42,491 nt of DNA from an uncultured Bacteroidales bacterium (GTDB lineage: Bacteria > Bacteroidota > Bacteroidia > Bacteroidales > F082). The notes below the pieces were generated by a model that did not search any database, was not told the origin of the DNA, and saw only the letters and a list, made by a program, of their open reading frames with translations. Below, piece after piece: positions 1 through 42,491 of this stretch; positions within the stretch are counted from its first letter, which is position 1, and every line of letters begins with the position of its first letter. Made by a program: the position numbers and the translations under genes. The DNA is taken from NCBI GenBank assembly GCA_900318465.1, contig ONKQ01000020.1:1-42491 (forward strand). The letters are read 5' to 3'.

Positions 1-109
1 CCGAAAAAGCCTTGCTACAACTATGGTGACCACCTACGGCGTTTTGCGCGGTATTCATTCCGGCATTGTGCAAAACGAGGTTGTTATGGACGATTTGTTC
101 CGACAATAA
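1..109 (+). CDS. C-terminal fragment of an AAA ATPase (cut by window edge)
   Basis: An open frame enters from the left edge (frame 2) and ends at a TAA at 107-109, giving 35 residues. The tail contains VTTYGV, a glycine, then IVQNEV and DDLF. The same spacing occurs at the end of the next gene (VTTFGV, DIVDSEV, ENLF), so this is probably the C-terminus of a paralogous ATPase of the archaeal-type ATPase family. The two would form a tandem pair about 250 bp apart. Function cannot be taken further from 35 residues. A hairpin follows directly after the stop. Confidence 0.6.
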   Translation, partial: RKSLATTMVTTYGVLRGIHSGIVQNEVVMDDLFRQ

Positions 110-114
110 CACTC

Positions 115-159
115 AAAAGTGTCCATATCTCAACAAAATTTCGAGTTATGGACGCTTTT
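115..159 (+). terminator. hairpin terminator after the ATPase fragment
   Basis: A 17-bp stem with two mismatches (115-131 paired with 143-159) and an 11-nt loop starts 5 nt after the stop codon. The right arm ends in TTTT. The rest of the gap to position 300 is AT-rich and shows nothing I can name. Confidence 0.55.
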
Positions 160-299
160 GCGACTTTCCTTGGTTCCCGAATAATCCCAATATTAAACCC
201 GTTCTTCTGATCAATCACCTATTAAAAGAAAAAGTTATGAGGTAAATGTACTTTATCTGAAAAAATGTTTGATATAAAGTACAAAAAGTTCGCACTTTT

Positions 300-332
300 T
301 TTGTTTTTGGTATGGATTTTTCAATACCTTTG
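300..332 (+). promoter_or_regulatory. Bacteroidetes-type promoter for the ATPase gene
   Basis: TTTG at 300-303 and TACCTTTG at 325-332 are separated by 21 nt, matching the -33/-7 pattern of the Bacteroidetes primary sigma factor. The ATG follows 23 nt later. Confidence 0.6.
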
Positions 333-355
333 CATCGTGATAAAAAGCATTTGGC

Positions 356-1792
356 ATGAAAACTTCCAAGATAATAGCCCGTGAGGCGGAAATGGCGGAA
401 TTGAAACGGTGTTACGAAAGTAACCGCTCGGAGTTCGTGATTGTGTATGGCCGAAGACGTGTGGGCAAGACTTTCCTTGTGGATACGTTTTTTGACAAGA
501 ATTATGATTTTACATACGTTGGTGGACACAAGTTGTCGAAGGTCAAGCAACTTCGTGGATTTGCGAAGGCTTTGAAAAAAGCGGCGGGACTCAAACTCCA
601 ACCCAAATTCTCTTCTTGGGAAGACGCCTTCGATGCGTTGGAGGAATATATTGAATCCCTCCCCGATGAGAAACGAAAAGTAATCTTTATAGATGAGATG
701 CCGTGGATTGACACGCCACAGTCGGAGTTTGTGGAAGCATTGGAGTCGTTTTGGAATGGTTGGGGCGTACGCAGAAAGGATATCATGTTTGTTGCCAGTG
801 GCTCTGCTTCTTCTTGGATGATGGATAAATTGGTGGATAATCCGGGAGGCCTTCATGCGAGAATCACCAACAACATCTATATTCGTCCTTTTACGTTGAA
901 GGAAACAGAGGAATATCTGTTCAGTCGAGGCATCAGATGGAGTAGATACCAGATTCTTCAGTTGTATATGGTAATGGGTGGTATTCCTTTCTATTTGAGT
1001 CTGTTGGATTCAGGACAAACGCTCATTGGAAATATAGATCGTTTGTTTTTCCGTAAGAATTCGGAACTTCGAACCGAGTTTGATGAATTGTATAACGCCG
1101 TTTTCAATAAAGCCGACAAATACCTTGAGATAGTGTCTCTTTTGAATGGGAACCACGACGGGATGACTTATACAGAACTTCAGGAATCCAGTTCTCTTGA
1201 AGGCGACCGATTGACCATTGTGCTGAAGAATTTGGAGCGTTGTGATTTTATTGTTTCGTACCAGCAGTATGGTAACAAGTCGAGGGGGACGCTTTATAGG
1301 CTGGTGGATTTTTATACCCTTTTCTACTACAAATTCATTGATGCTTTGGATAGCAAAGATGAGCAATGGTGGACACATAATTACAATTCCCATTCCGTGG
1401 AGTCATGGCAAGGATATGCTTTTGAATTGGTCTGCCTTACACACTTGCCGCAAATCAGAAAAAGCCTTGGGATTTCTGGTATCTCCACATCGGCTTCTTC
1501 GTGGCGTTATACTCCGCCCAAGAACGAGAAAGGAAAAAGGGCACAGATAGACCTTGTCATCGAAAGAGGCGACCGAACCATCAACCTTTGCGAAATGAAG
1601 TTTTGCGTAGGCTCTTATACTATCAAGAAAAACTATGCAACAGAGATTCGTAGCAGAATGCAACTGTTCAAGGACAAAGAAAAGACGGCTTATGCGTTGA
1701 ATTGCACTTTCGTCACCACTTTCGGTGTTGCAGAAGGCGTTAACAAAGATATAGTGGACTCGGAGGTGACTGCGGAGAATTTGTTCAGTTGA
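356..1792 (+). CDS. AAA ATPase with C-terminal nuclease-like domain
   Basis: A 478-residue protein with a Walker A motif (GRRRVGKT, residues 32-39) and Walker B (VIFIDE, 109-114), followed by a sensor-like VASGS near 146. This is the layout of the archaeal-type ATPase family (ATPase_2 with a DUF234-like C-terminus) found in many Bacteroidetes. The C-terminal part contains D399 and an E413-x-K415 signature that resembles the PD-(D/E)xK nuclease fold. The cellular role of this family is poorly known; toxin-like, defence and DNA-repair roles have been proposed, and nothing here decides. The ATG at 356 is preceded by a good promoter. The 3' end overlaps the convergent MATE gene by 8 bp. The upstream fragment is a likely paralogue. 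Confidence 0.85.
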   Translation: MKTSKIIAREAEMAELKRCYESNRSEFVIVYGRRRVGKTFLVDTFFDKNYDFTYVGGHKLSKVKQLRGFAKALKKAAGLKLQPKFSSWEDAFDALEEYIESLPDEKRKVIFIDEMPWIDTPQSEFVEALESFWNGWGVRRKDIMFVASGSASSWMMDKLVDNPGGLHARITNNIYIRPFTLKETEEYLFSRGIRWSRYQILQLYMVMGGIPFYLSLLDSGQTLIGNIDRLFFRKNSELRTEFDELYNAVFNKADKYLEIVSLLNGNHDGMTYTELQESSSLEGDRLTIVLKNLERCDFIVSYQQYGNKSRGTLYRLVDFYTLFYYKFIDALDSKDEQWWTHNYNSHSVESWQGYAFELVCLTHLPQIRKSLGISGISTSASSWRYTPPKNEKGKRAQIDLVIERGDRTINLCEMKFCVGSYTIKKNYATEIRSRMQLFKDKEKTAYALNCTFVTTFGVAEGVNKDIVDSEVTAENLFS

Positions 1793-3170
1793 GTGCCTTC
1801 GCCCCAAGTTCCCTGATAATCCCAACAGCAAACGGCAAAGAAGTCAAGAAAGTGCAAACATCAGCGGCAGCTTGGGCGGCTTCGAGGCCTGTGATGCCAA
1901 ACAGCCAAGGCATGATGAAAACGGCGGGCAGGAAATACAAACCTTGTCGGCACATCGAGAGCAAGGTGGCCTGCCATGTGTAGCCGATGTTCTGGAACAG
2001 CATGTTGGTCATGGTGCAAAGGCCCATCAAGGGGAAGGCGATACACTGCCAGCGCAAGGCCTGACTACCCACGCGGATGAGCTCGGGGTCTTCGCCACGG
2101 AACCATGAGATGATGTCGGGGGCGAAAATGTAGACCACCGATGCCAAAACAATCAGAAAGGCCGTGGAAAGCGTGATGCAAAACATATAACTCTCCTTGA
2201 CACGCGCATAGAGTTTGGCGCCAAAGTTATAGCCGCACACGGGCTGAAAGCCTTGCCCGAACCCGATAACGATGGCGAAGCAGAACATAGTGATGCGCGA
2301 CACGATAGTGAAAGCCGCCACAGTGGAGGCTTCGTTACCTGGAAGAGCATAATGCACCGCCATGCGGTTGAGGCTGATGGTGGCCACCACCGAAAGGGCT
2401 TGTCGCGCCAAAGAAGGCAAGCCGCCCCGCGTGATTTCCTTGTAATAGAATAAGGTGGGGGTGAAGTTTTTGAATTTGATATGCACATTACCCGGTCGCG
2501 AAGTGCCCCAAAGCAAGACGCACCAACCAAAACATTGGCTCACCGCCGTGGCCAACGATGCCCCACTAACACCCAAATCAAGCACAAAGATAAAGATAGG
2601 GTCAAGGATGATGTTGAGGATGGCACCCGAGGCGATGCCGATCATGCCGAAACGGGCGTTGCCTTGCAGTCGCAGTTGGTTGTTGAGGGTCAGCGACGAC
2701 ATCATGAAAGGCGTGGCCATCAGAATGAAACGGAGGTAGTCGTTGGAGTAGGGCAAGATGCTGTCGGTGGCACCCATCGCTCTTGATAAGGGCGAAATGA
2801 ACACAAGGCAAATCGCACCTGCCAAAGTGCCGATAATCAACGGGGTGAAAAAGCCAGTGGCCGCCATTTTTCCGGCGTTTTCGCCATGTTTGGCTCCCAA
2901 GGCGCGCGAAATATAGTTGCCCGAGCCATGCCCGAAAAAGAATCCGCAGGCGTTGATGAAAGCCATATAAGCGAAGGAGACACCCACACCTGCCACCGCC
3001 TCCGTGCTGAGATGACCCACGAAGAACGAGTCTACCATATTATAGATGGTGGTCACGAGCATACTGATGATGGTTGGCACGGCCATCTTGAGAATCAGCC
3101 TTTTGACGGGCTGCTCGGTCATCATCCGATAACGCTCGTTGAGCTTCCTTTCGTCGTTGATGTTTGACAT
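1785..3170 (-). CDS. MATE-family multidrug/Na+ exporter
   Basis: A 461-residue membrane protein with about twelve hydrophobic segments. The N-terminus (PVKRLILKMAVPTIISML, then YNMVDSFFVGHLS) is diagnostic of the MATE family, which exports cationic drugs and metabolites in exchange for Na+ or H+. The frame extends 18 codons further upstream, but the ATG at 3170 (MSNINDERKL) fits the family's usual N-terminus and lies downstream of a minus-strand -7 element (TATTTTTG, 3199-3192). Its promoter region lies back to back with that of exonuclease III. The substrate cannot be predicted from sequence. Confidence 0.9.
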   Translation of the reverse strand: MSNINDERKLNERYRMMTEQPVKRLILKMAVPTIISMLVTTIYNMVDSFFVGHLSTEAVAGVGVSFAYMAFINACGFFFGHGSGNYISRALGAKHGENAGKMAATGFFTPLIIGTLAGAICLVFISPLSRAMGATDSILPYSNDYLRFILMATPFMMSSLTLNNQLRLQGNARFGMIGIASGAILNIILDPIFIFVLDLGVSGASLATAVSQCFGWCVLLWGTSRPGNVHIKFKNFTPTLFYYKEITRGGLPSLARQALSVVATISLNRMAVHYALPGNEASTVAAFTIVSRITMFCFAIVIGFGQGFQPVCGYNFGAKLYARVKESYMFCITLSTAFLIVLASVVYIFAPDIISWFRGEDPELIRVGSQALRWQCIAFPLMGLCTMTNMLFQNIGYTWQATLLSMCRQGLYFLPAVFIMPWLFGITGLEAAQAAADVCTFLTSLPFAVGIIRELGAKALN

Positions 3171-3271
3171 GGTGAAGGTTGAAATCGAATGCAAAAATAG
3201 CCAATAATCAAGACGACTTGTCACCTCTTGCGGATAAATTCACTATCTTCGCGGCGTTAAATCATAATCCT

Positions 3272-4033
3272 ATGAAAATCGTCAGCTACAACGTGAACGG
3301 CATCCGTGCGGCCATCAACAAAGGCCTGCTGCAATGGATCAACGATTATCAACCTGATGTACTCTGCTTTCAAGAGCTGAAGGCCACGCCCGACCAAATC
3401 CCTTTGATGGACTTTGAGATGATGGGCTACCACCACTATTGGTTTCCCGCGCAGAAGAAAGGCTACAGCGGCGTGGGACTCATCACGAAACAAGAACCCG
3501 ACCATGTCGTTTACGGCATGAACGAGCCGCTTTACGACAACGAAGGCCGTTTCCTCCGCGCCGACTTTGGTGACCTTTCGGTAGTGAGCGTTTATCATCC
3601 TTCGGGAACCACGGGCGACGAGCGCCAAGCCTTCAAGATGGTGTGGTTGGACTTCTTCCGCCAATATGTCAACGAGTTAAGGAAGGAAAGGCCGCAGTTG
3701 GTGCTTTCGGGCGACTACAACATCTGCCACGAGGACATCGACATCAACAACCCAAGAAAACACGACACCTCGTCGGGATTCTTGCCCGAAGAACGCCAAT
3801 GGATGACGGACTTTTTGAGCGACGGTTACGTCGACAGCTTCCGTCAGCTCGTGAAGGAACCCAACCAATACAGCTGGTGGAGCTTCCGTGCCGGTGCCCG
3901 CGCCAAGAACCTCGGCTGGCGCATCGACTATCATGTTGTGACCGACAACCTCCGCGACCGCATTGCCGACGTGGGCATTCTGCCCCAAGTGATGCACTCC
4001 GACCACTGCCCCATCGTGCTCGATTTGAAATGA
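3272..4033 (+). CDS. xth: Exodeoxyribonuclease III (AP endonuclease)
   Basis: A 253-residue member of the exonuclease III/AP endonuclease family, which cuts DNA at abasic sites in base-excision repair and degrades 3' ends. Visible motifs are the start MKIVSYNVNGIRAA with the catalytic Asn, LCFQELKA with metal-binding Glu35, SGDYNICH, and the C-terminal SDHCPIVLDL with the catalytic Asp-His. The frame is open 31 codons upstream, but the ATG at 3272 gives the exact canonical N-terminus. A weak -7 element (TATCTTCG, 3244-3251) lies just upstream. The tRNA-Arg promoter begins 16 nt after the stop. Confidence 0.95.
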   Translation: MKIVSYNVNGIRAAINKGLLQWINDYQPDVLCFQELKATPDQIPLMDFEMMGYHHYWFPAQKKGYSGVGLITKQEPDHVVYGMNEPLYDNEGRFLRADFGDLSVVSVYHPSGTTGDERQAFKMVWLDFFRQYVNELRKERPQLVLSGDYNICHEDIDINNPRKHDTSSGFLPEERQWMTDFLSDGYVDSFRQLVKEPNQYSWWSFRAGARAKNLGWRIDYHVVTDNLRDRIADVGILPQVMHSDHCPIVLDLK

Positions 4034-4048
4034 TTTTCAACAGAAGTC

Positions 4049-4077
4049 TTGCAATTCCGAAAAATTCCGTACTTTTG
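4049..4077 (+). promoter_or_regulatory. promoter of tRNA-Arg
   Basis: TTG at 4049-4051 and TACTTTTG at 4070-4077 with 18-nt spacing match the Bacteroidetes consensus. The tRNA 5' end lies 18 nt downstream. Confidence 0.65.
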
Positions 4078-4095
4078 CAACGGTTTTAATCCGCT

Positions 4096-4170
4096 GGCCT
4101 TATAGTTCAAGGGATAGAACGGAAGTTTCCTAAACTTTAAATCTAGGTTCGAGTCCTAGTGGGGCTACCA
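4096..4170 (+). tRNA. tRNA-Arg (anticodon CCU)
   Basis: A full cloverleaf can be folded by eye: acceptor stem GGCCTTA with TGGGGCT (G-U pairs at 1-72 and inside the stem), D stem GTTC/GAAC, anticodon stem GAAGT/ACTTT with loop TTCCTAA, and T stem CTAGG/CCTAG with loop TTCGAGT. The anticodon is CCT, reading AGG. The CCA end is encoded. The terminal G-U pair at 1-72 is somewhat unusual. The gene has its own promoter and terminator, so it is a single-gene unit. Confidence 0.93.
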
Positions 4171-4171
4171 T

Positions 4172-4208
4172 CCTAACCAACTGAAACAATGTTGGTTAGG
4201 TATTTTTG
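4172..4208 (+). terminator. intrinsic terminator of tRNA-Arg
   Basis: A perfect 10-bp stem (CCTAACCAAC with GTTGGTTAGG), a 9-nt loop, then TATTTTTG. It begins 2 nt after the tRNA CCA. Confidence 0.85.
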
Positions 4209-4213
4209 TTATT

Positions 4214-4855
4214 ATGGCTAAGAATAAGTTTTACGTCGTTTGGCAGGGCCGCAACCCGGGCGTTTACAGCAGTTGGGAGACTTGCGAGAAGGAAGTTGCA
4301 GGCTGCAACGGAGCCAAGTTTAAGGGCTTCCCCGACCGCCTGAGTGCCGAAACCGCTTTCAAGGAAGGTCCCGAGAAATATTGGGGCAAGGACGTGGCGC
4401 CCCTTATCGACCTTTCAACGGCAAAGGAGCAACCCTTGAGTCCGGCCATTGCAGTGGACGCTGCTTGTGCAGGCAACCCTGGAAAGATGGAGTATCAGGG
4501 CGTGTTTGTTGACTTTGCCACCCAACCCGTGACAAGAAAGCAATTGTTCAGCAGCCCCGTTTTTGAGAACGGCACCAACAATATCGGCGAGTTCTTGGCC
4601 ATCGTTCACGCGCTTGCCTTGGAGAAGAAAAACGGTTGGAATTGGCCTATTTACAGCGACTCGGTCAATGCGCAACTTTGGGTGAAGCAGAAAAAATGCA
4701 AGACCAAATTGCAGCGCAACGCCAAGAACGACTACCTTTTCCAACTGATTGAACGCGCCGAGAATTGGTTGAACGCCAATACTGTGGAAGTGAAAGTTTT
4801 GAAATGGAAAACGGAAATTTGGGGCGAAATTCCCGCCGATTTCGGCAGGAAATGA
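4214..4855 (+). CDS. rnhA: Ribonuclease H with N-terminal viroplasmin (hybrid-binding) domain
   Basis: A 213-residue type 1 RNase H, which degrades the RNA strand of RNA-DNA hybrids. Residues 1-50 (KFYVVWQGRNPGVYSSW, then FKGFPD and AF) form the viroplasmin-like hybrid-binding domain also seen in eukaryotic RNase H1. The catalytic domain shows D82 (VDAACAGNPG), E126 (NNIGEF), D149 (YSDS) and D209 (IPADFGR), so all four metal-binding acidic residues are present. The two-domain form is normal in Bacteroidetes. The ATG lies directly after the tRNA terminator, so transcription probably starts within or just before that short gap. Confidence 0.93.
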   Translation: MAKNKFYVVWQGRNPGVYSSWETCEKEVAGCNGAKFKGFPDRLSAETAFKEGPEKYWGKDVAPLIDLSTAKEQPLSPAIAVDAACAGNPGKMEYQGVFVDFATQPVTRKQLFSSPVFENGTNNIGEFLAIVHALALEKKNGWNWPIYSDSVNAQLWVKQKKCKTKLQRNAKNDYLFQLIERAENWLNANTVEVKVLKWKTEIWGEIPADFGRK

Positions 4856-4905
4856 AAACTTTCTTACTTTTACCGCCTGAAATCGTAGGTTAAACAAGAT
4901 AGAAG

Positions 4906-5646
4906 ATGCTCAAATACGACTCGTATTACTTCCAATGTCCGCATTGCCAAGCTTGGCTCGAAGGTCGCAACCTGAAGGCCGAGATGGTCAACCAGTCTAT
5001 CTTGTATTCTGACGGTAAAGTGCTGAACGACAACCTTATCACCACACCACAGAAGATGCTGATGTGCCCTTCGTGCAGCCATGTCTTTTGGATTGAAAAG
5101 CCTGTCGAGCCGCTCATCACTTTCGAGAAACCCGAGGCAGAAATCTATTCGTGGAACACGTGGCGATTCTTTGGCATCAGCTTCTCCGACAACAAGGGCA
5201 AGCTGGCCCTCATCAACCACTACAAGACTTTCCTGAAGAAAAGCCACTACGACCCCAAGAAGGAGATTTACCTGCGGCGTTTCCTGTGGTGGGCCTACAA
5301 CGACCTGCATCGCAACCACCAGCATGTGCGCCTGAAATACTTGCTCAATGGGTTCATGAGTTTCGGTGTGTGGCACGAAAACCGCAAGATGATACTCGGT
5401 GGCGAGAAGCTTTTCATCAAGAATATCAAGGACTTCAACGACAATCTGAAACGCCTTTTGGCTTTGTTGGAAAAACATCCCGAAGAGCAGATTGACCTTG
5501 AGGTGCCGGAGATTTACCGCGAGTTGCGCCAGTTCGACAAGGCCAAGGAACTGCTCGACCAAGTGGGCAGCCGCACCCATTTCACCAACGAAATGCTGCG
5601 TCACTCCAAATGGAAGGACTCACGGGTCTTCATGGTTTCAGGCTAA
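4906..5646 (+). CDS. Zinc-ribbon protein of unknown function
   Basis: A 246-residue cytosolic protein without signal peptide. It begins with a likely zinc ribbon formed by CPHC (residues 11-14) and CPSC (54-57). The middle is rich in aromatic and charged residues. The C-terminal half (EEQIDLEVPEIYRELRQF, then KAKELLDQV) looks alpha-helical and TPR-like. I do not recognise the family. It lies 50 bp after rnhA on the same strand and ends 4 bp from the convergent PdxA-like gene, so it could be co-transcribed with rnhA. Confidence 0.75.
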   Translation: MLKYDSYYFQCPHCQAWLEGRNLKAEMVNQSILYSDGKVLNDNLITTPQKMLMCPSCSHVFWIEKPVEPLITFEKPEAEIYSWNTWRFFGISFSDNKGKLALINHYKTFLKKSHYDPKKEIYLRRFLWWAYNDLHRNHQHVRLKYLLNGFMSFGVWHENRKMILGGEKLFIKNIKDFNDNLKRLLALLEKHPEEQIDLEVPEIYRELRQFDKAKELLDQVGSRTHFTNEMLRHSKWKDSRVFMVSG

Positions 5647-5650
5647 AGCA

Positions 5651-6685
5651 TCACTCAGACGATTTCTCTTTTGAGGGCAAAACCTCAGAATCTTTCCGTT
5701 GGTGGACAATATCCATTGCGAGATAAATGGCCTTGCGCAACGGGTCGGGCGAGGCTTGGTTGGTGTTGGCAATGTCGAATCCCGGACCGTGCAAAGGCGC
5801 AGTGCAAACCGCCGAAAGTCCAGCCCAATAGCAAGCGCCTCCGTTGACCGACAGCAACTTGAACGGCATGACACCCTGCTCGTATGTCATGGCCAAAACC
5901 GCATCGTATTTCTTCCAAGCCCCATTTACGAAAATGCGACCGGGCGAGAACGGCCCAAAGGCATAAACGCCCCGTTTCTGGGCTTCCTTGATGGCAGGTG
6001 TCACACAATCGTTATCCGTGGCGCTGCCCAACTCGCCCGCATGAGGATTGAGACCCATCACGGCAATCTTGGGCGCATTGAGGCCGAAATCGGTCTTCAA
6101 AGCCTTCGACAGAACCTCCAACTTGCGAACCACAAGCGCGGTATCTATCTTTTCGACGGCCTCCCGCAAAGGAACGTCATCGGTGACCAAACCGACACGC
6201 ATGAAGTCGCTTACCAACACCCGAAGTATATCAGGATTGTTGAAAACAGCGGCAAAAACTTGAGCTTGTTTCGTGTCCACAGCAAGGCTCGACGGTGTTG
6301 TCACAAGAGCGTCAAGGTGCTCGTTGCGCAAGTCCTCAATGCCCATCTTCAGCGACAACTTCGACATTTCGACAGAGACCTGCGTGGATTGCCCAGGCTC
6401 AATCTTCAACTCGCCATCAACAATGTTGATGATGTTGAATTTCTGCGCCCAAGCTTGTCGCACGTCGCGAGTGAGCGAGTAGTTGAAATCCTCGATTTCG
6501 AAGTTCTTTTTGTAGTACGACAACACCTTCGACTGACCGTAGAGCACGGGCGTCAGCAGAGTTAAGATACGTGCATCGGCAAAGGCTTTAAGGATGGTTT
6601 CATACGAGATGCCGTTAATGTCGCCGTGGGTCAAGCCCAAGCGTGGGGTCTGTAAGGATTGAGGTTTGTCTTGCATAGTTGCCAT
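5651..6685 (-). CDS. Divergent PdxA-like protein (4-hydroxythreonine-4-phosphate dehydrogenase family)
   Basis: About 344 residues, clearly PdxA-like: LTHGDINGISYETILK at the N-terminus, VMGLNPHAGELG in the middle and LHGPGFDIA near the end. PdxA oxidises 4-phosphohydroxy-L-threonine in vitamin B6 synthesis and binds a divalent metal through three histidines. Here only the NPHAGE histidine is kept. The TTHxPL histidine is Asp (TDDVPL) and the YHDQG histidine is Tyr (TYEQG). The usual GHTE segment and the active-site DHGTA are also altered. The start at 6685 (MATMQDK) is the first ATG after a promoter-like element; ATG 6676 is the alternative. It may be a changed-function or inactive paralogue. 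Confidence 0.75.
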   Translation of the reverse strand: MATMQDKPQSLQTPRLGLTHGDINGISYETILKAFADARILTLLTPVLYGQSKVLSYYKKNFEIEDFNYSLTRDVRQAWAQKFNIINIVDGELKIEPGQSTQVSVEMSKLSLKMGIEDLRNEHLDALVTTPSSLAVDTKQAQVFAAVFNNPDILRVLVSDFMRVGLVTDDVPLREAVEKIDTALVVRKLEVLSKALKTDFGLNAPKIAVMGLNPHAGELGSATDNDCVTPAIKEAQKRGVYAFGPFSPGRIFVNGAWKKYDAVLAMTYEQGVMPFKLLSVNGGACYWAGLSAVCTAPLHGPGFDIANTNQASPDPLRKAIYLAMDIVHQRKDSEVLPSKEKSSE

Positions 6686-6721
6686 TTTTATCGGACTGAA
6701 ATTCAACGTGAAATCAGCCCT

Positions 6722-6751
6722 CAAAATTAGACAATAAAATTAAACAAACAA
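6722..6751 (-). promoter_or_regulatory. minus-strand promoter of the PdxA-like gene
   Basis: On the minus strand TTG (6751-6749) and TAATTTTG (6729-6722) are 19 nt apart. This would give the PdxA-like gene its own transcript even though the Kdo transferase gene lies just upstream on the same strand. Confidence 0.5.
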
Positions 6752-6755
6752 CACT

Positions 6756-8030
6756 TCAAGCCTTTTTTTGCAAAAAAAGGATATTTTTGAAGCCTTCCAT
6801 GATCTTTTCGGTGGCTCCAACCTGCTGCTCCAAATAGGTTTTGCACGTCGCTGACGCCTTGTTGAAAAACGCCTCATCGTTCATCAAACGGCTGAAAATA
6901 TCCTCCAATCCGGCAGCATCGTTGACAGAAAACGCGCCTTGCATGGCCACCAAATCCACAGCTTCCTTGAAACTGCCGTATTTCGGCCCAAACACCACGG
7001 GACAGCCAAAAGTGACAGGCTCCTGAATGTTGTGGATATTGACGCCGAAGCCACCGCCGATGTAGACAAACCGCGCATATTGGTAGAGTTGCGAAAGGAT
7101 CCCAATCGTGTCAACAATCAGTATTTTCGTTGGTTGATTGGCATTGATACCCGTATAACGCTGCGCCTCGGGGAACATGGCCTCGATTTGTGCGACATGA
7201 CTTTCCGAGACATCGTGCGGCGCAATGACAAGACAATAATCGACGGGAAGTTTCGGCACAAAAGCCTCAAGCAGTTTCTCGTCGGGCGGCCATGTGCTTC
7301 CAGCGATGATACATTTCCGACCGCCGATAAACTTTTCGACTTCGGGGAAAGGTCGGGCTTGTTTTGCAATGGCTGCCACACGGTCGAAACGGGTGTCGCC
7401 GCACACGGTATAGTTGTCGAAGCCATTCTCTTTCAGCAAGGTAGCGGTCGTCTCGTCCTGCACAAAGAAATGCGTCACATTGAGCAACTGCTTGCGGAAC
7501 CAATTGCCATACGACTTGAAGAAATACGACTTTTCATCGAATATCAACGAGATATAGAATAACGGAATGTCCGCATTTTTCAAGGCTCGCATATAGTTGA
7601 ACCAAAACTCGTACTTGATGAAGAAAGCAGCCACAAAATGATGCCGATGCAACCATTTTTTGGCATGGAAGGCGGTGTCGGAAGGCAGATACAGCACCTC
7701 GTCGGCCAAGGGATAGTCCTTGCGCACCTCGTAGCCCGAAGGCGAGAAAAACGACAGCAAAATCTTGAATTGCGGATAATCCTTCTTGATGGCTTCGATG
7801 ACAGGTCTCCCCTGCTCAAACTCGCCCAACGAGGCAGCATGAAACCAAATCCAGTCGCCGTCGGTCGCAGGCACGTTGCCCTTGTGTCTGCCCAAAAGTT
7901 TATCTATGATTTTCAGCTCTTTGCGTTGCTTTCGCCGACCTTCCACCCATTGCTTGGCCTTGGCATTGCCGAAAAAGGCCGCCACGCGCACACCCAAAGC
8001 ATAAAGCAAGACCCCAAGAGTAAAAAGCAT
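6756..8030 (-). CDS. waaA: 3-deoxy-D-manno-octulosonic acid (Kdo) transferase
   Basis: A 424-residue GT-B glycosyltransferase that adds Kdo to lipid A precursor at the inner membrane. Visible are the N-terminal membrane anchor (MLFTLGVLLYALGVRVAAFF), FHAASLGEFEQGRPVI with the catalytic Glu, SFFSPSGYE, IIAGSTWPPDEKLL, YIGGGFG and the acidic nucleotide-binding region before FGPKYGSF. Length matches the family. The frame opens at a TTG at 8036, but the ATG at 8030 gives the better N-terminus. It starts 9 nt after the stop of the upstream beta-barrel gene, so the two form an operon. Confidence 0.93.
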   Translation of the reverse strand: MLFTLGVLLYALGVRVAAFFGNAKAKQWVEGRRKQRKELKIIDKLLGRHKGNVPATDGDWIWFHAASLGEFEQGRPVIEAIKKDYPQFKILLSFFSPSGYEVRKDYPLADEVLYLPSDTAFHAKKWLHRHHFVAAFFIKYEFWFNYMRALKNADIPLFYISLIFDEKSYFFKSYGNWFRKQLLNVTHFFVQDETTATLLKENGFDNYTVCGDTRFDRVAAIAKQARPFPEVEKFIGGRKCIIAGSTWPPDEKLLEAFVPKLPVDYCLVIAPHDVSESHVAQIEAMFPEAQRYTGINANQPTKILIVDTIGILSQLYQYARFVYIGGGFGVNIHNIQEPVTFGCPVVFGPKYGSFKEAVDLVAMQGAFSVNDAAGLEDIFSRLMNDEAFFNKASATCKTYLEQQVGATEKIMEGFKNILFLQKKA

Positions 8031-8039
8031 CGCCAAGTC

Positions 8040-8831
8040 TTAATTGTAATAGTATTCGTCAGGTTGCCGCTGATAGGTGGGAATATTCCAGCTGACGCGG
8101 ATGCCGTAATACAGGTAGTTGTAACGCTTGTTGGGGTCGGTGTAGCCCACCGGAACGCCATCGAACACACGGAAATCATATTCGCGCAAATCGCGGGTGC
8201 GGGCGTATGTGGCCTCAAACGATATTGACACGTTGGCGATGCGGCTGTTGCCGAGATAGAGGTAACCCGTCTCCAAATGCAGTGCTGGGCCGCCCCGCAT
8301 CCTATCGTAGCCGTAGGCATACTCCTCAAACACGGGATAGGGCGTATTGTTTGTGTTGAGGTCGTAGTCAATCTTGATGCGGTTGCGCAGATAGCCTACG
8401 CCGGCTTGGACGAAGATACCGCTATTGGGATTGGGCCAAATGGGGAACAACTTGCCCGCCTCCAATTGGAAATGCAAACCGCGCTGATAGATGGCGAAAG
8501 TGGTGTAAAGCCCCGCCGAACCCGTCATCTCGCCGTACTCAGTGGTGATGCTCTCGCCGAAAATATCGATGCGGTCGCCTTTCAGTTGGTTGCCGAAGAT
8601 GAAGTTGCCATTGGCTGTAAATATCCAATTCGAGGCGTTCTTGAAGACGAAACTGCCGCCGATGGTATTGCTCACGCCATAGTCCGTCTTTAAATCCAAC
8701 GCCGGAATATGAAAAGCGTAGGTGGCTTGGAACATGGCCACAGGGATAGGCTCCTTCATAATGTCTTTTGGCAACTGGGCTTGCAGCGCCAAACCTGTCA
8801 GCAACAACAAAGAGATAAAGAGTTTACGCAT
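8040..8831 (-). CDS. Predicted outer-membrane beta-barrel protein
   Basis: A 263-residue protein with a signal peptide (MRKLFISLLLLTGLALQAQ). The rest has alternating polar and hydrophobic strands and many Gly, Tyr and Phe residues. The end (YLYYGIRVSWNIP) resembles a terminal barrel strand, but a Tyr-rich tail follows. No recognised family name. It is the first gene of the pair with waaA (9 nt apart), which fits an envelope role but does not prove a shared pathway. A minus-strand -7 element (TAATTTTG, 8892-8885) lies upstream, next to the terminator of the subtilisin gene. Confidence 0.75.
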   Translation of the reverse strand: MRKLFISLLLLTGLALQAQLPKDIMKEPIPVAMFQATYAFHIPALDLKTDYGVSNTIGGSFVFKNASNWIFTANGNFIFGNQLKGDRIDIFGESITTEYGEMTGSAGLYTTFAIYQRGLHFQLEAGKLFPIWPNPNSGIFVQAGVGYLRNRIKIDYDLNTNNTPYPVFEEYAYGYDRMRGGPALHLETGYLYLGNSRIANVSISFEATYARTRDLREYDFRVFDGVPVGYTDPNKRYNYLYYGIRVSWNIPTYQRQPDEYYYN

Positions 8832-8893
8832 GATGTTCGTTTTTCTTCATTAACGCAAAACTGTGGTATTTCGTATTGCGAGCGCAAAATTAC

Positions 8894-8923
8894 GAAAAAA
8901 GGCCGCCTCACAGCGAAGCGACC
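8894..8923 (-). terminator. intrinsic terminator of the subtilisin gene
   Basis: On the minus strand a 9-bp stem with two G-U pairs (GGTCGCTTC with GAGGCGGCC) is followed by TTTTTT. It sits about 25 nt after the stop of the subtilisin gene. Confidence 0.65.
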
Positions 8924-8948
8924 CTAAAAAATCTGAATCCGTTGTCTT

Positions 8949-11900
8949 TTACTGCTTGACGACCTTTCGGACGATGGTCATGTCGCCCTTCAGGATGCGT
9001 AGCATGTAGACACCGTTTTCAAGCCCATCAATTTGCACAGCGTGGCCTTCCACCTTCAGGCTGCGGATGAGCTTGCCTTCCATATTGTAAACGTCGATTT
9101 GATTCATGCCGACACATTCGACTTTGACCTTGTCGGTGGTCGGATTGGGATAGATGCTCACCAGTCCGTCACTTTCCGTCAAGCCGTTGAAATAGTTGGC
9201 GCAAGCGGCCTCGGAAAGGTCGGAAACACCCTTCTCGAACACCGACTGCACGGCGTAGCAATGCTCAGCATCGATGGCCATTTCGGTGTCTTTGTAATTG
9301 GTTTCCGTCAGGTTTTCGGCAATCAGTTCGCCATCGCGGTAAAGGTTGTAAGAGATGGCCCCATCAACCGTATTCCATTCCGTGGTGATATATCCTTCAT
9401 GCACATCGGAGATGCGGATTTCGGGAACAATGTTGGTGACCTCGAACCAAAAGTCCGTCATCAAGCCCACGCAATCTTCATATACGGGTTCCACCAAAAT
9501 ATGGTGTTCTCCTCCTTCTTCCAACGGGATGCTGAAACCATTGGTTTCTACAAAAGTTGGAGAATCAATGAAATCACCCCTGACGATGTAGGTATCGGCA
9601 TCGCCATTCCAAGTCACCGTGACCACATTGCCGATAAAGGAATAATCATAGCCATCAACGGCACAAACTTCCGTTGACAAACATACAGGCTCAGAATCAC
9701 AGCCATAGAGAGAATGTGTTATCACACAGATTGTATTTTCGCCCACAATCGGGTCGAATGAGAATTCTGTAGCACCACCTTGAGGCTCAACCAGCGTGGT
9801 ATCGCCATTATAAATCACTTCGTAATTATGGACATAGGGGTCGTCGCAACTCCAAGTGAAATGCAAACCGCTGTAATCCATTGCAACAAACGACAAATCC
9901 GAAACGGGATCAACTATACAAATGTCAAAGCCAGCCAAGAACCTATAGCATCCGTCCTCGACAGGCCCCACCATAACTTCAAATATCCCCGAAGGAAGCT
10001 CTACTGAATAAGAGGAATCTTCTACTGTCGCAACAAGCACCTGATTGATGTACACATCATACTGGCTCACGTATTCAAGAGCATCCCAAGTCAAATCAAC
10101 AACGTGGTCATTCAGGGCATAATTGAGATTCTCCACCCTTCCAAGGATACATATATTCGTTTGGTTATCCTTGTCACAATCCTCAAAAACGGATTTGACA
10201 ATGACACCGTGATAGCCCACTGTTGTGTTAAAATAGTAAATCAACTCGTTGGTAGCCCCAAGTAGTTCGTCATCCACATAGACTTGATACTCAACAAGTC
10301 CTGTTGGATTTTCTGGGGCTTCCCAAGTGAGGATGATTTGAATATTTTCATCATTGGTAAGTAGAGCGTGTCGCAAGTTCTGCACAGGGCCGCACTTCGA
10401 CACATCCACCTCGGTGCAGACATACTCGCTTTGGCAGCCGTCGTAGGCGGCATAGACACAATAATTGTAAACGCCCTCATCCACATTGACATCGGTGTAA
10501 GTAAGGCCCTCAACCAAGTCAAGGAGTTCGGTCTCGCGATAGATTTCATACCATGCAGGCGTACCGTTTTGAGGCGCTTCCCATGTGAGGACTACATCCA
10601 AGCCATTCAGTTCATAATCCAAATTCCGGATTGGCTCGCAAAAACCTGGACCACTGCTGCCCATGTTGCAATCTATGGTGAAAACTTTGTTGCCGCTAAA
10701 ACCGCCTTGGTTCTCAAAGATGACCGTACCATCCTCGTAAGTAACCTCAAAGCTGCACTGCGAAGCCCCTTGGTCGCTGTGCCATCGAAGCATGAATCTG
10801 GAGCCAGAACTCAGACTGCGGATATAAGTCGCGGAACTGCCTTCGTCGATGGTCAATTGCTCCGAAGTCATTCCGTCGGAATAGTTCACTGTGATATAGT
10901 TGCCCTGCCAGCCATTGCCATTGGAATCGTGCAACGAGAAGATGATGTTGCAAGCGTTTTTGTAGCTGAAAGTCAACTCTGTTTGCCGTCCGTTGAAGTC
11001 CACAAGGTCGAGGGTGAAAGGAATGACGAAATCCTCAGGAGCATCAGCAGCAAGTGTGACATTGAAATCGGCATAACCCATCATATCGGCACCAATTGCG
11101 CTGAAACTCTTTTCTGTATCATTCACCGCAACAAACTCATACTCTGACGACAAGGTACCCATCACCATTTCGGCCAATTGGTTGCCCGTATTGTCAACAA
11201 AGATGCGCAAATCGGCAGTCTCGCCCGGTTCGAGGAGGCCGTTGCCGTTGTCGTCGTTCAACACAACGGATGTGCCAAATTCCAATCGGGAATCATAAAC
11301 CGTAACAGCCAAGCCATAAGTTCCCGACTGTTCGCCATCGACATACACTTCCAAATTGAAACGGATGTCCTGCTTGGCTACCACATTGTCGCTGACTGTG
11401 AAAGCGAAAGCATCTTCCACCATCATGGTTTCGTCAGGCGCGAAATCTGGACAAGTGGCTGTGTTTTGGGTAATGGTAACGTTTTCATCCCAAGTCGTCA
11501 AAACCAAGGAAACATTGCTCACAGGTTCCGAACTTATATTCACCATAGCAACACCCATCGTGACCGACTCGCCCGGATTCAAAACGTTGTTATTGTTGCC
11601 TTCAGGGTCATGGATTTGATAACTGAGGTTGTACTGGATGGCACCCACTTGGATGGCTTCCACAGCGGCAAGGACATTAATGCGGCCAAAGCCGTAGGTG
11701 TTGCTCTTGCCTTGGGCCAAGGGCACCGCCGTTTCTTCAAGGATTCGACAAATGTCGGCAGGCATCAGATTGGGGTCTTTGCTCAGCATCAAAGCGATGC
11801 AACCCGCCGCACAAGGCGTGGCCATCGAAGTGCCACTCATGGTGGTATAGCCATTATTGCCTTGATAGTCCAACGACTTGATGTTCACGCCAGGGGCGCA

Positions 11901-13112
11901 CACATCGGGGCGGATGAGACCTATTCCGGGTTGGTAGGGATAGTCGCCAAACTCGGTATTCGTCCAGGTAACGGGGCCACGCGAGCTGAAATTGGCGGCA
12001 TTGTCGTTCCCATCAACCGCACCGATGCAAATTGAGCAACTCAGGTCACCGGGATTCTCGCCCTGCACGGCATCCATGTAAGGCGGAGGACAACTGCCAG
12101 GCACGCGCACGTTGTTCGGAATGGGATATTGCCATTGGGTGTTGCCTTCGTTGCCGGCAGCAATGGCACCCGCAATGCCCAAATCCAAGGAAGCCACGCA
12201 AGTACGGCGCAGCAAAGTCCTTTCCGGCACAGTGGAACTGGCCACGCCGAGCGACATGCTGAACACATCGCAGCCGTGCTCCACTGCCCATTCCATGCCG
12301 GCGGCAATCACTTCGGCACCTCCATTGCCGTTGGAATTGATGCACTTGACGCACATCAGCGTGGCATCAGGAGCCATGCCCGTCTGAGAGCCTGCCTTGC
12401 CATTGCCCAGCACCGTGCCGGCACAGTGCGAGCCGTGGCCGTGGTCGTCCATTGGGTTGTTGTCGTTGTTATACACATCGTAACCGTGGAGCGGGAACTC
12501 ATCGCCGCCGTCCCAGAGGTGGTCGACCACATCCAAGTGGTTGTAGTTGACGCCCGTATCCACAACGGCCACCACAACGCCTTGGCCCGTGTAGCCCAAG
12601 GTCCACACTTGGTTGGCCCCCACTTGGAGGACATTCTGCGTGATTTCGCGCGTAGCGGAAGCCGGACGAGGTGTTTCGTCCTCTGGTAACCAGCAACGCT
12701 CGATGGCGTAGCCGATGATTTCAATGTCGTTGCGGCGGGCGAGGTCTTGAATGGCAGACTTGGTGGCCAAGCACGTCAAAGAGTTCGACATCCACAAGGT
12801 GGTTGGCTCGGTCACCATGCCGTTGCGTTCCATCTCGGCCAGCGAGCGTTTCAGGTCGTACTGTGAGGCAGCCGCAAATTCCTTCAACTCATGCGTAAGG
12901 AAGTCGCGACGCTCGGCGCGGGATACGAAGTAGTCGGCGCGGCTGCACAGCTGTGCTCGGTCGTATTGCGCCTTCATAATAACGATGACCTTCATCTGCT
13001 CGTCGTCGCCACGACGGGCCATTTCCTCGGCCAGCAGCGGGTCGATGGTGCTTTGGGCAAAGCCGAAAAGCGCACCCAAAACCAACAAAAGAGTGAATAA
13101 TGATTTTTTCAT
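8949..13112 (-). CDS. Secreted subtilisin-like serine peptidase (S8) with T9SS sorting domain
   Basis: A 1387-residue cell-surface or secreted peptidase. A signal peptide (residues 1-19, ending GFAQ) is followed by a propeptide-like segment to about 160. The S8 catalytic triad is complete: D185 (VVDTGVNY), H226 (HGHGSH) and S429 (SGTSMATP), with N321 (AAGNEG) for the oxyanion hole. Residues 490-750 look like beta-sandwich modules, and about 840-1300 contain repeated fibronectin-III-like units (VxLTWEAP). The last 75 residues form a T9SS type A sorting domain (VSIYPNPTTDKVKV to KVVKQ). A minus-strand -7 element (TACATTTG, 13148-13141) lies upstream. The substrate is unknown; degradation of host or dietary protein is a reasonable guess. 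Confidence 0.93.
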   Translation of the reverse strand: MKKSLFTLLLVLGALFGFAQSTIDPLLAEEMARRGDDEQMKVIVIMKAQYDRAQLCSRADYFVSRAERRDFLTHELKEFAAASQYDLKRSLAEMERNGMVTEPTTLWMSNSLTCLATKSAIQDLARRNDIEIIGYAIERCWLPEDETPRPASATREITQNVLQVGANQVWTLGYTGQGVVVAVVDTGVNYNHLDVVDHLWDGGDEFPLHGYDVYNNDNNPMDDHGHGSHCAGTVLGNGKAGSQTGMAPDATLMCVKCINSNGNGGAEVIAAGMEWAVEHGCDVFSMSLGVASSTVPERTLLRRTCVASLDLGIAGAIAAGNEGNTQWQYPIPNNVRVPGSCPPPYMDAVQGENPGDLSCSICIGAVDGNDNAANFSSRGPVTWTNTEFGDYPYQPGIGLIRPDVCAPGVNIKSLDYQGNNGYTTMSGTSMATPCAAGCIALMLSKDPNLMPADICRILEETAVPLAQGKSNTYGFGRINVLAAVEAIQVGAIQYNLSYQIHDPEGNNNNVLNPGESVTMGVAMVNISSEPVSNVSLVLTTWDENVTITQNTATCPDFAPDETMMVEDAFAFTVSDNVVAKQDIRFNLEVYVDGEQSGTYGLAVTVYDSRLEFGTSVVLNDDNGNGLLEPGETADLRIFVDNTGNQLAEMVMGTLSSEYEFVAVNDTEKSFSAIGADMMGYADFNVTLAADAPEDFVIPFTLDLVDFNGRQTELTFSYKNACNIIFSLHDSNGNGWQGNYITVNYSDGMTSEQLTIDEGSSATYIRSLSSGSRFMLRWHSDQGASQCSFEVTYEDGTVIFENQGGFSGNKVFTIDCNMGSSGPGFCEPIRNLDYELNGLDVVLTWEAPQNGTPAWYEIYRETELLDLVEGLTYTDVNVDEGVYNYCVYAAYDGCQSEYVCTEVDVSKCGPVQNLRHALLTNDENIQIILTWEAPENPTGLVEYQVYVDDELLGATNELIYYFNTTVGYHGVIVKSVFEDCDKDNQTNICILGRVENLNYALNDHVVDLTWDALEYVSQYDVYINQVLVATVEDSSYSVELPSGIFEVMVGPVEDGCYRFLAGFDICIVDPVSDLSFVAMDYSGLHFTWSCDDPYVHNYEVIYNGDTTLVEPQGGATEFSFDPIVGENTICVITHSLYGCDSEPVCLSTEVCAVDGYDYSFIGNVVTVTWNGDADTYIVRGDFIDSPTFVETNGFSIPLEEGGEHHILVEPVYEDCVGLMTDFWFEVTNIVPEIRISDVHEGYITTEWNTVDGAISYNLYRDGELIAENLTETNYKDTEMAIDAEHCYAVQSVFEKGVSDLSEAACANYFNGLTESDGLVSIYPNPTTDKVKVECVGMNQIDVYNMEGKLIRSLKVEGHAVQIDGLENGVYMLRILKGDMTIVRKVVKQ

Positions 13113-13168
13113 GGCAGTAAAGTTTGACTAATTGAAACTGCAAATGTAAGAATGTTTTGGGATTGTCG

Positions 13169-13176
13169 TATCTTTG
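13169..13176 (+). promoter_or_regulatory. -7 element for the M16 peptidase gene
   Basis: TATCTTTG matches TAnnTTTG exactly and is followed by TGGC. No convincing -33 TTG at the right distance was found. It lies 19 nt before the ATG. Confidence 0.45.
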
Positions 13177-13194
13177 TGGCCCATTTTTACAACT

Positions 13195-14436
13195 ATGTTG
13201 GAAAACAAATACACTGAATCCGTCCTTCCAAACGGAATCAGGCTGATACATAAGGGAAAAAAAGGCGAAATTGCCCACTTGGTGCTGATGGTTGAAACTG
13301 GCACCCGCGATGAACTGGCGCACGAGAACGGACTTGCCCACTTCGTGGAACACACTATCTTCAAAGGTACAGTGCGGCGCAAGGCTTACCATATTTTGAG
13401 TTGCCTCGACAACGTGGGCGGCGACCTTAATGCCTTCACTACCAAGGAGGAAACCTGCATCCAAGCCACTTTCCTCAAACAACACTACCAGCGCAGCCTC
13501 GACCTCTTTGCCGACATTGCCTTCCACTCCACCTTCCCCGAAAACGAATTGGCCAAGGAGAAGGAAGTCATCTTGGACGAGATCAATTCCTACCTCGATT
13601 CGCCTTCGGATGAGATTTACGACCTTTTTGAGGAGATGGTCTTCAAGGGGCATCCACTGTCGCGCAACATTTTGGGAACCAACGACTTGGTGAAAGGCTT
13701 CAAGCGGCAGGACATCCTCGACTTCATGGCCCACAACTACAGCACTGACCAAATGATTTTGGCCTCCATCGGCGACATCAGTTTTCATGAGTTTGAGCGT
13801 TTGACGATGAAATATTTCGGCGACCAACCCGCGCACCTTATCAATAAAAAACGCGAAGTATTCAAGAATTACCAACCCGAAAGACGCATAGCGAAACGAA
13901 ACAACCACTTAAGCCACTGCATTATAGGAGGCTTGGCACCCGAGTTTGGCAGCCCACTGCGAATGCCAATCGTGATGCTCAACAACGTTCTTGGCGGTCC
14001 GGCGATGAGTTCGCGCCTTGGGCTGAACATCCGCGAGAAATACGGCTTCGCTTATAGCATCGAGTCGCAATACACGGCCTATGGCGACACTGGCCTTATC
14101 AATGTCTACATGGGTGTCGACCCCGATTCGTTGGAAAAGGCGATTGGGCTGGTTTACAAAGAGATTGACAAACTTTGCCAGCAAAAGTTGGGTACCATGC
14201 AACTGCAACATGCCAAGCAACAACTCATCGGACAGGTTGCCTTGAGCTACGAGAGCGGGATGAACGAGCTGCTCAGTGCGACACGTTCCCTCCTCATGGG
14301 CGAACCGATTGAATACATGGACGACATCATTCGCAATGTGGAAGAAGTTTCTGCGGGCGACCTTTTAGAGGTAGCAAATCAGGTGTTCGACAAAAAACAA
14401 CTAAGCCAAATTGTTTTTGAAGGTTTTGAAAATTGA
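13195..14436 (+). CDS. M16-family zinc metallopeptidase
   Basis: A 413-residue member of the M16 (pitrilysin/processing-peptidase) family. The inverted zinc motif HxxEH is H49-F-V-E52-H53, and the distal glutamate lies in KEKEVILDEINSY. The C-terminal half carries the inactive-domain features (GGPAMSSRLGLNIREKYG, then YAYSIES-like). Length fits the one-chain bacterial form. There is no signal peptide, so it probably acts in the cytosol on peptides. The ATG at 13195 (MLENKYTESVLPNG) was preferred to an upstream non-ATG start. It is divergent from the subtilisin gene; the 82-bp gap holds both promoters. Confidence 0.92.
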   Translation: MLENKYTESVLPNGIRLIHKGKKGEIAHLVLMVETGTRDELAHENGLAHFVEHTIFKGTVRRKAYHILSCLDNVGGDLNAFTTKEETCIQATFLKQHYQRSLDLFADIAFHSTFPENELAKEKEVILDEINSYLDSPSDEIYDLFEEMVFKGHPLSRNILGTNDLVKGFKRQDILDFMAHNYSTDQMILASIGDISFHEFERLTMKYFGDQPAHLINKKREVFKNYQPERRIAKRNNHLSHCIIGGLAPEFGSPLRMPIVMLNNVLGGPAMSSRLGLNIREKYGFAYSIESQYTAYGDTGLINVYMGVDPDSLEKAIGLVYKEIDKLCQQKLGTMQLQHAKQQLIGQVALSYESGMNELLSATRSLLMGEPIEYMDDIIRNVEEVSAGDLLEVANQVFDKKQLSQIVFEGFEN

Positions 14437-14742
14437 TATTTAAAGCGGAATTTTTCAATTTTAAACGACATAAAATCGTTTTTAATTGATTTATTCAAAA
14501 TTTTTCTGTTTTTCTATTCATTGAAGTACAGAGGTTTATCTTCTGTGACGAAAAATAGTTGAAAAAAGTGCTTGACAAAATATTTACAGGTTGTAAATTT
14601 GTGCCATCGAAACGACCTAAACAGCAATTAAAGCGGAAATATTTAGATTAAAAAAGTTACAAAAAGCGGAAAAAGGCCACAGAATTAATGACAACATGAA
14701 ACAAAAACTAACGGAATCACTAACCTTCAAAAACCCAATGAC
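14437..14742 (+). promoter_or_regulatory. 306-bp intergenic region with a strong promoter
   Basis: This AT-rich gap holds one clear signal: TTG at 14572-14574 and TAAATTTG at 14594-14601, 19 nt apart, an excellent Bacteroidetes promoter. It implies a leader of about 135 nt before the ATG at 14743. I see no riboswitch or stable hairpin in the leader, and nothing coding in the first 130 bp. Confidence 0.65.
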
Positions 14743-16242
14743 ATGAAAGCAAAGTTTTACCTTATCCTCACTGGCCTGCTGATGGCCGCCTGCATCACGA
14801 GTTACGGACAGGAAATCGTCAGCACTTTCGAGCACCCTATTGACCAGGTGTTTTCATACAATGACCTTCAGATTTGCTCCGACGGATCTGTGTTGTCGGG
14901 CATCTACTGCTACAGCCCTACGAATGGACAATGCACAGGCATACATGTCTGCAAAGTTTCCAGCGAAGGCCAATTGATTGATTCGCTGACCTTCCCTCCC
15001 GCGTGGGAATTGCTCGGCATACCAGGAATGCCTGACGTTTTCCTCCTCCCCGATTACCGAATCGACAACGAAAGCGGCGACCTGAGCATTGAAATGACTT
15101 TCATCGATGCCGACCTCAACATCATTGACCACATCACGACACTGCTGGCCAACGCGTCTGAGCTTGGCGCATTCATGAAGGATATCATGTTCGTCTCACC
15201 TAATGGCGACCTCATCGTCACTTACTGGACGGAAGACGTGTTCCACATCGCCCGCATCGGACTCGACGGCACCGTGGAAGCCGCCACCGAAACAACGCAA
15301 ATACTTCCACAGAACCCCACCGGTCAACATCTTGCAGACAGCGCTTTGTTTTACACAAAAATGGGTGTTTTCAGCGAGTTGCCAGAAAGCTTCTACAAAT
15401 TAGGGGGCTATGTCCCAGAAAATGACAATGATGCTTGGCCTCTCATCGCTTATATCTTCGATGAGAACCTCATTCTGACAGACACTATCGTGTATAGCTA
15501 TTTGAACGAAAACAGCAGTTGCGAACTTGCCGGATATATGGACCACATGACCCCTGTCGCGAAATGCACGCCAAAAGAGACTTACCTTTTGGCTGCGCAA
15601 ATCCGGAACAGCGATGACACCTACAGCACATCATTAATCAGATATGACAAAAACCATAACCCGATGGCGGCGGTCAATCTCGTATCACCAAGCAATTCCC
15701 TCAAAGCAGGCACGCCCATCTGTACGGAAATAATTGACGAGAACACCATTTACCACACCTACAGTACATACCCCTACAATTATTTTTCTCCTGTAGTAGG
15801 TCTGGCTCGTTTGGACAAGGACTTGAACGTAGTTTGGAACATCAAGCTTCCACTTGTGCCGAATGCCATGAGCTACGGGACCACGCTTAAAGTACTCGCC
15901 AACGGCAATATAGCTGTGAGTGTCGCATCTGGCACTTTATTCTCTACGCTCTACATTTACATCATCCACGACGACGACCCGACCGATATGCCCGAAATGA
16001 CAAATAAGGATTGTCCCTTCACCCTCTACCCCAATCCCGTGAGAGACCAACTGACCCTCCGCTTCGACGACGGCACTGAGCCTGAGAGCGTTGAAATCTT
16101 CGACCTGCAAGGCCGCTTGGTCGGCATCAAGGCCAACTGCATGGAAAGCATCGACATGGATGCAATGCCAGCAGGTGTTTTCATGCTGCGCGTCACGATG
16201 AAAGACGGGGCAACCTACCACGAAAAGATATTGAAAGAATAG
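14743..16242 (+). CDS. Secreted protein of unknown function with T9SS sorting domain
   Basis: A 499-residue exported protein. The signal peptide is MKAKFYLILTGLLMAACITSYGQ. The body is rich in short beta segments that recur with a pattern like a beta-propeller (SPNGDLIVTYW, then LDGTVEA, DKDLNVVWNIKLP, LANGNIAVSVASG), so a propeller fold is plausible. The last 80 residues are a T9SS type A domain (FTLYPNPVRDQLTLRFDD, then VEIFDLQGRL and GVFMLRV). No enzymatic motif is visible. It is transcribed from its own promoter and followed by a hairpin at 16281. Confidence 0.8.
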   Translation: MKAKFYLILTGLLMAACITSYGQEIVSTFEHPIDQVFSYNDLQICSDGSVLSGIYCYSPTNGQCTGIHVCKVSSEGQLIDSLTFPPAWELLGIPGMPDVFLLPDYRIDNESGDLSIEMTFIDADLNIIDHITTLLANASELGAFMKDIMFVSPNGDLIVTYWTEDVFHIARIGLDGTVEAATETTQILPQNPTGQHLADSALFYTKMGVFSELPESFYKLGGYVPENDNDAWPLIAYIFDENLILTDTIVYSYLNENSSCELAGYMDHMTPVAKCTPKETYLLAAQIRNSDDTYSTSLIRYDKNHNPMAAVNLVSPSNSLKAGTPICTEIIDENTIYHTYSTYPYNYFSPVVGLARLDKDLNVVWNIKLPLVPNAMSYGTTLKVLANGNIAVSVASGTLFSTLYIYIIHDDDPTDMPEMTNKDCPFTLYPNPVRDQLTLRFDDGTEPESVEIFDLQGRLVGIKANCMESIDMDAMPAGVFMLRVTMKDGATYHEKILKE

Positions 16243-16280
16243 AATAAAGGCTTTTTTTTCATAATGATTTGGTTTTAGTT

Positions 16281-16309
16281 GTAGAGACGGTGCATGGCGC
16301 CGTCTCTAC
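16281..16309. repeat. GTAGAGACG palindrome, copy 1 (possible terminator)
   Basis: A 10-bp perfect stem, GTAGAGACGG with CCGTCTCTAC, and a 9-nt loop, followed by TATTTTG. It lies between the convergent T9SS gene and purE and could stop transcription from the left. Two further copies with the same termini lie inside coding sequences at 23214 and 33804. Confidence 0.8.
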
Positions 16310-16326
16310 TATTTTGTCAGCCCAAA

Positions 16327-16833
16327 TCAGTTTGTCTTGAACTTATACTGCACCGCTTTCAGTTCCGCATTGGCCTTCGTAATCTTGTTCTTCAGATTTT
16401 CCTTGTAATTCAATACTTTGGCAGCGATTTGTGCATCGCTTAAAGCCAGCATTTCGGCGGCGAGAATGGCAGCATTGAGGGCACCGTTCACACCCACTGT
16501 GGCCACGGGAATGCCGGGAGGCATTTGGATGATGGACAGCATGGCATCCAAGCCATCAAGCATACCTTTCACGGGTACGCCGATGACGGGCAAGGTGGTG
16601 TTTGCGGCAATCACACCCGGCAAGGCAGCTGCCATACCAGCGGCTGCGATAATCACTTTGATGCCGCGACCTTGGGCTTCGCGGGCGAAAGTTTCAACTT
16701 CCTGAGGTGTGCGGTGCGCGCTGAGGGCGTTCATCTCAAACGGGATTTCCATCTCATCGAAGAACTGTGCGGCTTTTTCAAGAACGGGAAGGTCGGAAGT
16801 GCTTCCCATAATAATGCTTACTATTGGGGTCAT
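16327..16833 (-). CDS. purE: N5-carboxyaminoimidazole ribonucleotide mutase
   Basis: A 168-residue PurE of class I, converting N5-CAIR to CAIR in de novo purine synthesis. Diagnostic motifs are MGSTSDLPVLEKA, SAHRTPQ with the catalytic His, IIAAAGMAAALPGVIA, and GVPVKGMLDGLDAMLSIIQM. Length is normal. The start ATG at 16833 follows a leader of about 160 nt that contains a 139-bp repeat element. It is divergent from hpt, so a purine-salvage and a purine-synthesis gene share one promoter region. Confidence 0.95.
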   Translation of the reverse strand: MTPIVSIIMGSTSDLPVLEKAAQFFDEMEIPFEMNALSAHRTPQEVETFAREAQGRGIKVIIAAAGMAAALPGVIAANTTLPVIGVPVKGMLDGLDAMLSIIQMPPGIPVATVGVNGALNAAILAAEMLALSDAQIAAKVLNYKENLKNKITKANAELKAVQYKFKTN

Positions 16834-16847
16834 AATTTTCTGTTTTT

Positions 16848-16986
16848 TGTCACAAAACCGTCAAAACTTGCAAAACCCTTTTGTTGCTTGGGAAAGTCGC
16901 CAACCGGCTTTTTCCCAGCGGCGAGGCGGTTGCCGAGCCGCATCCTTTCATTATTGAAGTTTTGCATTGTTTTGAGAGTTTTGTGA
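16848..16986. repeat. 139-bp MITE-like element, copy 1
   Basis: The ends are inverted: TCACAAAAC at the left and GTTTTGTGA at the right. Subterminal TCAAAACT and GTTTTGAGAG are also inverted. Between them lies a GC-rich core with nested palindromes (CCAACCGG, GGCGAGGCGG). Copy 2 is at 18321-18457. It falls in the leader of purE. Confidence 0.8.
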
Positions 16987-16998
16987 TTAATTACTCCG

Positions 16999-17006
16999 CA
17001 AAAGTA
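16999..17006 (-). promoter_or_regulatory. -7 element for purE
   Basis: On the minus strand TACTTTTG (17006-16999) is a perfect -7 match. The nearest upstream TTG lies about 24 nt away, which is long. The transcript would run through the MITE copy before the purE ATG. Confidence 0.4.
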
Positions 17007-17024
17007 GTTTTTTTCCCAATGCGG

Positions 17025-17054
17025 TTGACCCAATAAAAGCATTTTGTATATTTG
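17025..17054 (+). promoter_or_regulatory. promoter of hpt
   Basis: TTG at 17025-17027 and TATATTTG at 17047-17054 with 19-nt spacing, followed by TGTC. The leader to the ATG at 17099 is about 40 nt. Confidence 0.65.
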
Positions 17055-17098
17055 TGTCGCCTTACCCACAAAGGCAAGCAAACACTAATCCTTTGAAA

Positions 17099-17635
17099 AT
17101 GAAAACGGTAAAAGTTTTAGACAAGGAATTTGGGCTGTATATCCCCCAAGAAAAAATCGAGGCTGAAATCCAAAATGTGGCCGACCAAATCAGCCGCGAT
17201 ATGGAAGGCATGAATCCGCTGTTTCTCGTGGTACTCAACGGAGCCTTCATGTTTGCCTCCGAACTGTTCAAGCGCGTGACCATCCCCTGCGAGATCAGTT
17301 TCGTGAAACTGTCGTCATACGCTGGCACCGAAACCACCAATGTCATCCGCGAACTCATTGGCTTGGACCATCCTCTGGACGGTCGCCATGTGGTCATTGT
17401 GGAGGACATCGTCGACACGGGTCACACCATGCGCTACACCATCAAGAAGCTCCGCGACCTGAGAGCCGCCGACGTGCGCATTGCCACGCTGTTTTTCAAG
17501 CCCAACTCGTTCCAATACGACTATCCCATCGACTACAAAGGCATGGACATTGGCAACGATTTCATCGTGGGCTACGGCCTTGATTATGACCAACAAGGGA
17601 GAAATTTACCTGATATTTATAAAATAATTGAATAG
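17099..17635 (+). CDS. hpt: Hypoxanthine phosphoribosyltransferase
   Basis: A 178-residue purine-salvage enzyme that makes IMP or GMP from hypoxanthine or guanine and PRPP. The PRPP-binding signature VVIVEDIVDTGHTM lies near residues 98-111, and the N-terminal region has FLVVLNGAFMFASEL, typical of the family. The C-terminus (GLDYDQQGRNLPDIY) carries the conserved metal/pyrophosphate loop. The frame is open 15 codons upstream, but ATG 17099 gives the usual length and fits the promoter. The adk gene follows 106 bp later, separated by a hairpin repeat. The hpt-adk order is common in Bacteroidales. Confidence 0.95.
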   Translation: MKTVKVLDKEFGLYIPQEKIEAEIQNVADQISRDMEGMNPLFLVVLNGAFMFASELFKRVTIPCEISFVKLSSYAGTETTNVIRELIGLDHPLDGRHVVIVEDIVDTGHTMRYTIKKLRDLRAADVRIATLFFKPNSFQYDYPIDYKGMDIGNDFIVGYGLDYDQQGRNLPDIYKIIE

Positions 17636-17636
17636 G

Positions 17637-17727
17637 ATGCGGAATTATGAATGCGGAATGCGGAATAGCGCAAAGCGGCACCAGGCTTCGCCCCTCATTC
17701 CGAATTCCGAATTCAGCATTCCGAATT
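17637..17727. repeat. ATGCGGAAT hairpin repeat, copy 1
   Basis: A hairpin of about 90 bp beginning one base after the hpt stop. The left arm is made of GCGGAAT and GAATTATGAATGCGGAAT units, the right arm of CATTCCGAATTC units, and the tip is a GGCTTCGCCC loop. Copy 2 lies at 39141-39230, directly after the deoC stop. Confidence 0.8.
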
Positions 17728-17741
17728 AAAACAATAACATC

Positions 17742-18311
17742 ATGCTTAACATCATACTATTCGGCCCTCCCGGGGCTGGCAAGGGAACCCAATCGCAGTT
17801 CTTGCGCGAAAAATACGACCTGACTTACATCTCGACGGGTGAAATCCTGCGCGAGGAAATCGCCGCCGAGAGCGAACTTGGCCTCCAAGTGAAGGAAATC
17901 ATTGGCCGAGGCGGTCTCGTCTCCGACGAAATCGTGGCCAAAATCATTGAAAAGAAGCTCTCCGAAAACATGGATTCTGCCGGTTTCCTCTTCGACGGCT
18001 ATCCGCGCACGGTGCGCCAAGCCGAAATCCTTGAAGAAATGATGGAGAAATTCGATATGTCGCTGACGGGCGTTTTGAGCCTCGAAGTGCCCGAGGAACT
18101 GCTCATCGAGCGTATGTTGGAGCGCGGCAAGACCAGCGGTCGCGCCGACGACAACCTCGATTCCATCAAGCATCGTTTTGAGGAATATTACGAGAAGACG
18201 CACCCCGTGACGGATTTCTATTTGGAGAGAGGCAACCTGCATCCGGTGAACGGCGTGGGCGAGATTCCGGAGATTTTCGAGCACCTTTGCACGGTGATTG
18301 AGTCATTGTGA
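17742..18311 (+). CDS. adk: Adenylate kinase (short-LID form)
   Basis: A 189-residue kinase that interconverts ATP plus AMP and two ADP. The P-loop is GPPGAGKGT (residues 8-16), followed by YISTGEILREE, FLFDGYPRT, and a short LID (ERGKTSGRADDN) without zinc-binding cysteines. The length and short LID are normal for Bacteroidales. The upstream hairpin repeat separates it from hpt, so transcription may be partly attenuated there or come from hpt read-through. A MITE copy follows 10 bp after the stop. Confidence 0.95.
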   Translation: MLNIILFGPPGAGKGTQSQFLREKYDLTYISTGEILREEIAAESELGLQVKEIIGRGGLVSDEIVAKIIEKKLSENMDSAGFLFDGYPRTVRQAEILEEMMEKFDMSLTGVLSLEVPEELLIERMLERGKTSGRADDNLDSIKHRFEEYYEKTHPVTDFYLERGNLHPVNGVGEIPEIFEHLCTVIESL

Positions 18312-18320
18312 TTTTTTTCT

Positions 18321-18457
18321 TCACAAAACCTTCAAAACTGGCAAAACCTTTTCACGTATCGGTGGGAAGCAAGCCAACCGGCTGCTTCCCGGCGGCATGC
18401 GGTTGCGAGCCGCCCACGTTAATAAAGAAGGTTTTGAGAGTTTTGTAAGTTTTGTGA
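18321..18457. repeat. 137-bp MITE-like element, copy 2
   Basis: It has the same inverted ends as copy 1 at 16848 (TCACAAAAC and GTTTTGTGA) and the same subterminal sequences, with a diverged palindromic core around CCAACCGGCTGCTTCC. It fills the gap between the convergent adk and acyltransferase genes, where its hairpin could act as a bidirectional terminator. Confidence 0.8.
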
Positions 18458-18464
18458 CAAAAAA

Positions 18465-19220
18465 TCAATGTTCCCAGCGGATGTCGCGTTTGAGGACAGC
18501 AGGCGGATTTCCGCCAATCACTTGATAATCACCTGAAAAGTTCGATTTTACCATCGTGCCAGCCGCAACCACCGTATTATCAGGTACTTCCGCGCCTTTC
18601 AGTAATACGCACTTACAGCCTATCCAGACATGGTTGCCAACGGTAATGGCCTTGTCGGGATTGATGCGCTGGTTTTCCGGATTTTTTGACGCGAGACTTC
18701 GAGACTTCGGGACTTCGGGACTCGGGACAGTATCTGAGTCCTGCGTCTCACGTCCCTCAGTCTTATGTCCACAATTATACAACGGATGTTCGTCGGTGTC
18801 CATCACGAGGATGTCCCAGCTCAAGAGGCAGTCGCGCCCGAAACGGATTTCCTTGGCGCAGACGATGGTGCTTTCCGCCGTCATGTTGAAGTCGGCACCG
18901 AGGCTCAAATGACCACGCACTGAGAGTTTTGAGCCGTGCCCAATGCTCGCCTTGCCGCCGAAACTCACCGTGCCACTCACCTGCCAGATGCCGCGTGAGC
19001 GTTTTCTGTCGTAATGGCCCACATCGCCGAAGCCGATTTTTACCATTGCCGTTTCAATGTTTTCAGGCAGTTCCACCTTGCCGTGAAGTTCGCGCAAATA
19101 GGTACGGTGCGATACCACGACGGGCAGTTTCAAGGCCGTTTTCAGCGGAAAATAATGCAAGTTGAAACGCAAGGTCTTCGGAATCGAGCGGATGATATTG
19201 AAGAAATCGAAAGCGGTCAT
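18465..19220 (-). CDS. Hexapeptide-repeat (left-handed beta-helix) acyltransferase
   Basis: A 251-residue protein of the trimeric acetyltransferase superfamily (CatB/NodL/WcaF-like), which moves acetyl or acyl groups to sugars or small molecules. Hexapeptide turns run from about residue 84 (SFGGKASIGHGSKLSV) to 125, then DTDEHPL, and again IGCKCVLLKGAEVPDNTVVAAGTMV in the C-terminal part, with GNHVWIG before it. Residues 152-177 (HKTEGRETQDSDT, then PSPEVPKSRSL) do not fit the fold; they are encoded by a repeat element inserted in frame in a loop. It is monocistronic, with a promoter at 19267-19238. The acceptor is unknown. Confidence 0.88.
   Translation of the reverse strand: MTAFDFFNIIRSIPKTLRFNLHYFPLKTALKLPVVVSHRTYLRELHGKVELPENIETAMVKIGFGDVGHYDRKRSRGIWQVSGTVSFGGKASIGHGSKLSVRGHLSLGADFNMTAESTIVCAKEIRFGRDCLLSWDILVMDTDEHPLYNCGHKTEGRETQDSDTVPSPEVPKSRSLASKNPENQRINPDKAITVGNHVWIGCKCVLLKGAEVPDNTVVAAGTMVKSNFSGDYQVIGGNPPAVLKRDIRWEH
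18688..18770. repeat. GGGACTTC hairpin repeat inside the acyltransferase gene
   Basis: Units of GAGACTTC and GGGACTTC on one side face GTCCTGCGTCTCACGTCC on the other around a short loop (AGTATCTGA). Related elements lie between genes at 22444-22609 and 30724-30776. Here it is translated in frame on the minus strand. Confidence 0.7.
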
Positions 19221-19237
19221 GGCGATTAATTATGGCG

Positions 19238-19267
19238 CAAAGATAACAATTTACTTCATTGAACCAA
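19238..19267 (-). promoter_or_regulatory. promoter of the acyltransferase gene
   Basis: On the minus strand TTG (19267-19265) and TATCTTTG (19245-19238) are 19 nt apart, followed by CGCC. The ATG at 19220 lies about 18 nt downstream of the -7 element. Confidence 0.6.
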
Positions 19268-19407
19268 AAAAAAGCAAAAGGTCATATATCCATATTTGCA
19301 AAAAGTTGCATCTTTGCAACTGCTAATATCTAAGCGTTTAATAACTGAATATGAATATGATTGATAATATATTATCATTTGACTCAATTTCGCCAAAATC
19401 ACGTTCT

Positions 19408-20634
19408 ATGAAGAAGATTTACATTCTTTTGCTTTTTGCGGCACTCTCATTCCAAAGTGCCGTGGCGCAAAACGAACAGCCCAATCCTTACCAAGTGGCT
19501 AAAGAAGATGGCTACGGCTACCGCTCGCTTATCAAACTGCTCGATATGGACAGCACCTTTATCGGCTCGAAATTTGAACATTCCTATCACGACCTGTTAG
19601 CCATCTTGTATTCCCGCGTCGGGCGATACAAGGAGGCAAGGCGCGAAGCCGAGGCTTGTGGAACACAATTCCTCGACAATATGAGATTCAAGAATAGTTA
19701 TAAGAATGTGAAAGCCATCCCCTTGTCGGAAATGATGGACAGCATCATCGCGAACAACCGCGTCATTATGATGAACGAGAGACACTTCAACCCACACAGT
19801 AGGGCTTTCGTTATCAGTTGGTTAGAGAAATGCTATGAAAACGGCTACCGTTATCTTGCCGCCGAGACCCTGTTTGCAAAGGATTCCTTGCTCAACGAGA
19901 GGCGCACGGTGCTTTTGGGCGAAACGGGGTTCTACAGCAACGAGCCTGTCTATGGCGATATGCTCAGGACCGCGCTCAATTTGGGCTATACGCTTGTGCC
20001 TTACGAAGGCGACGGCTTCGGCGTTGACCGTGAGGTGAACGAAGCCAAAAACCTTGTCGAAAGAATCATCAGCCAAGACCCTGAAGCAAAATTCCTGCTT
20101 TTGGGCGGTTTCGGGCATATCGCCGACCGCAACGGATGGTACACGATGGGCAGATATTTCAAGGAACAGTCCGGCATTGACCCGTTTACGATGCAATGCA
20201 CGTTCTTCGACGACCCATACGGCGAAACCGATTCCTTGCAAACCGTTTATTACGACTTGATTGATGCGATGCCCTACCGCGAGCCTATCCTTCTTTATGA
20301 CACGGTGAAGCATATCTTCCCTTGCGGTTCGGGTATGGATGTCACCTGCTGCCTGCCACGCACACGCTTCATCGAAGACAACATCCCCAACTGGAAACTA
20401 TACAACGGCAAAGTGCTTTACACCATCGACCGCCGCTTCATCGACGAAAACGGCCTCCCCGAAGGCTGCGTGAGCGCGTTCCTGAAATCGGAGGGAGAAG
20501 AATGTGTCACCATTGACCAATATATGTACGGTAAGGATGAAAAGGAATTCAAGTTGGCACTTTACAAGGGTGAATATCTGCTGCGTTTTGATGACGGGAA
20601 GAAGTACAAATACTCTACCATTGAGGTGAAATAA
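19408..20634 (+). CDS. Exported EreA/ChaN-like protein
   Basis: A 408-residue protein with a signal peptide (MKKIYILLLFAALSFQSAVAQ). Residues 25-100 look helical. The following segment, NRVIMMNERHFNPHSRAF, then RYLAAETL, resembles the start of the erythromycin esterase/ChaN superfamily, where a G-E-x-H motif and a downstream Glu form part of the active site; here Asn replaces Gly. The part from LLLGGFGHIADR may correspond to the late conserved His strand. A second, clearer member of the superfamily lies at 30830. ATG 19408 was preferred over an in-frame ATG 57 nt upstream because it begins a good signal peptide. Substrate unknown. Confidence 0.65.
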   Translation: MKKIYILLLFAALSFQSAVAQNEQPNPYQVAKEDGYGYRSLIKLLDMDSTFIGSKFEHSYHDLLAILYSRVGRYKEARREAEACGTQFLDNMRFKNSYKNVKAIPLSEMMDSIIANNRVIMMNERHFNPHSRAFVISWLEKCYENGYRYLAAETLFAKDSLLNERRTVLLGETGFYSNEPVYGDMLRTALNLGYTLVPYEGDGFGVDREVNEAKNLVERIISQDPEAKFLLLGGFGHIADRNGWYTMGRYFKEQSGIDPFTMQCTFFDDPYGETDSLQTVYYDLIDAMPYREPILLYDTVKHIFPCGSGMDVTCCLPRTRFIEDNIPNWKLYNGKVLYTIDRRFIDENGLPEGCVSAFLKSEGEECVTIDQYMYGKDEKEFKLALYKGEYLLRFDDGKKYKYSTIEVK

Positions 20635-20647
20635 CTCAAATTTCGCA

Positions 20648-20796
20648 CATCCCTACGGGATGCAAAAAGGTTGATGTTGTTTGTTTTACCGATAGTAAAT
20701 CCCTACGGGATTAGTCGGATGCTGTGGCAAGGCATCCCATCGGGATGCGAGTTCGGTAAAAACGAAAGCAAGGGACAACAACATCCCATCGGGATG
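20648..20796. repeat. four ATCCC-TAC/ATC-GGGAT palindromes
   Basis: Short palindromes at 20648-20662, 20698-20712, 20732-20748 and 20782-20796. The first two have the centre TAC and the last two ATC. They occupy most of the 346-bp gap between the EreA/ChaN-like gene and the S41 peptidase gene. No gene is seen here. I recall this motif as widespread between genes in Bacteroidetes. Confidence 0.8.
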
Positions 20797-20919
20797 CACC
20801 GCAACTTGCGGAACTTGAATGAAATAAGAAAAAAGGTCTCTACCTTTGGATTTGTAACATTTTGAACTACAATATATTGCAATTTTCATCACAGCAAAAA
20901 ACTCTACTTTGCTCTTTCG

Positions 20920-20953
20920 TTTGGTTTTACTGCGTTATTTTGATGTATTTTTG
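20920..20953 (+). promoter_or_regulatory. promoter of the S41 peptidase gene
   Basis: TTTG at 20920-20923 and TATTTTTG at 20946-20953 are 22 nt apart, at the upper limit of spacing. The ATG lies 27 nt further on. Confidence 0.5.
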
Positions 20954-20980
20954 CAGAAAAGTATTCAAAACCATAACGCG

Positions 20981-22405
20981 ATGAAAAACATTCGACTTTT
21001 TACTTTGTTTGCGCTCCTGCTGATGACTGGCAAGATGACGATGCAAGCGCAAGAGCTTTCCACTATTCCAACAGAGCAGAAAATTTACGAACTTTCTGTG
21101 CTGTGGAAAGAAATGTCGTATAACTTCGGGAATATGGACAATTGCCCTGAATTGGATATTGACAGTCTTTACAGGGCGTTTCTTCCCAAAGTAACGGAAA
21201 CCAAGGATGACTTTGAGTATTGGAAAACGCTTCAACGTTTCATGGCTTGCTTCAACAATGGCCACACCAAGGTTTTTGGCGCGTCAGATCACTTGGTGAA
21301 ACATCTTGCCTATCCCTTGTTGGCCACCGCTTATCATAACGGCCATGTCACCATCGAGAATTTTGGCGTCCGAATGGCGGACTCGTTGCACGTTGGAGAT
21401 ACAATATTGACTATCAACGGAATGGATGCCCTGGATTATTTTCGGGAGTACCATATTCCATACGTCACTTGCTCCAACGAAGAATACAAGATGCACGAAG
21501 CCATGTTTTATTTCGGCAACCTCAACTGCTGCTTGATGAAGAGCGACGAGAAAATCTGCTTGGGCATCAAAGAACAGGACAAAGTGCGCGAGGTGAATGT
21601 GTTTGCCGACTATTATCTTGACCCGGAAAAGCGCGGACTTAACGATTCGTTTTATACAGGCGGCAACTATTGGAGAACAGTGAACAGCTTTGTTGCAGAC
21701 ACGACAAACAGTTTCGCTTGCCTCACCTTGACGAGCTGCAACGAGAGTTTCCCTCAAGAGTTCCTCAAGCATTACGAGGAGATACAGAAAGCTGACAACC
21801 TGATTATTAACATTTCGTACAATATGGGCGGCTATAGCTCTTTCTGCGACACCGTTCTTGGTTATTTGGTGGATAGTGACACCATCTTCAGATACCCGAC
21901 GCTGAACCGAGTGAGCAATGCAAGCGCGATGGCTTCTTCTTATTTCATTCCCGAAGAAAGGAAAGAAACAGAGATTGACATTACAAAGTATCAGGAATAC
22001 TATCTGAACCATACCTTTGAAAACGTGAACTATCAGGAACCGAGTTGGGCCATGTTCGAGAATCCCGTGCCTGCATCGCAACGCTATCACGGCAACATCT
22101 ATGTGCTGATGGGGCACGAAACGGTGTCGGCTGCCGAGTATTTCGCCATCATGCTGTCGCAAAACAAGCAAGTGGTGTTTTTGGGTGAGAAAACGGCAGG
22201 AGCCAACGCGCAACCTTATTATTTCACGTTGCCTTCGGGCATCAAAGCGATGATTAACATTGGAAAGTGCTACGATTTCGACAACCAAGATGCTTCAAGC
22301 GGGTTCTCACCTGACTACGAGGTGGATTTGTTTGAGCTGTGGCAAACCAAGTCGCGGAAAAAAGTGCTGGCGAGGATAGAAAGCATAATTCAAGGATTGA
22401 AATAA
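20981..22405 (+). CDS. Exported S41-family (C-terminal processing) peptidase
   Basis: A 474-residue protein with a signal peptide (MKNIRLFTLFALLLMTGKM, cleaved near MQAQ). The S41 (tail-specific protease) domain is recognised from the PDZ-like stretch LHVGDTILTINGMDAL, then LIINISYNMGGYS and GHETVSAAEYFA with likely nucleophile S383, and GEKTAGANA with K404 as the general base. It would act in the periplasm or at the surface. The signal-peptide region and 16 nt before the ATG are nearly identical to those of the EreA-like gene at 30830. ATG 20981 is chosen because it begins this signal peptide. Confidence 0.88.
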   Translation: MKNIRLFTLFALLLMTGKMTMQAQELSTIPTEQKIYELSVLWKEMSYNFGNMDNCPELDIDSLYRAFLPKVTETKDDFEYWKTLQRFMACFNNGHTKVFGASDHLVKHLAYPLLATAYHNGHVTIENFGVRMADSLHVGDTILTINGMDALDYFREYHIPYVTCSNEEYKMHEAMFYFGNLNCCLMKSDEKICLGIKEQDKVREVNVFADYYLDPEKRGLNDSFYTGGNYWRTVNSFVADTTNSFACLTLTSCNESFPQEFLKHYEEIQKADNLIINISYNMGGYSSFCDTVLGYLVDSDTIFRYPTLNRVSNASAMASSYFIPEERKETEIDITKYQEYYLNHTFENVNYQEPSWAMFENPVPASQRYHGNIYVLMGHETVSAAEYFAIMLSQNKQVVFLGEKTAGANAQPYYFTLPSGIKAMINIGKCYDFDNQDASSGFSPDYEVDLFELWQTKSRKKVLARIESIIQGLK

Positions 22406-22443
22406 TCTGTTAAGCAGAGGAGCATATTTAGTTTACACAGATT

Positions 22444-22609
22444 GACTGCGAGACTGCGGGACTGCGGGACATTAGCTTGTGACTTTGCTTAGCTTTTAGC
22501 CATTAGCTATTAGCTTAGGGGCCACCAAGCTAATAGCTAACCGCTAAAAGCCAAAAGCCAATCAAAGCGGTCAAGGTAAAAGGTTCCCGAAGTCCCGCGT
22601 CCCGAAGTC
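22444..22609. repeat. nested MITE-like element (GGGACTGC outer, TAGCTATTAGC inner hairpin)
   Basis: Outer arms are GACTGCGAGACTGCGGGAC at the left and CCCGAAGTCCCGCGTCCC at the right. Inside lies a second hairpin, 22491-22516 paired with 22527-22552 (23 of 26 positions), made of TTAGC units. The flanks (GAGCATATT before, GAACACTTA after) are shared with the element at 30724. The 259-bp gap between the S41 and TPR genes holds little else. Confidence 0.75.
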
Positions 22610-22652
22610 AAAAGATGTTTAATCCTGAACACTTACTTTAATGGATTTTGAG

Positions 22653-22660
22653 TAATTTTG
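22653..22660 (+). promoter_or_regulatory. -7 element immediately before the TPR/HTH gene start
   Basis: TAATTTTG is followed by TGGC and then by the GTG start at 22665. Transcription would begin at or within the start codon, suggesting a leaderless mRNA. Confidence 0.45.
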
Positions 22661-22664
22661 TGGC

Positions 22665-24581
22665 GTGAAACTGTGGTTTTATATAGGGATTGTTTTGATG
22701 ATGGCGGTGTTGGTGGGATGTAAGACCCCGCCGGACTCCCCCGCCCTGACGGGCACCCCTAATCCCCCTGACCCCCTTTCAAAGGGGGAAGGGACTGCGC
22801 ACATGGCTTTGGAAAACATTGATAGTTTGATGTGGAAGGAGCCAGATAGTGCCTTGGCGGTGATGATGGAATTTGCGGGAAGCCCCAAGGCCGACAGCCT
22901 CGATGCCTATAACGGGCATTATTGCCAACTGCTGGTTTCGGAATTGCTGTATAAAAACGATTATGGGCAGAGCAACCGCACGGAATTGTTGCAAGCCATA
23001 GGATATTTTGACAGCCTTGTGCGGCAGGCTCCCCCTTTGAAAGGGGGACAGGGAGATTCAAAAACAATCTCCAACCAAAACCACACCATTGCGTTTTTGG
23101 ATGCAAGGGCCCATTATATGAATGGCGTGGGCTATTACGAGCGTGATAGCGTGGTGGCAGCTTGCGGGGAGTATCTGAAGGCGTTGGAGATTGTGGAAAC
23201 GCATTTCCCGAATGTAGAAACGCGGCGCGCCACGTCTCTACAACCCAACCACCTGCCCAGGTTTATGGCGTTGACATACGGGCGGCTTGGTGATTTGTTT
23301 TCCGGCCAATTTATGCAGGAACCTGCCATCGTCTGCTACAAGAACTCTTTAGTTTTCAGCAAAATTGAACCTACATCGGCCAATGGTATTGCTAATTTGA
23401 TGAGTCACCTTGGAAATCAATATAGCATTTTGCAACAAATGGACAGTGCCGGATACTATTTCAATGAGGCATTTAAGTATTTAGCCGATACAAACAATTT
23501 GGCCTATCGTGATTTGATTTCAGGATTGGCATTGTATAATTACTATTCGGGCAAAAGTGTAGAGTCAGCGGTAAGTGACTTAAAACGAATGGCCACACAA
23601 ACTAAAGATGAGGATGAAAGGCTGACACGATTCTTTACCATTGGTTCCATTTATTTTGAAATCAGACAATTTGACTCGGCAATGGTTTATTTGACACGAG
23701 TGTTTGAAAACAAGGATAATGTTGTGATGAAAAGAGGTGCTGCCAGGTCGTTGCGCGATATTTTCCAAGTAAAAGGTGACACGCTGAAGGCCACCCAATA
23801 TGCCCGTTATCAGGTGGAAAATCCAGCTCTTGAAGCGGAGAGCAACAGGCAAGTCTCGCAACTCAATGACCTGTTCCAGCAGCATTTGCAGTGGGAGCAA
23901 GAGCGAGCCGAGGCCGAAAGGCAGCAGGCGGCGAAGTTGCGGAGGAACAGGATGATCGTTGTGGTGAGCGTTCTCGTTGTGGTGGCTGCGCTGTTGGCTT
24001 GGCTGTTCTATAAGCGCAAGATGCAACAGCAGCGCGACGAGGCAAGCCAACAGATGGAAGCCGTGCAAGAGGCGCACCGATTGGAGAAAGCCTCGATGTC
24101 GGGGAGGCTGAAGAAGAGCAACCAGGAGCTGCGCGAGCTGAAGGACCAGATGCGGCAACAGGCGGGCAACGGTGCGCCGAAGCAGGAGGCGCAAGCGGTG
24201 TCGTTCAACGATGAGCCTATCTGTCGCCTCATCATGGAGCGGGTGAACGAAGGGCAATTCAAGGCGCAGATGGATTGCAAGCTATACCAGGACTATGCCT
24301 TGGGCAAGGAGCAGGTGATGGCTTTGCGCGAGGCCGCCGACCGCCACTTCAACCAGTTTACCGTCCGTTTGGCCAAGGCCTATCCCAACCTCACCAAGGG
24401 CGACCTTGACTATTGCTGCCTCTATCTGCTCGGCCTTTCGGATGCCGACGTTTCGGCCTTGATGCAGCGCGCCTACAACACCGTGAGCGAGCGCAGCCGA
24501 AAGATCAAAACTATTTTTGGCACGGAAGAGCCTCTTTCAGTTGCTCTCATGAGCTTTGCCAACGGCTCTGCATCTATCTGA
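22665..24581 (+). CDS. Membrane-spanning TPR/coiled-coil regulator with C-terminal HTH
   Basis: A 638-residue protein. It starts at GTG (the only start in frame) with a lipoprotein-like signal whose lipobox is LVGC (Cys19). Residues 50-400 are TPR-like helical repeats, a transmembrane helix spans about 428-448 (MIVVVSVLVVVAALLAWLF), then a coiled coil (450-510), and a C-terminal helix-turn-helix-like segment near 577-622 (LTKGDLDYCCLYLLGLSDADV, with VSERSRKI). The topology places the TPRs outside and the HTH in the cytosol, as in Bacteroidetes one-component membrane regulators. Three repeat elements are translated in frame near residues 36, 123 and 184. It may control the neighbouring secreted-protein genes. 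Confidence 0.78.
   Translation: MKLWFYIGIVLMMAVLVGCKTPPDSPALTGTPNPPDPLSKGEGTAHMALENIDSLMWKEPDSALAVMMEFAGSPKADSLDAYNGHYCQLLVSELLYKNDYGQSNRTELLQAIGYFDSLVRQAPPLKGGQGDSKTISNQNHTIAFLDARAHYMNGVGYYERDSVVAACGEYLKALEIVETHFPNVETRRATSLQPNHLPRFMALTYGRLGDLFSGQFMQEPAIVCYKNSLVFSKIEPTSANGIANLMSHLGNQYSILQQMDSAGYYFNEAFKYLADTNNLAYRDLISGLALYNYYSGKSVESAVSDLKRMATQTKDEDERLTRFFTIGSIYFEIRQFDSAMVYLTRVFENKDNVVMKRGAARSLRDIFQVKGDTLKATQYARYQVENPALEAESNRQVSQLNDLFQQHLQWEQERAEAERQQAAKLRRNRMIVVVSVLVVVAALLAWLFYKRKMQQQRDEASQQMEAVQEAHRLEKASMSGRLKKSNQELRELKDQMRQQAGNGAPKQEAQAVSFNDEPICRLIMERVNEGQFKAQMDCKLYQDYALGKEQVMALREAADRHFNQFTVRLAKAYPNLTKGDLDYCCLYLLGLSDADVSALMQRAYNTVSERSRKIKTIFGTEEPLSVALMSFANGSASI
22772..22788. repeat. CCCCCTTT-C-AAAGGGGG palindrome, in frame, copy 1
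   Basis: A 17-bp palindrome with one central base inside the TPR/HTH gene, encoding PLSKGEG. Just before it lies another GC-rich inverted sequence (GCCCTGACGGGC). The pair encodes the Pro-rich stretch between the lipobox and the first TPR. Confidence 0.75.
23031..23047. repeat. CCCCCTTT-G-AAAGGGGG palindrome, in frame, copy 2
   Basis: The same 17-bp element in inverse orientation, with the extension ACAGGGAGATTC, encoding PPLKGGQGDS inside a TPR linker. I recall PPLKGGQGD as a phrase that recurs in unrelated Bacteroidetes proteins. Confidence 0.75.
23214..23241. repeat. GTAGAGACG palindrome, copy 2 (in frame)
   Basis: A 28-bp palindrome with two mismatches between arms, running from GTAGAAACGC to CACGTCTCTAC. 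It encodes VETRRATSLQ within the TPR region. Confidence 0.75.
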
Positions 24582-24630
24582 TTATCGGTACGATAGTTAA
24601 AAATCCATACAAATCCATACATTGTTTTTC

Positions 24631-24662
24631 TTGACAGGAGTGGGGGTATTGGTGTAGTTTTG
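24631..24662 (+). promoter_or_regulatory. promoter of the BspA-like gene
   Basis: TTGAC at 24631-24635 and TAGTTTTG at 24655-24662, 21 nt apart. The ATG follows 38 nt later. Confidence 0.6.
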
Positions 24663-24700
24663 CCGAAAATTTCAAATCTAAATTTCAAAAATCTACAGTT

Positions 24701-26878
24701 ATGAAAACGACAAAACTTTACACCCTGCTTGCGCTCCTGCTGATGGTGGGAGGGGCGACGATGCAAGCCATTGCCTATGATTTCCAGTCTGGAAATCTGT
24801 TGTACACAATTATCAGTACCGACCCTCCTTGTGTATGTCTTGACGGTCACATCGACGGGCAAGCCGCACAAGGCGAACTCGTCATTCCTGCATCGGTGGA
24901 GCATCAAGGTGTAAATTATGAGGTGAAATCCATCAAAAAAGAAGCATTTTGGAATTGTAGCGGTTTAACAGGAGAACTTGTTTTATCTGAATCAATAACC
25001 GAGATTGGTGAGATGGCTTTTGGTCGTTGCACTGGGTTTGTTGGAGAACTCCATCTGCCACATTCGTTGACCAAAGTCAAGTATGGAGCTTTTTTCGAGT
25101 GCAGCGGATTCACGGGAACGCTTACCATTCCAGATTCAGTGAACGAGTTGGGTGACACAGACGATATGTATTATTTCAATTTTTCGATATATCTTGGTGC
25201 TTTTATGGGTTGCTCAGGTTTCAACCGTTTGGTACTTCCAGAGTCTTTGAAGGTTATCGGGGTGGCATGTTTTGCCGATTGTACTAACTTGGCAGGCCAA
25301 CTTGTATTGCCCGAAGGCTTGGAAAAAATCAAATATGGTGCCTTTGCTAATTGTGGCGGTTTTATGGGTGAACTTGTCATTCCAGATTCTGTGACGGAAA
25401 TTGGCCTTACCGATAATGATTATTATCTATATGACTATGGAACTTTTATGAATTGCACGGGATTTACTAGATTGGTGCTTTCTGAGTCGTTAAGGATTGT
25501 TGGAATCTCAAGTTTTTCGGGTTGGAATCAGCAAGCTGGGGCACTCGTGATACCTGATAGTGTGAAAACGATTGCCCAAAACGCATTTTTTGAGAGCAGA
25601 GGCTTTACTGGCGCTTTGGAGTTAGGCAAATCCGTACAATTCATTGAAAATTCTGCGTTTTGTGGATGTAGTGGCTTAACAGGAACATTGACAATTCCGG
25701 AATCAGTAAGGGAAATCGATTTCCTTGCTTTTGCGGATTGCTCGGGTATAGAGAGCGTTATTCTTCCTGCTCGATATGTTTTTGAGAATGAATCCGACCA
25801 AGGTTACGGTGTCTTTAAAGGTTGCACGAGCCTTAAGGATATTGTGATTCCCGATGGTTGGGAAACAACAGGAAGAGAGACTTTTACCGGTTGTTCCAAT
25901 TTGGTTTCCGTTGTTCTTCCTGATGGACTGAAATATATTAATTCCGATTGTTTCAAAGACTGCATCAATCTTTCAGAAATCAATATGCCCAACGGGGTGA
26001 TTAGCATAGGTAGTCAAGCTTTTTCTCATTGCGAGAGACTTGCCGAATTCGTTTTTCCCGAAAGCTTAGCGGAAATTGGAGCAGGAGCCTTCTCACATTG
26101 TACGAGTCTTACGGGCGATTTGGTTATTCCAGACTTTGTGGAGAGGATTCCGATTTACACCTTTGATTCTTGCATCGGTTACAACAATCTTGTCATTGGT
26201 GAATCAGTGAATTGGATTGCTGAGTCAGCTTTTGATAATACACAATTCGAGAAAATGATAATCAAGGCGACCACTCCACCAGAATTGAAACGCATGATGA
26301 CTCCGAATGCATGGCATTTCCCTGTTGACATCCTCATCATTGTTCCATGCGGTACTCTTGATGCCTACCAAAACGCCGAAGGATGGAGCGAATTTACCAA
26401 TATGCATGAGAGTTTAACCGTAATTTTATCGGTGGTTTCAGCCGATGAAACTGCGGGAACGGTCAGGGTTTTAAAAGAGGCTACTTGTGAGGATAAAATG
26501 GTGCAAGTGGAGGCTATTCCCAATGAAGGCTGTTCGTTCTTGTATTGGGAAGTCAACGGCAATCAGGTTTCAACGGAGAATCCATATAGCTTTGAGCTTG
26601 AAGAGGACATTGAACTTGTTGCGCATTTTTCGGGAGTAGGATTGGAGGAAATAGAAGGGAGCGTTTCTGTCTATCCCAACCCTACCAAGGAAATGGTAAT
26701 GATAGATGACATTGAGGCTGCTGAAGTGCAGGTATATAATGCCCTTGGGCAGTTGGTGAAGACGGTGCGGAACTCAAACGAAATTAATGTCTCAAACTTG
26801 ACGGAGGGCGTTTACTTGCTGCGGATTACCGATGCAAAGGGAGTTTCGCAAACGGAGCGCATTACGGTAATAAGATAA
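24701..26878 (+). CDS. BspA-like leucine-rich-repeat surface protein with T9SS sorting domain
   Basis: A 725-residue exported protein. The signal peptide is MKTTKLYTLLALLLMVGGATMQA. From about residue 60 to 550 it consists of LRR_5 (BspA/TpLRR) repeats with the pattern F-x-x-C-S/T-G-x-x-G-x-L-x-I-P-x-S-V-x-x-I. Then comes an AHF-ending, bacterial-repeat-like beta domain (WEVNGNQVSTENPYSFEL), and a T9SS type A sorting domain (SVSVYPNPTKEMVMI to ITVIR). Proteins of this family bind host or bacterial surface partners; the ligand here is unknown. It is probably co-transcribed with the 77-residue lipoprotein 3 bp downstream. Confidence 0.92.
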   Translation: MKTTKLYTLLALLLMVGGATMQAIAYDFQSGNLLYTIISTDPPCVCLDGHIDGQAAQGELVIPASVEHQGVNYEVKSIKKEAFWNCSGLTGELVLSESITEIGEMAFGRCTGFVGELHLPHSLTKVKYGAFFECSGFTGTLTIPDSVNELGDTDDMYYFNFSIYLGAFMGCSGFNRLVLPESLKVIGVACFADCTNLAGQLVLPEGLEKIKYGAFANCGGFMGELVIPDSVTEIGLTDNDYYLYDYGTFMNCTGFTRLVLSESLRIVGISSFSGWNQQAGALVIPDSVKTIAQNAFFESRGFTGALELGKSVQFIENSAFCGCSGLTGTLTIPESVREIDFLAFADCSGIESVILPARYVFENESDQGYGVFKGCTSLKDIVIPDGWETTGRETFTGCSNLVSVVLPDGLKYINSDCFKDCINLSEINMPNGVISIGSQAFSHCERLAEFVFPESLAEIGAGAFSHCTSLTGDLVIPDFVERIPIYTFDSCIGYNNLVIGESVNWIAESAFDNTQFEKMIIKATTPPELKRMMTPNAWHFPVDILIIVPCGTLDAYQNAEGWSEFTNMHESLTVILSVVSADETAGTVRVLKEATCEDKMVQVEAIPNEGCSFLYWEVNGNQVSTENPYSFELEEDIELVAHFSGVGLEEIEGSVSVYPNPTKEMVMIDDIEAAEVQVYNALGQLVKTVRNSNEINVSNLTEGVYLLRITDAKGVSQTERITVIR

Positions 26879-26881
26879 GCT

Positions 26882-27115
26882 ATGAAAAATTCGCCTTCAT
26901 CCAAAATTCTCGTGGCAACAGTGGTTGCTTTGGCCGCCCTGCTGCTGGCGGGATGCCAGCAGAAGAAACACGAAGTGGGCACGATGCCTTCAGCCGAACA
27001 AGCGAAAGCCGAAGTGGACACCACAAAGGAAGACACGATAAAAGCTTTCTACGAGCGGATGATGCGGTGGAAAGTGCTACATGGGGGGATGAGCAGGTGG
27101 GAGAGTGATAAATAA
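26882..27115 (+). CDS. Small lipoprotein
   Basis: A 77-residue protein with a lipoprotein signal (VATVVALAALLLAGC, lipid-modified Cys25). The mature part is short and charged (KKHEVGTMPSAEQAKAEVDT) with no known motif. It begins 3 bp after the BspA-like gene stop, so it is likely translated from the same mRNA. No function can be proposed. Confidence 0.65.
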   Translation: MKNSPSSKILVATVVALAALLLAGCQQKKHEVGTMPSAEQAKAEVDTTKEDTIKAFYERMMRWKVLHGGMSRWESDK

Positions 27116-27191
27116 AATGTTGTAATCTGGAATCGCAACGTGTTGTAAAACAAAGAAGTGACTTTGCAAAAGTTTGTAATGGCCTTCGGAC

Positions 27192-27224
27192 TTGAAAAAA
27201 CAGCGAAAATTTGCTATACTTTTG
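27192..27224 (+). promoter_or_regulatory. promoter of the 159-residue lipoprotein gene
   Basis: TTG at 27192-27194 and TACTTTTG at 27217-27224, 22 nt apart. A 7-codon mini-frame (ATG 27229, stop 27250-27252) begins 4 nt after the -7 element, followed by the real gene at 27270. Confidence 0.5.
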
Positions 27225-27269
27225 CGGCATGAATTTCAAAACGAATAATTAACCTTAAATTACAGTATT

Positions 27270-27749
27270 ATGAACAACAGAAAATTCAGATTCGGAACGC
27301 TGCTGGTGTTTTTAGCGGCAATGACTTTTTCATTGAGCTCTTGTGAGTATATGGTGAATGTCGATTTTAAGATTGCTCACAACGAAAACGACACGCTTGT
27401 GCTGACAGGATGGAATGGGACAAACGAAGTTTGTTACACGAGTCCTTATACCAGCAATTCTGGAGATGTGTTCGACAAAACGACTATCAGCTCTTTCAGG
27501 GCGGGTGGCGGTTCTTCCACTACCGTTACGGAAGAGCAAGCCTTCATGCAACTCATGTCGGACTATGACAGCGTGATGATTACGCGCCGTTCTGACAATA
27601 AATCTACTATCACCTACCGCCATGATGAGAGCGCGACGGATGCACAACGCTATTTCTTCACCCGCGAAGCGTGGAGTTGCACCCCCGAAGGCGAGACGGA
27701 AAAAGACAGGACTTACACGCTTATCTTGAAGGAGGAGATGTTTAAATAA
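27270..27749 (+). CDS. Lipoprotein of unknown function
   Basis: A 159-residue lipoprotein with lipobox LSSC (Cys25) after a clear signal peptide. The mature part is mixed alpha/beta with no recognised motif (MVNVDFKIAHNENDTLVLTG at the start of the mature chain). It lies 29 bp before a T9SS-sorted protein on the same strand, so the two are probably one transcript. Confidence 0.72.
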   Translation: MNNRKFRFGTLLVFLAAMTFSLSSCEYMVNVDFKIAHNENDTLVLTGWNGTNEVCYTSPYTSNSGDVFDKTTISSFRAGGGSSTTVTEEQAFMQLMSDYDSVMITRRSDNKSTITYRHDESATDAQRYFFTREAWSCTPEGETEKDRTYTLILKEEMFK

Positions 27750-27778
27750 ACTGATAACATTAAACAATGATAACAACA

Positions 27779-29041
27779 ATGAGAAAAGTAGTATTATTTG
27801 TAGTTTCCATGTGCTGCATGGTGTCAGCCTTTGCGCAACAAACCAGGAATGAACAAGATTTGCTCAAACAGATGCAAAGCAAAATCAGGCAGGTGGAAAA
27901 ATGGAACCGTTACGCCAACACCTTCAGCGAGCAATTGGATAGCGTTTACGGTGACTTTCAAAAAAGTATTTTTGAATATGACGAGCGCTTCAACTGCGTG
28001 AAAATCGACTATTACTGGTTTGATGACAGTTGGATGTACGACTATACCGAGAAGTATGCCTATGATGAGCAAGACCGTATCACGATAATCATGGATAGCA
28101 CCGAAGGCCATGCCAGTAAATCAGTATTCCTATATGAGAATGGCGAATGGATTTCAGATGAATACGAATACGAACTTGATGGTGATGAGTGGATTGCCAT
28201 CGGCAAATACACCTACGAATACGATGCGGACGGTCACATGGTGCTGTCGGTAGGTTATGCTCTTGAAGAGGATTGGGTAGCGGAAAACAAGATGACATGG
28301 GAATACGAGGATGGAAAACTACAGAACGACATCTATTATTACCATGGCGAAAACAGTTGGAATCCTCTCACAAGAAACGATTATTACTACAACGCCGAAG
28401 GTCTCTGCCGAGAACAGTTACAAAGCAATTGGGAGGGTGACTGGATAGAAAGCTGGAAGGTTGAATACGAATATGATGAAGCAGGCAACCGACATACAGA
28501 AACCACATCAACCATCTATGAACTTGACGACTGGGTTTATACCTACATGACTGAATATTATTATGATGCCAACGGGAATTGCTATTCTTCAGCGAATTAC
28601 TACAACGGCGATTTAAGGGATTGGGAACTGGAAAACACGATGACCTACAACTACGACCTCTCGGTGCCAGTGGAGACCGTTGCGGGTATCATGATGGTTT
28701 GGGATGAGGAGCTGCCCATCCATAACAAATTGCTGGATTGGCAGTTGCGAGCAAATGACGATGCCTATACCACCACATTCTATTATTCAAATTGTGTGGG
28801 CTTGAACGAAAAGCCGGAAAGCTTGTTGACTATTTATCCTAATCCTGCCAAGGAAAAGGTGACGATAGACGGCATTGAGGCTACCGAAGTGCAGGTTTAT
28901 AATGCCATCGGGCAATTGGTGAAGACGGTAAGAAACTCAAACGAAATCGGCGTAGAGGGCTTGCCAGAAGGGGTTTATCTGCTGCACATCCACGACAAGC
29001 AAGGCGTTTCCCATACGAATCGGATAACCATCGCGAAATAA
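27779..29041 (+). CDS. YD-repeat-like surface protein with T9SS sorting domain
   Basis: A 420-residue exported protein. The signal peptide is MRKVVLFVVSMCCMVSAFAQ; an in-frame ATG 12 nt upstream is an alternative start. Residues 40-300 contain about ten degenerate aromatic repeats of the form YEYDxxGxxxxxxxY (for example YEYDADGHMVLSVGY, YYYDANGNCYSSANY), similar to the YD/RHS-type repeats found in Bacteroidetes surface proteins. The C-terminus is a T9SS type A domain (LTIYPNPAKEKVTIDG to ITIAK) that closely resembles the one in the BspA-like protein. Function unknown. Confidence 0.8.
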   Translation: MRKVVLFVVSMCCMVSAFAQQTRNEQDLLKQMQSKIRQVEKWNRYANTFSEQLDSVYGDFQKSIFEYDERFNCVKIDYYWFDDSWMYDYTEKYAYDEQDRITIIMDSTEGHASKSVFLYENGEWISDEYEYELDGDEWIAIGKYTYEYDADGHMVLSVGYALEEDWVAENKMTWEYEDGKLQNDIYYYHGENSWNPLTRNDYYYNAEGLCREQLQSNWEGDWIESWKVEYEYDEAGNRHTETTSTIYELDDWVYTYMTEYYYDANGNCYSSANYYNGDLRDWELENTMTYNYDLSVPVETVAGIMMVWDEELPIHNKLLDWQLRANDDAYTTTFYYSNCVGLNEKPESLLTIYPNPAKEKVTIDGIEATEVQVYNAIGQLVKTVRNSNEIGVEGLPEGVYLLHIHDKQGVSHTNRITIAK

Positions 29042-29112
29042 GCCATAAGAAAAACCATCTTTGGCCTGATTTTTGCATAATAATCATCTTGTAACTTTAA
29101 AATCAACGAGTT

Positions 29113-29676
29113 ATGAAAACAATTAGTTTCAATAAGCGAATTTTGACCACAGTGGTCATCGCTTTGCTTTGCTGTTTCTCGGCAAAGGCACAAATCACCC
29201 CATCGGTGTATGCCGGTTTGGGGAATTATACCAATCTTGGAGGAATGGTTGGAATCGGAACCGAAATACAGTACAAATTCGTTTCTGTCAATGCCGCCAT
29301 AGGGTATGATGGCTGCAACCAGGCATTCTTTCATAAAGGGCACTATGCGGGTAAGGAACGCGTCGGCGACAATCCTTTCATAGGATTCGATGTCGGCATG
29401 AAGTGCTATTTCTACAAAGGCCTTTTCGGAGGCGTGAACTATGGTCTTTTAGGCAAATATTGTCTGGAAGAGACCGCAGAACGGGTCAGGGTGGACAATT
29501 TTTACGACTTTTCCTTCACTCTTGGCTATAAATGGCACTATTACAAAGGACTTTATGGAATGGCCTGGCTGGGAGTGACTTCCAATAAGGATGCGAACCA
29601 GTTTGTGTTCATCTTTGACAGCAAATGTTTTACACCCAGGGTGGGCTTAATCATCGGATACGAATTTAAACATTAA
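29113..29676 (+). CDS. Small outer-membrane beta-barrel protein
   Basis: A 187-residue protein with a signal peptide (ILTTVVIALLCCFSAKAQ) and alternating strands rich in Gly and aromatics (PSVYAGLGNYTNLGGMVGIG, then FIGFDVGMKCYFYKGLFGG, VGLIIGYEFKH). The likely form is an 8-stranded barrel of the OmpA/OprF-like or 'outer membrane protein beta-barrel' class. It lies 13 bp before the next lipoprotein gene, so the two form an operon. Confidence 0.72.
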   Translation: MKTISFNKRILTTVVIALLCCFSAKAQITPSVYAGLGNYTNLGGMVGIGTEIQYKFVSVNAAIGYDGCNQAFFHKGHYAGKERVGDNPFIGFDVGMKCYFYKGLFGGVNYGLLGKYCLEETAERVRVDNFYDFSFTLGYKWHYYKGLYGMAWLGVTSNKDANQFVFIFDSKCFTPRVGLIIGYEFKH

Positions 29677-29689
29677 AAATCACACAGTT

Positions 29690-30691
29690 ATGAAAACAAT
29701 TGCCAAATCAATAATCCTAATTGCGGTCATGATTCTTTACGGGTCATGCAGCAAAATCGTGCAAGAGAGTCCCGAAACCATCACCATCAGCGGCCATATC
29801 ACCGACGAGGATGGACAACCTGTTGAAAATGTAAGCCTTGACTTGATGTACATAACACGCATGAACTTGTTGGGCTTTTACTATGGTACAGGCATTCACG
29901 CAAAGACCGATGAAAACGGCTACTATTCCATCCAATTTGACAACAACGACGATTATTCCTATCGCGTGGATATCGAAAAGGCGGGGTATGACTACGTACA
30001 AAGTTACAGTGTTGACCGATGGATCGCCTCGCAAAAACACGATGTCGTGATGAAGAAAAAAGAAGAATACATCGACCTCGGTTTGCCGAGCCGCACCATG
30101 TGGGCCAACTGCAATGTGGGAACCAACAAACCTGAAGGCATTGGCGATTACTTTGCGTGGGGAGAAGTTGCTCCCAAATCCACTTACAGTTGGGAAAACT
30201 ACATACACTGCAACGGAGCTGGTGACCAATTGACCAAGTATTGCAACAATCCAGCCTACGGCTACAACCACTTCACCGACACTTTGACGATATTGGACAG
30301 ACCTGATGATGCCGGTTGGTGCAACTTCGATTCCAATCAAGGACCGCAGATTCCAAGCAAGGAACAATGGCAGGAGCTGTACCAAAACACCACGCACACA
30401 TGGACTACCCTAAACGGTGTGGCAGGTGTCCGTTTCGAGGCTAGCAACGGCAACAGCATTTTCCTGCCTGCTGGCGGAATGCGCCATGATGACGGAAACA
30501 CCGTGGGTGTTGAACACGGCTACTATTGGTTGAATTCGTTCTATACGGGAAATCCGACCAATGCATGGAATTTCATGATCGGTGCCGACCTTGACGTCAT
30601 CGGCAACAGTACGGCCACAGCCGAACGATACATAGGCTTTTCTGTGCGTCCGGTGCATCCTTACGGTTGGCCATTTTGCCCTACTAATTGA
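29690..30691 (+). CDS. Lipoprotein with carboxypeptidase-regulatory-like and FISUMP-like domains
   Basis: A 333-residue lipoprotein with lipobox YGSC (Cys20). Residues 30-110 form a transthyretin-like carboxypeptidase regulatory domain (ISGHITDEDGQPVENVSLDL, then TDENGYYSIQF). The remaining part starts with EYIDLGLPSRTMWANCNVG and YFAWGE and ends with GFSVRPV, a signature seen repeatedly in Bacteroidetes and Fibrobacter surface proteins (Fib_succ_major-like domain). It is probably anchored at the cell surface. Function unknown. Confidence 0.82.
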   Translation: MKTIAKSIILIAVMILYGSCSKIVQESPETITISGHITDEDGQPVENVSLDLMYITRMNLLGFYYGTGIHAKTDENGYYSIQFDNNDDYSYRVDIEKAGYDYVQSYSVDRWIASQKHDVVMKKKEEYIDLGLPSRTMWANCNVGTNKPEGIGDYFAWGEVAPKSTYSWENYIHCNGAGDQLTKYCNNPAYGYNHFTDTLTILDRPDDAGWCNFDSNQGPQIPSKEQWQELYQNTTHTWTTLNGVAGVRFEASNGNSIFLPAGGMRHDDGNTVGVEHGYYWLNSFYTGNPTNAWNFMIGADLDVIGNSTATAERYIGFSVRPVHPYGWPFCPTN

Positions 30692-30723
30692 TGTAAGTAG
30701 ATGAGCATATTAAGTACAAAATA

Positions 30724-30776
30724 GACTACGAGACTTCGGGACTGCGAGTTGAACAAATACTCGAAGTCCCGAAGTC
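30724..30776. repeat. GGGACTTC hairpin repeat, short copy
   Basis: Arms are ACTACGAGACTTCGGGACTG and CTCGAAGTCCCGAAGTC around a short loop. The flanks (GAGCATATT before; GAACACTTA after) match those of the element at 22444, so the two are versions of one element with and without the inner TTAGC hairpin. Confidence 0.75.
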
Positions 30777-30829
30777 AAAAGATTTTGCAGTTTAATTTTG
30801 AACACTTATTTATTCAAAACCTTAACGTA

Positions 30830-32083
30830 ATGAAAAACAGTCGACTTATTACTTTGTTTGCGCTCCTGCTGATGGCGGGAGGAATCTTTGTTTCGTGTAG
30901 CACACAATCAGCCGAAAAACAAATTGCCGACCAATTTATGGATTTTTCAGACGAATCCACCAGTTTTGAACAAATCAAAAACGCCGTCAAAGACAGGCGC
31001 ATTGTCATTTTAGGCGAGGCTGGTCATGCCGACGGAAGAACCTTTGAAATCAAGTCAAAACTGATTGAATACCTCAACGCAAACAATGAGTATGATGTCG
31101 TGTTGGAGGGTATGGGATTCCTTGATGGCGCTGTGTTGCAAGGCGTTCTGCCGCCACTGTGCATCGACAGCAACTATCTTGATGTTGCCAATGCTTGGAA
31201 TCCCTTGTGGAGCCAAACAAAAGAGGCATCCTCTTTGGTAGAAGCCATGTGTAGCGGCAAGGTGAGGTATTGGGGAATGGATTGCAATCCTTCCCTTAGT
31301 GACTATTTCCTCATCCCTTATTTGTTGGCTTCCTCACCAAACGTTTCAAGCGTGTTGGGAGGAAATGCCTTTGATTCGCTGATGGCCATTCACGACCGCA
31401 TGATGGGCATGGATACCACTTTGATGCATAACGAATTGGATTACTTTGATTCGAAGATGAACCAAGCCCAAAAAGCCTTGGAAGAAGAAACCGATTTGGA
31501 AAAAAAGGCCATCCTTGACATGGCCATTGACAACGCTTTGGCGTTTTCGGGACAAGTAAGGTTGGGATTCACTGATTGGGATGCACAAAACGAAGGCATC
31601 AACATCCGCGACCGGCAAATGGCCGAGAATGTGATATGGTACCTGAACCATTTTCCCGAAAGGAAAGTCATCATTTGGACGGCCAACTTCCACGGAGCCA
31701 AGCAAATCAACCAAATCAAATACGGCAAAGAGCCTGACCCGGAGTTGTATAACAAGTATGTGCTGCTCGGTGAGCATCTTGAAAAGACTTTCCCCAAGCA
31801 AGTGTATTCCTTGGCATTCACTTCGGGAGGAGGTACCGAGGGCTATTTCTATACAAATGACAGCACAGCGATTGTGCCTGACTCAACATCAATGGAGTTC
31901 CAATTGAGGCAGCTTGGGATGGAGTATGGCTTTTGCGATTTGAGCCGAAAGAAAGATTGGGCTGATATGGCTTTCAATAGCACCATATTGGGCTACGATT
32001 GTAAGCCTGGCAAATGGGCGAAGATTTTCGATGGCATTTTTTACTTGAAAGAGAATTATAAGGCGCATGAGATTGACAGATGA
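30830..32083 (+). CDS. Erythromycin-esterase-like (EreA/EreB superfamily) lipoprotein
   Basis: A 417-residue lipoprotein (signal MKNSRLITLFALLLMAGG, lipobox VSC). The superfamily core is clear: RIVILGEAGHADGRTFE with the G-E-x-x-H motif, VVLEGMGF with a conserved Glu, NIRDRQMAENVIWYL, and KVIIWTANFHGAK with the late conserved His. Known members hydrolyse macrolide lactones, but distant homologues have other, mostly unknown substrates, so resistance should not be assumed. ATG 30830 is chosen because it begins the signal peptide. The 5' cassette is nearly identical to that of the S41 gene. A -7 element (TAATTTTG, 30793-30800) lies upstream without a good -33. Confidence 0.83.
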   Translation: MKNSRLITLFALLLMAGGIFVSCSTQSAEKQIADQFMDFSDESTSFEQIKNAVKDRRIVILGEAGHADGRTFEIKSKLIEYLNANNEYDVVLEGMGFLDGAVLQGVLPPLCIDSNYLDVANAWNPLWSQTKEASSLVEAMCSGKVRYWGMDCNPSLSDYFLIPYLLASSPNVSSVLGGNAFDSLMAIHDRMMGMDTTLMHNELDYFDSKMNQAQKALEEETDLEKKAILDMAIDNALAFSGQVRLGFTDWDAQNEGINIRDRQMAENVIWYLNHFPERKVIIWTANFHGAKQINQIKYGKEPDPELYNKYVLLGEHLEKTFPKQVYSLAFTSGGGTEGYFYTNDSTAIVPDSTSMEFQLRQLGMEYGFCDLSRKKDWADMAFNSTILGYDCKPGKWAKIFDGIFYLKENYKAHEIDR

Positions 32084-32159
32084 TTAGGGGTAACGAAACA
32101 TGTAAATTGGAACGATTTTTGCGGCAAATCCATTGATTTTATCAGCAAATCCTCCGCTT

Positions 32160-33518
32160 ATGAAAAAGACCTCTACCCTAACATTTCTGTTACTTTTCCT
32201 TGCATCTTCGCTTTCCGCACAAACCAAAACCATCGTTTTCGGCAACCTCGGCGTAGAGAACGTGAACATAAGCATCGTCAATACGCCATACGGAACCAGC
32301 ACCGATGCCAAAGGCCGCTATGAACTGCCCATTTTCGACCGCACGGAGGCCGTCAACTTGTATTATTCCTGTATCGGCTATCAAGACACGGTGGTGAGCC
32401 TCACGACGAAGCAGTTGCAGCGCGACTCGCTCAATATCAGCTTCAAGATGAGGAAGATGAGCTATGACCTTCAGGAAGTGAGCATTACGGCCTATCAGGA
32501 TTTCTACAGGTCGAAAACCAACCGCAACATTGCCGACATCGCATTTTTGGACGAGAAAATCTACCTTTTGGAGAACAAGCCCAAAGTCTCCGCGATGGTC
32601 GTCTTAGACACCGACGGCGTGGAGCAAGCCCGCAAGGATTACGACCAACTGTTTGAAAAACTGCACATTGATGCTTTCAACGACATCATTCTCGTCGGGC
32701 AAGACAGTTGTCTGCAAGTGTATCTTGATGAAAAACAAGGCATTTTGCCCGTTTCCATTTTCTCACGCGATGATTACCGCAACAAACTGCTCAAAATCGT
32801 GTGCGAGTTCAACGGGGCTTATATCATCAAGACTATGGTTCACGACAAGGGTCTTTATTGGCTCAAATACAACCACGGCAAGAGCCAAGACTTCCTTTAT
32901 GTGATGAAAGACGGTTCGGAAAAAGAGCCACAATTTCTGTGCAGTTTCATCGACACCCTCGGCTACCGCGCCTGCCAATCGCAATGGATATCCATCCAAA
33001 ACGAATACCATCAAGTAGTGGCTGAGAATAACGGCATCGACCTCATCAACGAGGAGATTTGGGACGGCAATCTGGTGCGCCTGGCCGAAAACTCCTCACT
33101 GCTCGGCAAAACACAATGGTATTGCTCCATTATGGCCAAACAAGAATACCATATCACACCGCTGATATTCAACAACATCCTGCAATTCGTCGACTTGGAC
33201 AACCGAGAAATCGTTGAAATCGGCACTGATTTCAAAATTGCCAGCAGAAGGCCTCTCAAGGTCACTTCGGGCGAGAAATACTTCATGAACGAGTTTTTGA
33301 AAGACCAAGCCACGGGCAAGACTTACGGCCTGTTCACCAAAGACGGAATGAATTACCTCGGCCTTTACGACCCGAAGGCAGGTACTGTGGGCATGGAACA
33401 AAAAGCCAGCGAAAAGATTTATCCCAAGGTTTTCAAGGTGCATGACGGCTATGCCTACAGCGTGTTTTTCGATTCAGGAAGCAATCGCGGGGTGATTAGT
33501 CGGGTGAAAATAGAATGA
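32160..33518 (+). CDS. Exported protein with carboxypeptidase-regulatory-like domain
   Basis: A 452-residue protein with signal peptide MKKTSTLTFLLLFLASSLSAQ. Residues 22-95 resemble the CarboxypepD_reg-like domain (VFGNLGVENVNISIVNTPYG, then DAKGRYELPI). The region after about 105 (LQEVSITAYQDFYRSK) is typical of the linker to a TonB-plug domain, but no barrel follows. The remainder looks like beta-propeller strands. I recall such proteins as '6-bladed propeller' or DUF-type in Bacteroidetes. ATG 32160 was preferred over a non-signal start 27 nt upstream. Function unknown. Confidence 0.75.
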   Translation: MKKTSTLTFLLLFLASSLSAQTKTIVFGNLGVENVNISIVNTPYGTSTDAKGRYELPIFDRTEAVNLYYSCIGYQDTVVSLTTKQLQRDSLNISFKMRKMSYDLQEVSITAYQDFYRSKTNRNIADIAFLDEKIYLLENKPKVSAMVVLDTDGVEQARKDYDQLFEKLHIDAFNDIILVGQDSCLQVYLDEKQGILPVSIFSRDDYRNKLLKIVCEFNGAYIIKTMVHDKGLYWLKYNHGKSQDFLYVMKDGSEKEPQFLCSFIDTLGYRACQSQWISIQNEYHQVVAENNGIDLINEEIWDGNLVRLAENSSLLGKTQWYCSIMAKQEYHITPLIFNNILQFVDLDNREIVEIGTDFKIASRRPLKVTSGEKYFMNEFLKDQATGKTYGLFTKDGMNYLGLYDPKAGTVGMEQKASEKIYPKVFKVHDGYAYSVFFDSGSNRGVISRVKIE

Positions 33519-33548
33519 TTTTCTCACATAGAATGCGCATTTTTTTAG

Positions 33549-33636
33549 CACGCAGAAATCGCAGAATTTTTTGAAACGCAAAGCGACGCAAAATCTACGT
33601 CCGGCAGGTTCAGCGATTTCTGCGGATTCTGCGTGA
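33549..33636. repeat. CGCAGAAATCGCAGA hairpin repeat
   Basis: The left arm CACGCAGAAATCGCAGAA and right arm GCGATTTCTGCGGATTCTG are inverted copies separated by about 45 nt. It fills the gap between the preceding gene and malQ and may end the upstream transcript. Confidence 0.7.
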
Positions 33637-33647
33637 AATAATTTCCA

Positions 33648-33655
33648 TACCTTTG
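33648..33655 (+). promoter_or_regulatory. -7 element immediately before malQ
   Basis: TACCTTTG is followed by CAGC and then the ATG at 33660, leaving only 4 nt between the -7 element and the start codon. A leaderless malQ transcript is suggested. Confidence 0.5.
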
Positions 33656-33659
33656 CAGC

Positions 33660-35579
33660 ATGAAAACCCTATTCAGATTACGATACGACAGCCGCTGGGG
33701 AGAGGAATTGTTCCTCACGGGAAATACCTCAGAATTAGGTCTTTGGAACCCCAACAAGGCCATTCCGATGGATTATATGGGGCCTGGAATTTGGTCCGTT
33801 TCCGTAGAGACGCACGGCCGTGCGTCTCTACCAATCACCGAATACAAATATTTCATCCGCGAAAACGGCCAAATCCGTTGGGAGGACGGCCCTAATCGTA
33901 TCCTGCCCGAGGGCAGAGACCGCATTTGGGATTGGTTTGGCCTCACCGAAAGACAGACGATGCAAGGCGTGGCCGTGCCGCTGTTCAGCCTGCGCACGGA
34001 GGATGATTTCGGCATTGGCGAGTTTGCTGACCTGCCGAAATTGGGTGATTGGTGCGTGGCCAATGGACTGAAAATCATCCAAATCCTGCCCATCAACGAC
34101 ACAACGACACACTACGACTGGCGCGACTCCTATCCTTACAACGCCATCTCGGCCTTTGCTCTGAACCCGATTTACCTAAACCTCAAACAATTGGGCATCA
34201 AGGAAAACGCGGCTTTCAAACGGACGCAGACGACGCTCAACGGAAAAGATTCTGTCGATTATCCGAAGGTGCTGAAAACCAAATGGAAACACTTCCAAAT
34301 CGCCTTTGAACAGCAATGGGAAACACTGAAAAACAGCGATGATTTCCAGCAGTTTGCAAAAGAAAACAAAGACTGGCTTCCCGACTACGCCCAATTTTGC
34401 GCCGAGCGCGACGGCAATGGCACAGAAATCCACCTCTTCCTGCAATACCACTGCGACAAGCAACTGCGCGAGGCCGTCAAAGCTTTGCACGACAAGGGCT
34501 TGCTGCTGAAAGGCGACATCCCCATTGGCGTGAATCCCGAAGGCGTGGATGTGAAATCGCATCCCGATTTGCTCAACCTCGATGTGCAAGTGGGTGCGCC
34601 GCCCGACGATTTCGCCGCCGAGGGACAGAACTGGGGCTTCCCGTCCTACAATTGGGAGGCTATGGCCAAGGATGGCTATGCTTGGTGGCAACGCCGCCTG
34701 CAAGTGATGGCGCGTTATTTCGACGCCTACCGCATCGACCACATCTTGGGCTTCTTCCGCATTTGGGAAATCCCGAAAACGGCCAAGTCGGGCTTGTTGG
34801 GACATTTCTCCCCTGCCCTGCCATTGAGCGCGGAAGAGATTGAAAACCAAGGTTTTCATTTCGTCAAGAGCAAGCATTTGAAGAAAGGTGTCGAAACGCT
34901 TTTCATCCCTGACCCGCACGACAGCGAAAAGTACCATCCCCGCATCGAACTGCAAAAAACCAAGGCCTACCAAACCCTCAGCGACGACCAAAAACAAGCC
35001 CTCGACCGCATTTACGAGGACTTCTATTACCATCGCCACAACGAGTTTTGGAAACAAAAAGCCTTGGAAAAATTGCCCGCTTTAATCAATGCGACAAAGA
35101 TGGTTGCCTGCGGCGAAGACCTCGGCATGATTCCCGCTTGCGTGCCTGAAGTGATGCAACAGTTGGGCATCATGAACCTTGAGGTGCAGCGTATGCCCAA
35201 GGTCTTTGGCCACCAATTTGTGCAGACCGAAGACCTACCCGAAAACTGCGTCTATACCACGGGTACCCACGACATGCCCACCTTGCGCGGCTGGTTGGCC
35301 GAAGACAAAGTCCGAACCCGCCAATTCCTTGACAATCTGAATCTTGACGACAGAAAAATCACTGCAAAGACGCTCAAGAAAATCATGGAAAAGCATCAAG
35401 ATAGCCCCTCGAAGTGGAACATCTACCCGCTGCAAGACCTTTTGGACTTGGACGAAAAAAATTGGTCGCCCAACCCTGCGGACGACCAAATCAATGTGCC
35501 TGCAAACGCCAAAAACCAGTGGAAATGGCGGATGAGGATACTGTTGGAAGTATTACTTACGGATGCTCGGGACCACTGA
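33660..35579 (+). CDS. malQ: 4-alpha-glucanotransferase (amylomaltase, GH77) with one CBM20
   Basis: A 639-residue enzyme that transfers alpha-1,4-glucan chains in maltodextrin metabolism. Residues 1-100 are a CBM20 starch-binding domain (FRLRYDSRWGEELFLTGN, then LGLWNP and KYFI). The GH77 catalytic part has D360 (AYRIDHILGFFR, nucleophile), E486 (CGEDLG, acid/base) and D538 (GTHDMPTLRGW). Bacteroidetes homologues I recall carry two CBM20 modules and are longer, so this is a short form. A 28-bp palindrome is translated as VETHGRASLP inside the CBM20. There is no signal peptide. The 3' end overlaps the convergent GIN-domain gene by 23 bp. Confidence 0.93.
   Translation: MKTLFRLRYDSRWGEELFLTGNTSELGLWNPNKAIPMDYMGPGIWSVSVETHGRASLPITEYKYFIRENGQIRWEDGPNRILPEGRDRIWDWFGLTERQTMQGVAVPLFSLRTEDDFGIGEFADLPKLGDWCVANGLKIIQILPINDTTTHYDWRDSYPYNAISAFALNPIYLNLKQLGIKENAAFKRTQTTLNGKDSVDYPKVLKTKWKHFQIAFEQQWETLKNSDDFQQFAKENKDWLPDYAQFCAERDGNGTEIHLFLQYHCDKQLREAVKALHDKGLLLKGDIPIGVNPEGVDVKSHPDLLNLDVQVGAPPDDFAAEGQNWGFPSYNWEAMAKDGYAWWQRRLQVMARYFDAYRIDHILGFFRIWEIPKTAKSGLLGHFSPALPLSAEEIENQGFHFVKSKHLKKGVETLFIPDPHDSEKYHPRIELQKTKAYQTLSDDQKQALDRIYEDFYYHRHNEFWKQKALEKLPALINATKMVACGEDLGMIPACVPEVMQQLGIMNLEVQRMPKVFGHQFVQTEDLPENCVYTTGTHDMPTLRGWLAEDKVRTRQFLDNLNLDDRKITAKTLKKIMEKHQDSPSKWNIYPLQDLLDLDEKNWSPNPADDQINVPANAKNQWKWRMRILLEVLLTDARDH
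33804..33831. repeat. GTAGAGACG palindrome, copy 3 (in frame in malQ)
   Basis: A perfect 28-bp palindrome with half-site GTAGAGACGCACGG. It encodes residues 49-58 of MalQ, in a loop of the CBM20 domain. Confidence 0.85.
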
Positions 35580-36402
35580 TGCTTGACCCACCACTAGTAG
35601 TACTACAGCCCGAAGAACTGCCATCGCCCGTATAATGCAAGTGGCTGGCACCCGAAAGGTCGACGCAAATCCTACCATCGCAGTGGATGTAGGCTTCACT
35701 GGCACCTGACATCACACCTTCACATCCGTCGCAAACAAGGGCGTAACTATTCCCGACCACCTGTTTAATAATATTGCTGGCACCTGCCAAATTAATCTTG
35801 AGCGTACTGACTGCGCCCACAAGGGTGGCATCGGAAGCGCCGGTCAAGTCAAGGTCAAGTTCGTTGGCGAGCACATTGCCCTTGATGTTGGAACCACCTG
35901 ACAAGTCCATGTCAATTTGGTCTGCCCAAATGTCGCCAAAGAAATTAGAAGCACCCGAAATACTGATATCCACCTCATCGGCATCGATGTCGCAATAGAA
36001 ATTGGAAGCACCCGACAATTCCACATCAACCTTTTGACCTTCAAGGCCATACTCTGAACGGAATTCCGACGCACCCGACAAGTCGACGCTCGTCAAGTTG
36101 ACATTGTAAGGGATAACGGCTTTCAACTCACCGCCATAAACGGAAGCCACAGGTTTGAGTCTGATTCTCAGTGTGTTTTCAACGACCTCCACAATCACCT
36201 TCGGCATGACGTTTTCGCCCGCCGTAATGGTAATGACATCCACTGCATCGCTGACGGTGACATCAAACGCAGATTCCACTTCAAGTTCAGTGTAGGAACC
36301 TGGCACGTTGAAATCCTTGGTAATGAGGTCGCCCGCAACCTTCTGGCAGCCGCTGAAGACAAACAAAACCAAGGCTGAAAGGACAAACAAATACTTCTTC
36401 AT
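35557..36402 (-). CDS. GIN-domain (DUF2807) lipoprotein
   Basis: A 281-residue lipoprotein with lipobox FSGC (Cys18). The body is a right-handed parallel beta structure built from repeats of about 21 residues containing SGASN or SGAS (VELSGASNFYCDIDADEVDI, then ISISGASNFFGDIWADQ), the hallmark of the DUF2807 'GIN' domain. A short Ser/Gly/Cys-rich tail follows. Members are predicted surface or periplasmic adhesin-like proteins; no enzymatic role is known. ATG 36402 (MKKYLFVLSALVLFVF) begins a proper signal. It overlaps the 3' end of malQ tail to tail. Confidence 0.87.
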   Translation of the reverse strand: MKKYLFVLSALVLFVFSGCQKVAGDLITKDFNVPGSYTELEVESAFDVTVSDAVDVITITAGENVMPKVIVEVVENTLRIRLKPVASVYGGELKAVIPYNVNLTSVDLSGASEFRSEYGLEGQKVDVELSGASNFYCDIDADEVDISISGASNFFGDIWADQIDMDLSGGSNIKGNVLANELDLDLTGASDATLVGAVSTLKINLAGASNIIKQVVGNSYALVCDGCEGVMSGASEAYIHCDGRICVDLSGASHLHYTGDGSSSGCSTTSGGSSISGPEHP

Positions 36403-36609
36403 TTTAAATTGGCCGCTGTTATATACCATCGGGGCTTCGGTTTTTGATTGGTTGATTAAAAATTGGCGTAAAAGTACAGTTTTATGCCTTTTCGTTAAAC
36501 ATTGGAATGTGTTTTTTATTGTGTTTTTGGTTTTTGTTTGTGGAAAAATACATGTTTTGTAGCGAAAATGTTGGCGTGAAAAATTCGCTCAATATTATAG
36601 AAAATTGTC

Positions 36610-36617
36610 TAATTTTG
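36610..36617 (+). promoter_or_regulatory. -7 element for the AlbA_2 regulator gene
   Basis: TAATTTTG followed by CAGC, 16 nt before the ATG at 36634. No good -33 was found. The 230-bp gap to the GIN-domain gene shows nothing else. Confidence 0.4.
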
Positions 36618-36633
36618 CAGCATATTGTGGTAA

Positions 36634-38280
36634 ATGCATCCAAACATGACCATCGACGACATCCAACGGCTGATACAAAACGACGAGACCCGAACCTTGG
36701 AACTGAAAAAGACCACGGGCGAGTTGAAAGACGGAATGCGTTCCGCCTGCGCCTTGCTCAATACTTCGGGAGGTTGGGTGTTGTTTGGAGTTGCGCCTGG
36801 CACCCTGCATATTATTGGGCAACAAGTTACCGAAAGCACCCGAAGGGAAATTGCCCACGAACTCACCAAACTTGAGCCATCCATCGACCTCCCCGTGGAA
36901 TATGTCGATATTCCTGGCCGCGAAGGGTTTCAAGTCATTGCCATACGTTTGGACGGAGCCTCTTTTGGTGAGATGCCCTATACCTACGATGGGAAACCCT
37001 ATTTGCGCGTGGAAAGCACGACGATTGTCATGCCTCGCGACATTTTTGAGGAAAGGTTGATGCGAAGCAGGCTGAAGCACTATCCGTGGGAAGGTCAAAT
37101 CTGCGAAGACATCACCATTGCAGATTTGGACGAGCAACGCATTAGAGGGTCGGTGCGTCTTGGTGTGGAACGCGGAAGAATGCCCGCCACATCGCTCACC
37201 GACACGACAGAGCGGCTCGTAGAGGAGTTGAAACTTACAAAAAAAGGACAGTTGAAGAATGCCGCCGCCGCGTTGTTTTTGCGCGACACGAGGGATTTTC
37301 CCCAGTTTCTGTTGCGAATGGCTCGTTTCCGTGGAACGGACAAGATGGAGTTCATCGACAACCAACGGGCATACGGCAACTTTTTCGATTTGTTGGATGC
37401 TGGCATGGCTTTCTTCTTCAAGCATTTGTCGTTAAGCGGCAAGATTGTGGGCTTCATGAGAGAGGAGAAACTGGAGATTCCTGCCGTTGCCCTTCGCGAA
37501 GCACTGACCAACGCGCTCTGCCACAGGCAATTTCATAGTCCAAGTGGCTCTGTCGGCATTGCCATCTATGACGACCGTGTAGAGATTGAGAACACCGGCC
37601 ATCTACCTGAAGAATTGACGGTGGAAACCATAAAAACCAACCATCAATCATTTGCACAGAACCCACTCATAGCTGATATTTTGTTCAAGACTACTTTCCT
37701 GGAAAATTGGGGCAGTGGTGTGAGCCGCATGATGGAAGCCTGCGTGGAAGCAGGTTTGCCCGAGCCCAAATACGGAACAAACGGATTGTTCGTTTGGATT
37801 ACATTTTATCGTACAACCTCAAAACCGTACAACCTCGAAAACCGTACAACCTCAGAAAACATACAACCTCGAAAGCATACAACCTCGAAAACACACAACC
37901 TCGAAAACACACAACTTCAAGAACATACGACCCCACAACCCCATAACCCCCAAACCCCACAACCTCAAAACCCCACAACCTCAAAACCCCACAACCTCAA
38001 AACCCCACAACCTCAAAACCCCACAACCTCCAACAAAAAAGCAAGACGCATAAAGGCTCTTCTTTCCATCATTGGAGATAAGGGAGCGAATTTGAAGACT
38101 TTAATGGAGGGTTTGAGACTTCGTGACAGAAAAAACTTACTATACACTTATATCAATCCAAATGTTGAGGAAGGCAATATCGCCATGCTTTATCCCGAAA
38201 AGCCCAACCACCCGATGCAGTCATACTATCTGACACAAAAAGGCAGGGAATTGCTTGAAAAACTATCGAAAGAAGAATAA
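36634..38280 (+). CDS. AlbA_2-type regulator with ATPase-like domain, repeat linker and C-terminal winged helix
   Basis: A 548-residue protein. Residues 1-130 form an AlbA_2 (Schlafen-type, DNA-binding) domain: LELKKTTGELKDGMRSACAL and NTSGGWVLFGVA. Residues 283-385 match the HATPase_c_4-like region of the 'RecG-related transcriptional regulator' group (LREALTNALCHRQF, IENTGHLPEEL, WGSGVSRM). Residues 393-466 are a low-complexity Asn/Pro/Thr/His linker encoded by a 16-bp tandem repeat. Residues 469-545 look like a winged helix (LKTLMEGLRLRDRKNLL, then YYLTQKGRELL). Such proteins are widespread, sometimes in defence or phage loci; the role here is unknown. ATG 36646 is an alternative start. 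Confidence 0.85.
   Translation: MHPNMTIDDIQRLIQNDETRTLELKKTTGELKDGMRSACALLNTSGGWVLFGVAPGTLHIIGQQVTESTRREIAHELTKLEPSIDLPVEYVDIPGREGFQVIAIRLDGASFGEMPYTYDGKPYLRVESTTIVMPRDIFEERLMRSRLKHYPWEGQICEDITIADLDEQRIRGSVRLGVERGRMPATSLTDTTERLVEELKLTKKGQLKNAAAALFLRDTRDFPQFLLRMARFRGTDKMEFIDNQRAYGNFFDLLDAGMAFFFKHLSLSGKIVGFMREEKLEIPAVALREALTNALCHRQFHSPSGSVGIAIYDDRVEIENTGHLPEELTVETIKTNHQSFAQNPLIADILFKTTFLENWGSGVSRMMEACVEAGLPEPKYGTNGLFVWITFYRTTSKPYNLENRTTSENIQPRKHTTSKTHNLENTQLQEHTTPQPHNPQTPQPQNPTTSKPHNLKTPQPQNPTTSNKKARRIKALLSIIGDKGANLKTLMEGLRLRDRKNLLYTYINPNVEEGNIAMLYPEKPNHPMQSYYLTQKGRELLEKLSKEE
37810..38030 (+). repeat. 16-bp tandem array in the linker of the AlbA_2 regulator
   Basis: About fourteen units with consensus CCACAACCTCAAAACC. 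Early units carry GTAC or ATAC instead of CCAC and two are 17 bp; the last full units (four in a row) are identical. Because 16 is not a multiple of 3, three units are needed to return to phase, giving a 16-residue protein period (QPQNPTTSKPHNLKTP). Confidence 0.9.
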
Positions 38281-38297
38281 ACAAATTATATATCACC

Positions 38298-39140
38298 ATG
38301 AAATTCACCCCCTACAACCACACCGAAGCCGCACTCAATGAGCGCATCGCACTGATTCTCAATGAAGAGAAGAAAAAAGGCCACGAAAAGGAAGCCTTGA
38401 AAACCATCTTCCAAAGCATCGACTTCACGACTTTGGAAGCCTTCGACAACGAGGCCAAAATCAAGGATTTTTGCGAAAAGGCACTGGCTTTCCCGAAACA
38501 GAAGCCGCACCTCAGCGTGCCCGCCATCTGCATCTACAGCCCGTTTGTGCGACAAGCCAAGCAGCTGTTGGCTGGCAGCGGCATCCGTGTGGCAACCGTC
38601 GCCTGCTGTTTCCCTTCGGGACAAATGCCTTTCGACTTGAAAGTCAAAGAGGTGGAGTATTGCGTCAACGAAGGTGCCGATGAGGTCGACATGGTCATCT
38701 CGCGTGGCACTTTCCTCGCGGGAAGATATGACGAGGTTTTTGAAGAAATCAAGACCATCAAGGAAACCTGTGGCGACAAGGCCAAACTGAAAGTCATCCT
38801 TGAAACGGGCGAACTGAAAACCGTGCAGAACATCCGCAAGGCCAGTGAATTGGCCATCCTTGCCGGCGCCGACTTCATCAAGACCTCGACGGGCAAGGTG
38901 CCCGTGGCCGCCACGCCTTTGGCCGCCATCGTCATGATCGACACCATCAATGAATACTACGAGGCCACGGGCAAGAAAGTCGGTTTCAAGCCTGCCGGCG
39001 GCATGAAGGTGCCTGACGATGCCCTCACCTATTATTATTTGGTGAAAAACATCCTCGGCGAACAGTGGCTCAACCCGAACCTCTTCCGAGTGGGAACAAG
39101 TCGCTTGGCGGGGTTAATTCTGGAACAAATTATTAAATAA
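38298..39140 (+). CDS. deoC: Deoxyribose-phosphate aldolase
   Basis: A 280-residue DeoC, which splits 2-deoxyribose-5-phosphate into glyceraldehyde-3-phosphate and acetaldehyde in deoxynucleoside catabolism. D131 (GADEVDMVI), Schiff-base K195 (ADFIKTSTGK) and K231 (GFKPAGGMK) are all present. The N-terminal extension of about 50 residues is typical of the longer DeoC type. It begins 17 bp after the AlbA_2 regulator gene, so the two may be transcribed together. A hairpin repeat starts immediately after the stop. Confidence 0.95.
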   Translation: MKFTPYNHTEAALNERIALILNEEKKKGHEKEALKTIFQSIDFTTLEAFDNEAKIKDFCEKALAFPKQKPHLSVPAICIYSPFVRQAKQLLAGSGIRVATVACCFPSGQMPFDLKVKEVEYCVNEGADEVDMVISRGTFLAGRYDEVFEEIKTIKETCGDKAKLKVILETGELKTVQNIRKASELAILAGADFIKTSTGKVPVAATPLAAIVMIDTINEYYEATGKKVGFKPAGGMKVPDDALTYYYLVKNILGEQWLNPNLFRVGTSRLAGLILEQIIK

Positions 39141-39230
39141 ATGCGGAATGCAGAATTATGAATGCGGAATGTCGCAATACGACGCTGGGCTTCGCCCACA
39201 TTCCGCATTCCGAATTCATCATTCCGAATT
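39141..39230. repeat. ATGCGGAAT hairpin repeat, copy 2
   Basis: A 90-bp hairpin that begins on the base after the deoC stop, with the same arms and the same TTCG tip as copy 1 at 17637-17727. In both places it separates two same-strand genes and begins directly at a stop codon. Confidence 0.85.
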
Positions 39231-39244
39231 AAAAACAGACAAAT

Positions 39245-39655
39245 ATGGCAACAATCAAAGGAACTTACAAGGGCAATCTCCGCAATGAGATGACCCACGT
39301 GCAATCGGGGAATACCATCCTCACCGACGCACCCACCGACAACCACGGCAAAGGCGAAGCCTTCTCGCCCACCGATTTGGCCTGCGCCGCCCTCGCCGGC
39401 TGCATGATGACCATCATGGGCATCAGCGCACAAGGCCACAAGTTCGACATCGAAGGCACCACCTACGAGGTGACCAAGACCATGAACACCGACCCGCGCC
39501 GCATTGGACAAATCGACCTCGTGTTCAACTTCCCCGCAAAAGAATACACCGAAAAGCAGAAAGCCCTGCTTTGGGCCGCCGCCGAAAGCTGTCCCGTGGG
39601 TCGCTCGCTGCATCCCGACGTCATCGTGAACATCACCATGAATTTTCAAGGCTGA
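39245..39655 (+). CDS. OsmC-family peroxiredoxin-like protein
   Basis: A 136-residue protein of the OsmC/Ohr superfamily, thiol-dependent reductases of organic hydroperoxides. The two cysteines of the family active site are present, C53 (ALAGCMMT) and C116 (ESCPVGRSL). The N-terminal segment (KGEAFSPTDLACAAL) is typical of the YhfA-like branch. The stop TGA shares its A with the ATG of the next gene, so translation is probably coupled. Confidence 0.9.
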   Translation: MATIKGTYKGNLRNEMTHVQSGNTILTDAPTDNHGKGEAFSPTDLACAALAGCMMTIMGISAQGHKFDIEGTTYEVTKTMNTDPRRIGQIDLVFNFPAKEYTEKQKALLWAAAESCPVGRSLHPDVIVNITMNFQG

Positions 39656-40035
39656 TGGAGTACGACAACTTGAAAGGACTCCGACACAGCGAAACGCTCG
39701 TGGTGGAGCATAAGGACACCGCCGCCGTTTATGGTTCGGGCGCGTTGGAGGTTTTTGCCACTCCCGCCATGATTGCCCTGATGGAGAAAACTTGTTTGGA
39801 AGCCGTAGCCGACAAAATCGGCGAAGGCAACACCACTGTGGGCATTGCGGTGAATATCAAGCACTTGAAAGCCAGCCCTGTTGGTGCGACCATCCGCTGC
39901 GAGGCTGAACTCGTTGAAGTGGACCGCCGCCGTTTGGTCTTTGAAATGAAGTGCTTCGAAGGCGAGACCTTGGTCGGTGAAGGCATCCACGAAAGGTTTG
40001 TCGTTGACAGCCAAAAGTTTATGAGTAAATTCTAG
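39655..40035 (+). CDS. Hot-dog thioesterase (FlK-like)
   Basis: A 126-residue single-domain hot-dog protein. The central helix motif ATPAMIALMEKTC and the strand GIAVNIKHLKASPVG resemble the fluoroacetyl-CoA thioesterase (FlK) family, in which Thr/Ser, Glu and His act together; T36, E44 and H70 are the candidates here. In gut bacteria the natural substrate is unlikely to be fluoroacetyl-CoA, so a general acyl-CoA thioesterase is the safer call. The start at 39655 overlaps the osmC stop by one base. Confidence 0.87.
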   Translation: MEYDNLKGLRHSETLVVEHKDTAAVYGSGALEVFATPAMIALMEKTCLEAVADKIGEGNTTVGIAVNIKHLKASPVGATIRCEAELVEVDRRRLVFEMKCFEGETLVGEGIHERFVVDSQKFMSKF

Positions 40036-40064
40036 AATCTGAAAGTTTGATATAAATGTAAAAT

Positions 40065-40160
40065 AGCTATCAGCTATCAGCTATCAGCTATCAGCTATCA
40101 GCTATCAGCTTGGCAATGAGCGGCTGAAAGCTGATTGCTGAATGCTGAAAGCCAATAAAT
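40065..40160. repeat. AGCTATC heptamer array and facing arm
   Basis: AGCTATC is repeated 6.6 times (40065-40110), followed by a facing arm of GCTGAAA/GCTGATT/GCTGAAT units to about 40153. The whole can fold into a hairpin of the same type as the TTAGC inner hairpin at 22491-22552. It lies in the gap between the thioesterase and TSCPD genes. Confidence 0.85.
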
Positions 40161-40166
40161 AATCCA

Positions 40167-40415
40167 ATGAAATACACCTACCGAACCCAAGGCACGTGCA
40201 GTCAGGCCATCGAGTTTGAAATTGAGGACGGCAACGTGAAGAACGTGCAGTTCTACGGCGGCTGCAACGGCAACACTCAGGGTGTCGCCACCCTCGTGGA
40301 AGGCATGAAGGCAGAGGATGTCGTCGCCAAGTTGGAAGGCATCCGCTGCGGCTTCAAAGGCACTTCCTGCCCCGACCAATTGGCCAAGGCTATCCGACAA
40401 GCGATGGAGAGTTGA
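40167..40415 (+). CDS. TSCPD-domain protein (TIGR03905 type)
   Basis: An 82-residue protein. It carries the conserved features GTCSQAIEFEIEDG, FYGGCNGNTQG, IRCG and TSCPDQLAKAI, with four cysteines. The TSCPD domain also occurs at the C-terminus of some class II ribonucleotide reductases; stand-alone forms are common in Bacteroidetes and Firmicutes and have no settled function. The stop codon lies inside a GTTGA(A/G)A heptamer repeat. Confidence 0.9.
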   Translation: MKYTYRTQGTCSQAIEFEIEDGNVKNVQFYGGCNGNTQGVATLVEGMKAEDVVAKLEGIRCGFKGTSCPDQLAKAIRQAMES

Positions 40416-40434
40416 AAGTTGAGAGTTGAGAGTT
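40407..40434. repeat. GTTGA(A/G)A heptamer repeat overlapping a stop codon
   Basis: Three units (40411-40431) and part of a fourth. The TGA of the TSCPD gene (40413-40415) is in the first unit. The same heptamer is repeated at 41889-41929 inside the T9SS gene. Confidence 0.8.
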
Positions 40435-40550
40435 ATCAGTTGTTTGGTTGGAATGGAAGGTCTGGCACAAGTTTTGATGAAAAAATGGCTGTTTACGCAA
40501 TTTCAAAAGCACTACATCGTTATTGTCAATTGAAACAACACTAAAAAATC

Positions 40551-41660
40551 ATGAATATGAAGAAAAACATCGTCACGCTGTCAGCCTTGGCACTCGTTGT
40601 CATGCTGACGACATTCAGCGGCTGCAAGAAAGTCCAGCCCAAAGACAACACACCTGCTCCTGAAGGACTTTATTTGGGCATTGTAGGATTCAACAACGAA
40701 CTTCACACCATGCCGTTGGGCCTGCTCAACCAGAACACGAAGCACAATTTCGAAAACTTCGTCGACAACCTCGCCATGCAAAACGGCACCATTCTTTACC
40801 ATGCCGTCAACACGAGCCTCAACAGCCTGTCTAACGCCAAAGTACCGGAAAACCTCATCAACGTATCGGTGGTGACCTTTACCGATGGCCTCGACCAAGG
40901 CTCCTACATCCTCTCAAATTACAATTCGGGTAGCGAATACCTTGCAGCGGTCAACTCGCGCATCAACAACGACCTCATCGGCGGCAACAACATCGCTGCC
41001 TATTCCATCGGTGTGCGCGGCTCCGACGTGGCCGACATCGATAGCTTCCGCAACAACCTCAACAAACTTTCCAGCGACCCCGAGCACAACGTCTTTGAAG
41101 TGAGCAACATCAACGAGGCCTCCGAAAAGTTTGCCGAAATCGCGCAGCAGCTTTACAACCAAAGCACATTCTACAACGTCACGCTGAAGCTGCCGGCACA
41201 GGAACCCAACACCAAAATCCGCTTCACTTTCGACAACGTGAACGAAGCCGACGATTCTGAATGCTACATCGAAGGCACCTACATCCGCACCAACGGCAAG
41301 GGACAACTTACTCAAATCCAGTACGTTGGATTGGAGAGCATTTCTGGTGCCAGCGTCACGGCCACCTCAGAGAACATCTTCGACGTGTTTGCCTTCAAGA
41401 ACCTGACCGACACCCAAGGCAACCAGATTTCAACCGACTATGTGAAACAATGGAACTGGGTGGAATCGACTCAACAATGGCAATACAACAGCGAGTTCAC
41501 GCCGGCGGGCAACACTGAAATCGTCGACGAATACAAGAGTGCGATGATCATGCTCGTGCTCGACTGCTCCAGCTCGTTGGGCAACGACTTCACCACCATG
41601 AAGACCGCCGCAAATGGCTTCATCGAAACCCTGAGCGGCAACTACAACGGAAGACGATAA
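40551..41660 (+). CDS. Lipoprotein with apparently circularly permuted von Willebrand A domain
   Basis: A 369-residue lipoprotein with lipobox FSGC (Cys25); ATG 40557 is an alternative start. A von Willebrand A domain normally begins with the DxSxS metal motif. Here the chain starts with the second strand (LYLGIVGFNNELHTM), has T80 (NGTILYHAV) and D112 (VVTFTDG), and the DxSxS motif is near the very end (D338-C-S340-S-S342, in MLVLDCSSSLGNDF). All MIDAS residues are therefore present but in permuted order. Residues 205-320 look like an inserted beta domain. It probably lies on the outer membrane or surface and may bind ligand in a metal-dependent way. No signal beyond its start codon decides regulation. 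Confidence 0.8.
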   Translation: MNMKKNIVTLSALALVVMLTTFSGCKKVQPKDNTPAPEGLYLGIVGFNNELHTMPLGLLNQNTKHNFENFVDNLAMQNGTILYHAVNTSLNSLSNAKVPENLINVSVVTFTDGLDQGSYILSNYNSGSEYLAAVNSRINNDLIGGNNIAAYSIGVRGSDVADIDSFRNNLNKLSSDPEHNVFEVSNINEASEKFAEIAQQLYNQSTFYNVTLKLPAQEPNTKIRFTFDNVNEADDSECYIEGTYIRTNGKGQLTQIQYVGLESISGASVTATSENIFDVFAFKNLTDTQGNQISTDYVKQWNWVESTQQWQYNSEFTPAGNTEIVDEYKSAMIMLVLDCSSSLGNDFTTMKTAANGFIETLSGNYNGRR

Positions 41661-41681
41661 GCATTGCAGAACAACAACATG

Positions 41682-41716
41682 AAAACGGTGCCCGATGGAT
41701 TCGAGCACCGTTTTTC
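41682..41716. terminator. bidirectional intrinsic terminator
   Basis: A perfect 10-bp stem, AAAACGGTGC with GCACCGTTTT, with a 13-nt loop and a T-run on the plus side. It ends the vWA gene and, through the A-run on the left, could also stop the minus-strand gene. Confidence 0.85.
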
Positions 41717-41770
41717 TTTGCCATTCTCGCGGTAGCGATAGCGGGGCATGCCTCGGCAGCGCGGTAGCCG

Positions 41771-41792
41771 ACAACGGGGCATGCCCCGTTGT
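41771..41792. repeat. 22-bp perfect palindrome
   Basis: Half-site ACAACGGGGCA, perfectly self-complementary. A related GGGGCATGCC lies 37 bp upstream at 41743. The stretch 41720-41815 between the two convergent genes consists mainly of such GC-rich repeats. Confidence 0.7.
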
Positions 41793-41815
41793 TGGCAAAG
41801 CCCAGCATAGTCCTA

Positions 41816-42415
41816 TCAGTCAACCACAATCTTCTGTGTCCTGACGGAATCGCCGCCCACCAAACGCAACACATACACTCCCGGGACAAAGTTGAAAGTT
41901 GAAAGTTGAGAGTTGAAAGTTGAGAGTTCTTTTCTCACTAATTCTTTGCCGAGAATGTCAATGATTTGGAGGGTTCCCGTGCCGTTGATGATGATGTTGC
42001 CGTTGTTGATGTAGGCAAACGGTGCATCGGACGCTGAGCCTGTCGAAGCGTCGTTGGCATTGAACACCAAGCGGAAACGGCTGGCGTAGTCGGTGGTCTT
42101 GGCGGTGAAGGTGTAAACTCCCCCTTGCCCCCTCTCAGAGGGGGAATTGCCTGCCGGGGTCAGAAGGTCAATGTCTGCGCCGGTCATGTTATCGATGAGG
42201 TGCAGGTAGTCCAAATCCATGTTTTCAACGTTCACGGTCAGGGTGTAGGTGCCGTTCTTGGCGGCCTTGAAGTTGATGGGTTGTTCTGTGCGGCTGGATT
42301 GCTTCGCTTCGCTCGCAATGACCGCGACAGCCCAATCCTGTGCGTCCTCGGTGGCATAAATGCGTGTGCTGTTCTCGTTCAGCGTGAATTTCTGGGCTAG
42401 TGGACAAAAATTAGG
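41816..42415 (-). CDS. T9SS-sorted surface protein, broken at its 5' end
   Basis: The frame is open from 42415 to the stop at 41816, 199 codons, with an in-frame TAG at 42416-42418 just upstream and no ATG start. The only usual start is a GTG at 42235, but clearly protein-like sequence continues upstream of it (KFTLNENSTRIYATEDAQDW, then INFKAAKNGTYTLTVNVEN). The C-terminus is a T9SS sorting domain (LQIIDILGKELVRKEL, then GVYVLRLVGGDSVRTQKIV). Four different repeat elements are translated in frame (IASEAKQSS, SPSERGQGG, DASTGSAS and LSTFNSQLSTFN). The 5' part was probably lost to an insertion or rearrangement near 42400. Confidence 0.65.
   Translation of the reverse strand, partial: PNFCPLAQKFTLNENSTRIYATEDAQDWAVAVIASEAKQSSRTEQPINFKAAKNGTYTLTVNVENMDLDYLHLIDNMTGADIDLLTPAGNSPSERGQGGVYTFTAKTTDYASRFRLVFNANDASTGSASDAPFAYINNGNIIINGTGTLQIIDILGKELVRKELSTFNSQLSTFNFVPGVYVLRLVGGDSVRTQKIVVD
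41889..41929. repeat. GTTGA(A/G)A heptamer array in the T9SS domain
   Basis: Five heptamers and part of a sixth. On the minus strand they encode LSTFNSQLSTFN within the sorting domain, in the orientation that avoids the TGA of the other strand. Confidence 0.85.
42030..42052. repeat. GCTTCGACAGGCTCAGC element in frame
   Basis: A 6-bp inverted repeat (GACGCT with AGCGTC) around GAGCCTGTCGA. I recall this sequence as a common short palindromic repeat in Bacteroidetes. It encodes DASTGSAS. Confidence 0.6.
42129..42145. repeat. CCCCCTCT-C-AGAGGGGG palindrome, in frame, copy 3
   Basis: A 17-bp variant of the palindromes at 22772 and 23031, extended by CCCCCTTG on the left. On the minus strand it encodes SPSERGQGG. 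Confidence 0.75.
42296..42322. repeat. GGATTGCTTCGCTTCGCTCG repeat in frame
   Basis: GGATTGCTTCGCTTCGCTCG followed by CAATGAC. The ends GGATTG and CAATGA are inverted. On the minus strand it encodes IASEAKQSS, a phrase I recall from many unrelated Bacteroidetes proteins. Confidence 0.7.
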
Positions 42416-42491
42416 CTAAAATCTTTGTGGAGTTCAGAAATAACAGGTGTTGAGGAGCGTTCAAAGGTTATGAACAAAAAAAGTGCATTCA
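42398..42491. other. unexplained right-edge segment, possible insertion boundary
   Basis: At about 42400 the coding character of the T9SS gene stops and AT-rich sequence begins (TAGTGGACAAAAATTAGGCT). An ATG at 42470 on the plus strand may begin a gene that leaves the window. Insertion-sequence ends often look like this, but I cannot name an element. Confidence 0.3.

Follow-up and report, generated by a model that had tools for sequence, protein, structure and literature searches.

P0001, encoded in the window (the whole stretch of DNA analysed here: 42,491 nt, contig ONKQ01000020.1 of assembly GCA_900318465.1, from an uncultured Bacteroidales bacterium), is interpreted with good confidence as an envelope lipoprotein whose module of a von Willebrand A (vWA) domain and an Ig-like beta-sandwich was circularly permuted within the Bacteroidales, with a working MIDAS likely restored. 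As judged from sequence comparison, the permutation of the vWA domain is real, and an unpermuted relative is encoded in the same genome. The parts of the gene are listed in Table 1.

Table 1. Features of the P0001 gene, with positions in the window
Feature	Position	Strand	Residues	Basis or remark
P0001 open reading frame	40551-41660	+	369 aa	By translation; stop at 41660
Signal peptide and lipobox	40551..40625	+	1-25	Cys25 is the putative lipidation site
Tether linker	40626..40664	+	26-38	Variable among orthologues
vWA strand 2 to helix 7	40665..41168	+	39-206	Pfam VWA match
MIDAS Thr80	40788..40790	+	80	T in 54/54 permuted frames counted
MIDAS Asp112 (TFTDGLD)	40884..40886	+	112	D in 54/54 permuted frames counted
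Beta-sandwich half lying after vWA in canonical relatives	41169..41234	+	207-228	BLASTP to L120, alignment
Joint fusing old C- and N-termini	41235..41258	+	about 229-236	
Beta-sandwich half lying before vWA in canonical relatives	41259..41525	+	237-325	BLASTP, alignment
vWA strand 1 and helix 1	41526..41642	+	326-364	Pfam VWA_2 match, below cut-off
MIDAS D338-x-S340-x-S342 (DCSSS)	41562..41576	+	338-342	D338 and S342 in 54/54 frames
Inverted repeat, possible terminator	41682..41714	listed on - by the scan		About 20 bases past the stop; T run on + strand

Rotated order of the vWA landmarks

The initial annotation had described a rotated vWA domain, running from strand 2 through the MIDAS Thr and Asp and a beta insertion of about 115 residues to the DxSxS motif. 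The translation contains T80, D112, D338, S340 and S342 exactly where that annotation had placed them, and the landmark order was reproduced, with an insertion of about 120 residues (207-325). Profile positions back this order. Pfam VWA (PF00092) matched residues 36-191 at profile positions 34-169 (E 2.8e-9; 37.9 bits, cut-off 23.8), and VWA_2 matched residues 333-364 at profile positions 1-38 with 18.4 bits, below its cut-off of 27. Because the beginning of the VWA_2 profile falls there, the start of the vWA domain sits at the C-terminus of P0001. The protein thus shows the significant profile match and the MIDAS residues (DxSxS, T, D) of the superfamily, and the usual succession of DxSxS, then T, then D is replaced by T80, D112 and then D338. 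P0001 is a permuted vWA relative and not an ordinary superfamily member.

A hydrophobic stretch precedes Cys25, which was invariant in 16/16 sequences of alignment A1. The lipobox was judged by eye against the lipobox pattern, and on this inspection P0001 has the signal peptide and lipobox Cys of a bacterial lipoprotein. In the paralogues, the tether linker is longer and Gly/Asn-rich. The inverted repeat past the stop could be a terminator; terminator-like sites in the scan were no commoner than in shuffled sequence (2 versus a mean of 2.1), and one promoter-like site at 40523-40552 was no more than shuffles give. Completeness of the gene is based on the end shared by its orthologues.

Predicted structures of P0001 were of low confidence. 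The sandwich region showed block pLDDT values of 76-93 across residues 211-310, a strand and a helix were predicted at 326-364 with low confidence, and integrin I domains aligned with model residues 15-177 (P0001 40-202). A sequence search of the PDB with P0001 returned ribosomal protein S3 as the sole matches (E 0.27 and 0.3), and no PDB chain matched the permuted profile A2 at E up to 1. NCBIfam gave one match to P0001, far below its cut-off, and Rfam gave none across 40000-42491.

Canonical-order homologues and the rotation test

The proposal of a circular permutation was borne out by homologues in canonical order, which aligned with both halves of P0001 in swapped positions. L004, a frame of 532 aa from its ATG in the same genome, matched P0001 in two pieces in reverse order. 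In BLASTP against the canonical homologue L120, residues 40-228 of P0001 matched 171-370 (5e-18) and residues 232-362 matched 28-163 (5e-16), with 31% and 40% identity over the two halves. The swap point between these matches, at 228/232, and the cut in the rotated alignment define the joint.

When permuted proteins were cut at the joint and their halves exchanged, they aligned end to end with the canonical ones. In rotated P0001, the two Pfam pieces became one match covering profile positions 2-169 of 174, with 49.7 bits versus 37.9 for the native order. Rotated L114 matched VWA_2 with 31.2 bits, above the cut-off, and had no match at E 0.001 in native order; native L003 and L093 gave no Pfam match at E 0.1. 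Such proteins are easily filed as truncated, since profile searches return a broken VWA match or miss them. P0001 thus has what defines a natural circular permutation: halves homologous to one protein but swapped, old ends joined and new ends made.

Profile A2, built from 11 permuted proteins, was searched against all fetched frames, and 85 matched. Among them, 56 frames held the whole permuted order, and 20 were canonical, with the last part of the profile (from 222-294 on) first and the first part second. One short frame, L125, had the two vWA pieces permuted but no sandwich. The strand 2-helix 7 part stood alone in seven matches and the other part alone in one. Five of these seven (L032, L074-L077) are permuted and lack the sandwich, and in them a strand 1-like stretch directly follows helix 7; the remaining two (L129, L131) and the lone other-part frame (L129) are fragments of canonical genes whose frames are interrupted. 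Most canonical frames (16/20, including L004, L078 and L120) span 499-627 aa with a further C-terminal region that looked barrel-like by eye, L092, L123 and L124 are lipoproteins of 345-357 aa, and L131 is a fragment.

Exchange of host and guest domains

In the canonical relatives, the sandwich is split around a complete vWA domain, and in P0001 the vWA domain is split around a continuous sandwich. Both interdomain links (sandwich to strand 1, and helix 7 to sandwich) are the same in the two forms, and only the chain ends differ: they lie in the sandwich in the canonical form and in the helix 1-strand 2 loop in the permuted one. In the proposed origin, a parent form that survives in the same genome would have run from one sandwich half through a complete vWA domain to the other half. 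Permutation would have joined its old ends, closing the sandwich, and opened the vWA domain in the helix 1-strand 2 loop. Host and guest would have been exchanged, leaving the sandwich inserted in the vWA domain with both links kept. The usual route to such a change is tandem duplication followed by loss of the outer parts, and it presumably applied here; a tandem-duplicated intermediate is expected but not required, and none of the 56 permuted or 20 canonical frames contained two DxSxS strands.

Most probably, strand 1/helix 1 at the C-terminus complements the vWA sheet of the chain to which it belongs. This packing of residues 330-365 on 38-200 is suggested by homology, by short links in sandwich-less relatives and by co-conservation. 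A domain-swapped dimer, in which strand 1/helix 1 of one chain would complete the vWA domain of another and the dimer would be the active unit, fits sequence and homology equally well, and an outward hinge movement of the sandwich, which lies between helix 7 and strand 1, would be possible. We nevertheless regard it as unlikely: a helix 7-strand 1 link of about 5-12 residues (by eye) in six sandwich-less relatives suits the adjacent old termini of a single vWA domain, and the sandwich is tied to the vWA domain by the same covalent links as in the canonical relatives.

With same-chain packing, the preferred reading, the restored MIDAS (D338, S340, S342, T80, D112) would bind Mg2+ and a protein or glycan ligand. 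The vWA topology puts the loop between helix 1 and strand 2 on the side away from the MIDAS. The N-terminal lipid anchor would therefore attach directly to the vWA domain, on the face opposite the MIDAS and not to the sandwich, leaving the metal site facing outwards. The extra C-terminal regions found in some permuted frames would likewise attach to the vWA domain rather than to the sandwich. P0001 is a probable MIDAS-dependent binder on the envelope.

Conservation of the two vWA parts

The MIDAS residues T, D, D, S/T and S were kept in all full-length permuted frames counted, down to 34% identity to P0001; position 340 was S in 42 frames and T in 12, and the other four positions were invariant. 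This count omits L093 and L107, which fit the profile poorly and keep T, D and DxSxS by eye. Mean pN/pS, computed on 12/15 orthologues, was lowest in strand 1/helix 1 (0.127), followed by the remaining vWA domain (0.153) and the sandwich (0.266). Strand 1/helix 1 was the most constrained part of the gene, and the two separated vWA parts are held alike. The permuted protein might instead have ceased to be a receptor and serve as a structural scaffold, its MIDAS residues being relics, as the altered MIDAS motifs of sandwich-less L032 and L074-L077 would allow; given the retention of all five residues in the full-length frames, we consider this slightly less probable even than a swapped dimer.

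Orthologues, paralogues and genomic surroundings

All 15 relatives from other assemblies (63-83% identity to P0001) showed the same order, with ends within a few residues of one another, and two paralogues in the same genome shared it at 42-43% identity, so the permuted order is not due to chance. Upstream of P0001 lie deoC, OsmC, an FlK-type thioesterase and a TSCPD gene. The TSCPD gene was upstream in 11/15 orthologue loci; L013 and L019 had other neighbours, and only 39 and 332 bases upstream were available for L011 and L017. Downstream, on the opposite strand, an ORF at window 41819-42235 (-) gave a weak match to a T9SS sorting tail, below the cut-off. At the corresponding place of one orthologue locus (L006:5181-7730 (-)), a BspA-type leucine-rich repeat protein was encoded, also on the opposite strand. 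No hint of a ligand was found among the neighbours of P0001.

Elsewhere in the window, 36634-38280 encodes an AlbA_2/recG-type ATPase-like regulator whose ATPase-like and C-terminal domains are separated by a long repeat stretch rich in Pro, Thr, Asn and His, and 8949-13112 (-) encodes a subtilase-family protein of 1387 aa that carries a T9SS sorting tail.

The initial annotation had named a second complete vWA domain in homologues as an observation that would point to truncation or to a dimer of half-domains. A motif scan of the 56 permuted frames found one DxSxS in 53 and none under the strict pattern in three; no frame had a second DxSxS strand. Past helix 1 there was almost nothing or a long extension, with no vWA domain in the seven extensions scanned against Pfam, and simple truncation is thereby excluded. 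Although the assembly is a draft of 132 contigs and canonical relatives exist, a truncated or misassembled gene, a segment cut from tandemly repeated ordinary vWA units or a chance motif is dismissed as extremely improbable, given the same gene with the same ends in every orthologue locus, the recurring TSCPD neighbour, the canonical homologues and the DxSxS scan.

Distribution and history

In the family of the window's genome, 65/173 genomes matched profile A2, and 52 of these held full-length permuted matches, at 77 places, all in the window's genus; the places were counted from the match table, and sequences were retrieved for part of them. A divergent permuted lipoprotein branch (L093/L134, L135, L136, L107/L137) occurred in 4/173 genomes, one of them from a second genus. 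Members of this branch (L093:22-1227 (-), L107, L134-L137) had 19-20% identity to P0001. Genome G370, listed beside the divergent-branch genomes, holds a canonical protein.

At the level of the order, 13/295 genomes matched, and six of them, from five families, held the permuted form. The class sample yielded 5/395 matches: those in the window's own genome and in G021, a member of the same order, were permuted, and three genomes had ordinary vWA proteins. L140-L142, three proteins from the class outside the order that the profile touched, are canonical in order by eye. In the phylum sample, the single match (1/395) was the window's own genome.

A tree was built from 51 rotated rows, comprising 34/56 permuted and 17/20 canonical frames; near-copies, the fragment L131 and the six sandwich-less frames were left out, and L093 and L107 were rotated by hand. 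The root was placed on the short canonical proteins L092, L123 and L124, whose starts are lipoprotein-like. All 34 permuted rows fell on one side of a branch (94/90, not starred). The tree required one change of order, and 0/500 shuffles were as low. A single permutation event is the simplest reading, and the canonical order, shared by the outgroup rows and the general Pfam models, is on that ground taken as ancestral.

C-terminal extensions and sandwich-less relatives

Most permuted frames (43/56) end within 20 residues after helix 1, and 13/56 carry 192-806 further residues. Seven of the 13 extensions were scanned against Pfam, and five had modules above cut-off, none of them related to vWA: a sulfatase-modifying-factor-type module in L117, Big_2 in L118, an fn3-like module in L116, a divergent InlB B-repeat in L090, and DUF5689 with DUF6359 in L091. 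The extensions of L022 and L098 had no Pfam module above cut-off. Modules of these kinds are frequent in surface proteins, and an adhesin-like role is proposed for this reason.

Five permuted vWA proteins without the sandwich (L074:733-2856, L075:755-2953, L076:708-2924, L077:493-2184 (-) and L032:1-2187 (-)) have an altered MIDAS and large C-terminal regions; in them the permuted fold may have outlived metal binding. A bare permuted vWA domain of 307 residues with an intact DCSGS motif is encoded at L125:1366-2286 (-), on the contig of L114. It has about 10 residues from helix 7 to strand 1 and is a good natural candidate for structure determination.

Comparison with known systems

Few ligand-binding domains are as widespread as vWA domains, and in integrins their activation is explained by displacement of helices 7 and 1 with respect to the MIDAS. 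A permutant with its ends between helix 1 and strand 2, together with its unpermuted parent in one genome, is a natural experiment on the links required for the fold and its allostery and on the effect of relocating the tether. It also exemplifies a host-guest swap through permutation of a nested two-domain protein. By a narrow margin, we favour the wider reading that P0001 and its relatives represent the first naturally permuted vWA (I/A) domain. In this reading, a single event in the Bacteroidales would have inverted a protein with the vWA domain inside the sandwich, preserved a functional MIDAS, and transferred the membrane tether and fused modules from the sandwich to the vWA domain; many architectures would have followed, including a bare permuted vWA domain formed by sandwich loss.

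A permuted vWA domain was not found described in the open-access literature searched. This holds for the accessible text of PMC2430557, PMC7824862, PMC8195603, PMC9278004, PMC12067865, PMC9503650, PMC4822843, PMC12419801, PMC7911831, PMC5126661 and PMC8277102. Natural permutation has been described for domains of other folds. The cpRAS GTPase is a natural circular permutation of a whole domain, and the vWA domain attached to it is not called permuted in the accessible text (PMC2430557). The cpCone lipocones are another, for which that paper's accessible text describes a duplicated intermediate (PMC12419801). Both resemble P0001 as natural permutations of a whole domain and differ from it in fold.

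A close architectural comparison is Mfa5 of Porphyromonas gingivalis, whose vWA domain is inserted between strands of the Ig-like domain D2 and which is compared there with RrgA and GBS104 (PMC7835359). Mfa5 and P0001 are alike in joining a MIDAS vWA domain at two places to an Ig-like sandwich. Unlike P0001, Mfa5 has the canonical nesting; it carries an isopeptide bond and is exported through the T9SS (PMC7835359). The vWA-in-sandwich arrangement of the Mfa5/RrgA type is inverted in P0001, whereas its canonical Bacteroidales homologues (L004, L078, L120 and others) have it: the same two domains, with the vWA complete and inside the sandwich. Compared with canonical vWA domains (PF00092/PF13519, with solved integrin I domains), P0001 has the same five MIDAS residues in a rotated succession of strands and helices, beginning at strand 2, ending with strand 1/helix 1, and carrying the sandwich between helix 7 and strand 1.
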